A program made the translations under genes and the position numbers. 64,000 nt of DNA from Bryobacterales bacterium (GTDB taxonomy: Bacteria > Acidobacteriota > Terriglobia > Bryobacterales > Bryobacteraceae), in the NCBI GenBank assembly GCA_003166865.1, contig PMUP01000081.1, forward strand, positions 1 to 64,000, written 5' to 3'. This document shows, one piece after another, positions 1 to 64,000 of this stretch. Below the pieces are notes generated by a model that saw only the letters and a program-made list of their open reading frames with translations, made no database searches and was not told the DNA's origin. Numbering within the stretch: position 1 is the stretch's first letter; every line of letters starts with the position of its first letter.

Positions 1-503
1 ATGTAATTGGTCTTGAAATGCGTCGTCGTGATGGTCAGCATGTTGCCTTCCCAGACGCCGGTGGAAAAACCCTGCCAGGTGTGGGGCGCGTAGTCGGGCG
101 GATGCGGGCGGCCGTCCATCCAGATGGTCCGCTCGCTATCCCAGGCCAGCAGATGAGTGTGGAACGCGACCAGTTTTTCGGAGGCCTGATCGATCTCGCG
201 CCAAACCCGCAGGTTGCCAAGACCGCGCATGGAATAGTCGCCGCCGTGCGGACGGCACTGATACTCCGGCACCACCGAAATGCGGTCGGCATCGTACGTG
301 TCGGCCGCCATGCGCGCCGCCGCGTTGATCGGCAATTCCGTGTAATCGCCTAGCTCTGGACCCGGCAGCCGCTCCGGCCCGTCCTCGTGATAAAGAGGAG
401 CCCACTCGCCGCTGAAGTCTAACTGCGCGAACGCCGGCAGAGCTACCAGCGCGGTGAGCACGAGCCCGAAGCCCGCGGCCCTACATCGAGGTAGGTGATG
501 CAT
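1..503 (-). CDS. Secreted G-x-W-E-G-x family protein, N-terminal part
   Basis: The first 167 residues of an exported protein; the 3' end lies beyond the left edge. It opens with a signal peptide ending near AFAQ, followed by FSGEWAPLYHEDGPERLPGP and, about residue 150, STGVWEGNMLTITTTHFK. This is the same N-terminal domain as in the two metallo-beta-lactamase fusions at 1063-2937 and 4369-6147, so a C-terminal MBL domain is possible but cannot be seen. The ATG at 503 is preceded by AAGAGG. It follows the DUF6152 gene on the same strand and is probably the last visible gene of a three-gene operon starting at 2937. The function of the domain is unknown. Confidence 0.75.
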   Translation of the reverse strand, partial: MHHLPRCRAAGFGLVLTALVALPAFAQLDFSGEWAPLYHEDGPERLPGPELGDYTELPINAAARMAADTYDADRISVVPEYQCRPHGGDYSMRGLGNLRVWREIDQASEKLVAFHTHLLAWDSERTIWMDGRPHPPDYAPHTWQGFSTGVWEGNMLTITTTHFKTNY

Positions 504-577
504 GATGCCTCTTGAGAAAGGACCGCTCCCTCTGGTCGCGGCTCGGTTAGGAGCCGTCGGCAAGCGGTCGTTTTGCC

Positions 578-982
578 CTACTGAACCACGCCCTTCCAGC
601 TAAATTCGGCAGCGGTGTCAGTAGCCGGCCGTTTAATGCTTTGCATGCGGACGCGGTGATCATCCGGGTTGCGGCCCGGGTTGCCTTTGACGATCACGTG
701 ATCGCCGGGCTTCAGCGATTCACGGGTGACGCCATCGCGGCTCAACTGGCCGCCCGCGCCCCATTCCACCGCCCAAGTCTGCGTCTCGCCTTTGTCATCC
801 GGAGCTTCCACGTGGACGAATGAATGGGGGTTCCGGTACAAGAACTGCACCAGTTTCCCTTCGATCGTGACCGTTTTGTCCTCGAAGTAGGTGGCCGCAA
901 ATGAGTGGTGGGCATACACCTTTACTTGAGTGCTCAACACGGATGCCGCGGCAACAACCAAGAACAACAGTGTTCGTTTCAT
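578..982 (-). CDS. DUF6152 family secreted protein
   Basis: A 134-residue exported protein with an N-terminal signal peptide (about residues 1-24) followed by the hallmark AHHSFAATYF start of the mature chain. The rest is a predicted small beta-rich domain with EGKLVQFLYRNPHSFVHVEA and a conserved WAVEWG segment, as in DUF6152 proteins. The biochemical role of DUF6152 is not established. It sits between two genes of the G-x-W-E-G-x family (1063-2937 and 1-503); the same association recurs at 37350-39278, which argues for a shared function. Usual length for the family is about 120-145 residues, so it appears intact. Confidence 0.85.
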   Translation of the reverse strand: MKRTLLFLVVAAASVLSTQVKVYAHHSFAATYFEDKTVTIEGKLVQFLYRNPHSFVHVEAPDDKGETQTWAVEWGAGGQLSRDGVTRESLKPGDHVIVKGNPGRNPDDHRVRMQSIKRPATDTAAEFSWKGVVQ

Positions 983-1062
983 TATGTTTCCTTCCCGACT
1001 GAAATGTTTCCTTACCGGCTGAACTTCATAATATAACGTCCCGCACGATTCTGCATACAGCT

Positions 1063-2937
1063 CTACTTCTTGCTTAGGCTCTTGTATACAGCCTCGACAA
1101 ACCCATCGGTTGTGCCGAAGCCCTTGTCGGCGCCGTAGCGGGCATCATAATCCATGGTGGGCCTGGAAGCTTTTACTTGGTCAACCGTCATGCCCTTCTT
1201 GATCATGGCCTGAATGCGATCGCGAATGATAGTTACCATATCACGATACTCGATCAGTTCCCAGCGGTCGCACAACCGGCCGTGACCCGGGATAATGTAG
1301 GTGCCGCCCTCTTCGTCGTGCTTCGAGATAGCCAGATCCAGCAGATTGTTCAAAGCATCTAGTTCGCCTTGAATGCTGCCACCCCGCGCCAGATCGATGA
1401 AGGGGTAACCGGTGGTCACAAAGATGTCGCCCGTGGCGATTACGTCCGAGTGACGGAAGAAGACAATGCTGTCGCCTTCGGTATGAGCGGCCTTCTCGTG
1501 CATGATATCCACCGGCTCATCGTTGAACCACAGCGTCTTGCGATCGCCCAGGAACGTATCGGTTGGCCATGCGTCTACTGGCGCGGCCGGTTGGTTTCCG
1601 TCCGGCGCGCTCATACGATCCTGCACGGCTTGCTGCGCGATAATCGCGGCTCCCTTCGAGGCATCCGCGATATCTCCAGTCACGTTTGCGCCGGTGATCG
1701 TCACGCCCGCGGCCCTCAGCTTCATGTTCCCGCCCGTGTGGTCCGGATGCACGTGCGTGTTGATTATGTACTGCAGCGGTTTCTCCGGTGACAACTTGCG
1801 GATGGCCGCGATCACCTTATCCGCAGTCGCCGCCAGGCCGGTATCCACGATCAACACTCCCATGTCGCCTACTTGAACCGTGATGTTGCCGCCCGCGCCC
1901 ACTAGCATGTAGATGTTGCCTTGCACCGGAAGAATGTGAACTTCTCCGTCCGTGGGATTGGGGTTCTGCGCCATGTTTTTTTGAGGCATGGGCGTCACTT
2001 CGTCGAGCGCCAATGGATCTGTCGGCGGCGGCGGCGGGTTCTTGATGACCTTCTCGAACTCCGGATACATTGTCTCCGGTCCGCCCAGCGCCGCGATCAG
2101 CGGCAGGTGGTACTTGTTCGCGTACTCCGTGATGAACGGATTTTGTCCGGGCAGATAGTTCGGCACCGCGCCTCTCGGCCGGCCTTCCACTTCTTCCACT
2201 TCCTCGCAGGGATACAGCCAGTTTCCGGCGGCATTCGCGTTATACGCGAAGTCCTCGGACTTCACCAGCGGCTCGGTGAGATACACCGCGTCGGTCACGA
2301 TGCTGACGTGCGTGAGGCGATCGCCATGCCGCATGAAGTGCTCCACCAGCGTTGCCTGATCGCTCTCCGGCAGTCCATCCCGCCGCACCCAACCTTGCTT
2401 GATATGGGTGGTGTAGACAGTGAGGATGTTACCTTCCCACTTGCCCGTGGAGAACCCCATCCAGGTGTGGGCCGCCCAGGCCGGCGGATGCGGACGGTTG
2501 TCCATCCAAATGGTTCGGTTCTGCTCGTAGGTGCTGATGTAGTTCCTGATTGCGATGATCTTCTGTGATTGCGGGTTTCTTTCGGTCCAGAACCGCATCT
2601 GCAGCGGCCCGCGATAGATGTAAGGCGACACATGCACCTGGCATTGATGCTCCGGCATCGTTAGACGCGAAGCGTTCCAGCTTTCGCCCCAAAGCCTGGA
2701 GCCTTCGGTAATCGGAAGACCAGAATAGTTAACCAGCTCGGGACCAGGAATGCGTTCTAGAAAGTCCTCATGGAGCACAGGGTTCCAGGTCCCCGACAAA
2801 TCGAGTCCGACATCCGGAATGAACTCGCCCACCACGCCCTGCCCGAACACCGGGGCGCTCATCAGGAATGCGACGCTCATCAGGGCCGCAACGAGCAGCA
2901 GCGAACTAGTCTTGGTTCGTCGGCGAAGATCGCCCAT
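1063..2937 (-). CDS. Secreted G-x-W-E-G-x domain fused to MBL-fold hydrolase
   Basis: A 624-residue exported protein. Residues 1-33 form a signal peptide ending VFGQ. Residues about 40-300 are the G-x-W-E-G-x domain (STGKWEGNILTVYTTHIKQG). Residues about 330-620 are a metallo-beta-lactamase fold with the zinc motif HVHPDHTGG near residue 395, a downstream AAHTEGDSIVFF histidine, a GDIFV aspartate and a PGHGR histidine, so a dinuclear zinc site looks complete. The substrate is unknown. GGAGA lies six bases before the ATG. It is probably the first gene of an operon with DUF6152 and the gene at 1-503. Its paralogue at 4369-6147 is on the other strand. Lactamase activity is not implied by the fold. 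Confidence 0.88.
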   Translation of the reverse strand: MGDLRRRTKTSSLLLVAALMSVAFLMSAPVFGQGVVGEFIPDVGLDLSGTWNPVLHEDFLERIPGPELVNYSGLPITEGSRLWGESWNASRLTMPEHQCQVHVSPYIYRGPLQMRFWTERNPQSQKIIAIRNYISTYEQNRTIWMDNRPHPPAWAAHTWMGFSTGKWEGNILTVYTTHIKQGWVRRDGLPESDQATLVEHFMRHGDRLTHVSIVTDAVYLTEPLVKSEDFAYNANAAGNWLYPCEEVEEVEGRPRGAVPNYLPGQNPFITEYANKYHLPLIAALGGPETMYPEFEKVIKNPPPPPTDPLALDEVTPMPQKNMAQNPNPTDGEVHILPVQGNIYMLVGAGGNITVQVGDMGVLIVDTGLAATADKVIAAIRKLSPEKPLQYIINTHVHPDHTGGNMKLRAAGVTITGANVTGDIADASKGAAIIAQQAVQDRMSAPDGNQPAAPVDAWPTDTFLGDRKTLWFNDEPVDIMHEKAAHTEGDSIVFFRHSDVIATGDIFVTTGYPFIDLARGGSIQGELDALNNLLDLAISKHDEEGGTYIIPGHGRLCDRWELIEYRDMVTIIRDRIQAMIKKGMTVDQVKASRPTMDYDARYGADKGFGTTDGFVEAVYKSLSKK

Positions 2938-3084
2938 TTCACTCTCCTAAAGACAGAAGCCAGTTTGAATTGGTGTATGTAACAGAAGTGGCGTTTCTGG
3001 TGACCTTCAAGTTACTTGATAGATACCATCCATTCTAATGCAAACGGTCCTGCGGCTTGATATGCTACCTGCCTGGAGGTTGTC

Positions 3085-3741
3085 ATGCGAGTAGTGGTTT
3101 CCATCCTGATGTTGACGAGCTTTGCGGCGGTTCTAGGCGCGCAGACTCCGGTGTTGCCTAAGGACATTGATCCTGAATCCTTCTCTCGTCTTCCGTTGCT
3201 CAAACGGGCCGACATGGACCCGGACGGTCAGCGCATTTACGACATGCTGGCCGGCGGTCCAGGTAAGACAGTGGGCGCGACCGGCCCAGTGGCCATCTCG
3301 CTCTACAGTCCCAAGGTCGCCGAAGCCATCCAGATGCTGAACCAGTATCTGCGCTTCCACGGAGTGCTGAAGGCGCGAGATTTTGAGGTTGCTATTTTGG
3401 TGGTGGCCCGCGAATTCGACCAGCAGTATGAGTGGAGCGGGCACGAAATGGGCGCCCGCTCAGCCAAAGTGCCCCAGGCCGTGATTGATGCCATTAAGTT
3501 CAACAAGGACGCCACCGGCTTTTCGGACCAGGACACCTTGCTCATTACATTCACCCGTCAACTGCTGCACCAGCACAAGCTCGATTCCGATTTATACGCG
3601 AAGTCTGTCGCGGTCTTCGGTAAACAGGGAACGCTGGAACTGGCCACCATCATCGGGGACTACGCGATGGCGGCGATGATGTTGAACGCGACCGACCAGC
3701 ATCTGCCACCAGGCCGGGAGCAATTGCTGCCGCCGAAATAG
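3085..3741 (+). CDS. Exported carboxymuconolactone decarboxylase-like protein
   Basis: A 218-residue protein with a signal peptide (about residues 1-19, ending LGAQ). The mature part has the all-helical AhpD/carboxymuconolactone decarboxylase pattern: a helix with LKARDFEVAILVVAREF, then YEWSGHEMGARSAKVP, and a C-terminal helix around GTLELATIIGDYAMAAMMLN. The CxxC pair of AhpD-type peroxidases is absent, so peroxidase activity is not indicated; the EWSGHE form is typical of the CMD subgroup with unassigned substrates. GGAGG precedes the ATG at a good distance and TTGATATGCT lies just upstream, a possible -10 region. It is divergent from the gene at 1063-2937. Confidence 0.82.
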   Translation: MRVVVSILMLTSFAAVLGAQTPVLPKDIDPESFSRLPLLKRADMDPDGQRIYDMLAGGPGKTVGATGPVAISLYSPKVAEAIQMLNQYLRFHGVLKARDFEVAILVVAREFDQQYEWSGHEMGARSAKVPQAVIDAIKFNKDATGFSDQDTLLITFTRQLLHQHKLDSDLYAKSVAVFGKQGTLELATIIGDYAMAAMMLNATDQHLPPGREQLLPPK

Positions 3742-3831
3742 TTTTCGTGGCGCACGCACTCTTCTCTTGTGTGCCGAGCCCGCGGTCGTGGGCTTGGGGA
3801 CCCAAGCGCTTAGGAATCCAGATACAATGGG

Positions 3832-3942
3832 CTAGCGCCGACCGTGCTCCGATTTGAGGGGCTGCGAGTTGCGATCCATCCGAATGACCATCGACCTGTC
3901 CATGTTCATGTGATTGGACGCGGTTGTGAGGCAACGCGGTAA
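3832..3942 (+). pseudogene. DUF4160 gene remnant
   Basis: In the frame beginning APTVLRFEGLRVAIHPNDHR and continuing PVHVHVIGRGCEAT, the sequence resembles the first 33 residues of DUF4160 proteins, which normally run to about 80-90 residues. The frame ends at a TAA at 3940-3942 and has no good start; the expected ATG is replaced by an ATG in another frame at 3827. DUF4160 genes often lie directly upstream of DUF2442 genes, exactly as here (next gene 3985-4290, same frame). It is read as a deletion derivative of such a pair. The assignment is by motif only. Confidence 0.5.
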
Positions 3943-3984
3943 GGATCTGAAACCGCGCATTACGACAGAAGGACAAAGCGAATC

Positions 3985-4290
3985 GTGATTGAGCTCAGCT
4001 CCAAGCTGATCGTGTGTTTTTCGCCAAGCGATGTCGAAGGAATCGAAAACGCCACTCCTTCGCAGCTCAGTGATATCGATATCAGTCCGTCCGGCTGCGG
4101 CATCCACTTTCCGGCCCTGGACGCGGATCTTCATGTGCCAGCTCTTTTGGACGGCTTTCTAGGTTCTAAGACTTGGATGGCTTCCAGGTTGGGTCATATT
4201 GGCGGCCAATCGAGGAGTAAGGCTAAGCAGACCGCTTCCAGAACGAACGGAAAGCTTGGGGGCAGAGCCCAAAAAGCCGCTGAACGGTAG
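3985..4290 (+). CDS. DUF2442 family protein
   Basis: A 101-residue protein from a GTG start. It matches the DUF2442 pattern: an N-terminal strand pair, then ATPSQLSDIDISPSGCGIHF, a LDADLHVPALLDGFLG core, and a basic tail WMASRLGHIGGQSRSKAK followed by NGKLGGR. DUF2442 proteins are small and commonly paired with DUF4160 in arrangements that resemble toxin-antitoxin modules, although activity is not established. Here the DUF4160 partner is only a fragment (3832-3942), so the gene is probably an orphan. The reading frame is open some residues upstream of GTG, where family similarity (TKRIVIEL) begins, so its own start may have been lost. Confidence 0.7.
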   Translation: MIELSSKLIVCFSPSDVEGIENATPSQLSDIDISPSGCGIHFPALDADLHVPALLDGFLGSKTWMASRLGHIGGQSRSKAKQTASRTNGKLGGRAQKAAER

Positions 4291-4344
4291 CCACCAATCC
4301 GCATTAGTCGGTGCGATCCGGCTTCGCATCATGAAACTAGCGCC

Positions 4345-4350
4345 TATAAT
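4345..4350 (+). promoter_or_regulatory. Candidate -10 box (TATAAT)
   Basis: A perfect TATAAT lies 18 bases before the ATG at 4369, with a poor -35 candidate TTCGCA at 4323-4328 (16-base spacer). It would give a very short leader for the MBL-fusion gene. Support is the hexamer alone. Confidence 0.3.
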
Positions 4351-4368
4351 CCAAATACAGATATCAAT

Positions 4369-6147
4369 ATGAACACCATCCTCCCGCTGGCCATGTTGCT
4401 GGCCACCACCATCCGACCTATCTGGGCGCAGGACCAATTCTCCGGCGAGTGGAGCCCGCTGCATCACGAGGATTATAACGAGCGCATTCCCGGTCCCGAT
4501 CTCGGCGACTTCGCGGGTCTTCCGATCAACGATTCCGCGCGCCTGTTCGCCGAGAGTTGGAACGCGTCGCGCCTCACGCTGCAAGAACACCAATGCCGGG
4601 TGCACGTTTCGCCCTACATTTATCATGGCCCGCTGCACCTGAGGATCTGGGAAGAGAAGGATCCGTATACCCAGGAACTGATCGCGATTAAGAATTACAT
4701 CAGCACCTACGAACAGACGCGCACCATTTGGATGGACGGCCGCCCGCATCCGCCCGATTACGCCGCCCACACGTTCATGGGATTTTCGACAGGCAAGTGG
4801 GAGGGCAATATTCTGACCGTCGACACCACGCACATCAAGCAAGGCTGGGCTCGGCGCAACGGGCTTCCCGAGAGCGACCAGGCAACCATGACCGAGCATT
4901 TTCTGCGGCACGGAAATATCATGACGCACGTCACCATCCTCAGCGATCCGGTCTATCTGACGCAGCCCCTAATTCGGACCGATGATTTTCTTCTCGATGA
5001 AAAGGAACTCGGCGGGTGGTTGTGGCCTTGCGAATATGTTGAAGAGATCTTGAATCGGCCTAGGGGCGATGTGCCCAACTACCTTCCGGGCCAGAATCCA
5101 TTCCTCTACGAATACGCGGACAATCACCACCTGCCGCACGCTGCGGTCATGGGCGGGGCGTCCACCATGTATCCCGAGTACAGAAATGTGCTCGGCACGG
5201 CCAAGATTGAGTCCGCGCCGGCATTGGAAGCGGTGCGCGCAAGCTCTGCTGAAAACTCCGAACTGCATATTATGCCGGTGCAGGGCAACGTCTACATGCT
5301 GGTGGGCGCCGGCGGGAACATCACGGTGCAAGTGGGCAGCATGGGCGTGCTCCTGGTGGACAGCGGCTTCGCGCAGCTGTCCGGCAAGGTGATCGCCGCC
5401 ATCCGCACGTTGTCCGACAAGCCCATCCACTACATCATCAACACACACGTGCATCCGGATCACGTTGGCGGAAACGAGAACTTAGTGAAAACCAGCGGCG
5501 GCTCGGCCCGCGAAGTCGAGCTGGTTAACACGCCCGGCGAAACCGCCGCCCACAGCGTCCAAATCATCGCGCACCAAAATGTTTTTGACAGAATGAGCGT
5601 GCCGCCCGCCGGCCAGAAGGCGTATCCCGAGAGCGCCTGGCCCACCGACACCTACTTGGGCGTGGAAAAGGAAGTTTACTTCAACGGCGAGGCGATCCAG
5701 ATGTTTCACCCGCCCGCAGCGCACACCGACGGCGATACCATCGCGTTCTTTCGCCGCTCCGACGTGATCAGCGCCGGCGACATCTTCGTCACTGACGGCT
5801 ATCCGATCATCGATCTGAAAAATGGCGGCAGCCTGCAAGGCGAGATCAACGGGCTGAACCAAATCCTCGACCTCGCGATTCCCGCGCATCATGAGGAAGG
5901 CGGCACCTACATCATCCCCGGCCACGGCCGGCTGTGCGACGAGTTCGATGTGCTGGAGTACCGCGACATGGTCACTATCGTGCGCGACCGCATTCAAGCC
6001 ATGATCAAGCGGGGCTTAACGCTCGACCAGATTAAGGCCGCGCGGCCGACGCTCGATTACGATCCGCGCTATGACAAGCCCGGCGGTTTCTGGACGGCCA
6101 GCATGTTCGTCGAAGCCGCGTACAAAAGCCTAACGCAGACCAAGTAA
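4369..6147 (+). CDS. Secreted G-x-W-E-G-x domain fused to MBL-fold hydrolase (second copy)
   Basis: A 592-residue paralogue of the protein at 1063-2937, closely similar along its length. It has a signal peptide ending IWAQ, the domain beginning FSGEWSPLHHEDYNERIPGP with STGKWEGNILTVDTTHIKQG near residue 140, and an MBL fold with HTHVHPDHVGG near residue 360, AAHTDGDTIAFF, and PGHGRLCDEF. All expected zinc ligands are present. It lacks the Pro-rich linker (PPPPPTDP) seen in the other copy and has AKIESAPALEAVRAS instead. The pair stands in opposite orientation about 1.4 kb apart. The substrate is unknown. It converges on the SDR gene at 6149 with one base between them. Confidence 0.88.
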   Translation: MNTILPLAMLLATTIRPIWAQDQFSGEWSPLHHEDYNERIPGPDLGDFAGLPINDSARLFAESWNASRLTLQEHQCRVHVSPYIYHGPLHLRIWEEKDPYTQELIAIKNYISTYEQTRTIWMDGRPHPPDYAAHTFMGFSTGKWEGNILTVDTTHIKQGWARRNGLPESDQATMTEHFLRHGNIMTHVTILSDPVYLTQPLIRTDDFLLDEKELGGWLWPCEYVEEILNRPRGDVPNYLPGQNPFLYEYADNHHLPHAAVMGGASTMYPEYRNVLGTAKIESAPALEAVRASSAENSELHIMPVQGNVYMLVGAGGNITVQVGSMGVLLVDSGFAQLSGKVIAAIRTLSDKPIHYIINTHVHPDHVGGNENLVKTSGGSAREVELVNTPGETAAHSVQIIAHQNVFDRMSVPPAGQKAYPESAWPTDTYLGVEKEVYFNGEAIQMFHPPAAHTDGDTIAFFRRSDVISAGDIFVTDGYPIIDLKNGGSLQGEINGLNQILDLAIPAHHEEGGTYIIPGHGRLCDEFDVLEYRDMVTIVRDRIQAMIKRGLTLDQIKAARPTLDYDPRYDKPGGFWTASMFVEAAYKSLTQTK

Positions 6148-6148
6148 A

Positions 6149-6931
6149 TCAGATCACCTTCGTCGCTCCGCCATCCATATCGATCAGCGCGCCCTGCAGG
6201 AAACGTCCTTCGTGGCTCACCACAAACGCGACCAGCGCGGCGATATCCTCTGGCTCTCCGATACGCGTGGTCCGCGCGCTTTCGATCAATTTGCGCTCGG
6301 CTGTTTCTACATCGATGCCTTGCTGCGCGGCGGCCGTCTCCATCATGTGCCGGAAGCGATCGGTGCGAATGCTGCCCGGGTTGATCGCGTTCACCTGCAC
6401 GCCGTCGCGAATTCCGATGTCCGCCATCGCTTTGGTGAACGAGAGCAGCGCCGCATTCACCGAGCCGCCGATGGCAAACTGCGGTCCCGGCATCCTTCCG
6501 CCCACACCCGATATGTTCAGCACCGAGCCCGCGTGTTTCTGCAAATGCGGCCAGGCCTCACGCGTCAGCCGCATGGCGCCAAAAAACTTCAGCGCGAAGC
6601 CGTCGGCCCAATCTTCGTCGCTGAGCTGCAAAAACTCTCCGCGCTTGGTCGCGCCCGCGTTATTCACGATGATGTCGATGCGTCCGTAGGTACTGATCGC
6701 AAAGTCCACCACTCGCTTGGCCGCGTCCATCTCGCGCAGATCCACCGCCAACGACGACGCACTCGCGCCATCGCGCTCAATCGCCTTCACCGCCTGTTCC
6801 AGCAGATTCGCGTCGCGCGCGCACAGCACCACTTGCGCTCCCTCGGCTGCCAAACGAAATGCAATCGCCCTTCCAATGCCGCGGCTCGCGCCAGTCACAA
6901 TCGCGGTCTTGTGCTTCAGTCGTTTTTCCAT
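6149..6931 (-). CDS. SDR family NAD(P)-dependent oxidoreductase
   Basis: A 260-residue classical short-chain dehydrogenase, probably cytoplasmic. The cofactor motif TGASRGIGRA is near residue 15, NNAG near residue 90, and the C-terminal dinucleotide-fold ending is LQGALIDMDGGATKVI. The usual YxxxK is not seen: the stretch after the catalytic serine reads NISGVGGRMPGPQFAIGGSVNAALLSFTKAMAD, where the Tyr position appears to be Phe and the Lys position is not clear. Related atypical SDRs exist, so the enzyme may be altered or inactive. It is divergent from the transporter at 6958 and may act on the transported compound. The substrate is unknown. Confidence 0.85.
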   Translation of the reverse strand: MEKRLKHKTAIVTGASRGIGRAIAFRLAAEGAQVVLCARDANLLEQAVKAIERDGASASSLAVDLREMDAAKRVVDFAISTYGRIDIIVNNAGATKRGEFLQLSDEDWADGFALKFFGAMRLTREAWPHLQKHAGSVLNISGVGGRMPGPQFAIGGSVNAALLSFTKAMADIGIRDGVQVNAINPGSIRTDRFRHMMETAAAQQGIDVETAERKLIESARTTRIGEPEDIAALVAFVVSHEGRFLQGALIDMDGGATKVI

Positions 6932-6957
6932 CGTCGTTTTCCTATGCCGCTTCCATT

Positions 6958-8277
6958 ATGCTTAGTCCAGAGAGCAGCGTGCTAGCTCAGTCCACGCCAT
7001 CCCAATCCCGCCGCGCGAAAATCATGCCGGTAGTCCGCGTGGCCGCTGGCAATGCGCTCGAGATGTACGACTTTCAGATCTTCGGCTACTATGCCGCCGC
7101 TATCGCAGTGACGTTCTTCCCCAGCGGCAGCGAGTTCGCATCGCTGATGTTCTCGTTTTCAACTTTCGGTGCAGGCTTCCTGATGCGCCCTCTTGGAGCC
7201 ATCGTTCTAGGCGCGTACATCGATCATCGCGGACGCCGCTCGGGGCTGCTGCTCACGCTGGCGCTCATGGGCTTCGGTACTCTCGCCATCGCGTGCCTGC
7301 CAGGCTACGCGGTCCTTGGATTGGCGGCTCCGTTGCTGGTCTTGATCGGCCGCCTGGTTCAAGGCTTCTCCGCGGGCGTCGAGCTCGGCGGAGTCTCGGT
7401 CTACCTGTCCGAAATCGCGCCACCCAACCGAAAAGGCTTCTACGTAAGTTGGCAGTCCGCCAGCCAGCAAGTCGCCGTCATGTTCGCCGCGCTGCTCGGC
7501 ATCGCCCTCACCTCCACGCTCTCCAACAGTCAAATGTCGCGCTTTGGATGGCGTGTCGCGCTGCTCGCTGGTTGTTCACTACTGCCGCTGCTGCTCTTCC
7601 TGCGCCGATCGCTTCAGGAGAGCGGCGAGTTTCTCGCGCGGCCGCGCCGTTCCACGACATCTGAAATCGCCAAAACGTTGGGAGCGAATTGGCGCCTGGT
7701 GCTGCTGGGAATGATGCTCTCCACCATGACCACGGTCTGCTTCTACATGGTCACCGCGTACACGCCTACGTTCGGCAGCTCCGTGCTGCATCTGGCGGCC
7801 ACTGGCAACTTGATCGTCACGCTGTGTGTCGGCGCTTGCAACTTTGCCGTGTTGCCGCTCTCGGGAGCGCTCTCGGATCGCATCGGCCGCCGTCCGATTC
7901 TCTACGCTTGCACGATCGTCGCGCTGCTCACTGCGTATCCGGCGCTGGTATGGCTCGTCAGCGCGCCTTCGTTCACGCGGCTGCTGATGGTCGAACTCTG
8001 GCTCTCCATCCTCTATGCCGGCTACAACGGCGCGATGGCTGTGTATCTCACCGAGATCATGCCGGTCGAGGTGCGGACCTCCGGCTTCTCTCTCGCCTAC
8101 AGCCTGGCCACGGCCATCTTCGGAGGATTCACGCCGGCCATCTGCACCTATCTGATCCATGTCACCGGCAATCGCGCCGTTCCGGGCGTGTGGCTATCGT
8201 TCGCGGCCATCTGCGGATTGTCAGCAGCGCTCGCACTGTCGTCGAAACGCTTCGAGACAGCCGCGACCGCTAGTTGA
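6958..8277 (+). CDS. MFS metabolite:H+ symporter (citrate/tricarballylate type)
   Basis: A 439-residue inner-membrane protein with about 12 hydrophobic helices. The start VAAGNALEMYDFQIFGYYAA and the loops FLMRPLGAIVLGAYIDHRGRR and GRLVQGFSAGVELGGVSVYL are characteristic of the MHS subfamily, which takes up citrate, tricarballylate, shikimate or osmolytes with protons. The best resemblance by eye is to citrate-proton symporters of the TcuC/CitH type, so a polycarboxylate substrate is a reasonable guess. The ATG at 6958 is chosen because an earlier in-frame start at 6859 would lie inside the divergent SDR gene; ATG 7024 is another option. Confidence 0.87.
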   Translation: MLSPESSVLAQSTPSQSRRAKIMPVVRVAAGNALEMYDFQIFGYYAAAIAVTFFPSGSEFASLMFSFSTFGAGFLMRPLGAIVLGAYIDHRGRRSGLLLTLALMGFGTLAIACLPGYAVLGLAAPLLVLIGRLVQGFSAGVELGGVSVYLSEIAPPNRKGFYVSWQSASQQVAVMFAALLGIALTSTLSNSQMSRFGWRVALLAGCSLLPLLLFLRRSLQESGEFLARPRRSTTSEIAKTLGANWRLVLLGMMLSTMTTVCFYMVTAYTPTFGSSVLHLAATGNLIVTLCVGACNFAVLPLSGALSDRIGRRPILYACTIVALLTAYPALVWLVSAPSFTRLLMVELWLSILYAGYNGAMAVYLTEIMPVEVRTSGFSLAYSLATAIFGGFTPAICTYLIHVTGNRAVPGVWLSFAAICGLSAALALSSKRFETAATAS

Positions 8278-8304
8278 TATCCTTCAACTGTTGGAGGTGA
8301 CCCT

Positions 8305-8835
8305 GTGGTCCCATTTCTCCGGTTCGGAGTTGCTGCAGCATTGTTTATGGCCGCGGCGCTGTCAACCGCCGCGCCCCTGATGGCGCAACAAAGCCCTCCC
8401 GCCGAAACATCCGTCACTATCGCGGGCAAAGCCATCCGCATCAACTACTCCGCGCCCTCCATGCGCGGGCGCAAAATCTTCGGCGGTTTGGAGCCCTACG
8501 GCCGCGTCTGGCGCGCCGGCGCAAATGATGCCACGGCGTTGCACACCGACGCCAATCTCGACATCGGCGGCCTCTCGGTTCCGAAGGGCGATTACACGCT
8601 GTTCGTCTACTTGGATGCCACGCAGTGGCAGCTCGTCGTCAGCAAACAAACCGGCGAGTGGGGATTGGATTACAACCAGAGCCGTGACCTCGGCCGCGTC
8701 AAGATGGACATGAGCAAGCCGCCCAAGCCGATCGAGACTTACAAGATGACGCTGTCGAGTCTCGGCGCGAACAAAGGCAAACTGCAGCTCGCGTGGGAAA
8801 ACACAATCGCCGACGTCACCATTACGGTGAAATGA
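8305..8835 (+). CDS. DUF2911 domain protein, exported
   Basis: A 176-residue protein starting at GTG, with GGAGG seven bases upstream. Residues 1-30 form a signal peptide ending PLMAQQ. The mature domain carries the DUF2911 features YSAPSMRGRKIFGGLEPYGR, VWRAGANDATALHT, LSVPKGDYTLFVYL, and a C-terminal KLQLAWENTIADVTI strand. DUF2911 proteins are secreted beta-sandwich proteins of unknown function, common in Bacteroidota and Acidobacteriota. It follows the transporter by 27 bases and could be co-transcribed. Confidence 0.88.
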   Translation: MVPFLRFGVAAALFMAAALSTAAPLMAQQSPPAETSVTIAGKAIRINYSAPSMRGRKIFGGLEPYGRVWRAGANDATALHTDANLDIGGLSVPKGDYTLFVYLDATQWQLVVSKQTGEWGLDYNQSRDLGRVKMDMSKPPKPIETYKMTLSSLGANKGKLQLAWENTIADVTITVK

Positions 8836-8839
8836 TCCG

Positions 8840-10183
8840 CTATCCGAAAAAGGCCAGCTGCTCGGATCCGAAGTTCGCGAAGTTTGGAAACACGGTCGCG
8901 AGCGCGCTCGCGGGAATCCCGAACCACGCACACAACGACGCGCCGTATTGATCGATGGAAGTGGTTGGAATCCAGCGTCCCCGAGTGTCAGTGTCGTTCG
9001 GTCCCGCCAGCTCAAAGGTCGGGAATTGGCCGAAGATCTGCCCGCCCTTCACCGCGCCGCCGAGCACCAGGTGATGGCTGCCCCAGGCGTGATCGCTGCC
9101 GTCGCTGGTGGTGGGCTGAAAAGTCCGGCTGAAATCGGACTCGGTGAACGTCGTCACGTTCTGCGCCATTCCGAGCTCCTGGGTCGCGTCATAGAAAGCG
9201 GCCAAGGCCTGGCTCAACTGCGGATATAGCTTGTTGTGCGCCTCCAGCTCGCCCGCGTGCGTGTCGAAGCCGCCCAGCGAACAGAAAAAGATCTGGCGGG
9301 ACATTCCAAGATAGGACTGCACCTGAATGATCTGGGCCACCTGCTGCAACTGCGATCCCAAGCTGGTGGTTGGAAATTGCGTTTTCAATGGACTGGTCTT
9401 GGCAAGCGCGGCCTCGAGCGCCGCGGCGTCCGCGATGCTATTGGCCATGTTGTTGTTGGCGGCCTGCGCCAGCGAAACGCCGTTGTCGGTGGTCAGCAAC
9501 GAAGTCAGCGCATTCAAGCGGGCTTGGGAAGCGGACGAACCTGTGAACCCTTTCAGCGTGAGCGACTGCCCGGGCGTGATGGCGACCGGCTGCGTGGACG
9601 CTCCCTGGCCCTCGAGCGAATTCCCCGCGACGGAAAGGAACGCGGGAAAGCTCGACGAATTGATCTTCTGCGATAAAAGATAATCGGCCGCGCGCCCGGC
9701 CCAACCCGTTGGGCTGTTGCCTTGTGCGATGGAGGTCTGCCATTGCAATTGCTGGTCGGAGTGCGAGAACAGATTCAGCGGAATCGGCGCCTGGGCGCCC
9801 TGGTATTGCGATCGCGTGAGCGGCTGCACCAGCGATCCGGTGTTCGCCATCACGGCCAGCTCCTTGCTCGAAAACAGACTGGCGAGTTCGGGCAGCTTTC
9901 CATGAAATGCGTATGGCGCGTTGGAAACGCTGTACACCACGGGCGTGAGTTCGCTGGCCGTGAGCGCCAGGCTGCCGCGAATGGATGTGTACGCTTGAAA
10001 GCTCGCGTCGTCCATCGGAATTACGGTGTTATTCGAATCGTTCCCGCCGAACAGAAACACGCACACCAGCGCGCGATAGTTCGCACCGCTCTGCGCTAGC
10101 GCCGGAAGCAGACCGAAAGGGCGCAGCGCCAGCGTTCCCACCGTAGCCGCGCCTGCCCGAATAAAACCTCGTCGTGAGAGCAT
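8840..10183 (-). CDS. DUF1501 domain protein with twin-arginine signal
   Basis: A 447-residue exported protein. The N-terminus MLSRRGFIRAGAATVGTLAL is a twin-arginine signal, so it is probably exported folded. The mature part has the DUF1501 features CVFLFGGNDSNNTVIP, LGGFDTHAGELEAHNKLYPQ and GSDHAWGSHHLVLGGAVKGG. The family is related to alkaline phosphatase/sulfatase folds and is predicted to bind metal through Asp and His residues, but no activity is established. It lies nine bases after the DUF1800 gene, the standard partner; the two almost always occur together and are probably co-transcribed. Confidence 0.93.
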   Translation of the reverse strand: MLSRRGFIRAGAATVGTLALRPFGLLPALAQSGANYRALVCVFLFGGNDSNNTVIPMDDASFQAYTSIRGSLALTASELTPVVYSVSNAPYAFHGKLPELASLFSSKELAVMANTGSLVQPLTRSQYQGAQAPIPLNLFSHSDQQLQWQTSIAQGNSPTGWAGRAADYLLSQKINSSSFPAFLSVAGNSLEGQGASTQPVAITPGQSLTLKGFTGSSASQARLNALTSLLTTDNGVSLAQAANNNMANSIADAAALEAALAKTSPLKTQFPTTSLGSQLQQVAQIIQVQSYLGMSRQIFFCSLGGFDTHAGELEAHNKLYPQLSQALAAFYDATQELGMAQNVTTFTESDFSRTFQPTTSDGSDHAWGSHHLVLGGAVKGGQIFGQFPTFELAGPNDTDTRGRWIPTTSIDQYGASLCAWFGIPASALATVFPNFANFGSEQLAFFG

Positions 10184-10192
10184 CTCGGCCTC

Positions 10193-11791
10193 CTAATGAA
10201 TGATTTGATACTCACCCGACGTCAGTACGACGTACAGCGCGGCTTGTACCTTGGCCAATGGTGTACCCGCCGCGTTGATAGCGTCCGTCGCGGCCTGTGC
10301 CAGAGCGGCCGACATGGATCCGTGCAAGAAAATCGAGCTGATGTAGCTGAGCAGGGAACTGGTGCTGCCGGCTTGCTGCACGAACGGCGTGAGATTCACC
10401 GTCGTACCTTGGGCGATCTGCCCGTACAAAGCCGCATAGACGATGCCGGCCCGATCCACGGCTGTCTGCGTGGTGTAGATCTGAAACTCCGGACCCAGCA
10501 ATCCGCCTGGAACGCGATACAGCGGAGAAAAATAGCTGAACACACTGGGCGCATTGAACAGATTCTCGTCCATCTCCGACGAGTCGTAATACACCGCGCT
10601 ATTGGACGACAGAGTCGCGTTCAGCCCGCGCAGAATGTTCGGCATGAACAGCACCGGCTCGCGCATGTGGCCGAACGTTGGATTGATTGCCGCGGTTGGA
10701 TCATCGCCCGCGCGCGCCTCGGGATCCGTGAGAATCGCAGTGATTACGGCCTGAAGGTTTCCGGTGACGCCGTTGCCATCGTTCTGAAAAACCGTCGAAA
10801 CGCGCGCAATGTACTGCGGACTTGGGTTGCTCGTGACCAGGTGCTGAATCAGTTGCTGGCTCACAAATGGAGCCATGGTTGGCTGCGCCATCAAGGCGTC
10901 GAGCAGCGATTCGAGATCCTGTTCAGCGGTCTGGCCGGCCGGAATCGTGATGCTGGCGAAGATTGTCTTGGCGGTGGTATCGTGCTCGGATTCCACGGCG
11001 AACATTTGGCCGACGTAATACTCCGGATTGTTGGTGCGCGCCGTGGCGCCAGGCGCGGTTGGGTACGTCCATCCAGTGAACACCTTGGCCATGCTCGTCA
11101 CGACGGTTTGATCGTAAGTCGGGATCGGATTGTTGTTCTGATCCAGAACCGGCGTGCCGTTCGGATTCAGCTCCGTGAGCCCGAGCGTGAAGAGCTGCAT
11201 CGACTCGCGCGCGTAGTTCTCGTTGGCCGATGTGTCTTTCCGCGGGTTGGCCTTGTTGTTATTGGCCATGTTCAGATAGCGTCCCATGGCGGGGCTGAGC
11301 GTCACGGCACGGATCACGTCGCGGTAGTTTCCGAAGGCGTTATTGCGAAAGACTCTCCAGTAGGGAGGGTAGGCATACGCGGCCGGTACTCCGCCGCCGG
11401 CTGAGACCACCCAGATTTGGCTCAGCGCGAACGCGACACGCTGCCGCAGTTGATCCTGCCCGGTGACCGTGTTCTGGAAGAAGGCCGCTTGTACAGGTCG
11501 GATATCGCGGTTCGGCAGTCCCGCCGACGTGAGCATTGGTTGATCGGGTATGTCCGACGTGGACGAAGCGAACTGCGCCGCCAGCCAATTCGAAATCCCC
11601 GTCTGCTGCGACTGGGCGATGGTAGCGGGCGTGGGTCCCCAAGTTGCCTGATCCAGGAAGCGCGCGGCGGCGCTGGCTGACAACCATTGTGTACTGGATG
11701 GCTCGCTGCTGGATTGGCTGTAGCCAGGGAAAGGGACAACCGCAGCCGCGAAGGCTATGAAAAGCAGGCGCGAGCAGTTCCCCGGTCGCAT
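10193..11791 (-). CDS. DUF1800 domain protein
   Basis: A 532-residue exported protein with an N-terminal signal peptide (about residues 1-26). DUF1800 hallmarks are present: AARFLDQATWGPTPATIAQS near the mature start, LRQRVAFALSQIWVVS, ARESMQLFTLGL near the middle, KVFTGWTY, and the later FLPNILRGLN-like segment MPNILRGLNATLSS. DUF1800 proteins are large helical secreted proteins of unknown function, encoded next to DUF1501. It is the first gene of the pair (downstream gene at 8840-10183). Length fits the family. Confidence 0.93.
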   Translation of the reverse strand: MRPGNCSRLLFIAFAAAVVPFPGYSQSSSEPSSTQWLSASAAARFLDQATWGPTPATIAQSQQTGISNWLAAQFASSTSDIPDQPMLTSAGLPNRDIRPVQAAFFQNTVTGQDQLRQRVAFALSQIWVVSAGGGVPAAYAYPPYWRVFRNNAFGNYRDVIRAVTLSPAMGRYLNMANNNKANPRKDTSANENYARESMQLFTLGLTELNPNGTPVLDQNNNPIPTYDQTVVTSMAKVFTGWTYPTAPGATARTNNPEYYVGQMFAVESEHDTTAKTIFASITIPAGQTAEQDLESLLDALMAQPTMAPFVSQQLIQHLVTSNPSPQYIARVSTVFQNDGNGVTGNLQAVITAILTDPEARAGDDPTAAINPTFGHMREPVLFMPNILRGLNATLSSNSAVYYDSSEMDENLFNAPSVFSYFSPLYRVPGGLLGPEFQIYTTQTAVDRAGIVYAALYGQIAQGTTVNLTPFVQQAGSTSSLLSYISSIFLHGSMSAALAQAATDAINAAGTPLAKVQAALYVVLTSGEYQIIH

Positions 11792-12010
11792 GGTTCCGAT
11801 TCCACCTTTACGAACACAACTGACGGGACCCAGTACCGGAAAGTTTCACTCATTCACCTGATTAACACTGATATAACGTTGTTCCTGAGCACATTCTAAG
11901 TGAAATCGTTTATCCTCGCACCTCGGACGCGCCACTACGCCATTGCCGGCGGCGCTTTGACTTCGGTGGTGGATTGACAAGCAGCCGGGAGATGGCTAAA
12001 CATAGTACGC

Positions 12011-12505
12011 ATGAAAATCCAATTCACATTTGCAGCCCTGTTTGCCGCTTTGCTTGTCTCTGCGCCAGTGCGCGCGCAGGAGCCAGTAGTAGCCGCGTCG
12101 GATCCTGACGCCCTGTTCCACAGCAAGGACAAGAAGCTCGACCGCAACAAACAGGCCGCGTATCACATCGAAAAAGATTTGCTGGAAGCCAATCACTGGG
12201 ACGAGGCCGACAAGTGGCTGACTCCGGAATATCTTCAGCACAATCCCAACGTGAAGTCGGGGCGAGATGGTGTGGTGAAGTTCTTCGGGTCGATAACGAA
12301 ACCTTCGCCGGTGCCGGAGCACCTGACCAAGGTCAAAGTGGCCTTTGTAAACGCCGAAGGCGACTATGTGACGGTAGCCACCGTGCGCGAGTTGAAGGAT
12401 CCCAAGACGCAGGAAAAATATACGACCACTTGGTTCGACACCTGGCGATTCGTCGATGGCAAGGCCGCCGAGCATTGGGACGGCGCGGAGAAGGGCGGGC
12501 GCTAG
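12011..12505 (+). CDS. SnoaL-like (NTF2 fold) exported protein
   Basis: A 164-residue protein with a signal peptide (about residues 1-23, ending VRAQ). The mature part resembles SnoaL-like polyketide-cyclase/NTF2 proteins: WLTPEYLQHNPNVKSGRDGV, VKFFGS, FVNAEGDYVTVATVREL, and the C-terminal TWFDTWRFVDGKAAEHWDGA. The Gln-His-Asn pattern after a conserved Tyr is typical for this family in which many members bind small hydrophobic ligands. TTGACA at 11974-11979 could be a -35 box, but the -10 candidate (TAAACA) is weak. No neighbouring gene indicates its substrate. Confidence 0.82.
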   Translation: MKIQFTFAALFAALLVSAPVRAQEPVVAASDPDALFHSKDKKLDRNKQAAYHIEKDLLEANHWDEADKWLTPEYLQHNPNVKSGRDGVVKFFGSITKPSPVPEHLTKVKVAFVNAEGDYVTVATVRELKDPKTQEKYTTTWFDTWRFVDGKAAEHWDGAEKGGR

Positions 12506-12829
12506 TCAGCTTAGCGGCGAGTCGCTGCTTGAAATACCGGCCACTAGGTGGCGCAAGTGAGGTAGTTTTGTGTTTGGCCGTGTTTTTTTGGGTCCCATTG
12601 AGCTTGCGAAAGTCATCTGCTTTGGTTCGAGCCTAGCAGGCGGATAAGCAGCCGGTAAAGCCGGGCGATGCAAGTTGTTGCTGCTGGGGCGAAAGTAAGT
12701 CGGCGGAAGACGCTACCGCTCGAAACCGAATCGTGCGCTGTCACTTTCGGATGCGCCGCAAACCGGCGTGCGGGGACACTCAACGCTGTCTACACCCCGG
12801 CGGCCATTGTCAGGGGCACTGATCGGCCG
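12506..12829. other. Intergenic region, no gene recognised
   Basis: The only gap longer than 300 bases. It lies between two converging genes. It contains a perfect 5-bp hairpin (GCCAC/GTGGC, 12540-12552) and a T7 run near 12586, but these are too far apart to form a normal terminator. No frame reads like a known protein and no tRNA or riboswitch could be supported. Confidence 0.5.
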
Positions 12830-13744
12830 TTAGCCGCGTGATTCCTGTTTGAGGAACGTTCCTTGCTCGAGTTCGTCGAACGCCTGGCGCAGCTGTTCTT
12901 GTGTGTTCATCACGACGGGGCCGTACCACGCCACCGGCTCTTCCAGCGGCTTTCCGGAGACCAGCAGGAACCGGATGCCTTCTTCGCCGGCCTGCACGGT
13001 GAGTTCGTCTCCCTGGTCGAATAGCACCAGCGAGCGGTTGTCGGCTTCAGCGGGAGGCGCCGTGTCGGCCCATCCCACTGCCTCCGTCGGCACTGCCAGA
13101 GGACCGGACGCGTTGCCGAACTTTCCTCCGCCCGCGAAAACATAGGCGAAGGCGTGGCGCGTGGTCTCGATCGGGAAAACTTTGCGCTTGCCGGGCGGCA
13201 CGGAAACATCCAGGTACATGGGGTCGGCGGCGATGCCGTCCACGGGGCCGCGCTTGCCCCAAAAACTGCCGCATACGATCCGCACTCCGGTGCCGTCGTC
13301 ATCGGTTATCAGGGGAATTTCGGGGGCCTTTATTTCTTGATAGCGGGGCTCCGTCATCTTCAGCGATGCGGGGAGGTTGGCCCACAACTGGAAGCCGTGC
13401 ATGCGTCCGGATTGATCGCCCTTGGGCATCTCCTGGTGAATGATGCCGCGGCCGGCCGTCATCCATTGGACGTCGCCGGCGGCGATGGCTCCGCGGTTGC
13501 CCATGCTGTCGCCGTGCTCGACGGTTCCCGCGAGAACGTAGGTGATGGTCTCGATGCCGCGGTGGGGATGCCAGGGGAAGCCGGCCAGGTAGTCGTCGGG
13601 CACGTCGTTCCGAAAGTCATCAAGGAGCAGGAACGGATCGAAATCGGATGTGTTGCCAAAACCGAACGCGCGGCGGAGATGGACGCCGGCGCCTTCGAGA
13701 GTGGGTTTCGATTTGATGAGCTTCTTGACGGGTCGAATGGACAC
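12830..13744 (-). CDS. Pirin family protein
   Basis: A 304-residue cytoplasmic bicupin of the pirin family. The N-terminal cupin has HLRRAFGFGNTSDFDPFLLL, the metal motif FPWHPHRGIETITYVLAG (two His) and GIIHQEM (His and Glu), which together give the complete iron site found in pirins. The C-terminal cupin has VSVPPGKRKVFPIETTRHAF. Pirins are iron proteins; bacterial members are variously reported as quercetinases or redox sensors, so the exact role is open. It follows the bacilliredoxin gene by nine bases on the same strand, which fits a thiol or oxidative stress context. Confidence 0.93.
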   Translation of the reverse strand: MSIRPVKKLIKSKPTLEGAGVHLRRAFGFGNTSDFDPFLLLDDFRNDVPDDYLAGFPWHPHRGIETITYVLAGTVEHGDSMGNRGAIAAGDVQWMTAGRGIIHQEMPKGDQSGRMHGFQLWANLPASLKMTEPRYQEIKAPEIPLITDDDGTGVRIVCGSFWGKRGPVDGIAADPMYLDVSVPPGKRKVFPIETTRHAFAYVFAGGGKFGNASGPLAVPTEAVGWADTAPPAEADNRSLVLFDQGDELTVQAGEEGIRFLLVSGKPLEEPVAWYGPVVMNTQEQLRQAFDELEQGTFLKQESRG

Positions 13745-13753
13745 GGAGACCTC

Positions 13754-14194
13754 CTAACGTTTTGCGGCGCTGTCTGACGTACAGAAACGATCGAAGGCGG
13801 CGGTAAGAAGCTGCGCTATTTCGAAGGGCTCACGGCGTTCGATCTCGCTGCGATGCAACATGTACACGGGCTTGCCGTCCTGGAACAGCGCCATGGATGG
13901 CGAGGACGGAGGATAGTCGGACAGAATATTCCGCAGGTGGGCGACGGCTGCTTCATCACCGCCGGCGAAAACGGACGCGGCTTTCGCGGGTCTCGCTGGA
14001 TGTTTGAGCGCCATGCCAACGGCCGGGCGCGCGCGGCCCGCGGCACAGCCGCACACGGAATTAACGATCATCAGGACGGAACCGCTGCCGGGTGCCAGCA
14101 GCCGGTCCACGTCGGCGGGAGTGCGAGCCTCCTCGACACCGTGACGGGTGAGGTCGGCGCGCATGGGAGCGATGAGAACTTCGGAATAGGCCAC
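13754..14194 (-). CDS. BrxA/BrxB family bacilliredoxin
   Basis: A 146-residue cytoplasmic protein of the YphP/YqiW family. The N-terminus MAYSEVLIAPMRADLTRHG and the active-site segment MIVNSVCGCAAGRARPAVGM carry the CGC motif of bacilliredoxins. PPSSPSMALFQDGKPVYMLH and RSEIERREPFEIAQLLTAAF complete the thioredoxin-like fold. In Firmicutes these proteins remove bacillithiol from proteins; Acidobacteriota members share the motif, but whether this organism makes bacillithiol cannot be judged from this window. It is the first gene of a pair with pirin (12830-13744). Confidence 0.92.
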   Translation of the reverse strand: MAYSEVLIAPMRADLTRHGVEEARTPADVDRLLAPGSGSVLMIVNSVCGCAAGRARPAVGMALKHPARPAKAASVFAGGDEAAVAHLRNILSDYPPSSPSMALFQDGKPVYMLHRSEIERREPFEIAQLLTAAFDRFCTSDSAAKR

Positions 14195-14262
14195 GAGTTG
14201 ATTTTAGCAGGCGCGTCAAACGTGGGGCCTTGAAGCCCGGGCTTGGCGGTACAATTCATCCT

Positions 14263-15735
14263 ATGACGCGAATGGCATCCATCCTTTGCTTAGCGGCGCT
14301 TTTCGCCGGCTCGTTGCGCCCGCAGCAGCCGGAAACGCGCCTGAATCCGGCGGTGAAGCAGATCGTCGATGCGATCTCGGAAGAACGGATCGCGGCGACG
14401 CTCAAGAAGCTGGAAGGCTTTGGGACGCGCTACATTCTGTCGGCGCAAGACGATCCCGCGCACGGAATCGGCGCAGCCAAGCGCTGGATTCACGATGAGC
14501 TCGCGAGCTATAGCCCGCGCCTGCAGGTGAGTTATCAAGACTTCAGCATCAAGAAGGGCGGGCGCCAGGGCCAGGTGATTCGCGACGTGGAATTGGCGAA
14601 TATCATCGCTGTGCTGCCGGGCACGACGGAGAAGGATCATTATGTTCTGGTGACGGGACATTACGATTCAGTGGCGCTTGAGCGCAAGCCATACACGGGC
14701 GAAGAACAGATCGTTGCCGAAGGAGTCCGGCGAGGCGTCAATGAGAGCGAAGAGCGGCGCTATCTGAAGATTCTTCCACTGGAGCGAGAGCGTGGTCCGC
14801 TGGATTTTGAAGCAACGGCCGCGCAGACTGTCGCACCGGGAGTCACCGACGACGGCAGCGGAACGGCGGCGGTGATGGAGCTGGCCCGGGTGATGAGTGC
14901 GTATCAGTTCGACAAGACCATCGTCTTTGTTGCGTTCGCGGCTGAAGAAGTGGGATTGAGCGGGAGCCAAGTCTACGCGGCGCAGGCCAAGAAAGACGGC
15001 ATGCAGATTGAGGCTGTGCTGAACAACGACATCATCGGCAGCGACGTGTCGGGCAATGGGCGATCGGCGACGAATGTGTTGCGAGTGTTCTCCGCTAGTC
15101 CGGACGATTCGGCGGCGCGTGAACTGGCGCGCTACACCAAGCTGATGGCGGAGCGGTACGTGCCATCCATGCAAGTGCAGATGGTTTTTCGCGGCGATCG
15201 ATTTCTGCGCGGAGGCGACCATCGGCCATTCGTGGAGGCGGGCTTCGCGGCGGTGCGGCTGACCAGCGCAAGCGAGAACTACGACAACCAGCACACCATC
15301 ACGGACACGTTCGCCAATACGTCGGTTCCGTACGCGACGCGCGCGATTCGAATGAACGCCGCGGTGTTGGCCAGCCTGGCGCTGGCGCCGGCTCCTCCGG
15401 TGCTCAACTGGACATGGTCTTCGGGACCGAACAAAGGCGGACACGAGCCGCTACTGACGCGCGGGAAATCCGGGTATGACGCGGTGCTGCATTGGCAGGC
15501 GAATACCGAGCCGGACCTGGCCGGTTATGCGGTGCTGGTGCGGTCGACGACGTCGCCAGTTTGGGAGCGCGAGATCTGGGTGGGCAACGTGACGAGTTAC
15601 ACAATGCCGGACGTTTCGATTGACGACGTGGTGATCGGCGTGAAGGCGGTGGACCGGGATGGGAATCAGAGCGTGGTGTCATGCTACACGGAACCGGTAC
15701 TGCCCGGGTCGCTGACGCCGGCCGAGAAAAAATAG
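14263..15735 (+). CDS. M28 family zinc aminopeptidase, exported
   Basis: A 490-residue exported peptidase. The ATG at 14263 gives a signal peptide (MTRMASILCLAALFAGSLRP); an earlier in-frame TTG at 14230 does not. The M28 zinc site is visible: GHYDSV near residue 133, DDGSGTAAVMELARV near 196, the catalytic EE in FAAEEVGLSGS near 228, NNDIIGSD, and the late histidine probably in QHTITDTFAN. The last about 110 residues resemble a fibronectin-like domain (WQANTEPDLAGYAVLVRST). TACAAT at 14250-14255 may be a -10 box with a very short leader. It converges on the globin gene four bases away. Confidence 0.9.
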   Translation: MTRMASILCLAALFAGSLRPQQPETRLNPAVKQIVDAISEERIAATLKKLEGFGTRYILSAQDDPAHGIGAAKRWIHDELASYSPRLQVSYQDFSIKKGGRQGQVIRDVELANIIAVLPGTTEKDHYVLVTGHYDSVALERKPYTGEEQIVAEGVRRGVNESEERRYLKILPLERERGPLDFEATAAQTVAPGVTDDGSGTAAVMELARVMSAYQFDKTIVFVAFAAEEVGLSGSQVYAAQAKKDGMQIEAVLNNDIIGSDVSGNGRSATNVLRVFSASPDDSAARELARYTKLMAERYVPSMQVQMVFRGDRFLRGGDHRPFVEAGFAAVRLTSASENYDNQHTITDTFANTSVPYATRAIRMNAAVLASLALAPAPPVLNWTWSSGPNKGGHEPLLTRGKSGYDAVLHWQANTEPDLAGYAVLVRSTTSPVWEREIWVGNVTSYTMPDVSIDDVVIGVKAVDRDGNQSVVSCYTEPVLPGSLTPAEKK

Positions 15736-15738
15736 CGG

Positions 15739-16119
15739 TCACGCACCAGGCCGATTCATCAAGAACGTCGTCGTGGATTCGAAGAACGATTGGAGAATGC
15801 GGCGCGGTTCCTCGGGAAGCGCTGCTTGGTCGAGCGCGCGGGTCATCAGTTGCAGCCAGCGATCGCGGGCGGTTTGTCCGATGGCGAATGGCGCATGGCG
15901 AATGCGCAGCCGGGGATGGCCGCGCTGCTCGACGTAGGTCTGAGGGCCGCCGAAGCGGAAGATCAGGAAATCGCGCAATCGATGCTGCGCGGCTTCTAGA
16001 TCGTGCGGGGGATACATTGGCCCGAGGACGTCATCGGAGGGAACCTGGCGGTAAAACGCGCCGGCCAGGCGGTCAAATCCAGCGTGGCCGATGGCCGCAT
16101 AGACGTGTTGCTCTTCCAC
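15739..16119 (-). CDS. Group II (O-type) truncated haemoglobin
   Basis: A 126-residue haem protein from a GTG start that directly follows the TAA of the DUF4126 gene. The trHbO signature is clear: FYRQVPSDDVLGPMYP, FGGPQTYVEQRGHPRLRIRH (with the proximal His), PFAIGQTARDRWLQLM (with the Trp at the G8 position). Such globins bind oxygen or react with NO and peroxide; the physiological role varies. The tight junction with the upstream gene suggests co-transcription. Length is typical. Confidence 0.92.
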   Translation of the reverse strand: MEEQHVYAAIGHAGFDRLAGAFYRQVPSDDVLGPMYPPHDLEAAQHRLRDFLIFRFGGPQTYVEQRGHPRLRIRHAPFAIGQTARDRWLQLMTRALDQAALPEEPRRILQSFFESTTTFLMNRPGA

Positions 16120-16583
16120 TTAGGAAAACCTTGAGACCAACAAGAACGCGCCAGCGATTGCGATCACGTCTTCGAGCAGTGCGATGGGCAGATCCTTGCC
16201 ACCGGTGGCTTTGACCAGGCGGACGCGGAATTCGTAGCCGCCCAGCGTTCCAACAATCGCACCGGCGACGCCCGCCACCAGGCCAACAACCCATGAACCG
16301 CCGGCGCCAAGGGCCGCACCACTGAGGGCGCCTGTAACGATACGCGTGATAAATCCGGGCGGTGCTTTGCGGCTGGGAGTTTTCGGCAGCTTGTCGGCGA
16401 TCAGCTCGCCGATGGCGAGCACACTGATGATATACGGCGTCGCGGTGAAACCGAGGAAAGCGAGCCAAGTATTTTCCAGATGCAGCCAACCCAGGCGAGC
16501 CGCCCAACTAGGGCGGCGGGCGCGGTCAGGGAGCGGAGTCCGGCAATCACGCCAATGAGGAACGCGAAGACGTAGGTAGACAT
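16120..16583 (-). pseudogene. DUF4126 membrane protein gene, frameshifted
   Basis: The start MSTYVFAFLIGVIAGLRSLT followed by APAA is in one frame (ATG at 16583). The rest, SWAARLGWLHLENTWLAFLG through IGELIADKLPKTPSRKAPPG to EDVIAIAGAFLLVSRFS, is in another. Together they make one normal DUF4126 protein of about 154 residues with several membrane helices. The two frames join at about 16509-16512 near a C-rich run, and a one-base deletion would explain it. It may be a real mutation, an assembly error, or rarely a programmed frameshift. The second frame alone lacks the first transmembrane segment. DUF4126 function is unknown. Confidence 0.72.
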
Positions 16584-16654
16584 GAATCTCCTCTTCCGCT
16601 AACAGAAGAACGAAAGCCCGAGCATGCTGACACGGTAACATGAGGTGAATCGCA

Positions 16655-16975
16655 ATGAAGAAAAAACTGCTTTCGGCCAGGGCGCCTCTTCCAAAGTTCC
16701 GTTCGGATAAGGCGGCGGCGGAGTATCTCGAAACTCACTCCGTAGCTGAGGTGTGGGACCAGCTGCCCGCGGGCAAACGGGCTAAGCTTTCCGCGGCTTC
16801 CAAGAAGTTGATTCGGGAGCGCTATGCGCAGGCGAAGTCGCCGGTGTCGATTCGGCTGGTCCCGGAACAGATTGAAGCAGCGAAGAAGATCGCGGCAACA
16901 AAATCGGTCGGCTACCAGACGCAATTGCGGATGTGGATCGCGGAGGGGATTCGGCGCGAAGCTAAACGTCCGTAA
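16655..16975 (+). CDS. CopG/BrnA-like antitoxin-type protein
   Basis: A 106-residue protein with a good ribosome site (GAGG before ATGAAG). The N-terminal part has KFRSDKAAAEYLETHSVAEV and the C-terminal part SPVSIRLVPEQIEAAKKIA followed by GYQTQLRMWIAEGIRRE. That is the ribbon-helix-helix pattern of CopG-family antitoxins of the CopG/BrnA kind. No toxin gene is adjacent: the DUF4126 gene is divergent and the hydrolase at 16984-19197 converges. It is therefore an orphan DNA-binding protein, probably a repressor. Confidence 0.75.
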   Translation: MKKKLLSARAPLPKFRSDKAAAEYLETHSVAEVWDQLPAGKRAKLSAASKKLIRERYAQAKSPVSIRLVPEQIEAAKKIAATKSVGYQTQLRMWIAEGIRREAKRP

Positions 16976-16983
16976 CGCGGCAT

Positions 16984-19197
16984 TTACGCCGGCAGCTTCG
17001 CTTCCACCCACGCGCGGATCACGTCAAACACCTGCCGGCTGTTGGTCTCGAGCATCATGAAGTGGCCGTTGCCAAGGATGCCCTTGTCCTTGAGCTGCAG
17101 CTCTTCGGCGTCGCAGCCGGCTTGCTTCAGGAACGCGACCACGGGCGGGCCTTGCGTGCGTCCCGACGATTCGGCGGTGACCACCACGATCGGGATGCCC
17201 TGCAAGTTTTTCAGTTTGCGTGCGGGCTCGGCTTGCAGCTTGTAAGCGGGCGTGATGCCGGCCGCGGCGACATCGCGCGTGGCGAGTTCCTTGGGATCGG
17301 ACACCGGCGGATCGTAGACTATCGGAATATCCGTCAGTCCCCAGCCCGAGCCGAAGCCGAACGGCATGCCCGCACCTTCCACGTTGACGATTGCCTTTAC
17401 CAGCGCCGGCCGCTCGTTCGCGACCAGCCAGCTAAACGGGCCACCCGCGGAATGAACCTGAATGATGGCGGGCCCGATCTTGTCAAGCAGTTCAGCGCCT
17501 CGGCTGGCCCACAACTTGTGCGCCATCACGTTGTCGGACGGCGTGGAATTCTGACCAGCTTGGAAGTGATCCACCAGCGGATCGCCCGCGTCGCCAGTGC
17601 CGATCCAGCGCCGGTTCGGATTGTTCGCCGCGCGCTTGAAATCGCCGGTCACGGTGTCGAACGTCAGCAGCGGACCAATCGGCCCGAGAGCATCGGGGTG
17701 ATAAGGCGCGCGGCCATGGCCCTGCCGATCGACCAGATAAACTTTGTAGCCTTCCTGCAAATAGTAATGCGCCCAGCCGGGCTTTCCGTTGCCGAGTCCC
17801 ATGTAGTGCGTGCCTTGACCGCCGCCGCCATGCACCAGCACAACCGGATAGGGATGACGAACCTGCGCGGGAAAAAGATACTGCACGTACATCTGACCGG
17901 CGACGATGTTGCCGTAGGGCATCTTCTTCAGTTCGGTCCCGACCCAGAAGTGGCCTTGCTCGGACAGCTTCAATGCGATCGCGTCGGGATTGTTCTTGGT
18001 CGCGGGCGCTTTCGCGGCGTGTGCGGAAACGTTCTTGTCGATCCAATCGAGGATCGGCTGCAAGACTTCGCGATTGTTTTTCTCCACCATCATCATGTGG
18101 CCGTTGCCGTGGACGCCGTGCTGCGCCAGGCGCAATTCTTCCGCCGTGCAGCCGGCCTGTTTCAAGAACGCGAGCGCGCCGGGAGCGCCAGGCGACGCGA
18201 AGGATGCTTCGGAGGTGACCAGGACGATCGGAATGCCCTGCAAGTTTCGCAGCTTGCGCGCGGGCGCTTCCTGTATCCGGTAGGGACCGACGCCGGGCTC
18301 GGGTGCAGGCATCTCCTTGGACTTCAATTCCGACGGATCCTTCACGGGCGGTTCGTAGGTCATCGGGATGGTGGTGATGCCCCACCTGCTGGACTGAGGG
18401 CCCTGACCGAACGGCGCGCCGGCGCCTTCGACCACCACGATGCCTTTCAGCAAATTGGGCCGCACCTCCGCGACCAGATAGCCGAAGGGTCCGCCGGCGG
18501 AATGCGTCATGATGATCGCAGGCCCGATTTTGTCCAGCAATTCCGCGCCGCGCTCGCGCCAGGCCGTGTGCGTGAGCTCAATGCTGGAGACGTAGGAGCC
18601 GCCTTGCGAGGCGACCAACTGCGCGAGGTCCGCCGCGCCCACTTCGCCCGTGCCCGGCCATTGATTATGGAGCTTCGCGAGTCCGAGGCCGCTGGGATCG
18701 GGACGCTTGGCGCGCTGCGGCGTGAACATTCCCGAGATCTGATCCAGGGTGATGTTCTGTTGCGGGAACGGGCCGTTGAGATCGGGATGGAAGGGCGAGC
18801 GGCCGTGGCCGGGGCGATCGACGACGTAGACCTTGTAGCCTTCTTGCACCAGCAGCGTGGCCCAGCCTGGGCGTCCGTCGGGCGTGCACATCCAATCCGT
18901 GCCTTGGCCTCCGCCGCCGTGCACCAGCACGATCGGATAGGGATGGCGGACGCGGGCCGGGATCTGATATTCGACGTACATCTGTTTGCCGTTGATCACG
19001 GTGCCACGCGGGATTTCGGCTCGCTGCACTCCGACCCAGAAAAAGCTCCATTCGGCCAGATCGAGCGGGACTTCGTCGGCGGCTGCCGTCGTCCCGGTCT
19101 GGGCAGCGAGTGGTGTGCCTAGCGCGCCCAGGACCGACAGCGCACCCGAGGCCATGGTGGCAAAATCGCGGCGGGTAAGAGCATTGTCTGATGGCAT
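16984..19197 (-). CDS. Tandem alpha/beta hydrolase, twin-arginine exported
   Basis: A 737-residue protein. The ATG at 19197 has GGGAGG upstream and gives a twin-arginine leader (ALTRRDFATMASGAL). The mature part holds two homologous alpha/beta hydrolase units, about residues 50-400 and 410-737. Each has VLVHGGGGQGT, a DRPGHGR or DRQGHGR turn, a nucleophile elbow THSAGG (about 230) or VHSAGG (about 580), and a C-terminal GNGH histidine (MEKNN/LETNS context). Both Ser-His pairs seem intact. The first glycine of GxSxG is missing in both. Single-unit relatives are usually 300-350 residues, so this is an internal duplication. The substrate is unknown; an exported esterase is likely. Confidence 0.85.
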   Translation of the reverse strand: MPSDNALTRRDFATMASGALSVLGALGTPLAAQTGTTAAADEVPLDLAEWSFFWVGVQRAEIPRGTVINGKQMYVEYQIPARVRHPYPIVLVHGGGGQGTDWMCTPDGRPGWATLLVQEGYKVYVVDRPGHGRSPFHPDLNGPFPQQNITLDQISGMFTPQRAKRPDPSGLGLAKLHNQWPGTGEVGAADLAQLVASQGGSYVSSIELTHTAWRERGAELLDKIGPAIIMTHSAGGPFGYLVAEVRPNLLKGIVVVEGAGAPFGQGPQSSRWGITTIPMTYEPPVKDPSELKSKEMPAPEPGVGPYRIQEAPARKLRNLQGIPIVLVTSEASFASPGAPGALAFLKQAGCTAEELRLAQHGVHGNGHMMMVEKNNREVLQPILDWIDKNVSAHAAKAPATKNNPDAIALKLSEQGHFWVGTELKKMPYGNIVAGQMYVQYLFPAQVRHPYPVVLVHGGGGQGTHYMGLGNGKPGWAHYYLQEGYKVYLVDRQGHGRAPYHPDALGPIGPLLTFDTVTGDFKRAANNPNRRWIGTGDAGDPLVDHFQAGQNSTPSDNVMAHKLWASRGAELLDKIGPAIIQVHSAGGPFSWLVANERPALVKAIVNVEGAGMPFGFGSGWGLTDIPIVYDPPVSDPKELATRDVAAAGITPAYKLQAEPARKLKNLQGIPIVVVTAESSGRTQGPPVVAFLKQAGCDAEELQLKDKGILGNGHFMMLETNSRQVFDVIRAWVEAKLPA

Positions 19198-19244
19198 GTT
19201 CGGCCTCCCTGTGATACTACTCAAATGAGCATATAAGAAAATAC

Positions 19245-19853
19245 ATGCCATGGAAAACCGGGAAGGATTCGTCGGGCTCGTCCGTCCAAACGAACGGTTT
19301 CGGTATGGTGTTGGACGCGAACGACCGGGATGTAGTTGAAGCTTGCCAGCGCGGCGATGCCGAGGCGTTCCGTGCCTTGTTCGAAGCTTACAAGGACCGT
19401 GTCTACTCCATCGCGCTGCGGTATTCGGGCAATCCGGCGGCGGCCATGGACATCGCGCAGGACACGTTCTTGAAGCTGCTGTCGCGCATCGGGGACTATC
19501 GCTCGGAGGCGAGCTTCGATTCGTGGCTGTACCGGCTGGTGGTGAATAGCTGTATCGACGATCAACGGCGCGGCCGGCGGATGGCGCCTTTTCTTGAGGG
19601 ACTGATCGACGCAGTGTGCGCTCCGGCCGAGAGCGTACTTCACAAGCTGATGCGCGCGGAGACGGAGCAGCGCGTGCAGGATGTAGTGGCGAAACTGGCG
19701 CCGGAGCATAGGATCGTGATCGTGCTGCGTTACACCGAAGGATTGTCGTACGACGAGATCGCGAGCATTGTCGGATGTTCGCCGGGAACGGTGGCGTCGC
19801 GATTGAATCGCGCGCACAAGATCCTGGAGCGGAGGTTGTCCCCGTGGAGGTGA
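19245..19853 (+). CDS. ECF-type RNA polymerase sigma factor
   Basis: A 202-residue sigma-70 family protein of the extracytoplasmic type. Region 2 has RGDAEAFRALFEAYKDRVYS and NPAAAMDIAQDTFLKLLSRI with SEASFDSWLYRLVVNSCIDD. Region 4 has LPAPEHR-like KLAPEHRIVIVLRYTEGLSY, followed by DEIASIVGCSPGTVASRLNR, the helix-turn-helix for -35 recognition. ATG 19245 is used; ATG 19305 (MVLDANDRD) is equally possible since neither has a clear Shine-Dalgarno. TATAAG at 19232-19237 may be its own -10. It overlaps the next gene by ten bases, the standard arrangement with an anti-sigma factor. Confidence 0.92.
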   Translation: MPWKTGKDSSGSSVQTNGFGMVLDANDRDVVEACQRGDAEAFRALFEAYKDRVYSIALRYSGNPAAAMDIAQDTFLKLLSRIGDYRSEASFDSWLYRLVVNSCIDDQRRGRRMAPFLEGLIDAVCAPAESVLHKLMRAETEQRVQDVVAKLAPEHRIVIVLRYTEGLSYDEIASIVGCSPGTVASRLNRAHKILERRLSPWR

Positions 19854-20380
19854 CTCATCTGTTAGAGCGCGGGTTGCGCGAGGTCCATGCGCCGCCAGAA
19901 CTTTGGGATCGCATTCAAGCCCCTCAAGCCGTCCGGCGGAACGGGAACAGCCGGCGATTGATGTGGGCGACGGCAGCAACTGTCGTTCTTGCCGCAGTGG
20001 CGTTGTCTCGCGTTCAGTCGCCCGTGCGTCAGGATTCGCAACGGATCGCTTTTCACTGCCAGAATCCCGCGCAATTGCGAGCCTGGGTGAAGGCCAATAC
20101 AGGTTTCGATGTACCGTTGCGGGCTGCGCCGCCACTCTCCATTCAATTGATCGACGCACAAATGATGGAAGGGACTCGCGAAGTCGAGATCGTCTACCGG
20201 GCAGGGAATGACCACGCAACGTTGCTGGTGTCGCGCGCGGACCCCGGCGCCGCAAGCATGCCGCATAGCCGCATCAGCGGCACGGTCTCCTCGTGGGTGA
20301 TGGACGGCCAGCGTTTCACGCTCGCCTGCAACGATCCCGCCGGTTTGCAACTGGCGTGCAAGCTCTGCCATCTGGACTAG
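19844..20380 (+). CDS. Probable anti-sigma factor, single-pass membrane protein
   Basis: A 178-residue protein from a GTG inside the end of the sigma factor gene. A short cytoplasmic N-terminus (LLERGLREVHAPPELWDRI) precedes one membrane helix (LMWATAATVVLAAVALSRV, about residues 42-60) and a periplasmic domain. The His-Cys-Cys zinc anti-sigma motif is not present at the N-terminus. The periplasmic part has four Cys, FHCQNPAQ and a C-terminal CNDPAGLQLACKLCH, and DUF3379-like regularity was not established. The assignment as anti-sigma factor rests on gene overlap and topology. The Cys/His cluster could bind metal or sense redox state. Confidence 0.62.
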   Translation: MEVTHLLERGLREVHAPPELWDRIQAPQAVRRNGNSRRLMWATAATVVLAAVALSRVQSPVRQDSQRIAFHCQNPAQLRAWVKANTGFDVPLRAAPPLSIQLIDAQMMEGTREVEIVYRAGNDHATLLVSRADPGAASMPHSRISGTVSSWVMDGQRFTLACNDPAGLQLACKLCHLD

Positions 20381-20436
20381 CATACTCGCTGAATCCCCAA
20401 GCGCTGCTGAATCCAAAGCGAAAGCCGCTTCATCGT

Positions 20437-21189
20437 ATGGGTATGGCAAAACTTGCAGGCAAGGTGGCAATCGTTACTGGAGCATCGAAGGGTATTGGCG
20501 TCGCGATCGCAGAGCAGCTCGCGAAAGATGGCGCTTCCGTAATTGTCAATTACTCGTCCAGCGCCGCGGGGGCTGAGACGGTGGTCGCGAAGATCAAGGC
20601 TGGGGGCGGAAAAGCCAAGGCCATACGCGCGGACGTGAGCAAGCCCGCCGAAGCCAAGCAGCTCATCGACGCCACGGTGTCGGAGTTTGGCCGGGTGGAT
20701 ATCCTCGTCAACAACGCAGGCGTTTATGAGTTTGTGCCGCTTCACGAAGTAACTGAGAAACATTTCGATCGGCTGTTCAACGTTAACGTCAGAGGTCTGT
20801 TGTTCGCAACCCAGGCCGCCGCCGCGGCCATCGGTGAGCAGGGAGGGTCCATCGTCAACATCAGCTCGATGGCTTCTCAGTCACCACCTCCCGGCGGGTC
20901 GGTTTACAGCGCAACCAAGGGTGCCGTGGATGTCATTACGGAGGCCCTCGCGGCGGAACTTGGCCCACGAAAAATCCGTGTAAACGCCGTGTCCCCGGGA
21001 CCCGTTGAAACGGAAGGCACTCACTCCATGGTGGAATGGGATCAGTTTAAGACTTTCATGCTGCCTCGGACACCGCTGGGCCGAATTGGGCAGCCAGGCG
21101 ATATCGCAACAGTGGTTTCATTTATCGCTTCCGAAGACGCGGGCTGGATCACAGGCCAAATCATACCCGCAGCCGGCGGCTTGCGGTAA
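20437..21189 (+). CDS. SDR family oxidoreductase (glucose-1-dehydrogenase-like)
   Basis: A 250-residue classical short-chain dehydrogenase starting MGMAKLAGKVAIVTGASKGIG. The cofactor glycine motif TGASKGIG, NNAG near residue 90, the catalytic Ser in NISSM, and YSATKGAVD (Tyr and Lys of YxxxK) near residue 155 are all present. The basic residues after the first strand are absent (NYSSS), which usually allows NADPH binding. The C-terminus ITGQIIPAAGGLR is typical. ATG 20437 or 20443 are possible; the frame is open further upstream but overlaps the anti-sigma gene. The substrate is unknown. Confidence 0.9.
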   Translation: MGMAKLAGKVAIVTGASKGIGVAIAEQLAKDGASVIVNYSSSAAGAETVVAKIKAGGGKAKAIRADVSKPAEAKQLIDATVSEFGRVDILVNNAGVYEFVPLHEVTEKHFDRLFNVNVRGLLFATQAAAAAIGEQGGSIVNISSMASQSPPPGGSVYSATKGAVDVITEALAAELGPRKIRVNAVSPGPVETEGTHSMVEWDQFKTFMLPRTPLGRIGQPGDIATVVSFIASEDAGWITGQIIPAAGGLR

Positions 21190-21204
21190 AGGCGAGTGAA
21201 TGAA

Positions 21205-21759
21205 CTACTGCCGCGACTCGCTGCTGGGCGGCACGATGCCTTGGATCCGCATGTACGTCACCAAATTGCCGTAGTGCTCCATGGTGTGCGAAACGTTGAA
21301 ATCGAGCATGCTGAGCCGGGTGATCTTGGCTCCGCCGAAGGCCGGTATCATTTCAGCCGCTTTCGCATCGGTCATTCCGGCGTAGATGGCATCGCAATAG
21401 GCGAAGGCAGTCTTCAGCGCGGCCACGATATCAGCTTTGGTTTTGGCCGTCTGCTCGATGTTTTTCTCGTCTTGCTTGCCGGCAGCGGCGCCGCAGAACT
21501 CGTACTGTCCGTCGGCGACATGAGCGAGCACCTGCCCAAAGCTTCGCACGGTGTCGGTGGGTTTGAACGCGTACTTATCCTCCGGCATCTTGTCCGCCGA
21601 GCGCAGGATGTCCTGCTTCGCATTCAAATAGAAAACCTTGGAACTCGACACCAATGGATTAGCGGCTCCGGTCGGGTTAACGGCTCCGGTCGGGTTGCTG
21701 GCTCCGGTTTGCGCCCAGGCTCCGGATGCCGCGAGCAGTAGAACGATTGGCCAACGCAC
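21205..21759 (-). CDS. DinB-like helical bundle protein, exported
   Basis: A 184-residue protein from GTG 21759, preceded by AGGAGG; earlier ATG 21801 lacks a ribosome site. Residues 1-18 form a signal peptide (RWPIVLLLAASGAWAQ). A short repeated linker (NPTGAVNPTGAANP) follows. The rest is a DinB-type four-helix bundle with DKMPEDKYAFKPTDTVRSFG, LAHVADGQYEFCGAAAGKQ, and MLDFNVSHTMEHYGNLVTYM, giving the three conserved metal-binding His. DinB proteins are metal-dependent enzymes, often thiol transferases. The signal peptide is a common acidobacterial variation. Confidence 0.87.
   Translation of the reverse strand: MRWPIVLLLAASGAWAQTGASNPTGAVNPTGAANPLVSSSKVFYLNAKQDILRSADKMPEDKYAFKPTDTVRSFGQVLAHVADGQYEFCGAAAGKQDEKNIEQTAKTKADIVAALKTAFAYCDAIYAGMTDAKAAEMIPAFGGAKITRLSMLDFNVSHTMEHYGNLVTYMRIQGIVPPSSESRQ
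21662..21715 (-). repeat. Three 18-bp tandem repeats in the DinB-like gene
   Basis: Three consecutive 18-base units built on GGCTCCGGTCGGGTT encode the Asn-Pro-Thr-Gly-Ala linker after the signal peptide. The third unit is diverged. It is a likely site for length variation by slippage. Confidence 0.8.
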
Positions 21760-21834
21760 GTGGGTTATCCTCCTGAATTTGTAACCGTCCAATGTTAGCA
21801 AGTTCCCGGAGGCTGGCGCGAGAAGTCGCCGGGT

Positions 21835-22239
21835 CTAGGCGTGCGAGTACTGCGAGGCATTGTCGTCCATCACGCCGCGGTTTGTTTCCCACAGGTAGAT
21901 CGAATTTCCATCCGGATCCTCGAAGTGCGCGAAGGAGCCAGCGCCGGCGTCATTGACGATGGGCCCGAGGAAGCGCACACCCTTGCTTCGCAGCCGGTCC
22001 ACGATCTGCTGAATCGGCTCATCGATCTCGAGTCCGATGAACATGCCGCCCTTGGTTCCCGGAGCTGGATAATTCGGCGAGGCCGGATGCAGCCCGAGCA
22101 TGAGCCCCTTGCCAGCGTCGACCGTCGCCCAGTGATCGCCAAAGCGATTGGTCAACTTCATGCCCAAGACTTCGGTGTAAAACCGGACGGAAGCGTCCAT
22201 GTTGGAAACCATAACCGTGATGTTGCCGCCTGAGATCAT
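21835..22239 (-). CDS. VOC family protein (glyoxalase/dioxygenase fold)
   Basis: A 134-residue single VOC-superfamily protein. The ATG at 22239 has GGAGG eight bases upstream; longer frames upstream overlap the divergent regulator. Features are VMVSNMDASVRFYTEVLGMK, HWATVDAGKGLMLGLHP, GLEIDEPIQQIVDRLRSKG and the end FEDPDGNSIYLWE, with the VOC His/Glu pattern. Members are metal-dependent enzymes or resistance proteins; the substrate is unknown. It is divergent from the GntR-type regulator (22283-22612), with a 43-base shared promoter region, which suggests control by that regulator. Confidence 0.87.
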   Translation of the reverse strand: MISGGNITVMVSNMDASVRFYTEVLGMKLTNRFGDHWATVDAGKGLMLGLHPASPNYPAPGTKGGMFIGLEIDEPIQQIVDRLRSKGVRFLGPIVNDAGAGSFAHFEDPDGNSIYLWETNRGVMDDNASQYSHA

Positions 22240-22282
22240 TCGAAGTGAACCTCCGCTACCAGGGTCGCTCAGTCTTGCGAAA

Positions 22283-22612
22283 ATGAAAAGGTCCACTTTG
22301 GCCCGCCGATTCAACTTGCCGCCAATCGCGCTCAACCGGGCGTCCACGCAGCCGGTGTATTTGCAGTTCTGCGCCGCCTTGGAGCGTGCGATTCGCGATG
22401 GGCGTTTGCCAGCCGGGTCGCGATTGCCTTCCACTCGCGCGGCCGCCAAGCTTTTCGGAGTTTCGCGCAACACGGTTGTAACGGCCTATGAGACGCTGGC
22501 CGCTGACGATTTAATTGAATCGGTGACTGGTTCCGGCACGCGAGTCCGTCGAGCGCGAGTCATCGGAAGATTCAAAGATCCGGATGGAAACGTTCTGTAT
22601 TTGAATTTCTAA
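22283..22612 (+). CDS. GntR-type HTH protein with VOC-like tail
   Basis: A 109-residue protein. Residues about 20-90 are a GntR winged helix in the MocR/PdxR style: QPVYLQFCAALERAIRDGRL, PAGSRLPSTRAAAKLFGVSR and NTVVTAYETLAADDLIESVT, followed by GSGTRVRR. The MocR aminotransferase domain is missing. The protein ends VIGRFKDPDGNVLYLNF, which looks like the C-terminal strand of a VOC protein (compare FEDPDGNSIYLWE in the divergent gene). It is therefore either a natural HTH-plus-VOC-strand fusion or a deletion product of a regulator and a VOC gene. The C-terminal end overlaps the converging gene at 22609. Confidence 0.72.
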   Translation: MKRSTLARRFNLPPIALNRASTQPVYLQFCAALERAIRDGRLPAGSRLPSTRAAAKLFGVSRNTVVTAYETLAADDLIESVTGSGTRVRRARVIGRFKDPDGNVLYLNF

Positions 22613-23382
22613 GCTTTCGAGAGCAGCGTTCCGAAGCCTGGAGCGCGGCCGCTCAAGCCCAGTAATCGGACGCCCGCCCAGAGCGCATGCGGCGTGCTGG
22701 AAACAACCGGGACGTGACCGCGCTGCTCCAACGGCGCGAGTAATTCGAGCGTCCTCAATCCGCCGCACGAGACCAGCATGGCATTGGCGTTGGGCTGCGT
22801 CTCACGCACGCCGGCGCAGAATTTCAACAGTCCATCCTGCGTGACGCGATCGACGTCCTCCACCTTTTCGATGCCGAGGCCGTTTACCCCGAGGACTTCG
22901 AAACCCGACTCTTTGAGAAACGCTTGCAAGCGCCGGTTGACCTCCTCGTCATAGGCGGTGGCTGCCACCACTCGCTTCGCTCCCACGGTCTTGAGACCCT
23001 CGATCACGCCGGTGCTCATGGTGGTGGCGGGCAAGCCAGTCGCCTTCTTGAGCGTTTCCGTCAGGCGATCATTGAATGCTGCGCCTTTGTAGAAACTCAG
23101 CGACGTGCCCATCAGCACCACCGCATTGGCCCCTTGCGCCGCCAGCTTCTCGCCGGCTGGTCCGATGCGATCGATCACGGCGTCGTAGCCTTCCGGCGTC
23201 ATGGTCTTCAAGCCCAGCCCCACAGTGATGAACTTGACTCCCGACGGATACATGGCGAGCCCTTCTGGTGGGACGGGGCGCGTGACCGGAAAGATCAGCC
23301 CGAGCGTTGGATCGGCAGATTTGACCAAAGCCGCGCCGAGCAGGCCGGCCGATGAGGCTTTGAAGAATTCGCGTCGATTCAT
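22609..23382 (-). CDS. Arylmalonate decarboxylase-like protein, TAT leader
   Basis: A 257-residue member of the Asp/Glu racemase superfamily. By eye it is close to arylmalonate decarboxylase of Bordetella: VGLGLKTMTPEGYDAVID, VLMGTSLSFYKGAAFN, TGLPATTMSTGVIEGLK and the catalytic Cys in LVSCGGLRTLE (about residue 205), then VPVVSSTPHALW. Only one of the two racemase cysteines is present: the position equivalent to the first is Gly (LMGTS), as in the decarboxylase. The protein begins MNRREFFKASSAGLLGAALV, a twin-arginine-like leader absent from the known cytoplasmic enzyme. It lies four bases after the dehydrogenase gene, in the same operon. Malonate-type substrate specificity is inference. Confidence 0.8.
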   Translation of the reverse strand: MNRREFFKASSAGLLGAALVKSADPTLGLIFPVTRPVPPEGLAMYPSGVKFITVGLGLKTMTPEGYDAVIDRIGPAGEKLAAQGANAVVLMGTSLSFYKGAAFNDRLTETLKKATGLPATTMSTGVIEGLKTVGAKRVVAATAYDEEVNRRLQAFLKESGFEVLGVNGLGIEKVEDVDRVTQDGLLKFCAGVRETQPNANAMLVSCGGLRTLELLAPLEQRGHVPVVSSTPHALWAGVRLLGLSGRAPGFGTLLSKA

Positions 23383-23386
23383 GATT

Positions 23387-24685
23387 TCACCAGGCGACCA
23401 TCGCTTCTTCAAATAGCGCGCTTAACTGCTCGGGTCCGGCCGGACGCGGAGAGAGCTTGGTCACTCGATGCTGCGGCAACGTCCCTTCCACCAGTTTCGG
23501 AATATCGGCGGAGGTGTAGCCGATTTCCCGTAGTCCATTGGGTGTCTTGAGGCGCTGCATGAACCAAGTGATTCGCTCGGCCAGAATTCGGCCCGCGTCT
23601 TCCTTCTTGCAACGCGAGACGTCGACTCCCAGCGCCTGGACCGCTTCCATATGGCGCTCCGGATTGGCGGAAGCGGTAAAACGGAAAACCGCCGGCGCGT
23701 TCAATATCACGGAGAAGCCGTGCGGCACGAGCGGGTGATCCGTCACGTGGCTTATTGGGTAACCAGGTGCGCGATAGCTCTTCACCATGCCCGAAACCGG
23801 ATACGACATGCCGTGCGGCAGATGCACTCCGGCGTTGCCAAACCCGACACCGGCATATGAAGCCGCCAGCAACATATTGGCGCGGGCGTCATCGTCGGAT
23901 GGATCCTCCACCGCGCGAACAATGTACTGCGCCACCATTCGCAAAGCTTGGAGCGACCAGACATCGCTGATGGGATTCGATCCCTGATAGGCCGGGCGAA
24001 CCGTGGGCCGGTCCGGATACGGTCTGCCCGTGTACGGCATCGCAGTGTACGATTCAATCGCGTGACTCAGAATATCGAGACCGCTGGAAGCTGCCACTTG
24101 GGGCGGCATGGAGCGCGTGTTGTCGGGATCAAGCAGACCCAGCGTAGGTTTCAAGCGGCGGCTTGCGATGCCGGTCTTGGCGTGCATGCGGCTCAGATCG
24201 AAAATGCTGACGCCGGTGGTTTCGCTACCGGTGCCGGCGGTGGTTGGAATCGCAAACAGGGGCTTCAGCGGTCCGGGGACGGGCAATCCCTTGCCGATGG
24301 GTGGGTTGACGTAATCCAGAAAATCGGCGGGCGGGTAGCTGGTGTAGAGGTTAACGGCTTTCGCGGTGTCGATGGTGGATCCACCGCCGACCGCTACGAT
24401 CGCATCGAATGGCGACCGCTTCGCGAACGCGATGGCGTCCAAGAACGATTCGTCGGTGGGTTCCACGCGGACGCGATCATAGAGTGTGAAGCTGACGCCG
24501 GCACTTTCGAGCGATTCCAGCACGGTTGCGACGGGCGCCATCCGCGCCAATCCAGGGTCTGTTATGACCAGCGCGTTTCGGACGCCCAGGTCCGCCAGAT
24601 CCATTCCAACTTCCCGCGTGACGCCGGGCCCAAAGCGAATGTTGGACGCGGCCATCTCAAAAGCGAATTCGGTTTTCATCCCCAA
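23387..24685 (-). CDS. Hydroxyacid-oxoacid transhydrogenase-like iron alcohol dehydrogenase
   Basis: A 432-residue group III iron-containing dehydrogenase. It matches the animal/bacterial transhydrogenase (ADHFE1, EC 1.1.99.24) closely: AASNIRFGPGVTREVGMDL, VRVEPTDESFLDAIAFAK, VGGGSTIDTAKAVNLY, FLDYVNPPIGKG, TTAGTGSETTGV, RPAYQGSNPISDVW, and TLPQHRVTKLSPRP. Iron ligands are in SSGLDILSHAIESY (Asp, His), VHLPHGMSYP and HPLVPHG. The known reaction couples oxidation of 4-hydroxybutyrate to reduction of 2-oxoglutarate. It is the first gene of an operon with the decarboxylase-like gene. It looks cytoplasmic, unlike its partner. Confidence 0.9.
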   Translation of the reverse strand: MGMKTEFAFEMAASNIRFGPGVTREVGMDLADLGVRNALVITDPGLARMAPVATVLESLESAGVSFTLYDRVRVEPTDESFLDAIAFAKRSPFDAIVAVGGGSTIDTAKAVNLYTSYPPADFLDYVNPPIGKGLPVPGPLKPLFAIPTTAGTGSETTGVSIFDLSRMHAKTGIASRRLKPTLGLLDPDNTRSMPPQVAASSGLDILSHAIESYTAMPYTGRPYPDRPTVRPAYQGSNPISDVWSLQALRMVAQYIVRAVEDPSDDDARANMLLAASYAGVGFGNAGVHLPHGMSYPVSGMVKSYRAPGYPISHVTDHPLVPHGFSVILNAPAVFRFTASANPERHMEAVQALGVDVSRCKKEDAGRILAERITWFMQRLKTPNGLREIGYTSADIPKLVEGTLPQHRVTKLSPRPAGPEQLSALFEEAMVAW

Positions 24686-24721
24686 AGGTGATGTTACAGC
24701 AAACCAATGGGGGCCGAAGGT

Positions 24722-26434
24722 CTACTTCTCTCCTTGTGTGGTGGTTCCCCAGGAAGAGCTGGTTCCCCAGGAAGAACTGCTTCCCCAGGAAGAGCTGCTT
24801 CCCCAAGAAGAGCTGCTTCCCCAAGAAGAGCTGGTGCTCCAAGAATTGCTGCTTCCCGAAATGCCCGTTGTTCCGCCTGGACCGGGAACGAGCACCGCCG
24901 ATCCCCACACTGTGGGGGCGAATAAGGCCGGGTTGGTCCACCAGGTCTCCGTCAGATTTGGCACCAGCAAAGCTGTGCCGAGCAGCGAGTTGTAGATGAC
25001 TTTCGGAGATTCGGCCGAGCCGAACGGCAGATCGTAGTCGGCGAGCGCTGCGGTGATGTCCACATACCCGGCTCCGACCGTGAACATATCGTAGTAGTCC
25101 GTGTAGGTGTCGCCGGTGGTGGGATCCGAAGCGGTGCTCGTCACCGGGAAGGTCTTGGATGCCGTTTTCATGAGCCGCGCCTTGACCGTATCCGGTGTCA
25201 AGAAGGGGTCCTTTTGAAGCATCAGCGCGACGGCGCCCGAGACCACCGGCGTCGCCATGCTGGTGCCGCTCAATGTGAGGTACAGCGGGGTGCCCGAAAC
25301 GTTGGCGGTGGTATAGCTGGAAGCCGGGAGAATGTTGCCGGGATAGTTGTTCACCAGGGTGGAGCCGGGAGCGAGCAGCGAGTCGACCGTATTGCCGGGA
25401 GCGACTACGTCAGGCTTCGCGATCAGATCGATATAGGTAGGGCCACGCGAGCTGTAGCTGGCGATGCGGTCGTCGTTGGTGGGCATGGTCTCTTCGGTCT
25501 TCATGGCTCCCACCGTGATGGCGTGCGGAGAAGAGCCGGGCGACAGGATGGTGGCATACCCATTGCGCCCATCATTGCCGGCAGCGACCACCACTACGAT
25601 TCCCGCGTTCCAGGCTGCTTCCACCGCCTGGCACAGGGGATCTTGCGAGCAGCTCTCGAAAATCGGGCGGCCCAGCGAAAGATTGATCACGCGCACGTTG
25701 TATTGGTTCTTGAGCTGTACGGCCCTGTCAATGGCTGCGATCACCACGCTGTCGGTACTGGAGCCGTTCTCATCCAGAACGCGCAGGTCCAGAATATTCG
25801 CATTCGGCGCGATGCCTTTGAAAGTACGGAAGGAGCCCTGTTGGTCGGAGGAGCTTCCGTTCCCCGCGACGATGCCGGCCACGTGAGTGCCATGGCCGAA
25901 GTCGTCGTTGAGGGTTCCTCCAATGAAGCTTTGCCGGTATACCACGCGGCTGGTGGATGAATTGGGCGCGTTCAAGTCCGGGTGATCATAGATTCCGCTG
26001 TCGATCACAGCAACGCCGATGCCCGTTCCTACCAAGCCGGAGTTCCAGGCCGCCGGCGCGCTGACGGCGACAGCCGTGTAGTCGAGCGTAGCGCCCAACT
26101 GGCGGTCCGGCGAGATATAGCTCACGTTCGACTGATTCGCCACTGACAGTATATTCGCGGGTTGCAGCTTCGCCGATACGGCTGGAATCGCTGAAAAAAT
26201 CGAGTTGATCAGGGTGCCCAGAATGCCTCCGGACGATTGCTGAAACGGCGTGTTGTACTGCACGATGACGTTGATGTTATTCGACGGATTCGCGAGCAAC
26301 GGTTGAAGGTCCGGCGAGATCTTGGAATTTTGGCCGAACGCCCGGCCGACAATCAACAGAAAGAATGCGAGAAACGCGGTTCGCGCGGCGCGTCTTGAAT
26401 ACTTCAGCGAGTAACGATTCGAGTAATCCGGCAT
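24722..26434 (-). CDS. S8 subtilase with Ser/Trp/Gly repeat tail
   Basis: A 570-residue secreted subtilisin-like protease. The ATG at 26434 gives a signal peptide (about residues 10-35); ATG 26533 would add 33 residues. A short propeptide-like part (NVIVQYNTPFQQ) precedes the catalytic domain, with Asp in VAVIDSGIYDHPDL (about 145), His in DDFGHGTHVAGIVA (about 182) and Ser in LSGTSMATPVVSG (about 391). The last about 40 residues repeat Ser-Ser-Ser-Trp-Gly-Ser. The tail is encoded by 18-base tandem repeats and could be a surface anchor or spacer. It lies close to the operon at 22609-24685 but has no shared function visible. Confidence 0.92.
   Translation of the reverse strand: MPDYSNRYSLKYSRRAARTAFLAFFLLIVGRAFGQNSKISPDLQPLLANPSNNINVIVQYNTPFQQSSGGILGTLINSIFSAIPAVSAKLQPANILSVANQSNVSYISPDRQLGATLDYTAVAVSAPAAWNSGLVGTGIGVAVIDSGIYDHPDLNAPNSSTSRVVYRQSFIGGTLNDDFGHGTHVAGIVAGNGSSSDQQGSFRTFKGIAPNANILDLRVLDENGSSTDSVVIAAIDRAVQLKNQYNVRVINLSLGRPIFESCSQDPLCQAVEAAWNAGIVVVVAAGNDGRNGYATILSPGSSPHAITVGAMKTEETMPTNDDRIASYSSRGPTYIDLIAKPDVVAPGNTVDSLLAPGSTLVNNYPGNILPASSYTTANVSGTPLYLTLSGTSMATPVVSGAVALMLQKDPFLTPDTVKARLMKTASKTFPVTSTASDPTTGDTYTDYYDMFTVGAGYVDITAALADYDLPFGSAESPKVIYNSLLGTALLVPNLTETWWTNPALFAPTVWGSAVLVPGPGGTTGISGSSNSWSTSSSWGSSSSWGSSSSWGSSSSWGTSSSWGTTTQGEK
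24743..24868 (-). repeat. Seven 18-bp tandem repeats in the subtilase gene
   Basis: Seven consecutive 18-base units of the type GGTTCCCCAGGAAGAGCT, the last two diverged, encode the six-residue Ser-Ser-Ser-Trp-Gly-Ser/Thr motif. All units keep the reading frame, so copy-number change would only change tail length. Confidence 0.88.
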
Positions 26435-26574
26435 GACGGCTCTAACAAAAGCACGCCAGCCACCAGAACATAAGTGCCCAAGAATGAAGCGGTTCCATTC
26501 ATGGCCATTCTGTTTTAGGCCAACTTGTCTCATTCGCGCAGGACAGGTTGACTGGGTCCAATCGGCGCCAAGGA

Positions 26575-28176
26575 CTACTTAGTGATTTGTTTTTCGCTCG
26601 GAACCGCCTTGGGCATGGGCACGCGAGGCATCATCTGATCGCGCATCGCGGTGTTGTAAACGAATGCCGCCATGATGGCCGCGCATTGCATCACGTCGCC
26701 GGGCTGCACGCGATCATAGAGGTCCATATTGGAGTGGTGGGTGCGCGTGGAGTAGTCCATCGGATCCTGGACGAAGTTGAAACCGGGGAGGCCGACAAAG
26801 GCGAACGAGGTGTGGTCGGTACCGCCGGGACGCCTGGCTGCCTCAGCAGTGATGTTGGCAACCGTGGTTGCGCCAAGATCGTTGAACGGCTTCAGCCACT
26901 GTTCGAAGATCGGCTTAACCTCGTCGTTTCCTTGGGCGCCGATACCGCGAAACCGGCCGGTTCCCGAGTCGTCGTTGTAATACGCGGACAGCTTGAAGTA
27001 CTCCGGTTTCGGTTGCATGCTTTCGCGATCCGCGAAGTGCTGCGTCACGTAAGCCTTCGACCCCAGCAATCCCTCCTCTTCGCCGCCCCACAGAGCGATG
27101 CGCACCGTGCGGTCCATCTTCAAATTGAGCGTCGTTAAGATGCGCACCGCTTCGATGGCTACGGCTGAACCGGTGGCGTTATCGGTTGCGCCAGTGCCGC
27201 CGTGCCAGGAATCGAGATGCCCGCCCAGCATAACGACCTCGTCTTTCTTGCGGCCGCCCGGGATCTCGCCGACGACATTGAACGAGTCGGTGGGCGAATC
27301 GAAGAACTGCGCTTGAATATCGAACTCCAGTTTCACCGGGATGTTGTGATCCAGCAGCCGCACCATGCGGTTGTAGTGCTCCGGCGTTAGGACGACCATC
27401 GGCGGTGGAACGGGATCTTTGGGATCGCGCGATCCGCCAGCCTGGCCGAACACGATGCCAGCGTCGCCGATATTGCCGGATTGCAAAACGACGACTGCGC
27501 CCTCGTCCTTGAGGTATTGGTTCACCTTGTTACGAAACGCGGTGCGCTGCTGCTGCTCAGGCGTTTGCTGCGGCCCAAGCGGGCGGAAGAGATTTGGCAG
27601 CCGTCCGGGCTCCAGGCTCTGTGCGAGTTCGGTGTCGGTGAGGCGGCGGCCCGGCGGGTCCGTGGGCATGGCCAGATCGCGCGACTTCATGGTCAAGACG
27701 ATCTTGCCGCGCAGCTTGCCCTTGAATTTCTCGAGGTCCGCATCGGTTTCAAGCGGCGCGTAGATGGCTTGCGCTTGCACCGGGCCGGTCGTGCCTGGAG
27801 ACCAGGCCAATGGGAATCCGATGAGCGGCGCGTAGGCTGGCTCGAGCATGTGGCCGGCGAAGCGCGTATAGTCCCAGCCGCGGCCGAAAGGTCCCCAGGC
27901 TTCTTCGTGGACGTTGGCGAGCCCGTACTCCTGCAGCCGTTTCACGACCCAGTCGGCGGCCGACTTGAAGCCGGGTGAGTTGGTGAGGCGCGGTCCATTC
28001 GCGTCGGTGAGATAGAAAACATGCTCCATGACTTTGGAGTTTTCAAACGCCTCTGCTTTGATGCGATGGATAGCCGACAAATCGACCGGCTCTTGGGAGT
28101 AGGCGCGGGCTGCGGATAACACGAACACGATGGTGAGGCCGCGCGAGAGTCTGCGGGATGGCGTTTGGAGATCCAT
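26575..28176 (-). CDS. M28 family metallopeptidase with PA domain, exported
   Basis: A 533-residue exported peptidase of the M28B type. The ATG at 28176 gives a signal peptide (MDLQTPSRRLSRGLTIVFVL through ARAYSQ). A protease-associated region (FRNKVNQYLKDEGAVVVLQS) lies about residues 220-260. The zinc site is GGHLDSWHGGTGATDNA (about 317-333), WGGEEEGLLGSKA (about 366), NDDSGTGRFRG and GGTDHTSFAFVG. All ligands are present. It resembles plasma glutamate carboxypeptidase-type enzymes, probably releasing amino acids from peptides. It stands alone on this strand. Confidence 0.9.
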   Translation of the reverse strand: MDLQTPSRRLSRGLTIVFVLSAARAYSQEPVDLSAIHRIKAEAFENSKVMEHVFYLTDANGPRLTNSPGFKSAADWVVKRLQEYGLANVHEEAWGPFGRGWDYTRFAGHMLEPAYAPLIGFPLAWSPGTTGPVQAQAIYAPLETDADLEKFKGKLRGKIVLTMKSRDLAMPTDPPGRRLTDTELAQSLEPGRLPNLFRPLGPQQTPEQQQRTAFRNKVNQYLKDEGAVVVLQSGNIGDAGIVFGQAGGSRDPKDPVPPPMVVLTPEHYNRMVRLLDHNIPVKLEFDIQAQFFDSPTDSFNVVGEIPGGRKKDEVVMLGGHLDSWHGGTGATDNATGSAVAIEAVRILTTLNLKMDRTVRIALWGGEEEGLLGSKAYVTQHFADRESMQPKPEYFKLSAYYNDDSGTGRFRGIGAQGNDEVKPIFEQWLKPFNDLGATTVANITAEAARRPGGTDHTSFAFVGLPGFNFVQDPMDYSTRTHHSNMDLYDRVQPGDVMQCAAIMAAFVYNTAMRDQMMPRVPMPKAVPSEKQITK

Positions 28177-28276
28177 AGAATAGAGCTTAAACCATAGGCG
28201 AAGGTCGTGGCTCCGCCGCGGCGGGCGGCGGGCGGGGAGCAACAAAACGGTAGACTGGAACTTGAAGGGGACGCTC

Positions 28277-28552
28277 ATGACGATTAACCTGAGACCGGAA
28301 CAGCAGCGCGTGATCGATCTGGCTGTCCAGTCCGGGGCATACCAGAGTCCCGGCGAGGTGCTGGATCAGGCGCTGGAGATCATCCGCGAGCAACTCGAGC
28401 TAGAGGACTGGATGGTGGAGCAGCGCGAAGCGGTTGCCGCTCACATCGAGGCGGGCTTCGCGCAAGCCGAGCGCGGGGAACTGATCGACGGGGACGCAGC
28501 GCTTGAGATGTTGCGGCAGCGGCGCGCCGAGCGGCTGCAGTCGGAGGGGTGA
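28277..28552 (+). CDS. ParD-type antitoxin (ribbon-helix-helix)
   Basis: A 91-residue antitoxin: TINLRPEQQRVIDLAVQSGA forms the ribbon and first helix, YQSPGEVLDQALEIIREQLE the second, and the acidic tail HIEAGFAQAERGELIDGD binds and neutralises the toxin. It is the standard ParD arrangement. The ATG at 28277 is preceded by GAAGGGG. It overlaps the ParE gene by four bases (GTGA). It is expected to repress its own operon. Confidence 0.9.
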   Translation: MTINLRPEQQRVIDLAVQSGAYQSPGEVLDQALEIIREQLELEDWMVEQREAVAAHIEAGFAQAERGELIDGDAALEMLRQRRAERLQSEG

Positions 28553-28878
28553 ACGCGCGGTTCCAGTTCACACGTCTAGCGGCCGAAGACCTGGATGCCA
28601 TCTGGTGGTTTATCGCGGAGCACAGCCGGGACGCTGCCGACCGCGTGGAACGGGAAATCGTCGCTGCCTGCCGGCGCCTGGCGAAACATCCGCTCATGGG
28701 AACGAAGCGCAGAGATATCACGTCCCTGTCGCTGCGTTTCTGGACCGTCACGAAGTTTCCCAACTACGTGATCGCCTACCGCCCGGAAACGGCCCCGTTG
28801 CAAGTGGTCGCCGTGCTGCACGGAAAACGCGACCTGAAGGAGATTCTGGAAGGGCGGTCTTGGGAACAGGCCCCCTGA
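28549..28878 (+). CDS. ParE/RelE-type toxin
   Basis: A 109-residue toxin from GTG 28549, overlapping the antitoxin stop. The ParE pattern is clear: FQFTRLAAEDLDAIWWFIAE, ADRVEREIVAACRRLAKHPL, MGTKRRDI, and the C-terminal YVIAYRPETAPLQVVAVLHG with a final KRDLKEIL. ParE toxins target DNA gyrase, while RelE-like relatives cleave mRNA; the ParD partner supports the former. The gene is intact. Confidence 0.92.
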   Translation: MNARFQFTRLAAEDLDAIWWFIAEHSRDAADRVEREIVAACRRLAKHPLMGTKRRDITSLSLRFWTVTKFPNYVIAYRPETAPLQVVAVLHGKRDLKEILEGRSWEQAP

Positions 28879-28900
28879 GGGTCAGCGGTAAAATAGCAAT

Positions 28901-29128
28901 ATGGATTGGAGCCGATGCAGTGCCGTCGACAGGAGCCCAGCCAAGCTTGGCGGGGTCTGGTGTTTCCGAGGAACGCGCCTCTCGGTGGCGTCGCTCTTCG
29001 AACACATTGACCAAGGCTCAACCATCGACGAATTCCTGGAGTGGTTTCCCTCGGTCCGCCGGGAACAGGTCCACGAGGTTCTTGGGTTTGCCAAGAGTTC
29101 GCTTGAGCAGCCTGCGGCCGTTGCGTGA
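28901..29128 (+). CDS. DUF433 domain protein
   Basis: A 75-residue protein with the DUF433 pattern: KLGGVWCFRGTRLSVASLFE, GSTIDEFLEWFPSVRREQVH and a final helix EVLGFAKSSLE. DUF433 proteins are predicted HTH antitoxins and are normally followed by a DUF5615 (PIN-like) toxin. The 112 bases downstream (29129-29240) hold no recognisable partner, so it is probably an orphan. It is similar to the DUF433 protein at 30145-30411, which lies on the opposite strand. Confidence 0.85.
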   Translation: MDWSRCSAVDRSPAKLGGVWCFRGTRLSVASLFEHIDQGSTIDEFLEWFPSVRREQVHEVLGFAKSSLEQPAAVA

Positions 29129-29240
29129 AGATGGCTCCTCTATACAACGTAAAGGGCGCGTTATGTTTGCGCTGGACTAGGCGCCGTTGATCGAGGACTG
29201 GCGGGACTTCGCCCTTATCTAGTTGAAAGGCGGATCTGGC

Positions 29241-29591
29241 GTGGCTATTTCTAAAAGAAGGCCTATGGACCCTTCAGAGCGGATCGCTCAGCACGTGTTT
29301 AAGACGGTGCATAAGGGGACGGAGGTCGAATTCCGTTCGCAACAAAGCACGGGCGAAGATGTGTACGACTTTGACGTGACGTACCCAGATGGTAGGAAGG
29401 CCGCGCTTGAGGTGACTCGATCCACCCATCAGGAGTCGATTGTTACGTTAGAGCACCTTCGCCAGAGAAGCTACGTGGATGCGAAGGCTTGCCAACATAG
29501 CTGGGTGGTGAGTCCTCACCCAGATTGCAGGATCGACTTAATTCGGAAGAACGTTGATCGATATCTATCCCAAATCGAGTCGAGGGGGTAA
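29241..29591 (+). pseudogene. Unknown gene, 5' part (frameshifted at about 29580)
   Basis: A 116-residue reading frame from GTG 29241 (a TTG at 29223 and an ATG at 29265 are alternatives). It contains DPSERIAQHVFKTVHKGTEV, then YDFDVTYPDGRKAALEVTRS, and ends YLSQIESRG. No known domain is recognised; the DGRKAALEVT segment resembles a restriction-endonuclease-like core strand. The next frame (29618-30052) continues the same protein: reading through from about 29580 with one base added gives YLSQIE followed by EGVTQFAAEPGRMTSS. Its base composition looks less GC-rich than the neighbours. It is probably a single gene broken by a deletion, inside a toxin-antitoxin island. Confidence 0.5.
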
Positions 29592-29617
29592 CTCAATTTG
29601 CAGCCGAACCGGGCCGA

Positions 29618-30052
29618 ATGACCTCGTCCGTCTTCCGTATTTTTCAGGACCTTCGGATCGTTGAAGGATCGCTCGTGCCAGCTTCGCCGCCAGCCCGCAT
29701 CTGGATCGGGGGGCCAACCTCTTCCGTTATGGGGAGCATCGTCAACCCGGACGATTTGCAGCGAGCAATCGAGTACGAAGCAAATAAACCTGACAGCAGG
29801 CGAAAGCTAGCAGCCAGCCAATGCATGGAGCGGCACCTGTTCGTCTGCGTCGACTCATTGAAGACCGAGGCGTGGCAAGCCCTGATTCACTGTGCCCCAG
29901 TACAGCCGCCAATGCTACCAGCCGAAGTCACCCACATGTGGGCCGCTACTGACGAAGGTCAAGGTGGCATTCTTGTCTTGGTCGCCGAGGCGTCCAAGGG
30001 GTGGCAAAACCTCGGTACAATACCGAAGTCTCAACGGCCGGCAGAGCCCTGA
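29618..30052 (+). pseudogene. Unknown gene, 3' part (continuation of 29241-29591)
   Basis: A 144-residue frame from ATG 29618, but the same frame is open back to about 29579, where it continues the protein of the preceding frame. It has ASQCMERHLFVCVDSLKTEA, then AWQALIHCA, and PPMLPAEVTHMWAATDEGQG near the end. It resembles the C-terminal part of hypothetical proteins of about 250-300 residues with an RHLFVWVD-type strand. The joined protein would be about 270 residues. Function unknown. It abuts the broken DUF5615 gene; the junction lies between 30053 and 30072. Confidence 0.5.
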
Positions 30053-30071
30053 CGCGCAAGGAAAGCCTGTC

Positions 30072-30161
30072 TCAGCCTCGTTCTATCGCCTCCGTGACCT
30101 CGTGGCCCGAAAGCGACCCGGCAATACCACTTGGAGTGCCGTGGTCAAAGAGAATGCGCAT
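30072..30161 (-). pseudogene. Truncated DUF5615 toxin gene
   Basis: Starting at ATG 30161, which overlaps the end of the DUF433 gene by 17 bases, the frame reads MRILFDHGTPSGIAGSLSGH and EVTEAIERG, then stops at TGA (30072-30074) followed by DRLS. DUF5615 proteins (about 110 residues) read ...ERGWDRLSNGDLL at this point, so the stop lies where Trp is expected and fits a TGG to TGA change. After DRLS the similarity ends, so the rest has been deleted. Only 29 codons remain. The start and arrangement match the usual DUF433-DUF5615 pair. Confidence 0.68.
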
Positions 30162-30411
30162 CCGCCGAAGGTACTGCGCCGACGGGAATCGGCGGCGGGT
30201 CGAGACTGCGGGCGGCGAATTCGAGCACGGCCTGAATCTGCTCCCGGGTTACGTGAAACTGCTCGATGATTTCCTCTATGCTTGAGCCCGCCTCAAGATT
30301 TTCAAAGACCGTAGCGACAGGCATCCGCGTGTCTCGGAATACCCACGCGCCGCTGCGCTTGCCGGGCACGCTCTTCACCGCTGGGCACTGTGACCAATCC
30401 AGATTCGCCAT
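30145..30411 (-). CDS. DUF433 domain protein (partner of the broken DUF5615)
   Basis: An 88-residue protein starting MANLDWSQCPAVKSVPGKRS, with a GAGGAG ribosome site upstream. The DUF433 core is GAWVFRDTRMPVATVFENLE, GSSIEEIIEQFHVTREQIQA and VLEFAARSLD. It is a predicted HTH antitoxin. Its downstream partner is the truncated DUF5615 gene at 30072-30161. With the toxin destroyed the antitoxin is no longer needed for survival but is still intact. It is similar to the protein at 28901-29128. Confidence 0.85.
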   Translation of the reverse strand: MANLDWSQCPAVKSVPGKRSGAWVFRDTRMPVATVFENLEAGSSIEEIIEQFHVTREQIQAVLEFAARSLDPPPIPVGAVPSADAHSL

Positions 30412-30457
30412 AGCCAAGTCTCCTCTCCCACGATAACGTCAAGTGGCGAACTGTGCG

Positions 30458-32398
30458 TTATTGGACCTCAAAATCTGCCGTCCGCTTGACCTGTTTGCCC
30501 GACGAGTCGATCGCCGTTACTTCGAGTTGATACTTTCCCGGGGCCAGCGAACTAATTGGAAGGTTTCCGCCCTGCTGCGGAACGATGAGCTTCAGCATTC
30601 CTGAGTCCCACTTCGGCGCGCCGGCCGGGCGATCCACAATTCGCACCTGAGCCGTCACGGACGCAGGATTGGAATCGTAAACTTCAAAGTAAAAGAACGC
30701 TTGCTCCGATTTCATGAATTGACTGGAGCCAGCCGGTATTACCTGCATACCCTGCGCAACCAGCGGAGTCTGATCGCCGATGGAAACACCGAGACCGAGG
30801 CCCAGATCGGCCGCCGGGCGGGCCTCCCTGCCAAGCGCCAAGCTGCTCAGGGCCAATTCTCCGGCTTTCCGCGGTTCCACATCCAGCGGTGCTTCCAGCT
30901 TTCCGAAACTCTGGCCGCCGGAGCTGAATGCCATCGTAAAGCGGTACTGGCCTGGAGCGATTTTGAACGCTTTCTCGTAATGCAGAGACTTGCCCTTCAT
31001 TTTGTCGATTTCGGCCTGAGTCAAATCCAACTTCACGGTATCGCTGAAACGCGCTGCCACGCTGCCATCCGGCGTGGACGCGATGCCCAGCAGATCCATT
31101 TCGGCGTGCAGTTTGCCCTTTTGATTTTGGAATTTCAGCGCGTCAGCCGCGATCTCCATCGCCAGATTGACGCGGGCCACGTTGGGCGAGAGATAAAAAT
31201 ACGGGAGCCGGATGGAGGCAGCGATGTCGCCGGTTTGTGTTGCGGCCGCACGCTGCTCCAAATCCTTTCCCGTTGAGGTCCCAGCCAACAGATCCAGGGG
31301 CTTCTCGGTGCAGTACGTGGTGCGCGAACGCACCGTGGTCTGTTTGCGATCCACCTTAACCCGGATGGCGTGGCAAGTCCCCTCCTTCGATTCGGGAGCC
31401 ACATAGGTGAGGACATAATACTGGCTTTGCTCTTGTGCGATGTTCTGCAATCCTCCCAGCAGATCGGTGGTGTTGCGCACCACGAAACCTCCGGTTCCGT
31501 TGGCGAGCCCAAACAAAACCTCCTGGCTGCTGGAGCCGGATTCGGGAAGTGACGAGCCGATATTGTCGGTCTCGCCCTGAGGTCCGCCGCCGGGCCCCCC
31601 TCTTGCCCCGTAGCGGGGCTGGATGCCAAGCGGTGGCGCGTCGCCGGGATTTGTCTGAGCGTAAACTGGCCGGACATCCACGGGATAGAAAGCGACGCCG
31701 GACTTGTTCGCAGCTTCGATCACCTCCCGCACCTCCGATTTCTGATCGCCCGAGGACGAGAGCGTCCCCGTGAACAAAATCACGATCTTTCGGCCCGGAA
31801 GAACGCCTAGACTCTTTCCCAGGTCGCCGAGGGACCGGATCATGTTGCGCACTCCGAATGAGGTGACAAGCGGAGTGCCGCCGCGTCCGACGGCCCGGTC
31901 TTCCTCCACCCGGCTGGGGTCGTGCGAGCGATCGGAATCGGCGGCGCTGGGCGCCAGGCCATGGAAGCTGGCTTGGTTCAAGGCGTCCTTCAGACGGCCG
32001 GCGTTGTCGGTGAAGTTTTGAACAACACGCACGGAACCGTTGAAGGTCACCATGGCCAGCATGTGGTTCGGCCCCGCTTCGGCATCGATAAAACTGGCGG
32101 CAGCTTGCCGGACCGGAATCTGATCGCGCGCCTCCATGCTGGTCTCATCGAAAAACAGGACCAGGGAACGCGTCTGCGCGCTAGCGGATGCCGATTCCAA
32201 CGCGAAACCCCTGATGATTTGCTCCTTGCCGTCCTGCGAGATGTGAAAATCCTTGGCGGTGAGATCCGAGACGTACGCGCCATTCTTGGCGGTGACGATC
32301 GCGTCCACCAGCACTTCGCGCGTCTCGGTCTGAATCACTGGGCTTGGTTGAGCGCTTAGCACGCCGGTCAAACAGAGCAATACCGTTGTGAGCTTCAT
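30458..32398 (-). CDS. VWFA-related acidobacterial protein, exported
   Basis: A 646-residue exported protein: signal peptide about residues 1-16, then the acidobacterial VWFA-related start ETREVLVDAIVTAKNGAYVS, DLTAKDFHISQDGKEQIIRG. The VWA domain (about 75-340) has LVLFFDETSMEA in place of a full DxSxS metal site, and ILFTGTLSSSGDQKSEVRE. A Gly-Pro-rich loop (RYGARGGPGGGPQGETD) precedes LPESGSSSQEVLFGLANGTG. The last about 250 residues are beta-rich and unassigned. It overlaps the upstream VWA gene by four bases (ATGA). Function is unknown; such proteins are probably adhesive or envelope-associated. Confidence 0.9.
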   Translation of the reverse strand: MKLTTVLLCLTGVLSAQPSPVIQTETREVLVDAIVTAKNGAYVSDLTAKDFHISQDGKEQIIRGFALESASASAQTRSLVLFFDETSMEARDQIPVRQAAASFIDAEAGPNHMLAMVTFNGSVRVVQNFTDNAGRLKDALNQASFHGLAPSAADSDRSHDPSRVEEDRAVGRGGTPLVTSFGVRNMIRSLGDLGKSLGVLPGRKIVILFTGTLSSSGDQKSEVREVIEAANKSGVAFYPVDVRPVYAQTNPGDAPPLGIQPRYGARGGPGGGPQGETDNIGSSLPESGSSSQEVLFGLANGTGGFVVRNTTDLLGGLQNIAQEQSQYYVLTYVAPESKEGTCHAIRVKVDRKQTTVRSRTTYCTEKPLDLLAGTSTGKDLEQRAAATQTGDIAASIRLPYFYLSPNVARVNLAMEIAADALKFQNQKGKLHAEMDLLGIASTPDGSVAARFSDTVKLDLTQAEIDKMKGKSLHYEKAFKIAPGQYRFTMAFSSGGQSFGKLEAPLDVEPRKAGELALSSLALGREARPAADLGLGLGVSIGDQTPLVAQGMQVIPAGSSQFMKSEQAFFYFEVYDSNPASVTAQVRIVDRPAGAPKWDSGMLKLIVPQQGGNLPISSLAPGKYQLEVTAIDSSGKQVKRTADFEVQ

Positions 32399-34197
32399 GG
32401 AATCTGGACGCCCCCATTGCGGGCGGTTATGGTCTTGCCTCCGGAGTCCCGCACCACCACGCGAACCAGGTAGCGGCCCGGGGCCACGTTGAAATTTTCC
32501 TTCACATTGATGCCCGCGTTCTGAAAGGTCGCCAAGGTCTGGTCGCGAAGATGCAGCTCCACCACCTTCTCGACCCCGGCGATGTAATTTCCATTGGGAT
32601 CGAACAGGCCCGCCACCACCGTCAAGGTATCATCGTTGCGGTCCTGGGCCTTGTTGAATCGTAAACCCTTCACATCCAGTTGAGCCGTCACTGTGAGTTC
32701 GAACTTCTCATCGCCGGACTTGAAAAACTCCGTCTGAACATCCAACGGAATAGCCTGGACCTCCTCGCGCGAGAAGACGGTTTCCTGGATTTCCTCCTGG
32801 GCCGCTTCGGCCGAATCGACGGCATGCCTGGGAGCCCAGTAGCCGCGACGAGCCTGCAGGGTCAGATTTGCTGAATTCTTCACGGTCACCTTCAGGCCGT
32901 GATAAGCGCCGTCGTATTTCAGCTCTTGCGGGGAAAATCCCAGCACGTAAACGTATTCGGGGCGCGCCGCAATGATGTTGAGCCCTTCCTTAAGGTCGTT
33001 GTCATTGTGGAAGAATGTGCCGCCGGTGCCATCGGCCAGCTCCGCCAGGAGATCATCGGCCTGAGTAGCGGCTCCTCGCTCATACTGTTCCAGACTGCTA
33101 TATGGTTCGCTCGCATGGCCTCCCGGTACGATTGTGAACAGACCTCGCATGTCGATGGTATTGACGACGACATTGGCGCGGACGGCGCGCTCGAGAACAT
33201 CGGATTCGTCGGTCCGATGATCCCGGGTCAGCAGGAAGCCCGGCGAAACCAGAACCAGATTGCGGCTACCGGGCATGACGGAGAGCTTGCGGACGACGTC
33301 CTTCAGCGCTCCAAGTCCGAGCGAGGTCTCGTGGTCGCCGAAGGTCAGGGCCTGCCGAGCCGCATCCCTCAGTCTGGTTAGTGTTGTTACCACGCAAAGG
33401 GGCAGCCCGGTCAAATGGTCCGTGCCTGAGGAGCACGCGACACACCCCTGCGCTTCGCCATAGGCGGCGGTCAGCGCCTGATCCGAGCCGCCCGAAATAA
33501 CCGCCAAGAGCTGCGGGTCCGGGAACAGCCGGCCATCCAAATACAGTTCCTTGTTGATCCACAAATCGGCCAGGTAATGGCTAATATACGGGCAACCCAT
33601 TTGTCGATCGATGCCGCTGGTATAGGGCTGAAGTTTGTTCACGGCGTTGTGCAGTTTCTCGCGATCAGCGGTGAAGTCGGACAGCACCAGGCCGCTGGTG
33701 GTTACGATCGCCGCTCGGCTGGCGGGATCGAGCGCTGTTTCCAGATGGCGATGCATGGCTTGCCGCGTATTGAGCAGATCGCCGGAATCCAGGTGGACGT
33801 CATCGACCAGATATGCGACGTAGCGCTCCGGCAGGACGGGCTGCGGTGAAATCGGAGCCGGCGTATTCTCGCGCGGGACATTCGGAGTCCCCGGTTCGAT
33901 CTCCACCAGTGAACTGCTCTTCTCGATCGAAAATTTCGTGATGACCTGCAGCTTGCCTTTGTCAAAAACCTGAAAATCTTCCTTCTTGAGGGTGCCAACC
34001 GCTCGCCCCTCACGATCGCGAACCACCACGGGCACCGATATCAGATTGACGCGGCTGCTAAAGGTAATTGGCGCTTCGTGAGAGGTCACCTCAGGAGCGC
34101 TGGCCGAAGCCTGGCTGGGCGGAGGCGCCTGGCCGGCGGATTGGGCGCAACAAAATGCCCCAAAGAGCATCACGCGATTCGTAAGGGAGCGAGCCAC
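32395..34197 (-). CDS. VWFA-related acidobacterial protein, exported
   Basis: A 600-residue exported protein. GTG 34197 gives a signal peptide (ARSLTNRVMLFGAFCCAQSA) and avoids overlap with the divergent kinase gene; an ATG at 34275 lies inside that gene. The mature start carries the family pattern FSSRVNLISVPVVVRDREGR, TLKKEDFQVFDKGKLQVITK. The VWA domain (about 115-400) has AYLVDDVHLDSGDLLNTRQA (a DxxxxSG variation of the metal site) and RNLVLVSPGFLL. A beta-rich C-terminus follows. It is the first gene of a pair with 30458-32398. It lies back to back with the kinase gene. Confidence 0.88.
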   Translation of the reverse strand: MARSLTNRVMLFGAFCCAQSAGQAPPPSQASASAPEVTSHEAPITFSSRVNLISVPVVVRDREGRAVGTLKKEDFQVFDKGKLQVITKFSIEKSSSLVEIEPGTPNVPRENTPAPISPQPVLPERYVAYLVDDVHLDSGDLLNTRQAMHRHLETALDPASRAAIVTTSGLVLSDFTADREKLHNAVNKLQPYTSGIDRQMGCPYISHYLADLWINKELYLDGRLFPDPQLLAVISGGSDQALTAAYGEAQGCVACSSGTDHLTGLPLCVVTTLTRLRDAARQALTFGDHETSLGLGALKDVVRKLSVMPGSRNLVLVSPGFLLTRDHRTDESDVLERAVRANVVVNTIDMRGLFTIVPGGHASEPYSSLEQYERGAATQADDLLAELADGTGGTFFHNDNDLKEGLNIIAARPEYVYVLGFSPQELKYDGAYHGLKVTVKNSANLTLQARRGYWAPRHAVDSAEAAQEEIQETVFSREEVQAIPLDVQTEFFKSGDEKFELTVTAQLDVKGLRFNKAQDRNDDTLTVVAGLFDPNGNYIAGVEKVVELHLRDQTLATFQNAGINVKENFNVAPGRYLVRVVVRDSGGKTITARNGGVQIP

Positions 34198-34252
34198 TAT
34201 ATATCTGTTATATATGTTCCAGTGCTGCGGGAGAAGCACCTGCACGACTCCT
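34198..34252. promoter_or_regulatory. AT-rich divergent promoter region
   Basis: Only 55 bases separate the divergent VWA and kinase genes. Its first 20 bases, including TATATATCTGTTATATATG, are strikingly AT-rich in a GC-rich sequence and can form imperfect dyads. It probably holds the -10 elements of both genes, perhaps overlapping. No -35 could be assigned. Confidence 0.35.
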
Positions 34253-36853
34253 ATGCCGCTTTCTGCTGGCGACAAACTCGGTCCTTACGAAATTCTCGCG
34301 CCCATCGGAGCAGGCGGCATGGGCGAGGTGTACCGGGCGCGTGACACGCGGCTGAACCGTATCGTCGCCATCAAGGTGTCAAAGGCACAGTTTTCTGAAC
34401 GCTTTGAGCTCGAAGCGCGCGCCGTCGCGGCATTGAATCACCCCAATATTTGCACTCTTCACGATGTCGGCCCCAATTACCTGGTGATGGAGCTGGTGGA
34501 AGGGCGAACGCTGGCCGAGCGGATCCGGGAGGGTGCGATTCCGTTGGAGGAATCGGTGGCGATTGCCCATCAAATTGCTGATGCGCTCGCAGCCGCGCAC
34601 GACAAGGGAATTGTCCATCGCGACCTGAAGCCGGCCAACCTGAAATTCACGCCGCAAGGCGCGATCAAGGTGCTGGACTTTGGATTGGCGAAAGCGGTCT
34701 CCGTGCGATCCGCGCTGGAAGACCGCTCGATTGTCGCCACGGAGACGATAGGACCGACGCAAGCCGGAATGATCCTGGGCACGGCGCCGTACATGGCTCC
34801 CGAACAGGCGCAGGGCAAACCAGCGAACAAGCAGGCCGATATTTGGGCCTTTGGCGTGGTGTTGTACGAGATGCTCACGGGCCGGAACCCGTTTCAGGGA
34901 GACACGGTCACCGACACGCTGGCCTCGGTGATCAAAGAGCAGCCCGACTGGGATCGCGTTCCCGCCAAGATGCGGCGACTTCTACAGAAGTGTCTGGAGA
35001 AAGATCCCGAGCGCCGTCTGCGCGACATCGGGGACGCCTGGATGTTGCTCGATGAAGGATCACCGGCCGAAACGCAGCGGAAGCGAGTCTCCTGGTTATG
35101 GCCGACCGTGGCGGCTGCGTTGTTTCTGGCCGCTCTCACATTTGGTTTTCTATACTTTCGCCACAAGCCGCCCGCTGCCGCCACAGTGCGCTTCGAAATC
35201 ACGCCGCCCGAGAAAGTCACTGCGGGCAACGGCTTCGGAGTTTCTCCGGACGGCCGCAAGCTGGCGTTCTTGGCCACAGGCGAGGATCGTGTTGCTCGTC
35301 TTTGGATTCGATCCTTCGAGACGTTCGAGACGCGACCGCTGAGCGGCACCGAAGGCGCCGGTAGCATTCCGATTTGGTCGCCCGACAGCCGTTTCGTAGC
35401 GTACGATGCGGGTGGAAAGCTGAAGAAAATCAACATCGCGGGTGGACCGGCGGAAACCATCTGCGAACTTGCGGGGCTGTCCGTTGGCGGTTCCTGGAAC
35501 AAGGATGGCGTGATTATCTTCGGAAACGACTCCCCAGACGGTGGGCTAATGCGCGTTTCCGCGATGGGCGGAAAACCATCTCCGCTGACGATTGTCGACC
35601 CGTCCCGCAACGAACATATCCATACTTTTCCTTCGTTTCTGCCGGATGGGCGGCATTTTCTTTACTACCGCAGTTCAGCGACTCCTGAAAACGCCGGGAC
35701 CTACGTGGGATCGATTGATGCCGAGCCTGGGAAACAGGACCACAAACAACCGCTCGTAAACGCGGCTGCGCTATACGCCCCTGCCGCTGATTCCAGCCCG
35801 GGCGAGTTGCTTTTCTTGCGCAGCCAAACGCTGGTGGCACAACCCTTCGATTCCACGCGGCTGCGGCTCTCCGGCGAGCCTATGCCGGTAGCAGAGCAAG
35901 TTGGCAGCTACCTCGCCTACGGTTTCTTCTCGATTTCAGCCAACGGGATTCTGGTCTACCGGACGCGCTCTCAAGATTTCCAACTCACTTGGTTCGACCG
36001 GCAGGGGATTACAATCGGCCGTGTCTGGGAACCCGGCCCTTACACCAGCCTGTCCGTTTCGCCGGACGGAACGCGAGCCGTGGTCTCCAGGAACGATCTC
36101 TTCCAAGGCACCGCCGTTTGGAATCTGTGGCTGCTGGATCTGACACGAGGCACGAGCAAGCGGTTCACCTCGGCTCTGGGTACTAATGACTTTCCGGTTT
36201 GGTCGCCGGACGGAAGCCGCATCGCATTTGCTTCTAGCCGCGAGGGCGGCTCTGCGGCGTTGAACCTTTATCAAAAGTTGGCCAGCGGCGCCCAGGACGA
36301 GGAGGTGCTCTTGCGAAACAGTGAGACGAAAGTCCCTACGAGCTGGTCGCGTGACGGACGGTTCATCTTGTACACGGTCGACGATCCAAAAACGAAGGGT
36401 GATATTTGGGCGCTATCCATGGAGGGAGATCATCAGCGAACCCGGCTGTTGGGAACGGAATTCAGTGAGCACGCGGCTCAGTTTTCGCCGGACTCCCACT
36501 GGATCGCCTACACTTCCGATGCATCCGGCCGCGACGAGGTCTACGTCCGGGCGTTTCCTGAAGCGAAGGAGGATTTCGTCGTCTCCAAGGGCGGCGGCAG
36601 CAGCCCGCGCTGGCGGGACGACGGGAAAGAGTTGTATTACATTTCTTCCGACGCAAAAGTGATAGCGGTCGAGGTCGCCGCCGGTGATCTCTTCCAGGCG
36701 GGAACATCGAAGCCTCTCTTCCAAGCCTCCGGCGTCCTTTCCACGTGGAGTGTACAAGCAGGCGGCAAACGATTCCTGTTCGCCGTTCCAGTGGAGCAAA
36801 CGCAAGCACCGTTTAGGGTTGTATTGAACTGGACGGCGGCACTAAGAAAATGA
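34253..36853 (+). CDS. Ser/Thr protein kinase with beta-propeller sensor
   Basis: An 866-residue membrane kinase. Residues 1-265 form the Hanks-type kinase: IGAGGMGEVYRARDT (P-loop, about 17), AIKV, HRDLKPANLKF (about 122), DFGLAKA (about 142), and TAPYMAPEQAQG. A single membrane helix (LWPTVAAALFLAALTFGFLY, about 282-302) follows. The remaining 560 residues are WD40-like/TolB-like PD40 beta-propeller repeats (PIWSPDSRFVAYDA, FPVWSPDGSRIAFASS, SPRWRDDGKELYYIS), placed outside the membrane. The kinase is active by its residues. The ATG at 34253 starts at the conserved MPLSAGDKLGPYEIL. It is divergent from two VWA genes, which it may be linked to. Confidence 0.93.
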   Translation: MPLSAGDKLGPYEILAPIGAGGMGEVYRARDTRLNRIVAIKVSKAQFSERFELEARAVAALNHPNICTLHDVGPNYLVMELVEGRTLAERIREGAIPLEESVAIAHQIADALAAAHDKGIVHRDLKPANLKFTPQGAIKVLDFGLAKAVSVRSALEDRSIVATETIGPTQAGMILGTAPYMAPEQAQGKPANKQADIWAFGVVLYEMLTGRNPFQGDTVTDTLASVIKEQPDWDRVPAKMRRLLQKCLEKDPERRLRDIGDAWMLLDEGSPAETQRKRVSWLWPTVAAALFLAALTFGFLYFRHKPPAAATVRFEITPPEKVTAGNGFGVSPDGRKLAFLATGEDRVARLWIRSFETFETRPLSGTEGAGSIPIWSPDSRFVAYDAGGKLKKINIAGGPAETICELAGLSVGGSWNKDGVIIFGNDSPDGGLMRVSAMGGKPSPLTIVDPSRNEHIHTFPSFLPDGRHFLYYRSSATPENAGTYVGSIDAEPGKQDHKQPLVNAAALYAPAADSSPGELLFLRSQTLVAQPFDSTRLRLSGEPMPVAEQVGSYLAYGFFSISANGILVYRTRSQDFQLTWFDRQGITIGRVWEPGPYTSLSVSPDGTRAVVSRNDLFQGTAVWNLWLLDLTRGTSKRFTSALGTNDFPVWSPDGSRIAFASSREGGSAALNLYQKLASGAQDEEVLLRNSETKVPTSWSRDGRFILYTVDDPKTKGDIWALSMEGDHQRTRLLGTEFSEHAAQFSPDSHWIAYTSDASGRDEVYVRAFPEAKEDFVVSKGGGSSPRWRDDGKELYYISSDAKVIAVEVAAGDLFQAGTSKPLFQASGVLSTWSVQAGGKRFLFAVPVEQTQAPFRVVLNWTAALRK

Positions 36854-36887
36854 CGATGAACCCGGGCCCTGTGTTAAGTTCGTACCC

Positions 36888-37295
36888 ATGGCGAGTCCAA
36901 CGCAAGCTCTCAACCAGATCAAGCTCGCTATGGCGAGCACCAACGACTTATTCAACGCCGAGGTTTTTCGGAAACGAAATTTCGCCGCGTTGGAGCAGAT
37001 CTACACAAGGGACGCTCGTATTCTCCCGCCCGGAGCACCCATGGTTTCCGGCCGGCCAGGTATCAAAGAGTTTTGGTCCAACCTGATTCACGCGGTAAAT
37101 GCGAAAACTGCGGTGCTCACATCCATAGACGTCATACCTGTTGGTGACGGTGTTGTTGAGATTGGCCGCGCCACGCTGGGAATCGAGCCCGAAGGGCAGG
37201 GTCCGGCCGAGATGGAAGTGAAATACCTGGTGTACTGGCGACAGGAAGACGGCCTGTGGAAATGGCACATCGACATTTGGAATCAGAACTCCTGA
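36888..37295 (+). CDS. DUF4440/SnoaL-like NTF2-fold protein
   Basis: A 135-residue cytoplasmic protein with an NTF2-like pattern: FNAEVFRKRNFAALEQIYTR, DARILPPGAPMVSGRPGIKE, FWSNLIHAV and the end YWRQEDGLWKWHIDIWNQNS. This is the DUF4440 organisation often found in stand-alone stress or steroid-isomerase-like proteins. No signal peptide. The ATG at 36888 lacks a clear ribosome site; an in-frame ATG at 36930 is also possible. It follows the kinase by 34 bases and could be co-transcribed with it. Confidence 0.85.
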   Translation: MASPTQALNQIKLAMASTNDLFNAEVFRKRNFAALEQIYTRDARILPPGAPMVSGRPGIKEFWSNLIHAVNAKTAVLTSIDVIPVGDGVVEIGRATLGIEPEGQGPAEMEVKYLVYWRQEDGLWKWHIDIWNQNS

Positions 37296-37349
37296 GCGAT
37301 CTACAGGATTTTGATATGCTTCCCAAGGAGATTCCTGGAGGTGCGAACG

Positions 37350-37742
37350 ATGAGGATTGGTTGGACCGCATGTAGTGCGCTGTTGGGGGCGGCGCTTTTT
37401 CTGACTCCGCTGGCCGAGGCTCACCACAGCAACTCGGCGTTCTATGTGGACAAGGTCATCACCATCAAGGGTGTGGTGAAAGAGTTCCGATGGTCCAACC
37501 CGCATGTGTGGATCATTCTTGCTGTGGATGACGGGAAGGGCAACAAAGTGGATTGGAAGGTTGAGGGCCGGCCGCCCGGAATTCTGGGGCGCGCCGGTTG
37601 GACGCCGAAAATTCTGCAGCCCGGCGAAACGATCACTGTGGATCTGAGTCCTGCGAAGGACGCCAGTGCTTCGGGTCTGATTGCCCGCGTGACGAAAGCG
37701 GACGGCACGATCTTGTCGAACGCGCCGCCGCCGACGGAGTAA
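37350..37742 (+). CDS. DUF6152 family secreted protein (second copy)
   Basis: A 130-residue exported protein. The ATG at 37350 is preceded by GGAGG and gives a signal peptide ending TPLAEA; an upstream in-frame ATG at 37311 is less likely. The mature chain begins HHSNSAFYVDKVITIKGVVK and contains EFRWSNPHVWIILAVDD with a conserved WKVEGRPPG. It pairs with two genes of the G-x-W-E-G-x family directly downstream (4 bases to the next gene), as the copy at 578-982 does. The leader TTGATATGCT is shared with the gene at 3085. Function is unknown. Confidence 0.88.
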   Translation: MRIGWTACSALLGAALFLTPLAEAHHSNSAFYVDKVITIKGVVKEFRWSNPHVWIILAVDDGKGNKVDWKVEGRPPGILGRAGWTPKILQPGETITVDLSPAKDASASGLIARVTKADGTILSNAPPPTE

Positions 37743-37746
37743 CGAT

Positions 37747-38517
37747 ATGAAGCTCCAGAATACGCTACTCGGTCTGATCGCCGGAGTGGTGATGCTCCAG
37801 GCGCAGTCCGCGACGCCCGATTTTTCAGGCGTGTATTATCCGATTGCGCCGTTCGGCCGGTTTGCCGGCGGCCCGGCTGCCGGGGCGAGTCAACGGCAGG
37901 GACCACCACCGAAGCCAACTGCATCGGCGCCGCTCTCGGATGGCTCCCGTGGTCGTTCGCCCGATGCGCCGTCGCTCACGCCCGAGTACATGGCGAAGTG
38001 GGAAGCGATCAGCAAAACGCGCATCGCCGGCTCGTCCGAATACGACCTGACCGCCAAGTGCCTCCCTCCCGGAATGCCCGCGATGATGAACATGGCTTAC
38101 GGCATGGAGGTGATGCAGAACAAAGACAAGATCACCTTCTTCAGCGAGCTGAACGATGCGCTGCGCCGTGTTTACCTGGACGGGCGGAAGCCGTCGCAAA
38201 AGGTGCTGGACGATCCCACCTACGCCGGCTACTCGATGGGCCATTGGGAAGGCGATACGTTGGTGGTGGAAACGGTGGCATTGCGCGACAACACGTTCAT
38301 CGAAGGGTTCACGCCGCATAGCGATCAAATGACCGTGCATGAACGTATTCGGCTCAAGGAGCCTGGGCTCCTGGAGGATCGGATCACGGTCACGGATCCA
38401 AAGGCGCTCACCAAGCCTTGGGAAAGCACGAAGACGTACCGGAAGGCGACACGGGAAAAGGAGAACGACGAGCTGCGCGAATTCGCATGCCCGGAGGGGC
38501 TGGGAGAAGCGAAGTGA
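37747..38517 (+). CDS. Secreted G-x-W-E-G-x family protein
   Basis: A 256-residue exported protein with a signal peptide ending LQAQ. Its core runs DFSGVYYPIAPFGRFAGGPA, a low-complexity Gln/Pro/Lys linker, AKCLPPGMPAMMNMAYGMEV, RVYLDGRKPSQKVLDDPTYA, GYSMGHWEGDTLVVETVALR, and ends KTYRKATREKENDELREFAC. The family is seen seven times in this window; its function is unknown. It is a tandem duplicate of the next gene (38514-39278), with which it overlaps by four bases. The operon begins with DUF6152. Confidence 0.87.
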   Translation: MKLQNTLLGLIAGVVMLQAQSATPDFSGVYYPIAPFGRFAGGPAAGASQRQGPPPKPTASAPLSDGSRGRSPDAPSLTPEYMAKWEAISKTRIAGSSEYDLTAKCLPPGMPAMMNMAYGMEVMQNKDKITFFSELNDALRRVYLDGRKPSQKVLDDPTYAGYSMGHWEGDTLVVETVALRDNTFIEGFTPHSDQMTVHERIRLKEPGLLEDRITVTDPKALTKPWESTKTYRKATREKENDELREFACPEGLGEAK

Positions 38518-39278
38518 ACGCCACGGCGCTTGTGTTGGGGTTGGCGACCGCGGCAGTGCTGTGTGCGCAGACGCCGCCGGATTTTTCGGGCGTGTACTAT
38601 CCGATCGCGCCGTTCGGCCGGTTTGTGGGCGGCCCGGCGGCCGGGGCGAGTCAGCGGCAGGGACCACCGCCGAAGCCAACTGCATCGGCGCCGCTCGCGG
38701 ATGGATCGCGGGGCCGGAGGCCGGATGAACCCTCGCTCACGACAGAGTACATGGCGAAGTGGCAAATGATCAGTAAGACTCTCATCGCCGGCTCTTCGGA
38801 ATTCGATCCGACGGCCAAGTGCCTTCCTCCGGGAATGCCCGCGATGATGAGCATGTTTTACGGAATGGAAGTGATGCAGAACAAGGGCAAGATCACTTTC
38901 TTCAGCGAATTGAACGACGCGCTGCGCCGTGTTTATCTGGACGGGCGCAAACCTGCGCAGAAGGTTCTGGACGATCCCACCTACGCTGGTTACTCGACGG
39001 GCCACTGGGAGGGCGACACGCTGGTGGTGGATACGGTGGCGATCCGCGACGACACGTTCATCGAAGGATTCACGCCGCATAGCGGTGAGATGACGGTGCA
39101 GGAGCGCATTCGATTGCTCAGCCCGGGACTAATGGAAGATAAGATCACCGTTACGGATCCGAAGGCGCTGACGAAGCCTTGGGAGACGGTGAAGACCTAT
39201 CGCAGGGCGACGCGAGAGTCCGGTACCGACGAGTTGCGGGAGTTTGCATGTCCCGAAGGATTGTCGGAAGCGAAGTAA
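38514..39278 (+). CDS. Secreted G-x-W-E-G-x family protein (tandem duplicate)
   Basis: A 254-residue protein, starting at GTG 38514 in a GTGA overlap with its neighbour. Sequence after the signal peptide is near-identical to the preceding gene: DFSGVYYPIAPFGRFVGGPA, AKCLPPGMPAMMSMFYGMEV, LDGRKPAQKVLDDPTYAGYS, TGHWEGDTLVVDTVAIRDDT. The duplication is obviously recent relative to the other family members, although the leader peptide differs. It is the last gene of the operon DUF6152-37747-38514. It converges on the NRPS-like gene, one base apart. Confidence 0.87.
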   Translation: MNATALVLGLATAAVLCAQTPPDFSGVYYPIAPFGRFVGGPAAGASQRQGPPPKPTASAPLADGSRGRRPDEPSLTTEYMAKWQMISKTLIAGSSEFDPTAKCLPPGMPAMMSMFYGMEVMQNKGKITFFSELNDALRRVYLDGRKPAQKVLDDPTYAGYSTGHWEGDTLVVDTVAIRDDTFIEGFTPHSGEMTVQERIRLLSPGLMEDKITVTDPKALTKPWETVKTYRRATRESGTDELREFACPEGLSEAK

Positions 39279-39279
39279 G

Positions 39280-42200
39280 CTAACGCCGTGCCAGCAATTC
39301 CGCGAGTTTGGACGCGAGCACATCCACGTTGGGCGGACTGAACATCGTTACATGATCGCCGGGCACGTCGATGATTTGCAGGTTGAGCGCCACTGAATCC
39401 CAACCGAGCGTAGGATCGTGGCCTAAGCCGTGCGGCCGGCTCTCCGGCCTAAAGAGAACGACCTTACCTGAGTACTCGGTGGGTACGTAGTCGTAGCTGG
39501 CGCTGTTGAGTGCTTCGTCATCGGCGAGCGACAACGGTTGGGGCGTGCTTTGGCCTCCGATTCGGGAACGCAATCGGTATCTCGCGAATTTGGCTAGCGT
39601 GGTCGCATGGGTGGAAGCCTGTTCCAGTCTCTTTCGAAGATACGGGCGGATCTCGGAAACAGGCCTTTTCCGTAAGTGGGAGAAATGCCAGCGGATCCGC
39701 TCATACCAGTGCCGGATGCGACGCATCCTGGCAAAGTTGAAGGACTCAAAGAGAACCACCAAGTCGACCGGTGTTCCGGCGTCGTGCATCTGTTGCGCAA
39801 TCTCGTAGGCCAGGTTCCCGCCGGCACACCAACCGGCCAGGTAATAGGGAGGATTGGGTTGATACTCGCGAATCCTGCGTGCGATCTTGGATGCCATTGG
39901 TTTGAGCCCCGGCAATTCGGTTTCGGGGATTTCCACGCCGATCATGGTGTGATGCGAACCGATCTTTTCCGCGACCAAACGCATACTCATTTGCGGACGA
40001 ATGAAGTAGAGAGCGGGCTGGGAGCCACTTTGGATCGGCACGATGCCCGACGGATAGCGGTCCTCGCGGCTTAAATACTCAGCAAACTGGCGGATGGTGC
40101 ATTCCTTGAAGAAGACCGAAGGCGGCACTCTCCTGTTGATGCTCTCCTCGATTTGGCTCACCAGAGCGGCGGCCTGAAGCGAGTTCCCGCCGAGGTCGAA
40201 AAAGCTATCGCAGACTCCGATGTTGCGAATGCCCAGGACTGACTCCCAAATCTGCAATAGCCAGACTTCCTCGGCATTGGCGGGCGCGATCGCCGGCGTA
40301 TCTCGCACGTCCGGTCCGCTCGGCTTCGGAAGAGCGTTTCGGTTTACCTTGCCGCTCGGGAGCAGAGGCACGCTCGCAATCGGAGTGAAGCTGGCCGGAA
40401 TCATGAAATCCGGCAGGCGCTCGGCAAGGAAATGGCGCAGCTCCAGGCTGGACACCGAACTCTCGAACTTGCACACGATATAGGCGATCAGACTTGTATT
40501 CTGAGAATCGCGCGGAACGACGACGGCTTGTGCGACGGCGGGATGCGAGCACAACGCGGCCTCGATCTCGGCCAGCTCAACGCGAAACCCGCGAATCTTG
40601 ACCTGATCATCCGCTCGTCCCAAGTATTCAATGTTCCGGTCGGACAAATAGCGGCCGAGGTCGCCTGAGCGATACAGGCGCGCTCCCGGCGTGACGCTGA
40701 ACGGATCGGAGAGAAAACGCTCAGCCGTCAAGTCAGGGCGATTCAGGTAGCCTCGGGCCAAGTGCGGGGCGCCCACATAGATCTCACCCGCCACTCCGAC
40801 GGGTACCGGATTCATCGCCTGGTCAAGAAGATAAATACGGGTATTGGCGACGGGACGGCCAATCAGCGTTTCGCGGCGGCGAATAGCTGCCGCAGTCACG
40901 TTCCACACTGTGGCGAGGGTGCCGATTTCTGAACTCGAGTAGCAATTATGCAGCTTCGCCAGAGGCATCGCGTCTGTCAAGAGGGCAATGATATCGGGCG
41001 TCAGAACGGCACCAGCCAGGCCGACTTCGCGGATGGTTCTGAGCTTCGACACATGCTTGGGCCCCAGATTGAGAATCTGTTTCAAGACCGGCGGCGGGAA
41101 CACGATGCGAGTGATTCGCTCACGCTCGATGACGTTCAGCAGTCCGTTGATGTCCTTCAGCTCCTCAGCGGAAACGATCACCAGCGGAAGACCGCACATG
41201 AGGGGAAGAAACAGGTTGGCTATGGAAAAGCCGAAGCTAAGAAACGCGTTAAGGCAGCAGATTTCATCCGGCGCATATGTGACGGCGACCAATCCGTTAA
41301 TCACGCTGCGATGAACTCCCACTACCGCTTTGGGTTTTCCGGTCGAGCCAGAGGTGTAAAGTACATAGGCCGCGCTGTCGGGCGTCGTGTTGGCAACCGG
41401 GTTCGTGGAACTGCCGGCGGGAATCTCATCAACGGATAGGATCTCAACTCCGGTTGGGACGCGGTCCCGGCATCGAGCGCTGCTGACTATCAAAGAGAGC
41501 TTAGCGTCGTGCACCATTTCGCTCAAACGCTGCGGGGGATAGCTGGGGTCCAACGGGACATAGGCGCCCCCGGCCTTGAGAATCCCCAGGATTCCCACTA
41601 CAGCCATCCACGACTGCTCCATGCAAAGCCCGACCAGAATCTCCGGGCCCACTCCGCGCCCCAGCAGGTAATGAGCGAGCCGGTTGGCTTGGCGGTTTAG
41701 TTCGCCATAGGTGATGCGCCAGTCACCATCAATCAGAGCAACTGCTTCCGGTGTTCTTGCGGCTTGTTTTTCGAACAGCTCATGGACGCAGCCCTGGGGG
41801 CAAGGCTGGTCGGTCGCGTTCCACTCGAACAAAATCTGCCGCCGTTCCTGCTCACTCAGGATTGCCAGCCGGGAAATTTGTGTTGCGGGATTTTCAGAGG
41901 CGCAGCGCAGAAGTTTCTCGAGGTGCTGTGTCAACCGCAGGATGGTCTTGTGCTCGAAGAGATCCGTCCGGTAGTTCCAATGTCCGACGAACCCGATCCC
42001 TTCGCTCGCGAGCGTGATCGCCAATCCCGGGCTGTCGTCCGGCGAGTCTCTTGGGAACAGCGAACGGGCAAGTTCATTCTGCAGTTCGGGCGCAATGACG
42101 AATGGCGCCTCACCGAGTTCACAACGGTGATCCAGGACAAGTGTCCGGACATGCTCAACCAGCTCTTCAAACGTCTGGTCGCTGGATACTTTCACCTGAA

Positions 42201-42381
42201 GCTCGCCAATTCCAATGCTGCCTTCGCCCGAATAGCGGTTCAGGAGCGCCGCCACTGCCGCCAATAGAACTGCTGGTCCAGTGTCATCCGGCAATTCGAA
42301 ACGGTGTGTCGCAATGATCGCCCTGCCTACCGGAAGCGGCTCTGGCGCGAGCTGAAGCACTGTCGCGGTAGACGACTTCAC
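39280..42381 (-). CDS. NRPS-like enzyme: partial C, A, PCP and TE domains
   Basis: A 1033-residue single-module protein. Residues about 1-175 are the second half of a condensation domain without the HHxxxDG catalytic motif. The adenylation domain (about 190-690) has VLYTSGSTGKPKAVVGVHRS near 344, YSSSE in place of YGPTE near 480, YRSGDLGRY and LPSGKVNRNALP. The carrier domain has FFDLGGNSLQAA (Ser about 733). The thioesterase has AGWCAGGNLAYE with Cys as the likely nucleophile (about 852) and a late GDHVTMF histidine. The residue aligned to GrsA Asp235 is Gly (SFGFSIANLF), so a non-amino-acid substrate is likely. GTG 42381 (GAGAGG nine bases upstream) overlaps the transporter stop; GTG 42405 is an alternative. 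Confidence 0.88.
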   Translation of the reverse strand: MKSSTATVLQLAPEPLPVGRAIIATHRFELPDDTGPAVLLAAVAALLNRYSGEGSIGIGELQVKVSSDQTFEELVEHVRTLVLDHRCELGEAPFVIAPELQNELARSLFPRDSPDDSPGLAITLASEGIGFVGHWNYRTDLFEHKTILRLTQHLEKLLRCASENPATQISRLAILSEQERRQILFEWNATDQPCPQGCVHELFEKQAARTPEAVALIDGDWRITYGELNRQANRLAHYLLGRGVGPEILVGLCMEQSWMAVVGILGILKAGGAYVPLDPSYPPQRLSEMVHDAKLSLIVSSARCRDRVPTGVEILSVDEIPAGSSTNPVANTTPDSAAYVLYTSGSTGKPKAVVGVHRSVINGLVAVTYAPDEICCLNAFLSFGFSIANLFLPLMCGLPLVIVSAEELKDINGLLNVIERERITRIVFPPPVLKQILNLGPKHVSKLRTIREVGLAGAVLTPDIIALLTDAMPLAKLHNCYSSSEIGTLATVWNVTAAAIRRRETLIGRPVANTRIYLLDQAMNPVPVGVAGEIYVGAPHLARGYLNRPDLTAERFLSDPFSVTPGARLYRSGDLGRYLSDRNIEYLGRADDQVKIRGFRVELAEIEAALCSHPAVAQAVVVPRDSQNTSLIAYIVCKFESSVSSLELRHFLAERLPDFMIPASFTPIASVPLLPSGKVNRNALPKPSGPDVRDTPAIAPANAEEVWLLQIWESVLGIRNIGVCDSFFDLGGNSLQAAALVSQIEESINRRVPPSVFFKECTIRQFAEYLSREDRYPSGIVPIQSGSQPALYFIRPQMSMRLVAEKIGSHHTMIGVEIPETELPGLKPMASKIARRIREYQPNPPYYLAGWCAGGNLAYEIAQQMHDAGTPVDLVVLFESFNFARMRRIRHWYERIRWHFSHLRKRPVSEIRPYLRKRLEQASTHATTLAKFARYRLRSRIGGQSTPQPLSLADDEALNSASYDYVPTEYSGKVVLFRPESRPHGLGHDPTLGWDSVALNLQIIDVPGDHVTMFSPPNVDVLASKLAELLARR

Positions 42382-43652
42382 TTGACGGTACCTCTCAAAA
42401 TCCACACGCCCGCGAGCGGCAGCACGGCAACGGCGGTGCAGACCGCCGAGAACCCAAAATGATCCACCGAGGCGCCAATCAGCGGGGAGACGAACGTCTG
42501 CATCAGCGAATATGCGCAGGCGAGCAAAGAGATACTAAATGCCGCGCGCCCAGGACCGAACAAATCCAGGGGAATCACATTGAGACTGCCGATGACACCC
42601 TGGCAGGCGAATAGGCTCACTGCGATGGCGGCTATCGCCAGCGACGCCGAGTGCAAGTACGGGATGAAGGCGGTAATGAGGAAGAGGGGTGTACAGAGGA
42701 CGCATATTCGCATTCTCGCCTTCAAAGCATCCGCGCCACGCCGAATCCAGCGAAACGCGAGCAAGCCGCTAAACAGTCCTCCCAGCGTGCCGAAGATGGG
42801 TGGAATCCAGGCGAAGTTCCGGTTGGCGGCCGTTTGCGTCAAGTGATGCACCTGCACCAAATAGACGGTCGTCCAGTTCAGCCATAGGATGAAGACGGTC
42901 ATGACGAGCGCGTAAGCAACCGCAACGCCCAGGAGTCGTCGATCGCGCAGCACTTTTCGAAGTGGAACTAGCGGGCCGGCAACTGCTGCGGTCCCGCTGG
43001 TTGGGATACGCCGGGCCGTGAACCACCACAGCGCGAGCCAGAGCAGTCCGAGCGATCCGGAAATCACGAATACGGAGCGCCAACCGTAGCGCGGCGCAAC
43101 CAGGGCGACAAGCAAAGGAGCCGCGACGCTTCCGATGGTTAACGTCACCGAACCGGCCGCGTTCGCCAACCCCCACTCCGAGGGTCGCATGTAGCTTGCG
43201 TTGGCTTTGGAGAGAATTGGCAGCGCACACGCTTCACCGAGCCCTAGCGAAGCACGAGAGACCAGCAGTCCTCCAAATGAAGTGGCCATACCGGTGGATA
43301 TGCTGGCCGCCGACCACATGGCGATGGCGGTTATTACTCCCGCATTCAGTCCGACCCGATCCACAAAGAGCCCTGCTAGGGGAGTCATCAGCGCATATGC
43401 TAACGAGAACGCCGAGACCAGCGTGCCATACTGCGTGTTGGAAAGATGGAAGGTTTGCTTGAGTGTGGGCGCTACCGCGGCCAGCAGTTGGCGATCGAGA
43501 AAATTGAGGACATTGGACAGTACAAAGACGCTGATAGCCAGCCAGCGCAGATTGGACACAACTCGCCGGCCAAGTCCGTCGACGGCACGGTCTGCCTCTC
43601 GCGGTGTCCTGGATTCCAGGACAGCTACGCGGTCAGGCTCCTGTATTGCCAT
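42378..43652 (-). CDS. MFS transporter, partner of the NRPS-like gene
   Basis: A 424-residue inner-membrane protein with about 12 helices. The first loop region FVLSNVLNFLDRQLLAAVAP and YGTLVSAFSLAYALMTPLAG, with LFVDRVGLNAGVITA, recall the anion:cation symporter/Spinster-like group of MFS. ATG 43652 has GGAG upstream; ATG 43670 and GTG 43694 are possible longer starts. It overlaps the NRPS-like gene by four bases (GTGA), so the two genes form an operon. Transport of the NRPS product or of its precursor is inference. The upstream region contains no recognised regulator. Confidence 0.85.
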   Translation of the reverse strand: MAIQEPDRVAVLESRTPREADRAVDGLGRRVVSNLRWLAISVFVLSNVLNFLDRQLLAAVAPTLKQTFHLSNTQYGTLVSAFSLAYALMTPLAGLFVDRVGLNAGVITAIAMWSAASISTGMATSFGGLLVSRASLGLGEACALPILSKANASYMRPSEWGLANAAGSVTLTIGSVAAPLLVALVAPRYGWRSVFVISGSLGLLWLALWWFTARRIPTSGTAAVAGPLVPLRKVLRDRRLLGVAVAYALVMTVFILWLNWTTVYLVQVHHLTQTAANRNFAWIPPIFGTLGGLFSGLLAFRWIRRGADALKARMRICVLCTPLFLITAFIPYLHSASLAIAAIAVSLFACQGVIGSLNVIPLDLFGPGRAAFSISLLACAYSLMQTFVSPLIGASVDHFGFSAVCTAVAVLPLAGVWILRGTVK

Positions 43653-43802
43653 ATCGCTCCAGCGTTCCATTAACTTAGCATGGAATAACGGCACGATAGC
43701 CCCTAACCTATGCTTCTGTCAATGGCGACAGGGCACAGTACTGTCTAAGGTGAATGGAAGGCAGCGACGGAGCACGCTACGCCGTTAGATGGGCATGGAT
43801 AC

Positions 43803-43829
43803 AAAAAGGCCCCGCGTTTCCGCGAGGCC
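43803..43829 (-). terminator. Rho-independent terminator
   Basis: On the minus strand RNA a nine-pair stem (GGCCUCGCG with CGCGGGGCC, one G-U pair) closes a GAAA tetraloop and is followed by UUUUUGU. It lies 25 bases after the stop of the gene at 43854-44912 and terminates it. Confidence 0.88.
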
Positions 43830-43853
43830 TCATCGACACCTGACTAGATGTTG

Positions 43854-44912
43854 TTACCAGCGGCGGCCGTAGCCCCAGCGTCCTCCAAAGTACACCGAGG
43901 GGCCGTAGAAATACGGGTACGGATAACCATAGGCGTAGGGGTAGGGAGCATAGCCGCCATAATAGGGCGGTGGCGGACGGTATGGACCGTAAGCCGATCC
44001 GTACCCAGGACGCGGAGGCGCAACGCGCGCGTTGTAATCATATTGCGAGGCGAAGTGGAAGGCCTGTTGCGAATTGTCGACAACGATCGGCGTCTGCATG
44101 CTAAACGTCAGCGGAGTTTCGGGATAGACCACCGTTGGCCGGCCACGCGTCAGCAGAACGCCGATGGTGGATACCACCAGCCCCGCCGCCGCGCCGACTC
44201 CCGCGCCCACGCCGCCGTTCACTCCAGCGCCGATGGCCGCGCCGGCTGCGGTAGTGGCTCCGATGGCGAAGGCGTCACGTCCGTAAGAGGTGTTGCCTTT
44301 GCGGTCGATCAACTGCGTTTTCACTTGAATCTGGCGGCCGTCGGCAAGCTGGATCCCGGTGAGCTCCAATTTCAAGTGCGAAACGCCCGACACACGTCCG
44401 GCCTTCTGCGCTTCAGTAACGATTCCGGTCACGGTCTGGCCGCGCCGCGCGATCAGCAATCCATTCGCGATGATCGGTTCCAGCAACGTGCCTGTGAACG
44501 CGTCGCCGGTTTGATTGCGATCGCTGGATAGAGGCTCGTTCACGCGAACCGTCACCCAGGTATTCGCCGGCAGCGTGATGGTGGTCGGGACATAGCGTTG
44601 CTGGGGAGGCGGACCTTGCGAGGCGTACGGCGATGGCGCCGGACCCTGCGGTTGCGGTGGACCTTGCTCGTCGAGGGGCGCCGGCGGCGCCGGAATTGGC
44701 GCTGGGCCCGCGGACGGATCCGGCGCACCCTGGGCATCTTGATCCGGAGGGGGCTGATCCTGCGGCTGGAACTTGCGCCATCCGCCTGAAGTTGCTGGGC
44801 CAGAAGTAGACGGGGGCGCAGATTGATTGGCATCCTGAGCCAAGCCCGGCAGCGTGGCGACCACGGACAGGGCTAGAACAGAAGCGGCAATCGATGTAAA
44901 TTTAGTCTTCAT
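43854..44912 (-). CDS. Exported glycine-zipper protein with Tyr/Pro/Gly-rich tail
   Basis: A 352-residue protein; ATG 44912 gives the signal peptide TSIAASVLALSVVATLPGLA. Residues about 30-110 are Pro/Gln/Gly-rich low complexity. The middle domain reads TLPANTWVTVRVNEPLSSDR, NQTGDAFTGTLLEPIIANGL and LKLELTGIQLADGRQIQVKT, resembling the repeated ITLPAGTxIxVR domain of acidobacterial envelope proteins. A glycine zipper (AIGAGVNGGVGAGVGAAAGL, about 235-255) follows. The end is Tyr/Pro/Gly-rich (YGGYAPYPYAYGYPYPYFYG). It is probably in the outer membrane or periplasm. A terminator follows at 43803-43829. Confidence 0.85.
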   Translation of the reverse strand: MKTKFTSIAASVLALSVVATLPGLAQDANQSAPPSTSGPATSGGWRKFQPQDQPPPDQDAQGAPDPSAGPAPIPAPPAPLDEQGPPQPQGPAPSPYASQGPPPQQRYVPTTITLPANTWVTVRVNEPLSSDRNQTGDAFTGTLLEPIIANGLLIARRGQTVTGIVTEAQKAGRVSGVSHLKLELTGIQLADGRQIQVKTQLIDRKGNTSYGRDAFAIGATTAAGAAIGAGVNGGVGAGVGAAAGLVVSTIGVLLTRGRPTVVYPETPLTFSMQTPIVVDNSQQAFHFASQYDYNARVAPPRPGYGSAYGPYRPPPPYYGGYAPYPYAYGYPYPYFYGPSVYFGGRWGYGRRW

Positions 44913-45047
44913 GATAATCGTGCCTCTCAAACCAATTTTAGATGCATCTGAGTTGCCATGACTAAGTATCTGCAAAAGAATAACTTGTCGTGAGGAGCTT
45001 TGGTTGAGGAAAACCAGAGCTGGTGCATTTGAGCCACTGAGCCCACA

Positions 45048-46040
45048 TTAACGGCTGGCGTAATACCCATCGCGCGTCTCCACTCGCAGTCCCGGTTGTT
45101 TAGTAGCCAAGTGAATCTTACGATAACCCGGCTCCGCGTCTGGCTTGTCGGGCGTGTAACCCACACTATATTGATTCCGCAGCTCTTCCTCAAGTTCCGT
45201 ATAGATCGCCGAGATCGGCTTGCTGTCGGATACTTCGAAGAAGCTCCCGCCGGTCTCGCGCGAGAGCCGTTGCAGGATCTCCTCTCCATCCACGCCAGAA
45301 TACCTGCCGTGGTAATCCCGTCGGCGGCCGCTCTGCATCTCGGGATCGGAGAACAGGATGGAATAGACCAGCGCATCGGCGCGTTGGGCGGATTCAATGG
45401 CACGCGCCAAACTGACTTTGCTGCCGGTGTCGACACCGTCGGTCAGCACGATGAGCGCCTTTCGGCCGGACAACTTTCGCTCATCCTTTCTGATCACCTC
45501 CTCGGATGCGAGCAGCACCGAGTCGTATAGCTGGGTTCCACCCCCTCTCCAGCGGCCAGCGTCCGGGCCACCGCGCCGGTCGCCATAGCGCGGTCCGCGC
45601 GTGGGAGTCTCAAGCTCTGCCAGAGCGTCGTCGAGTTTCTGGCGCGACGATGTGAGGTCCTGTAACAGCTCGACTTCGCGATCGAAGTGAATCACGAACG
45701 CGCGATCCTTGTCCGGGCGGAGCACCTGGCTGAGGAAGCGGTAGCTGGCCGCACGCTCCTCGCCCAGGACACGGCGCTGGCTGATGCTGGTATCGATCAA
45801 CAGGCCGAGGGTCAGGGGCAGGCCGGACTCCTGCGAGAAATAGCGGATGGTCTGCGGCCGGCCGTCTTCTTCGAGCGTGAAATCTTCCTTGGTCAGGTTG
45901 CGAACCACGTGGCTTTGAGCATCGTGAACCGTGGCGAACAGGTTGACGACGCGGACGTCCGTGGAGAAGGTGGTAGGGGCGTCCTGGGCGTAAAGCACCG
46001 CGCATAAGGTGCACAGAAACAATCGCTTAGATATTGACAT
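45048..46040 (-). CDS. VWFA-related acidobacterial protein, exported
   Basis: A 330-residue exported protein. ATG 46040 gives a short signal peptide (KRLFLCTLCAVLYAQ). The family start is TTFSTDVRVVNLFATVHDAQ, then SHVVRNLTKEDFTLEEDGRP. The VWA domain (about 85-270) has the metal site LGLLIDTSISQRRVLGEERA (DTSIS) and LIVLTDGVDTGSKVSLARAI, so MIDAS appears intact, unlike the larger VWA protein at 30458. The end RNQYSVGYTPDKPDAEPGYR is typical. It follows the acyltransferase gene by one base and is the last gene of the operon beginning at 49176. Confidence 0.9.
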   Translation of the reverse strand: MSISKRLFLCTLCAVLYAQDAPTTFSTDVRVVNLFATVHDAQSHVVRNLTKEDFTLEEDGRPQTIRYFSQESGLPLTLGLLIDTSISQRRVLGEERAASYRFLSQVLRPDKDRAFVIHFDREVELLQDLTSSRQKLDDALAELETPTRGPRYGDRRGGPDAGRWRGGGTQLYDSVLLASEEVIRKDERKLSGRKALIVLTDGVDTGSKVSLARAIESAQRADALVYSILFSDPEMQSGRRRDYHGRYSGVDGEEILQRLSRETGGSFFEVSDSKPISAIYTELEEELRNQYSVGYTPDKPDAEPGYRKIHLATKQPGLRVETRDGYYASR

Positions 46041-46041
46041 C

Positions 46042-46905
46042 TCAAGTATTTTCGTAAAGGCTTGGCTGGCCTTCAGGCCGGGTTTTCCAGCGGCGGTGAA
46101 TCCAGAGCCATTGGCCGGGATGCTCGCGGATGACGCGTTCGAGCAACGCGTGGAGGCGGCGAGTGTCCTCGGCGGCGTCACCCGATATCTCAAGTGGAGG
46201 ATGAAATTTAAGGACGTACATTCCTTCGTTCTCAGACCATACAGCGTAGCCGAGGATGACGGCCGCGCCGGTTCGTGCAGCGATCTTTACAAAGGCGGTG
46301 TTGGCGCATGCGGGCGTGCCAAAGAAGTCGACAAAGACGCCTTCTTGCAACGAAGTGTTCTGGTCGATTAGAACCCCGACCGCCTCGTTTTGATGCAGTG
46401 CTCGGAAGACGGCTCGCGCGCCGTCCCATTTCACGATGAGGTGATTGCCCGAAAGCTGGCGGCGGTCTTCGACCAGGCGATCAATGCCGGGATTGTCGAG
46501 CGGGCGGATCATGATGTGCATTGGCTCGGTCATGAGCGCGTGCGCGAAGGCGCTCAGTTCCCAGTTGCCGAAATGAGCGGTGGCGAAGAGGATGCCGCGC
46601 CCGGCCTTCTTCGCTTCGAGATAGTGCTCCAAGCCTTCATAGCGGATTAGGTTATGAATGTTCTCTCGATTGAGTTCGGGGAAACGCGCGAAGGTGGCGA
46701 TGAGTCGCGCGATGGAGCGGAAGACTTCATCGGTGATGGCCCGGCGCTCGGCCGTGGATTTCTCCGGGTACCCGAGTGCGAGGTTGCGCATCGCGGTTCG
46801 GCGTAATCGGGGGATCGCGAGATCCAGCAACAAAACGTAGAAGCGAGCCAGCGCGAACGGTGCGTGGGCCAGCGACCACAATAGAAACTTGGCTACTCTA
46901 TCCAA
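46042..46905 (-). CDS. Lysophospholipid/lipid A acyltransferase (LpxL family)
   Basis: A 287-residue inner-membrane enzyme. A hydrophobic N-terminus (FLLWSLAHAPFALARFYVLL) precedes the LpxL/HtrB core: the active-site motif ATAHFGNWELSAFAHAL (HxxxxE), PLDNPGIDRLVEDRRQ, VGVLIDQNTSLQEGVFVDFF and the C-terminal PGQWLWIHRRWKTRP. It transfers an acyl chain from acyl-carrier protein to lipid A or a related lipid. It overlaps mnmA by 13 bases and precedes the VWA gene. Confidence 0.92.
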   Translation of the reverse strand: MDRVAKFLLWSLAHAPFALARFYVLLLDLAIPRLRRTAMRNLALGYPEKSTAERRAITDEVFRSIARLIATFARFPELNRENIHNLIRYEGLEHYLEAKKAGRGILFATAHFGNWELSAFAHALMTEPMHIMIRPLDNPGIDRLVEDRRQLSGNHLIVKWDGARAVFRALHQNEAVGVLIDQNTSLQEGVFVDFFGTPACANTAFVKIAARTGAAVILGYAVWSENEGMYVLKFHPPLEISGDAAEDTRRLHALLERVIREHPGQWLWIHRRWKTRPEGQPSLYENT

Positions 46906-48023
46906 CCACCACCCAAAACAAGTTCGCCATCGTAGAGCACCGCGGCCTGGCCGGGAGTGACGGCGCGCTGCGGCTCGTCAAAATGGATTTCGATGCGCGT
47001 GGCGTCGTTGTTGCCAATTGGATACACGGTGGCTTCGGCCGCGAGATGCCTGTTGCGGATCTTGACTTGGGCGCGGATGGGCGCCCCAGCGGTAACAGTG
47101 CCGGGCGCGATCGAGATCCAGTTCATGTCCTTCGCCGAGAGTTTGGCTCGCAGCAAGTCTTCATCGCGGCCGACGATCACGCGTTGCGAGGCTGGTTCAG
47201 TAGCGATGACATAAAGCGGCTCGCCCGCCGCGACGCGCAGGCCGCGCCGCTGGCCGACGGTGAAGTGATGCACGCCCGTGTGTTCGCCGAGCACCCGGCC
47301 GTTGGTATCGCGAATTTCGCCCTGTGTCTTTTCCGGGGCGATACCGCGCTCGCGAAAATAGGCGTCGATGAAGGCCGCGTAGTCGCCGTTGGGAACGAAG
47401 CAGATCTCCTGGCTATCGGGCTTCGCGGCGACCGGCAATCCCAACTCGCGAGCCAGTTCGCGCACTTGCGGCTTGGTGTATCCGCCCAGCGGAAAATCGG
47501 TCCGCGCCAATTGCTCCTGCTTCAGGCCGAAGAGAAAATAAGTTTGATCCTTGGAGTGGTCCGCGCCCCGGCTCATCTGATAGCGGCCGCTTGCGTCGTC
47601 AAAGCCGATGCGCGCGTAGTGGCCCGTGGCGATGCGCGAAGCACCCACGCCCGAGGCCAGATCGAGGAACTGATCGAACTTGATGAAGTTGTTGCACAAC
47701 GTGCAGGGAATCGGCGTGCGGCCGGCCAAATAATCATCGATGAACGGTTTGACCACTTGCTCTTCGAAGCCCGACTCGAAGTTGACCACGTAATAGGGAA
47801 TGCCGAGATGTTGCGCGACGTGGCGCGCATCGTAGACGTCGTCGAGCGAGCAACAGCGGCCCGTTGCGCCGCCCTCGGGCACAAGCTCCGGCAAGCGGCG
47901 CTGATTCCAGAGCTGCATCGTTAAGCCTACAATGCGCTGGCCGCGGCGCTGCAATAATCCCGCGACGACCGAGCTGTCGACTCCTCCGGACATTGCCACT
48001 GCGATAGGGGCGGTATCAGGCAC
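46893..48023 (-). CDS. mnmA: tRNA-specific 2-thiouridylase MnmA
   Basis: A 376-residue enzyme that makes 2-thiouridine at the wobble position of tRNA Lys, Glu and Gln. AVAMSGGVDSSVVAGLL (P-loop, near residue 9), TPIPCTLCNNFIKFDQFLDL (about 105) and SQEICFVPNGDYAAFID (second catalytic Cys about 207) are all present, as are HFTVGQRRGLRVAAGEPLYV and the C-terminal beta-barrel. GTG 48023 is chosen; a longer ATG start at 48077 overlaps the upstream gene more. It overlaps the cysteine desulfurase gene by eight bases, the natural sulfur donor. Downstream is the acyltransferase gene. Confidence 0.96.
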   Translation of the reverse strand: MPDTAPIAVAMSGGVDSSVVAGLLQRRGQRIVGLTMQLWNQRRLPELVPEGGATGRCCSLDDVYDARHVAQHLGIPYYVVNFESGFEEQVVKPFIDDYLAGRTPIPCTLCNNFIKFDQFLDLASGVGASRIATGHYARIGFDDASGRYQMSRGADHSKDQTYFLFGLKQEQLARTDFPLGGYTKPQVRELARELGLPVAAKPDSQEICFVPNGDYAAFIDAYFRERGIAPEKTQGEIRDTNGRVLGEHTGVHHFTVGQRRGLRVAAGEPLYVIATEPASQRVIVGRDEDLLRAKLSAKDMNWISIAPGTVTAGAPIRAQVKIRNRHLAAEATVYPIGNNDATRIEIHFDEPQRAVTPGQAAVLYDGELVLGGGWIE

Positions 48024-49176
48024 TGGTGTAGGTCGGCGAAAGCTTTCGCAATTGCGCTGCGGACTGGACGACGGCATCGATCAACGCGTCCACTTGCTCT
48101 GCATTGTTTGAAGCACCAAGCGAAAACCGCAAACTGGCGCGGGCGCGCTCCGGAGCGAGGCCCATGGCGAGCAGCACATGCGATGGCTCGACCGCGCCGC
48201 TGGAACACGCCGAACCGCTCGAAACCGCGAAGCCTTTGAGGTCGAGCGAAATCACCAGAGCCTCGCCTTCCAGGCCGTCGAAATAAATGTTGGTGGTGTT
48301 GGGCGTCCGCTCTCCGGCGCCATTGACTCCCGAGTCCGGAACGCGCGCGAGGATTCCAGTTTCGAGACGATCACGCAGGGCTTCCAGGCGAGCCGTCTCG
48401 ATCGGCAGCGTGTCGCGGGCGAACGCCGCCGCTTTCTCCATCGCCACGGCGCTCGGAACGTTTTCCGTACCCGGCCGCCGCTCGCGCTCGTGCTTGCCGC
48501 CAAATTGGATGGGCCGCAGCTTGGTGCCATTCTTGACGTACAACGCGCCGATGCCCTTGGGCGCATAAAACTTGTGGCCGCTGATCGAGTAGAGATCCAC
48601 GCCGAGCGCCTCGACATCGACCGGAATCTTGCCCGCCGCCTGCACGCCATCGGAATGCATTAACGCGCCGGCTTCATGCGCTAGGGCCGAGATCTCGGCG
48701 ATCGGCTGCAGCGTGCCCGTTTCATTGTTCGCGTGCATCACGGAGACCAGCATCGTCTCGGGTTTCAACGCCCGGCGAATGTCGTCAGGGTCAATCAGGC
48801 CGTCGGAGGCGGGCCGAACATAGGTCACGTCCATGCCCGTGCGCTCCAGCTCCCGGCAGGGATTCAGCACAGCCGGATGCTCGATGGCAGTGGTGATGAC
48901 GTGCTTGTGGGGCGAACCATTCGCCTGGACGGAGCCCAGAATCGCGAGGTTGTCCGCCTCCGTTCCGCCGCTGGTAAACACCAGTTCCTTGGGCTCGCAG
49001 CCGAGCAAAGCGGCCATTTCGCGGCGGGCGGCTTCCAGACGTTGTTTCGCTAATTGACCGTCCTGGTGGATACTGGAGGCGTTGCCGGGCACTTCAAGTA
49101 GCGCTGAAACGAGCACCTCTAGTACTGGCTGAGATACCGGGGTGGTCGCGTTGTGATCAAAGTAGAAACGCCGCAC
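48016..49176 (-). CDS. Cysteine desulfurase (IscS/NifS type)
   Basis: A 386-residue PLP enzyme that takes sulfur from cysteine. GTG 49176 starts at RRFYFDHNATTPVSQPVLEV, the usual N-terminus. TSGGTEADNLAILGS, ALMHSDGVQAAGKIPVDVEA, the PLP lysine in YSISGHKFYAPKGIGALYV (about 201) and the catalytic loop VSSGSACSSGAVEPSHVL (Cys about 321) are present. It is a type I enzyme by its loop. Its gene overlaps mnmA, so it probably feeds sulfur to tRNA thiolation; a role in Fe-S assembly is also possible since no other scaffold genes are near. Confidence 0.94.
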   Translation of the reverse strand: MRRFYFDHNATTPVSQPVLEVLVSALLEVPGNASSIHQDGQLAKQRLEAARREMAALLGCEPKELVFTSGGTEADNLAILGSVQANGSPHKHVITTAIEHPAVLNPCRELERTGMDVTYVRPASDGLIDPDDIRRALKPETMLVSVMHANNETGTLQPIAEISALAHEAGALMHSDGVQAAGKIPVDVEALGVDLYSISGHKFYAPKGIGALYVKNGTKLRPIQFGGKHERERRPGTENVPSAVAMEKAAAFARDTLPIETARLEALRDRLETGILARVPDSGVNGAGERTPNTTNIYFDGLEGEALVISLDLKGFAVSSGSACSSGAVEPSHVLLAMGLAPERARASLRFSLGASNNAEQVDALIDAVVQSAAQLRKLSPTYTSA

Positions 49177-49220
49177 TTCATTTATCAGTTTAACAGTGAT
49201 AGGTGCGCGGGGAAGGCGGC

Positions 49221-49430
49221 TTATAGCGCTTCCAGGTGCTTCAACCGGGCGTCGAGCACCTCTTCGACCCGGCGAAGGTCCGAACGCCACGTTTCGCGCA
49301 TGTCCGCAAAGCGCGCGTCCATATGACCGCGAAGATCGTTGAGCCGGGAATTGTTGACAAGAATCCCGGCCAGCACCGCCAGTGTGGGTACACCCACTGC
49401 GAGTGCCGTTTGAATGGAGGCATCAGCCAT
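49221..49430 (-). CDS. Small membrane-anchored coiled-coil protein
   Basis: A 69-residue protein. ATG 49430 gives MADASIQTALAVGVPTLAVL as one membrane helix. The rest (NNSRLNDLRGHMDARFADMR and ETWRSDLRRVEEVLDARLKH) is a predicted coiled coil with heptad spacing. Such small one-helix/coiled-coil proteins of unknown function are common in several phyla. It is upstream of the desulfurase gene on the same strand and 44 bases from it. Confidence 0.7.
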   Translation of the reverse strand: MADASIQTALAVGVPTLAVLAGILVNNSRLNDLRGHMDARFADMRETWRSDLRRVEEVLDARLKHLEAL

Positions 49431-49504
49431 TTGATTCAAGTCTAACCGAAATGCGGGAGACCGCGTGAAGCGTTACGAGTCTCGCCTCTGTTGAAACCGG
49501 GGCA

Positions 49505-49510
49505 TATAAT
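49505..49510 (+). promoter_or_regulatory. Candidate -10 box (TATAAT)
   Basis: A perfect TATAAT 17 bases before the ATG at 49527 of the TPR gene. No -35 at the expected distance was found; TTGAAA at 49491-49496 is too close. Support is the hexamer alone. Confidence 0.28.
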
Positions 49511-49526
49511 GACACGTAGGAACATC

Positions 49527-50513
49527 ATGAGCACAAATTCTGCGCTTCGGGTTGGCATCCTAGCAGTGACGGCCGCGCTGGCGGGTACCGCGACCGCAAC
49601 GGCCGAGACCTTCCACGCCACGATCGTCACCGAGGACGGTTCGCCGCTGTCCACTTCGCCGCAGATTATCCCCTCGCTTTCGGAGCGGCTCGAGAGTGAA
49701 TGCGTGATCGTGAACATCTTCGGCAACGGCAGCATACAATACGCCGTCAACTACCGCTCCCGGCCGTACGATCCGTCGACGGTGGACCTGTGCTCGGTCA
49801 CGATCCGATTGAAGGGTTTTCAGACGGCTCAGGTGACCTTGCGGAATGACGCAACGATTGTGCTGAAGCATTCCGGCGTCCTGCGGGAAGGCTCGACAGT
49901 GACGGCCAGCTCGTTGAACGCGCCCGAGCCGGCCAAGAAGGCGTTCGGTAAGGGTGTGAATGCCATGGGCGATGAGAAATGGGCCGCGGCGCAGAAGGAT
50001 TTCGAGAAGGCGGTGGAAATCTACCCGGAGTATGCCATGGCGTGGAGCGATCTGGGCGAGGCGCTGAAGCGCCAATCGAAACCGACCGAAGCGCGCGCGG
50101 CGTGGGAGAAGGCGGTGGCTGTGGATCCCAAGTACATCAAGCCGTATGTGCAGTTGACCATGCTCGATCTGGAGGAAAAGCACGCGGAGGACGCGGCGAC
50201 GATTGCCGGCAAGGCCGTGGCCATGAATCCTCTGGAGTTTCCCGATCTCTATTTCTACAATGCGATGGCGAACTACAATCTGAAGCACTACGATGTGGCG
50301 GAGACGAGCGCGCGACGCGCGACCGAACTCGACACCGCGCACGAGATTCCGCGCGCCGAATTGCTGCTGGGTTCCGTGCTGGCGGCCAGAGGCGACCGCT
50401 CCGGGGCGCTGCAACATTTCAGGAAGTACCTGGAGATGGTTCCGAAAGCGCAGGACGCCGAGCAGGTGAGGCGAGCCATCGCGCAGCTGGAAGCTCCGGG
50501 AGACGCGAAGTAA
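49527..50513 (+). CDS. Exported TPR repeat protein
   Basis: A 328-residue exported protein. ATG 49527 (GTAGGA upstream) gives a signal peptide ending TATA; an in-frame ATG at 49509 is also possible. Residues about 25-120 form a beta domain (FHATIVTEDGSPLSTSPQII; CSVTIRLKGFQTAQVTLRN). Residues about 140-325 hold TPR repeats: AQKDFEKAVEIYPEYAMAWS, AWEKAVAVDPKYIKPYVQLT, and a later SARRATELDTAHEIPRAELL. It is probably a periplasmic scaffold. It stands alone between divergent and converging genes. Confidence 0.88.
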   Translation: MSTNSALRVGILAVTAALAGTATATAETFHATIVTEDGSPLSTSPQIIPSLSERLESECVIVNIFGNGSIQYAVNYRSRPYDPSTVDLCSVTIRLKGFQTAQVTLRNDATIVLKHSGVLREGSTVTASSLNAPEPAKKAFGKGVNAMGDEKWAAAQKDFEKAVEIYPEYAMAWSDLGEALKRQSKPTEARAAWEKAVAVDPKYIKPYVQLTMLDLEEKHAEDAATIAGKAVAMNPLEFPDLYFYNAMANYNLKHYDVAETSARRATELDTAHEIPRAELLLGSVLAARGDRSGALQHFRKYLEMVPKAQDAEQVRRAIAQLEAPGDAK

Positions 50514-50556
50514 TTCCCGGCTCCCTCGGCCCTTGAATAGGGTTCACGGTAGCGCC

Positions 50557-52422
50557 TCAGTCCTCCGGAGCAAATGCCAGCAACACGTTTCCAGGCGCGC
50601 CACCGAATCGCCCATATCCCGAATTCATAAACAACATTCCATTGACCACCACGGGACCTGGGCCGTCGATCGCTCCACCCTTCGCCGAGACGCCGTTGAC
50701 AGTCGAGAACTCGCGGCGTGTATCGAAATCCCAAACCACCTGACCGTCTTCGGAAGCAAAGGCCCGCATGTGGCCATCCATGGAGCCGGAAAACACAATG
50801 CCGGGAATCGCGGTCAGCGCCGCCGATTGCGCCGGACTGCAACCACTCGTAGCCGCCTTCGGCTCAACAAGAGGCCGCGATCCGCAGGGCTGCGGCGCAG
50901 CGTACCAGGCTTTCGTGCCATTGGCGACGTGCAAGGCAGTGAGTCCTCCGCCTTGATCGGGGGAGAGGATGCGCACTTGATCCTTGGTGAAGAAGTACGC
51001 ATCGGACACGGCCGCATAGACGTTTTGTCCGTCGCTGGCCATGCCCCATTGCACTCCGCCGATGGTGCCGCCTTTGCCGACGCGCTGGGTCCAGACGATC
51101 TCGCCCTTGCGGCCGGGATCGAGCGCGTAGACCATCCCGGATTTTTGTCCGGCGATCAGCAGGTCGCGGCCTTGCGGCGTCTTGACGAGGATCGCCGAGG
51201 AGCCGAAGTCGTAGTCCGGTCCTCTTTGGCCTTCGTCCGGGCAATTCGGTCCGTCAATGCCGACCATACAACCCGAATTGAAGGCATCGCCTGAGGTGAC
51301 CTGATGCGACCAGAGCGTGCGGCCGGTGGCGAGATCGAGGCCGAGCACGGCATCGCTGGTAGTGGTGGCGGGCGCAGAGTAGTTGTCGCCGGTGGTCACG
51401 TACAGCATCTTCCGCTTGGGATCGATGGTGGGCGCCGACCAGATGCCCGCGCCCGAGGGACCTTGCCGCAGTGTTCCCGTCGAGGTCTTGCCGGTGGGAT
51501 GAGGCGCGTCGTTGATCGTGTACGTTTTCCAGATTTGCGCTCCATCGCGCACGCGCAGGGCGACCACGCTTCCACGGAAACTGCAGCAGGGATAGGCGGG
51601 GTTGATGGCGCGAGTCTCTTCCCAAGATGCGACGCCGACGTAGACGTTGCCCTGATAGACCGTCGGCGATCCGGTCAGGAGAGCGGCTTCGTGTTCCTCG
51701 ATGCGCTTCTTCCAAAGCAACCGGCCCGTCTCGGCTTCAAGCGCATAGAACGTGCCGGTGAGATCGCCGAACAGCACAGCGTGATGATCGCCCAGCGGCG
51801 CAATCGCCACTGCTTCGCGCACCGGCGCGCCGGCCTGGTACGTCCATTCGATGCATCCGGACTCGGCGTGAAGCGCGTAAATCAGCCCGGCCCCGCTGCC
51901 CATGAAGATGTTGCCGTCTAGCACGGTCGGCTGCGCGTAAGCAGAGATCTCGCCGTCCAATCCGAAAGCCCATTTCAGTTTGAGCTTGCGCACCTGGCTG
52001 ATGGAGAGCCCGGCTGCGTCGGCGGATTGGAAGCGCGCGTTGTTGAGCATGGGACTCCAGCCGTTCCACGAAAACGTGGGGATTTGTTTTAGGATGATGG
52101 CGCGCTCCTTGCAGAAGGCCTCAGGTTTTGGGCCGGGCTCGGGGCCAGGAATGCCGAGGTACGTGGCAACCGCCTCTCGTTCTTCGCGACGCAAGGGATA
52201 GGCGACCGTCATCATGACGCCCGCGTTCATGGCGCGGAGAATGCGCAGCGCCGGCAATTTCTGGAGCGCCTCGCGCGGAGGGATGCGTGAACCGGCTTGA
52301 TCGTGACAACCGGAGCAGCGTTGTTTGTAGATAGCTTCGCCGGATGGCGGCTGCGCGCGAGCGGAGATCGCGGCGGCGAGCAGCCAAACGCAGAGAATGA
52401 ATTGAACACGACCCATCTGCAT
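50557..52422 (-). CDS. PQQ-dependent dehydrogenase with N-terminal cytochrome c domain
   Basis: A 621-residue exported protein. ATG 52422 or 52416 gives a signal peptide (GRVQFILCVWLLAAAISARA). A cytochrome c domain has the haem motif RCSGCHDQAG (about residue 33) and a candidate Met ligand in MNAGVMMT. The rest is an eight-bladed PQQ-type beta-propeller (WNGWSPMLNNARFQSADAAG, LKLKWAFGLDGEISAYAQPT, GSSAILVKTPQGRDLLIAGQ). The order cytochrome c then propeller matches polyvinyl-alcohol dehydrogenases (EC 1.1.2.6). The substrate is unknown. PQQ-binding residues were not checked. Its gene starts divergently from the S9 peptidase, 28 bases away. Confidence 0.87.
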   Translation of the reverse strand: MQMGRVQFILCVWLLAAAISARAQPPSGEAIYKQRCSGCHDQAGSRIPPREALQKLPALRILRAMNAGVMMTVAYPLRREEREAVATYLGIPGPEPGPKPEAFCKERAIILKQIPTFSWNGWSPMLNNARFQSADAAGLSISQVRKLKLKWAFGLDGEISAYAQPTVLDGNIFMGSGAGLIYALHAESGCIEWTYQAGAPVREAVAIAPLGDHHAVLFGDLTGTFYALEAETGRLLWKKRIEEHEAALLTGSPTVYQGNVYVGVASWEETRAINPAYPCCSFRGSVVALRVRDGAQIWKTYTINDAPHPTGKTSTGTLRQGPSGAGIWSAPTIDPKRKMLYVTTGDNYSAPATTTSDAVLGLDLATGRTLWSHQVTSGDAFNSGCMVGIDGPNCPDEGQRGPDYDFGSSAILVKTPQGRDLLIAGQKSGMVYALDPGRKGEIVWTQRVGKGGTIGGVQWGMASDGQNVYAAVSDAYFFTKDQVRILSPDQGGGLTALHVANGTKAWYAAPQPCGSRPLVEPKAATSGCSPAQSAALTAIPGIVFSGSMDGHMRAFASEDGQVVWDFDTRREFSTVNGVSAKGGAIDGPGPVVVNGMLFMNSGYGRFGGAPGNVLLAFAPED

Positions 52423-52450
52423 GAGACTATCATGGAGCGGAGGGCACGGA

Positions 52451-54604
52451 ATGACGTCTCGATGGGCAGTGATTTTGATTGCGGCGGCGGTGTTCGCCGC
52501 GGCGATTTTTGCGGAGGATGCCAAGCGGCCGACCACGGAGAATGCGAAACGGCCGATCACGGAGAACGATTTGTATGCGTTCCAATGGGCGGGTAGTCCA
52601 CAGATCTCGCCGGATGGTTCGAAGATTGTATACACGCTGGTGAAGGTCACGGCCAAGCACGACAACTACGAGACCGCGCTATGGGTGACGCCAGCCACTG
52701 GCGGGCCGGCGCGCCAGTTGACGTCCGGACCTCACGATTCCAGTGCGCAGTGGTCGCCGGATGGCAAGCTACTGGCATTCCTGCGCGCCACCGAGAAGGA
52801 CGGCAAGCCGGAGCCACCACAGATCTACTTACTGTCGATGGAGGGCGGGGAGGCGCGGGCGATCACCGACATTCCGAAGGGCGCGGGAGATCCGGTGTGG
52901 GCGCCGAATGGGCGCTCGCTCGCGTTTAGCTCCGCCACGCTAGCCAAGGATTTCGAAAAGAAGAAGGACGATGCCGCGCCGGAGAGCGACGTGCGCGTAA
53001 TCACTCGCGCGCAATATCGAGAAAACGGCGAAGGCTATATTGATCCCGATCGGCGCGATCACATCTGGATCGTCGATGTCCCGCAAGTTTCGGCCTCGCC
53101 GCAGAAGGCCCGGCAGGTGACCACCGGCGAGTTTGACGAATCGGAGATCACCTGGTCGCGCGATGGATCGAAACTCTACTTCACATCCGATCGAGTGAAG
53201 GAATCGTATTACGCGCCGCCGCAGAACGCGATCTACGAGGTAAACGCGGCCGGAGGCGAGATTCGCAAAGTGGCGGCGATCGACGGCCCGATGGGTGGAC
53301 TTGCGCTGAGCCCGGATGGCCGCCGTCTGGCCTTTGTTGGTGCACTGAATCGCGGGGAAGGCGTCATCCAGCGTTCGTATAGCCAGCCGGATCTGTTCGT
53401 GACCACGATCGAAGCCGGATCGACGCCGAAGAACCTAACGGCCAATTACGATTTCGATATCGCGGGGGACGTGGGCGGCGATCAGGGGCCCCCGCGGGGT
53501 GGCGGGGAATCGAAACCTTTTTGGAGCGCGGACGGCCGCAACATATTCGTGAGAGCGTCGGAAGAAGGTCGCGCCAATCTCAAGCGGATCGATAGCGAAA
53601 CCGGAAAAGTCGAGGCGGTCACGAAGGGCGATCAAGCAGTGATTTCGTATTCGGCCACACAGGATGGCTCGAAAATGGCGATGCTCGTTTCGACGACGAC
53701 CAACGTGGGGGATGTGTTCCTGGTGAATAGCCGCTCGGGTGAAATGGAGCCGGTCACGCACGTGAACGCCGAACTCTTCGCGAAGCTTCATTTAACCGAG
53801 CCAGAGATGATCTGGTACAAGAGCTTCGACGGACGGCGCATCCAGGCGTGGGTGCAGAAGCCGCCGGACTTTGAGGCCGGCAAGAAATATCCGCTGATTC
53901 TCGATATTCACGGCGGCCCGCACTCGGCGTACGGCTACATTTTCGACCACGAATTCCAGTGGATGGCGGCGAAGGGCTACGTGGTGCTGTATCCCAATCC
54001 GCGCGGCAGCACCAGCTACGGTCAGGAGTTCGGGAACATCATTCAATACGCCTACCCAGGCGACGATTTCAAGGACCTGATGGCGGGCGTGGACGAATTA
54101 ATTGCCCGCGGCTGGGTGGATCCCGAGAAGCTGGGCGTCACCGGAGGCAGCGGCGGCGGCGTTCTGACCAACTGGGTGATCGGTCACACGGATCGCTTCA
54201 AGGCCGCGGTTTCGCAGCGATCCATCGCGGATTGGGCCGGATTCTGGTACACGGCAGACTTCTCGCAGTTCACGCCGATGTGGTTTCGCGGCGCGCCCTG
54301 GGAGCAGGAAGCTGATTTCAAGGCGCGGTCGCCCATCACCTATATACAAAATGTGCACACCCCGCTGATGCTGATCGAAGGCGAATCGGATTTCCGGACG
54401 CCCCCGTCGGATGGCGGCGAACAGATGTTTCGCGCTTTGAAGTATCTGAAGCGGACGGTGGTGATGGTGCGGTTTCCGGGCGAAAGCCACGAGCTGTCGC
54501 GGTCGGGGAAACCGGTGCATCGCGTCGAACGGCTGGAGAACATCGTGGCTTGGTTTGATAAATATTTAATGGGTCAGGACACTCACGCCTACGATGTGAA
54601 ATGA
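52451..54604 (+). CDS. S9 family prolyl oligopeptidase-type peptidase, exported
   Basis: A 717-residue exported peptidase. ATG 52451 has GGAGG upstream and gives a signal peptide (RWAVILIAAAVFAAAIFA). The N-terminal half is a beta-propeller (WSPDGKLLAFLRATEKDGKP; ALSPDGRRLAFVGALNRGEG), and the C-terminal half is an alpha/beta hydrolase with Ser in TGGSGGGVLTNW (about 566), Asp in IEGESDFRTPP and His in PGESHELSRSG (about 678). All three catalytic residues are present. It resembles acylaminoacyl-peptidase-type S9 enzymes. A copy of its last 64 bases lies at 57113-57176, beyond the kinase gene. Confidence 0.93.
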   Translation: MTSRWAVILIAAAVFAAAIFAEDAKRPTTENAKRPITENDLYAFQWAGSPQISPDGSKIVYTLVKVTAKHDNYETALWVTPATGGPARQLTSGPHDSSAQWSPDGKLLAFLRATEKDGKPEPPQIYLLSMEGGEARAITDIPKGAGDPVWAPNGRSLAFSSATLAKDFEKKKDDAAPESDVRVITRAQYRENGEGYIDPDRRDHIWIVDVPQVSASPQKARQVTTGEFDESEITWSRDGSKLYFTSDRVKESYYAPPQNAIYEVNAAGGEIRKVAAIDGPMGGLALSPDGRRLAFVGALNRGEGVIQRSYSQPDLFVTTIEAGSTPKNLTANYDFDIAGDVGGDQGPPRGGGESKPFWSADGRNIFVRASEEGRANLKRIDSETGKVEAVTKGDQAVISYSATQDGSKMAMLVSTTTNVGDVFLVNSRSGEMEPVTHVNAELFAKLHLTEPEMIWYKSFDGRRIQAWVQKPPDFEAGKKYPLILDIHGGPHSAYGYIFDHEFQWMAAKGYVVLYPNPRGSTSYGQEFGNIIQYAYPGDDFKDLMAGVDELIARGWVDPEKLGVTGGSGGGVLTNWVIGHTDRFKAAVSQRSIADWAGFWYTADFSQFTPMWFRGAPWEQEADFKARSPITYIQNVHTPLMLIEGESDFRTPPSDGGEQMFRALKYLKRTVVMVRFPGESHELSRSGKPVHRVERLENIVAWFDKYLMGQDTHAYDVK

Positions 54605-54629
54605 AGGCGCTTTTGACGCTCAGCGCGTG

Positions 54630-56981
54630 CTAGCGCAGGTTCATGCGGCCGAGCAGATTCTGAAACCGCGGGTCGGAGCGCAGGCTGTCGAGCTCGGGGT
54701 CGACTTTCAGAAAATCCAGGAACTGGGAGTGCTGTGCGTAGGCTTGCTCCAGTTGGGCGAAGGCCTGGTCCTTATCGCCGAGCGCGGCATAAACCGCGGC
54801 GATTCCGTAGGCTGAAATGTAGATGTGCCGGGAGTTGGCCAGAAGATCCCGGAGCGCCTGGCGTGCCTCCGCATTCTTGCCCGCAAGCGCATAGTCGAGG
54901 GCTATCTCCGCCAGCGGCCAGGAGGCGCTTTTCAAGATCTCCAAGGATTTTCGTTCCGCCGCAATCGCGTCGTCGAAACGGCCCTGCTGCGTATACACTT
55001 GGCCCAGGTAGAAGTATCCAAGCCAATAGTTGGGATCGAGTTCCAGGCACTTGTGAAGCTCCGCCGCAGCCTGATCGTAACGGTGAGCGAAGTACAAATT
55101 CCAACTCAGCATCAAATGGTTTTCCGCTGTAAGCGGATCGAGATCCACAGCGCGCTGCGCCTCCTGAAGGGCCTGGTCGGTCCGGCCCATTGAAATCAGA
55201 TACCAACTGTAATACTCATGGGCTGGGGCATAGTTGGGGTTGAGGCTCATCGCGCGCTGGAACTCGCGCTCCGCCGCGGGCCAGTCGAAGTCGTACATCG
55301 TATAATTGGAGGCCATTTCCACGTGCGTGTCCACGAGGGAATCGTCCAGCTCCAGTGCCTTGCGGGCCGCTTCTTCCGCCTTAGGCATGGCCTCGGACGG
55401 AGCCATGAGTAAATCTTCGATCAACTGGTAGTAGTACGACATCCCGTCGTAGGCCAACGCGTAGGTGGGATCGAGGGCGATGGCCTGCCGGAAATAATTC
55501 ATGCCCTTGTCCAGGCCTTCCTGCGAAAATTGACCGGCAAAGTAACGCCCTTTCAGATAGAGCTGATATGCTTCGGGATTCGCAGTCTGGCGCTTGGCCA
55601 TTTGCGTCACCTGGGCGTTGCTGAGGCGCAGCCGCAGCTTGTCCGCGATCTGGGCGGCGATTTCGTTCTGCACGGCCAGCGCGTCCACCAGCTTGCGATT
55701 GTATTGCTCGCCCCACAGGTGGCTGTTGTCGTCAACATTGATCAACTCAGTGCTGACCGAGAGATTGTCACCACGCTGGGTAATCCTTCCCGTCAGAACT
55801 GCCCGCACGCCCAGTTCCCGCCCGGCCGTGCGGGCGTCGGCGTCCTTGCTCTTGTAACGGAACACCGCGCTGCGCGACATTACCTTCAAGTTCGGCAACT
55901 GCGAAAGGCTGTCGATCAAGCTGTCCGTAATGCCATCGCTCAGATAGTCCGTATCTGGGCTGCCGCCCATGTTGGCGAACGGCAAAACGGCGAGAGAGTC
56001 GATGCTCTGGGCCGTGTGGCTGCGCCAGTAAAACAGCCCCGCCGCGGCCACCAGAATCACCAGGATCGCGGCGATCGAGAGCACTACGGGACGCCGGACG
56101 CCCGGTGGAGGCACGGCAGGTTTTTGCTCTCCCGTGGCACTCAACAGGCTTGTCAGTGCAAACGCCAGATCGTGCGCGGAATGAAATCTCTGGGCGGGAT
56201 TCTTTGCCAGACACCGGTCGATCACGCGCTCCAGTTCCGCGGGCGCATGTTTACCGGAGTCGGCGATAGCAGGAGGATCTTCCTTGAGAATGGCGGCCAT
56301 GGTATCGCCGGCCGACTTCCCAGGAAAGGCCCGCCGCCCGGTCACCGCTTCATAGAGCACGCAACCCAGCGCGAAGATGTCGCTCGGCGCGCCGGCCCTC
56401 TCGCCGCGCACCTGTTCAGGCGACATGTAACCGACGGTGCCCATCACGGCCCCCGCCTGGGTTTCATCCAGGGTCACGGTTTCGTCTTGAGGAGACTTGG
56501 TCTCGTGCCATCGCGCCAGGCCGAAATCGAGAATCTTGACCTGGCCGCCGGTGGTGAGGAAAACATTGGCCGGCTTGATGTCGCGATGGATGATGTCCTT
56601 GCCGTGAGCCGCAGCCAGACCCTCGGCCAGCGCTACTCCCAGCTCGACGGTCTTGCGCCAGGGGAGCGGCGAGCGGCTGAGGCGGTCGCGCAGCGTCTCT
56701 CCTTCGAGCAGCTCGGTGACGGCGTAGCGAATGCCTGCGTGCTCGCCGACGTCGAACAGCACCAGGATATTGGGGTGCGACAGCGCCGCCACCGCTTTGG
56801 CCTCGCTCTCGAAGCGCGCCAGCGCCTGCGAATCGTCGGCCAAGTGCTCCGGCAGCACCTTGACGGCGACTTCGCGGCCCAGCCGGGAGTCCCGCGCGCG
56901 ATACACTTCCCCCATGCCGCCCGCGCCAATGGGAGCGAGGATCTCGTAGGGGCCCAGGCGGTCACCTACGGAGAGGGGCAT
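54630..56981 (-). CDS. Ser/Thr protein kinase with TolB-like domain and TPR repeats
   Basis: A 783-residue membrane kinase. The kinase domain (1-270) has IGAGGMGEVYRARDSRLGRE, HRDIKPANVFL (about 130), DFGLARWH and GTVGYMSPEQVRG. A membrane helix (VVLSIAAILVILVAAAGLFY, about 295-315) follows. A TolB-like/adenylate-cyclase-associated domain (SLAVLPFANMGGSPDTDYLS; GRELGVRAVLTGRITQRGDN) and about six TPR repeats (FRQAIALDPTYALAYDGMSY; LHKCLELDPNYWLGYFYLGQ) lie outside. The start matches the sister kinase at 34253 (MPLSVGDRLGPYEILAPIGA). No clear ribosome site is seen. Confidence 0.93.
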   Translation of the reverse strand: MPLSVGDRLGPYEILAPIGAGGMGEVYRARDSRLGREVAVKVLPEHLADDSQALARFESEAKAVAALSHPNILVLFDVGEHAGIRYAVTELLEGETLRDRLSRSPLPWRKTVELGVALAEGLAAAHGKDIIHRDIKPANVFLTTGGQVKILDFGLARWHETKSPQDETVTLDETQAGAVMGTVGYMSPEQVRGERAGAPSDIFALGCVLYEAVTGRRAFPGKSAGDTMAAILKEDPPAIADSGKHAPAELERVIDRCLAKNPAQRFHSAHDLAFALTSLLSATGEQKPAVPPPGVRRPVVLSIAAILVILVAAAGLFYWRSHTAQSIDSLAVLPFANMGGSPDTDYLSDGITDSLIDSLSQLPNLKVMSRSAVFRYKSKDADARTAGRELGVRAVLTGRITQRGDNLSVSTELINVDDNSHLWGEQYNRKLVDALAVQNEIAAQIADKLRLRLSNAQVTQMAKRQTANPEAYQLYLKGRYFAGQFSQEGLDKGMNYFRQAIALDPTYALAYDGMSYYYQLIEDLLMAPSEAMPKAEEAARKALELDDSLVDTHVEMASNYTMYDFDWPAAEREFQRAMSLNPNYAPAHEYYSWYLISMGRTDQALQEAQRAVDLDPLTAENHLMLSWNLYFAHRYDQAAAELHKCLELDPNYWLGYFYLGQVYTQQGRFDDAIAAERKSLEILKSASWPLAEIALDYALAGKNAEARQALRDLLANSRHIYISAYGIAAVYAALGDKDQAFAQLEQAYAQHSQFLDFLKVDPELDSLRSDPRFQNLLGRMNLR

Positions 56982-57112
56982 AGGAGGGTTCAGCTAAGTT
57001 TAATCGATCAAGAAACGCCTAGGGCAAGAAGCGACTAAGGAATGACACGCGGCGCTGCACTCTGAGAAGCGATGCTCCCCACGAATACCAGGCCTGTGTT
57101 GATTGCAGCGGC

Positions 57113-57176
57113 CATCGTGGCTTGGTTTGATAAATATTTAATGGGCCAGGATACTCACGCCTACGACGTGAAGTAG
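57113..57176 (+). pseudogene. Leftover 3' end of a second S9 peptidase gene
   Basis: The 64 bases match the last 64 bases of the S9 gene (54541-54604) with few changes. The frame reads IVAWFDKYLMGQDTHAYDVK and stops, exactly as there. All codon differences are synonymous (GGT/GGC, GAC/GAT, GAT/GAC, AAA/AAG) and the stop is TAG in place of TGA. So it is the end of a former paralogue that was under selection, not a simple recent copy. Everything upstream is missing; the kinase gene (54630-56981) now lies between the two ends. Confidence 0.8.
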
Positions 57177-57189
57177 GATCGTTGCGAGA

Positions 57190-58497
57190 CTAGCCTTCCG
57201 CTTCCCAGCGGAAGCGCGCCACGGCCAGTCCGCCAAACACGGCGGCAAACAGAAGCAACACGGCGATGGGAGCCACGGCGGCTTCCAGGCCCAGACCCCG
57301 CCACGTCATGGCTTCCAGGCCATCCATGGCCCAGCGCGTTGGAACGATCACGGTGAGCTTCTGCAGCCATTGCGGAAATAGAAACATGGGAATCCACGCT
57401 CCGCCCAGCATCACGACAATCAGCGTGGCGAAAATGGAAAGGCCGCGCGTCGCCTCCGGTGTCTTGCCGATGGTGGCAACCAACATTCCGAATCCTGCCG
57501 TCATCACAGCGAAGGCGGCGCTCACTCCCAGAAAACCCGCCATGCTGCCTTCCACTCGCACGCCGAAAACCAGCCGGGCGAACAGGAAGTTCACCTGCAC
57601 CACTAGAAACGCGAGAATGGCCGCACTGACGGCGCGGCTGCCGAGTAAAAGTCCGCGTGACAACGGCGCGGCTCGGAACCGCTTCCACAAGCCGCGCTGC
57701 CGCTGCTGCAACAATCCGATGCCGACGTCGATACCCAGGAACAGAACGAACTGCACCACCATCCCGGCGAAGGCGTGAGCATAGCCGTTGTATTGAACGT
57801 TGCGGCGCGCGGTGACAGCTTCTTCGTGCGTGGTGTAGGGCATGGTCAAGCCCCTGGACAAACCAGACGAGAGACCGCCACTGGCGCTCTGCCCGGACTG
57901 CTGGTTCCAGCGGTCCACGCTCCGCAGCAAGTCTTCCAGGGTCTTTTTGTCCTCCGCCGCCAGACCCTGACTCTGCTCCACCTGGGCGAGCGAATCTTTC
58001 ACCATCTCGCGCCCGGTCTGGCCCGTGAACATTTCTTTGCTGACGGCTTGCATCACATCGCCGGTGAGGATCCCCGTCACCATGGAGCGCTCGGCAGCAT
58101 GGGAAGGATCGAAGAGCACGGCGATCTCGGGTTTCTGCTCCGGGCCGAAGAAGGCAGCTCCGGCGGCCTGGCCGAAATTCGGGGGAATGATCACGGCCAC
58201 CGTGGCGGTTCCCTTGCGCACGGCCGCGCGCGCCTCGCTCGGCGTCGAGGTTTTGACATCCAGCGCCTTTTCTCCGGACAACTGTTTGACGATCTCTTGG
58301 GAAATCGCGCTGCGGTCCTGGTCCACCATCAAGACTGGAATTTTGCTTTGGTTCGCCTGGTCACCCGCGCCTCCCAGAACGTATCCGAAAAAGGAGCCGA
58401 TGGCGATAGGAATGGCAAAGCTCATCAGCAGAGCACGCCGGTCGACGAAGAACAACTGGACGTCCTTACGGACCAAGGCTCGAAACGGGATCATCAT
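57190..58497 (-). CDS. ABC-2 type exporter permease
   Basis: A 435-residue membrane protein. A first helix (LLMSFAIPIAIGSFFGYVLG) precedes a large outer loop (about residues 45-210) and five further helices (AGMVVQFVLFLGIDVGIGLL through AVAPIAVLLLFAAVFGGLAV). This is the ABC-2/YhgE-like permease layout, typically exporting drugs or lipids. The ATG at 58497 overlaps the ATPase stop (ATGA). With 58494-59444 it forms a two-gene exporter; the substrate is unknown. Confidence 0.88.
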   Translation of the reverse strand: MMIPFRALVRKDVQLFFVDRRALLMSFAIPIAIGSFFGYVLGGAGDQANQSKIPVLMVDQDRSAISQEIVKQLSGEKALDVKTSTPSEARAAVRKGTATVAVIIPPNFGQAAGAAFFGPEQKPEIAVLFDPSHAAERSMVTGILTGDVMQAVSKEMFTGQTGREMVKDSLAQVEQSQGLAAEDKKTLEDLLRSVDRWNQQSGQSASGGLSSGLSRGLTMPYTTHEEAVTARRNVQYNGYAHAFAGMVVQFVLFLGIDVGIGLLQQRQRGLWKRFRAAPLSRGLLLGSRAVSAAILAFLVVQVNFLFARLVFGVRVEGSMAGFLGVSAAFAVMTAGFGMLVATIGKTPEATRGLSIFATLIVVMLGGAWIPMFLFPQWLQKLTVIVPTRWAMDGLEAMTWRGLGLEAAVAPIAVLLLFAAVFGGLAVARFRWEAEG

Positions 58498-59444
58498 GCG
58501 TCGCGCAAGCTCCTTCCGGTCAGCGTCAGGAATACCGTCTCCAGATCGGCGCGCTCGCTCGCCACGTGGTGGTAGAGGTGGCCTCGCTCCACCAGCCACT
58601 GCAAAATGCGCGGGGTTTCGGTGGCCAGATCCTCAACGCCCACCCGCAACGTTCCGGCTTCGAGTTTCGCGGAACGGACGCCCGGCAGGGCTTGCAGCTC
58701 ATTCAGGCGGAGGCCGTCGTTTCCGTCTCCGTCCCGCGTGTCATCCAGCTCCACGGCCAGCAGGTTCGTTACGGGCAGCAAGCGATAGAGGCCCTGCAAG
58801 GTGTCATCGGCGACGACCTTGCCGTGGTCAATGATGATGACGCGATCGCACAGGCGCTCGGCCTCTTCCATGTAGTGCGTGGTATAGACCAGCGTCTTGC
58901 CGCGCTGTTTCAGGACCTCGAGGTTATCGAAGATGGCATTCCGGCTTTGGGGATCGACCCCGACGGTGGGTTCATCCAGAAGCAGGATCTGCGGATCGTG
59001 CAGGAGCGCGGCGGCGAGGTTGAGACGCCGCTTCATGCCGCCGCTGTAGTTCTTGACGCGGTCATTGGTGCGGTCCGCCAGGCCGACAAGCTCGAGCGCT
59101 TCGCCGATGGCACGCTTGGCTGCTGCTCCATCCAGATCATAGAGCGCCGCGAAAAGTTCGAGGTTGGCTTGCGCGGTCAGCTCGTCGAAGAGCGCGAGAT
59201 CCTGCGGTACCAGCCCGATGCGCCGCTTGTTGGGATCGGTGTCGCCGGCTAACGTGCGGCCTTCGATCCGCACCGAACCTGAGTCGGGGCGGACCAAGCC
59301 GGCAATCATGGAGACTGTGGTGGTCTTGCCTGCGCCGTTGGGACCCAGCAGCCCGATAGTCTCGCCCGCGGCGGCGTGCAGGGAAACGCCGTTGACGGCT
59401 ACGAGAGCGCCGTAACTTTTCTTGAGAGCGTCAACTTCGAGCAT
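58494..59444 (-). CDS. ABC transporter ATP-binding protein
   Basis: A 316-residue ATPase of the DrrA/CcmA-like group. Walker A is LLGPNGAGKTTTVSMIAGLV, the Q-loop RIGLVPQDLALFDELTA, the signature NYSGGMKRRLNLAAALLHDP and Walker B ILLLDEPTVGVDPQSRN, followed by the switch His in YTTHYMEEAE. A C-terminal extension (about 220-316) is typical of the group. It partners the permease at 57190-58497 (four-base overlap). Its own start at 59444 is the standard MLEVDALKKSYG. Confidence 0.94.
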   Translation of the reverse strand: MLEVDALKKSYGALVAVNGVSLHAAAGETIGLLGPNGAGKTTTVSMIAGLVRPDSGSVRIEGRTLAGDTDPNKRRIGLVPQDLALFDELTAQANLELFAALYDLDGAAAKRAIGEALELVGLADRTNDRVKNYSGGMKRRLNLAAALLHDPQILLLDEPTVGVDPQSRNAIFDNLEVLKQRGKTLVYTTHYMEEAERLCDRVIIIDHGKVVADDTLQGLYRLLPVTNLLAVELDDTRDGDGNDGLRLNELQALPGVRSAKLEAGTLRVGVEDLATETPRILQWLVERGHLYHHVASERADLETVFLTLTGRSLRDA

Positions 59445-59541
59445 TGGTTTTCGCGCGGCAGTACCAAGGTCTCACGGATATACGCTGTGGTGCAAAGGAA
59501 TGTTCGAGGTGCGAGGCTGATTACGGCGCTACACTTTGAGA

Positions 59542-60306
59542 ATGAGGATTGTGGAGTTTGCGGTGTCCGTGGCGGCCTTCGCGTCGTTGCTGTGCGCACC
59601 GGCGCCCGCGCAATGGCTCAACTACCCCACGCGTGGAATCCCGCGCACGGCCGACGGCAAGCCCAATCTGTCGGCGCCGGCTCCGAAGACAGCGGACGGG
59701 AAACCCGATCTCTCCGGAGTCTGGGAGCACCTGAACGCGCGCACCTCCGCCTACTATCTGGATCGGACCGACATTCCGTGGCAGCCGTGGGCGAAGGCGC
59801 TGTTCGACCAGAACATTGCGAACAATCAGATCAACAACCCGGAGGGCCACTGCCTGCCGCGCGGCCTGCCCAAAGCAGATGCGTTCGATCTCCACAAAAT
59901 CATCCAAACACCAGAACTCATCGTGATTCTCTACGAATATCAGACCACCTATCGGCAAATATTCACAGACGGGCGTGAGCTTCCCAAAGATCCCAACCCC
60001 ACTTGGGCGGGCTACTCGACCGGACATTGGGAGGGAGACACGCTGGTGGTGGAATCCAACGGCTTCAATGGGAAGGCCTGGCTTTCCTACCGTGGCAATC
60101 CGACCTCGGATGGCATGCATCTCACCGAGCGAATGCGCCGGCGGGATTTCGGGCACATGGACATTCAGATCACCATCGACGATCCGAAAGCTTACACGAA
60201 ACCATGGACCGTCGAACTGCATCCGCAGCTGATTCCGGATACGGAACTTATGGAATTCGTCTGCGACGAGAATGAAAAGGACTTGCGGCACCTGACCACG
60301 AAGTAG
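59542..60306 (+). CDS. Secreted G-x-W-E-G-x family protein
   Basis: A 254-residue exported protein. ATG 59542 gives a signal peptide (VEFAVSVAAFASLLCAPAPA). The start of the mature chain has a repeated motif, QWLNYPTRGIPRTADGKPNL and KTADGKPDLSGVWEH, then EGHCLPRGLPKADAFDLHKI, RQIFTDGRELPKDPNPTWAG and YSTGHWEGDTLVVESNGFNG, and ends TELMEFVCDENEKDLRHL. It is close to 60316-61356, which lies next to it in opposite orientation, and shares the N-terminal layout with it. Function unknown. Confidence 0.87.
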   Translation: MRIVEFAVSVAAFASLLCAPAPAQWLNYPTRGIPRTADGKPNLSAPAPKTADGKPDLSGVWEHLNARTSAYYLDRTDIPWQPWAKALFDQNIANNQINNPEGHCLPRGLPKADAFDLHKIIQTPELIVILYEYQTTYRQIFTDGRELPKDPNPTWAGYSTGHWEGDTLVVESNGFNGKAWLSYRGNPTSDGMHLTERMRRRDFGHMDIQITIDDPKAYTKPWTVELHPQLIPDTELMEFVCDENEKDLRHLTTK

Positions 60307-60315
60307 GGCGCGCGG

Positions 60316-61356
60316 TTATTTCTTGCGGACCGCTTTTCGCTCGCCGGCTCCGGCGTGAAAGGTAAAACCCGTCACCATGCCCTGAGCATCCCGCATGAAC
60401 TCGACCCAGTCTCCATTGGTGCGCGAGACAAAGCGCGTCTCCGAATTAGCCACCAGCGGCAGCTTCAGCGGGTTCGCGCCCTCGCGCAGGAATAAGAGAT
60501 CGGCTTCGATTGTGATCACTGCTTCGTGTCCGGGCGTAAACTCGTAAGTCCCGGCATATTTCGAGAGGATCTGGGGCGCGAGCTTGATGGTCTCAATCCC
60601 GCCGATCATATGCGGGACCGAGCGGTCGTTCTCGCATACCGTCTCCAGAAGGTCGGTGTCGGCCGCGAAGGTCTTGTCGATCTTAAACGAAAACGGGTGT
60701 GTAAACGCCCCCGGATCGTCAATGGTCATCAGCAAATCCATGTGTCCGAAATCGCGGCGGTGGAAACGCTCGGTAATGCGGAGGGCTTCCGTTTGAGGAT
60801 GGCCTTCCACGTCCAGCCAGCTTTTGCTGTTGAATCCGGCGGTGTCGACCACCAGCGTGTCTCCTTCCCAATGTCCGACCGAGTAGCCCAGCCAGGTGGG
60901 ATTGGGATCTTTCGGAAGCTCGCGGCCGTCGGTAAAGATGGTTCGATAAATGCTGTTGGTGCTGCCCTGATACAGAAGCGCAATCAGCCCCTGAGTTTGG
61001 ATGATCCGGGTCAAGTCGACGATATGGTAGTAGGGAAAAGGGTCGGGCAGGCAAGTGGCGCGCGGAGCGTCCTTCGCCATGTCGCGGACCCGCTGCTGGT
61101 ACAGTGCTTCGGCCCACGGCTGGATATCACGGGGACCGAGGTCTCTCGCGATATTCCGATCGTAGCCTCCCATGCCCGTTCCCTTCCAGATGCCGGAGAG
61201 ATCCGGTTTTCCATCTGCGGTGCGAGGCGCGGGCGCGGCAAGATTCGGTTTGCCATCGGCGGTGCGCGGGATGCCGGGGGTAGGGTAGTTGAGCCACTGC
61301 GCGCCAAGGGGCGCGCACATTCCTGACACGGCCAGCGCAATCGCGAGCTTGTTCAT
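60316..61356 (-). CDS. Secreted G-x-W-E-G-x family protein with C-terminal DUF3471-like domain
   Basis: A 346-residue exported protein, signal peptide about residues 1-20. It has the same N-terminal layout as 59542-60306 (QWLNYPTPGIPRTADGKPNL, TADGKPDLSGIWKG), the family motif YSVGHWEGDTLVVDTAGFNS and TDLLETVCENDRSVPHM. It adds about 85 residues: LSKYAGTYEFTPGHEAVITI, LLFLREGANPLKLPLVANSE and FVSRTNGDWVEFMRDAQGMV. That segment resembles DUF3471, a lipocalin-like domain common at the end of acidobacterial enzymes. The function of both parts is unknown. Confidence 0.85.
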   Translation of the reverse strand: MNKLAIALAVSGMCAPLGAQWLNYPTPGIPRTADGKPNLAAPAPRTADGKPDLSGIWKGTGMGGYDRNIARDLGPRDIQPWAEALYQQRVRDMAKDAPRATCLPDPFPYYHIVDLTRIIQTQGLIALLYQGSTNSIYRTIFTDGRELPKDPNPTWLGYSVGHWEGDTLVVDTAGFNSKSWLDVEGHPQTEALRITERFHRRDFGHMDLLMTIDDPGAFTHPFSFKIDKTFAADTDLLETVCENDRSVPHMIGGIETIKLAPQILSKYAGTYEFTPGHEAVITIEADLLFLREGANPLKLPLVANSETRFVSRTNGDWVEFMRDAQGMVTGFTFHAGAGERKAVRKK

Positions 61357-61452
61357 GATGAATCCAAAAGGAACATACAGCGCTCGATTGTGTCAAGTGG
61401 TTGCGCGACGCGTTCCTGAGGCGCATACTCGAACATTGATCAGGAGGAGACC

Positions 61453-63042
61453 ATGCGTCGTCGTGATGCGATTGCGGGAATGCTCGCCGCAATTGGAGGC
61501 AGCACGGTGGGATGTCGCGAAGTGACGCCGGGAGGAAACAGCACCTCCGGCGGGCAGCCCACGCTCGATGAATTGCGGCTGGACGCGCAGGCGGTCGGGT
61601 TCGATCTCTCCGACAGCGAGCTGAAAGCCATCCATTCATATGCGGCCGATTTCCTGAAGGCCGCGGATCGGGTGTCGAAAGCCACGCCACCGGGACGCGC
61701 GCCAAAGTATGGCTTGCGAGAATCCACGCGGCCGCCGGCTTCCGAAAATCTTCTCAATGCCTGGTACGTCACTGCGTCCATCAAGGGCGCGCCTTCGGGG
61801 CCGTTGGCGGGCAAGAGAATCGCCATCAAGGATAACGTCTGCGTCGCGGGTCTGCCGATGATGAACGGCTCAAAAGTGATGGAGGGGTTCGTTCCCGCGA
61901 CCGACGCGACCGTGGTAACGCGGCTCCTGGACGCCGGCGCCGAAATCACCGGCAAGTCCGTGTGCGAGAGCTTTTGTATGAGCTTTGGCAGCCACACCGG
62001 CGATACCGGATTCGTGCTGAACCCACACGATCACACACGCACTACCGGCGGATCTTCCAGCGGCAGCGCGGCCCTGGTTGCGTCGAGCGTTGTCGATATG
62101 GCGGTGGGATGCGATGAAGGCGGCTCCATCCGCGTGCCCTCCGCGTTCTGTGGCATCGTTGGGCTGAAGCCGACGTGGGGACTGGTGCCGTTCACCGGCA
62201 TTTTCCCGCTCGAGATGACCATCGATCACGTCGGCCCGATGGCTCGCAATGTACACGATTGCGCCTTAATGCTTGAAACATTGGCTGGGCCCGATGGTCT
62301 CGATCCGCGGCAAAATGCCGCGTGGCAGCGACAGCCTTACACCACCCTGTTGAAGGCCGGAGGCAACGGGCTTCGAATCGGCATCTTGAAAGAAGGATTC
62401 GGGCTGCCGGACGGCGAGAAAGACGTGGATGCGCTTGTACTCGACGCAGCGCGCCGCTTTGAACACGCTGGCGCACAGGTGAGCGAGGTCTCCGTCAAGG
62501 AGCACACTACGCTGGCGCTGGATTGTCTGAACCTGGTGTCGGCGGGGATGGCGCCGGTGGCACGCGATGCGATGGGCATCAACTGGAAGGGTCATTATCA
62601 AATCGAGCTGGCTGAGTTCTACGTGAAGCATCGCCAGGAGCGCGCCGCTTTGTTTCCGCCCGAGGTGAAGTTGTGGCTGGTGATGGAGCGGATGCTGGAT
62701 CGCACCGGGGACGGTCTGTATTATGCGCGCGCCCAGAACGCGGCCCTCACCGTGCGCGCGGCATACGACCATGCGCTCGAACAGGTGGACGTGCTGGTGA
62801 TGCCGACGGTGGCCGCCCGGCCGCCCAAGCTGCCGCCCGCTAGCGTGGATTTCGCAACCAGCATGAAGCTGTCCGACGGCGCGGCGCTGAACACGCCGCA
62901 GTTCGACTTGACGGGTCACCCCGCGTTGAGCGTGCCTTGCGGGAAGATGGATGGGTTGCCGATCGGAATGATGATCGTGGGCCGAATGGGCGACGACGCG
63001 ACGGTGCTGCGCGCGGGGTATGCGTTTGAGCAACTCGGGTGA
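61453..63042 (+). CDS. Amidase (amidase signature family)
   Basis: A 529-residue protein with the amidase signature. The Ser-cisSer-Lys triad is indicated by IAIKDNVCVAG (Lys about residue 125), TTGGSSSGSAALVAS (about 197-211) and GCDEGGSIRVPSAFCGIVGL (nucleophile Ser about 227). The N-terminus MRRRDAIAGMLAAIGGSTVG followed by a Cys may be a lipoprotein or twin-arginine leader. AGGAGG lies before the ATG. The family hydrolyses amides such as indole-acetamide or aryl amides; the substrate is not known. It overlaps the GNAT gene by 23 bases. Confidence 0.93.
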   Translation: MRRRDAIAGMLAAIGGSTVGCREVTPGGNSTSGGQPTLDELRLDAQAVGFDLSDSELKAIHSYAADFLKAADRVSKATPPGRAPKYGLRESTRPPASENLLNAWYVTASIKGAPSGPLAGKRIAIKDNVCVAGLPMMNGSKVMEGFVPATDATVVTRLLDAGAEITGKSVCESFCMSFGSHTGDTGFVLNPHDHTRTTGGSSSGSAALVASSVVDMAVGCDEGGSIRVPSAFCGIVGLKPTWGLVPFTGIFPLEMTIDHVGPMARNVHDCALMLETLAGPDGLDPRQNAAWQRQPYTTLLKAGGNGLRIGILKEGFGLPDGEKDVDALVLDAARRFEHAGAQVSEVSVKEHTTLALDCLNLVSAGMAPVARDAMGINWKGHYQIELAEFYVKHRQERAALFPPEVKLWLVMERMLDRTGDGLYYARAQNAALTVRAAYDHALEQVDVLVMPTVAARPPKLPPASVDFATSMKLSDGAALNTPQFDLTGHPALSVPCGKMDGLPIGMMIVGRMGDDATVLRAGYAFEQLG

Positions 63043-63592
63043 CGCTGCTCGGCTGGAGACGCCTCGCCTGGAGCTGCGCCCGCTGGAGCTCGCCGATGCG
63101 GAGCAGACCCAGCGGCTATTTCCCAAGTGGGAGATCGTGAAGTTTCTGGCAAGCCGAGTTCCCTGGCCTTATCCCGATGATGGCGCTTTGAGCTACTACC
63201 GCGACGATGCGCTTCCAGCGATGGCGCGTGGAGAGGAGTGGCATTGGTCGCTGCGATTGAAGAGCGACCCTCGTGAACACATCGGCGTCGTTTCGCTCAT
63301 GAAAGCAGAGAACAACAATCGGGGGTTCTGGCTCGGCTTGCGATGGCAACGCCAAGGCCTGATGACCGAAGCCGTCGAGGTAGTCACAGATTATTGGTTC
63401 GACGAGCTGGACTTCTCTGTGCTGCGCGCACCGAAAGCGGTGCTGAACACCGCTTCCAGGAGAATCTCAGAAAAGACCGGTATGCGCGTGGTGGCGGTGG
63501 AGGAAAGGGATTACGTTAGCGGACGGTTTCCGAGCGAGATCTGGGAGACCACCGCCGATGAATGGCGCGCGCATAGAAGTAATAGTCGCTAA
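63020..63592 (+). CDS. GNAT family N-acetyltransferase
   Basis: A 190-residue acetyltransferase of the RimJ/RimL type: ARLETPRLELRPLELADAEQ at the start, then EHIGVVSLMKAENNNRGFWL and GLRWQRQGLMTEAVEVVTDY (the acetyl-CoA loop as QRQGLM), and VLNTASRRISEKTGMRVVAV. It may modify a protein N-terminus or an antibiotic. It begins inside the amidase gene (23-base overlap), so the two are probably expressed together. Confidence 0.9.
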   Translation: MRLSNSGDAARLETPRLELRPLELADAEQTQRLFPKWEIVKFLASRVPWPYPDDGALSYYRDDALPAMARGEEWHWSLRLKSDPREHIGVVSLMKAENNNRGFWLGLRWQRQGLMTEAVEVVTDYWFDELDFSVLRAPKAVLNTASRRISEKTGMRVVAVEERDYVSGRFPSEIWETTADEWRAHRSNSR

Positions 63593-63597
63593 CGCGG

Positions 63598-63603
63598 TAT
63601 AAT
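63598..63603 (+). promoter_or_regulatory. Candidate -10 box (TATAAT)
   Basis: A perfect TATAAT in the 93-base gap upstream of the ABC-F gene (63686). No -35 box was recognised at the usual distance. Support is the hexamer alone. Confidence 0.28.
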
Positions 63604-63685
63604 CAAATCACAGCGGATCACGATTCCTCAGTCTTGGTTTAATAGGCTGGCTCGATCCGCAAATCCCAAGTAAGTACCTTCTACC

Positions 63686-64000
63686 TTGATCTCAGTCAAC
63701 GAACTATCCATGCGCTTCGGCGCCCGCATTCTGTTTGAAGATGTAACCACGACGTTCCAGCAGGGACGCCGCTACGCGATCACCGGCCCCAACGGATCGG
63801 GCAAATCGACGTTTATGAAAATCCTGACCGGGGAAATCGAACCCGAGAAGGGTTCCGTAATCCGGCCGAAGAAGATCGGCATACTGCGCCAGGATCAGTT
63901 CGCGTTCGATTCTTTTCGCGTCCTGGACACGGTGATCATGGGAAACGCTCCGCTTTGGGACGCATTGCAGGAGCGTGAAAAGTTTTACGACAATCCGAAT
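63686..64000 (+). CDS. ybiT: ABC-F family ATPase, N-terminal part (YbiT-like)
   Basis: The first 105 residues of an ABC-F protein cut by the right edge. From TTG 63686 it reads LISVNELSMRFGARILFEDV, then GRRYAITGPNGSGKSTFMKI (Walker A), TGEIEPEKGSVIRPKKIG, and ILRQDQFAFDSFRVLDTVIM. The QDQFAF segment and the DxVIMG region match YbiT among the E. coli ABC-F proteins. ABC-F proteins act on the ribosome to aid translation or resist antibiotics. ATG 63710 would be a shorter start but would lose the first strand. No membrane segments are expected. Confidence 0.9.
   Translation, partial: MISVNELSMRFGARILFEDVTTTFQQGRRYAITGPNGSGKSTFMKILTGEIEPEKGSVIRPKKIGILRQDQFAFDSFRVLDTVIMGNAPLWDALQEREKFYDNPN

Follow-up and report, generated by a model that had tools for sequence, protein, structure and literature searches.

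A one-module NRPS-like gene with a half condensation domain and an altered adenylation pocket, overlapping a transporter gene in a Bryobacterales bacterium

Results

On the reverse strand of the window (the whole stretch of 64,000 nucleotides that was analysed) lie two overlapping genes, encoding an MFS transporter and an NRPS-like protein, the latter in a long and intact open reading frame of 1041 codons (39280-42405; Table 1). Pfam finds in the NRPS-like protein, in this order, the end of Condensation, AMP-binding, AMP-binding_C, PP-binding, and Thioesterase, i.e. all the parts named in the original prediction: half a condensation domain (half-C), one adenylation (A) domain, one carrier, and one thioesterase (TE). 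The linked MFS gene of that prediction is also borne out, with the two genes apparently in the same operon. The 3' end of the MFS gene reads GAGAGGTACCGTCAAGTGAAG, and its TGA stop codon overlaps a GTG codon of the NRPS frame (GTGA), nine bases upstream of which is a GAGAGG. Because of this overlap and the GAGAGG, we placed the start of the NRPS gene at 42381 and, as judged from their sequence, the two genes are apparently translationally coupled.

Table 1. Features of the gene pair, with positions in the window; residue numbers of the NRPS-like protein count from the GTG at 42405
Feature	Positions	Strand	Basis or remark
Half-C-A-T-TE gene	39280..42381	-	Likely GTG start at 42381; frame open from GTG at 42405
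MFS transporter gene	42378..43694	-	PF07690, E=5e-42; GTGA overlap with NRPS gene
Half condensation domain, C-lobe only	41821..42405	-	Pfam match 41830-42021
Adenylation domain	40315..41790	-	Code GFAVGACTLK
Gly392, at GrsA Asp235 position	41230..41232	-	Two alignments
A5 motif YSSSE	40927..40941	-	Sequence and GrsA-anchored alignment
Carrier (PP-binding) domain	40072..40263	-	GGNSL; Pfam
Thioesterase domain	39283..40053	-	Pfam, TE alignment, solved match
Cys860, TE nucleophile position (GWCAGG)	39826..39828	-	TE alignment
Glu887, where 14/15 other TEs have Asp	39745..39747	-	TE alignment
His1018 of TE (GDHVTMF)	39352..39354	-	TE alignment

The Condensation match at the N terminus covers positions 394-456 of the 456 in the Pfam profile (393-456 when PF00668 was searched against the whole genome). 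No HHxxxDG motif is present in the first ~205 residues, again as originally predicted, and the protein does not have the complete condensation domain with HHxxxDG of a canonical NRPS elongation/termination module. We read these residues as a condensation C-terminal lobe that would have been internally shortened. A misplaced start codon does not account for the missing lobe, because the MFS gene fills the DNA directly upstream. Lacking its catalytic half, the half-C should not catalyze condensation. A structure model of residues 1-697 that drew on three distant rows was of unusable quality (mean pLDDT 52, with the half-C mostly <50).

As assessed by a GrsA-anchored alignment, the A domain has the A4 motif SFGFSIANLFLP, the A5 motif YSSSE, and a code that agrees at 10/10 positions with the one read by eye in the original prediction. 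The control row is GrsA itself, for which we assumed both the sequence and its code, DAWTIAAICK, and the alignment yields DAWTIAAICK for it. A Gly also faces the Asp235 equivalent of linear gramicidin synthetase when the two are aligned. The predicted Gly at this position is thus upheld, with no Asp235 in the properly aligned sequence. The pocket combines Gly235, Phe236, and Leu331, and the Lys at 517 is kept. So are YTSGSTGKPK and YRSGDLGRY, both of which we take to be core motifs, the A10 Lys, and the carrier Ser.

Relatives with an amine-less pocket were found in three other genomes: G607 and G613, from the same taxonomic family, and G317, from elsewhere in the phylum. When the specificity stretch was used as a query against the taxonomic family (E 1e-18), 8/237 genomes matched, i.e. 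its own, G613 (56%), G607 (54%), and five at 35-36%. Among 396 genomes of the phylum, three matched at E 1e-22 (its own, G317 at 41%, and G135 at 36%); a second draw gave 1/396 at E 1e-40, again G317. A four-row profile run at E 1e-35 against 399 genomes of the class had five matches, in its own genome, G607, G613, G884, and G540. G135 was rejected as a member on account of its code (ADWVVSLADK), G884 and G540 because both have D236, and two loci from a scan of named genome contigs (38 and 31%) because their A domains have other codes. The family is present in 2/23 genomes of the genus of G607 and in 1/15 genomes of the order of G317. The genome sets of these searches overlap and cover this phylum, to which plasmids and a single scan of named genome contigs were added; in what was searched, the half-C-A-carrier family is rare and patchy.

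The relatives are open frames of 780-843 residues with an N-terminal half-C stretch, an A domain, and a carrier, which are 48, 50, and 39% identical to the whole window protein. No TE was found in any of the three by Pfam or alignment, so that conservation does not extend to the A-T-TE layout; the conserved unit is half-C-A-carrier, apparently outside peptide assembly lines. The shortened N-terminal stretch can be aligned across all four members and is called Condensation by Pfam in three, above the cut-off in the window protein only. Under the cut-off, the start of relative L031 matches PF00668 positions 222-279 and relative L022 matches positions 391-455; in relative L030, Pfam finds no Condensation match. 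Besides that of the window, the codes are GFAVGARTAK, GFAVGARTVS, and GPAVGSSCCK, which gives F/P at 236, A/S at 301, and L/A/V/C at 331 over the four members, with both acidic pocket positions lost in all. In the G613 relative (L030 6980-9376), the A10 Lys is replaced by Ser, so adenylation may be impaired there, which hints at decay of this one copy.

The G613 and G607 copies are 74% identical over 779 codons. As estimated by a simple counting method, with dS near 1.0, their dN/dS is 0.148 for the main part of the A domain and 0.116 for its other part, 0.101 for the carrier, and 0.257 for the half-C, which is the least constrained part, yet constrained. Between the window and L031, identity is 32% in the half-C, 33% in the carrier, and 62% in the main part of the A domain; synonymous sites are near saturation, and the corresponding ratios (0.16-0.66) were not used. 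A gene with a CxxCH motif, noticed by eye, lies directly upstream of the G607 and G613 copies; its G607 version is without a Pfam match. Also nearby are genes for a class III aminotransferase and an aldehyde dehydrogenase, identified by Pfam in G607. The G317 neighbourhood has an Oxidored_FMN plus Pyr_redox gene and an O-methyltransferase. No common neighbours of the family were seen among these three contexts, and none holds a relative of the window MFS.

In a tree of 36 A domains, GrsA among them, the four-member family (support 100/100) is nested in a 16-row clade (100/99), the nearest row outside which is L009, from the same genus, weakly attached (83/65). The 12 other rows of the clade have D236 (12/12), S301 (12/12; retained in the family by L020), and D331 (10/12). 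The window A domain is thereby placed with A domains of the xDxxxSxxDK, YGSSE type, with which it has in common the clade, V278 (in 9/12 of the other rows), and the missing A5 Pro, replaced in all 12 by Ser (11) or Ala (one). It differs from them in that D236/D331 are changed to Phe/Leu, in its Gly at 235, and in a half-C that replaces the full condensation domain. One of the 12, L040, likewise has Gly at 235. The original prediction was therefore right that the A5 motif is YSSSE, but this is less unusual than it implied; the real peculiarities are the Gly235/Phe236/Leu331 pocket and the half-C. The parent clade probably consists of beta-amino-acid type A domains, its D236 code presumably resembling that for beta-alanine. 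Because a literature search did not find a beta-alanine code of the D236 type in print, and the likeness is our assumption, we infer the loss of an amine anchor from conservation.

A different Gly235 A domain (code GILHFSVGPQ, A5 YSVKE) is encoded in two Acidobacteriota records (L017 9742-13362 and L018 6226-13491); it lacks Lys at 517 in the alignment and sits on a long branch (1.47).

The TE has the nucleophile elbow (GWCAGG, of the form GxSxG or GxCxG) and the His (GDH) of a type I thioesterase. The predicted Cys is thus present, but it is not rare, because among 15 other TEs, taken from loci that were retrieved for their resemblance to the query rather than at random, nine have Cys (L002 and its close relative L011, L010, L014, L016, L008, L021, L041, and L026) and six have Ser (L012, L009, with GWSFGG at the aligned elbow, L013, L005, L003, and L015). 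Cys as a special mark of the window TE was therefore rejected. The count leaves out L025 and L032 (the L009 locus again), L011_4471 (a fragment), and the query's own copies (L001, L019, and L033); a weak L018 match (<15 bits) was left unaligned. The best solved sequence match of the window TE, AB3403 (4zxh), also has GWC. Cys TEs are commoner in this sample than is suggested by the wording of PMC6668435, the accessible part of which calls a catalytic Cys less common. The same part describes ObiF1, whose TE has a catalytic Cys and an Asp on another strand; the acid of the window TE triad is uncertain.

The best NCBIfam model for the MFS, TIGR00893 (D-galactonate transporter subfamily), gives 145.7 bits against a cut-off of 395, and the siderophore exporter models MxcK and BcbE give 53.0 and 23.5 bits, respectively. 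The MFS is matched in 31/61 genomes (its own included) at E 1e-60, by relatives 38-49% identical; for the NRPS gene, the same 61 genomes hold nothing above 41% besides itself at E 1e-150. The window MFS is an ordinary, widespread type recruited here. Given this wide occurrence and the score below cut-off, export of the product, which the MFS may carry according to the original prediction, is not indicated.

The same genome contains a second MFS and A-T-TE pair on contig C35 (L045 8302-12550). Its A-T-TE consists of an acyl-CoA-ligase-type A domain, a carrier, and a Cys TE and follows an MFS that resembles the aromatic acid/H+ symporters (TIGR00895; 333.8 bits, which is below the cut-off). The C35 A-T-TE is matched in 27/237 genomes of the taxonomic family (its own included) at E 1e-120. 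In eight neighbourhoods of such relatives (L064 without its upstream side, L065 with an upstream side that stops at the contig end), no frame of at least 200 residues matches either MFS at E 1e-8. The pair, which the original prediction proposed to seek in other genomes, thus does not look conserved, and the idea was rejected. A third freestanding A-T-TE in this genome (L044 7993-10620, contig C12; code VDYIFSFQHK, Ser TE) adjoins a uvrC-like gene (named by eye), with no MFS relative seen beside it.

Two genomes of the same genus, G001 and G003, have relatives of the nifS-type, mnmA-type, acyltransferase, and VWFA-type genes of the window (named by eye) in the same order, with one extra frame before the last of the four in G003. 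The other window genes tried have no match in G001 or G003, which places the MFS-NRPS pair in a variable stretch. On the forward strand, 37747-39278 holds two paralogues that adjoin and overlap; neither has a Pfam match, and the proteins are 83% identical over 250 residues.

Discussion

We favor the reading, in our judgment reasonably likely, that the window gene encodes a freestanding one-module thiotemplate enzyme activating a non-amino acid. Because the equivalents of Asp236 and Asp331 are both lost, its A domain, descended from the D236/D331 type, would probably adenylate a carboxylic acid that carries no amino group, whether a hydroxy, a keto, or a simple acid, and this would be loaded on the enzyme's own carrier. 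The Cys TE could then release the acid by hydrolysis, self-joining, or joining to another nucleophile. The half-C probably persists as a packing platform of the kind that A domains normally have; the probable role of the coupled MFS is transport of the acid or the product. A non-peptide product, as originally predicted, is probable. Gly235 is also the kind of small residue (Ala/Gly) seen in alpha-hydroxy-acid A domains, a mark that is weak on its own, with precedents in the accessible part of PMC11253843. A changed pocket is no proof of an amine-free substrate, however, and the TE is present in the window member only, with Glu at the usual Asp position.

Alternatively, another, full NRPS of this genome might receive an acyl or hydroxy-acid unit from the enzyme in trans, with the half-C as a docking surface. 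When PF00668 was sought at E 0.001 across the four family-bearing genomes, that of the window had, in addition to the half-C, four full condensation domains, two on contig C10 and one each on C71 and C3, as such a partner would have. However, none is on the window's contig, C58, and the protein has its own TE. Moreover, the three other genomes, listed as 89-95% complete, yielded no full condensation domain: G317 has no PF00668 match beyond its own half-C, and G607 and G613 have none, their own diverged half-C having escaped too. An unseen or diverged condensation domain is conceivable, though unlikely in all three. The partner NRPS that would have spoken against the original prediction is therefore conceivable for the window genome and finds no counterpart in those of the relatives, and we regard supply in trans as unlikely.

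That an amino acid is still activated, and held in another way, would suit the clade of probable amino-acid A domains and the Lys kept at 517, but it is distinctly improbable considering that none of the four members keeps an acidic residue at either pocket position.

Kinship with aryl-pyruvate A-T-TE enzymes, which join two aromatic alpha-keto acids into furanones or quinones, was the original proposal. It fits the A-T-TE order without condensation catalysis, here with an additional half-C, and the missing amine anchor. The absence of the A5 Pro fits as well, in that the keto-acid enzyme StsA has Met in place of a conserved Pro in the accessible part of PMC11253843, a residue that we infer to be the A5 Pro. 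However, code position 1 is Gly and not the Val that, in the accessible part of PMC10316625, indicates enzymes activating aromatic alpha-keto acids. The A domain belongs, in addition, to the xDxxxSxxDK-type clade, where the A5 Pro is absent anyway, and the relatives are without TE. We therefore did not retain this proposal, which appears very unlikely. Equally doubtful is a decaying, non-functional remnant of an ordinary C-A-T-TE enzyme, to which the half-C, its low identity to that of L031, and the A10 Ser of the G613 copy would lend themselves, against a long intact frame, an N terminus similarly shortened in four genomes, and dN/dS of 0.10-0.26 per domain between G607 and G613.

A bolder scenario, to which we attach very slight credence, is that a C-lobe-A-carrier family left the peptide line and that its amine-binding A domain, probably for a beta-amino acid, moved to the matching hydroxy or simple acid. 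The Cys TE, gained in this genome, would then cyclize or oligomerize the hydroxy acid, so that one protein, with a transporter of its own, would make a beta-lactone or a small polyester.

Most of what is known about A-domain substrate codes comes from assembly lines. For a one-module enzyme activating a non-amino acid, the joint loss of both acidic residues in a family where no full condensation domain was found in 3/4 genomes makes a clean test of the change from amino to non-amino substrates. The family also offers a test of what a condensation C-lobe does alone.

Among known systems, AB3403 and ObiF1 are multidomain NRPSs with condensation domains. Their TEs have Cys in the nucleophile elbow, as does the window TE, which differs by its Glu at the usual Asp position. 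The fungal A-T-TE quinone/furanone synthetases have the A-T-TE order and the lack of Asp235 in common with the window enzyme; they have Val at position 1, whereas the window enzyme has Gly and an extra half-C, and they are set apart by description, as are RalA, AtrA, and EchA by the description of their class. Enniatin is made by a depsipeptide line. The hydroxy-acid A domain of its synthetase, EnSynA1, has Gly at code position 1, as in the window (accessible part of PMC11253843). HcaB, for which the accessible part of PMC10949194 proposes a keto acid as substrate, nevertheless retains Asp235. Finally, VinN-type beta-amino-acid domains hold the amine by D235, as described in the accessible part of PMC11253843, whereas the parent clade of the window A domain, with its D236, would represent a differing solution.
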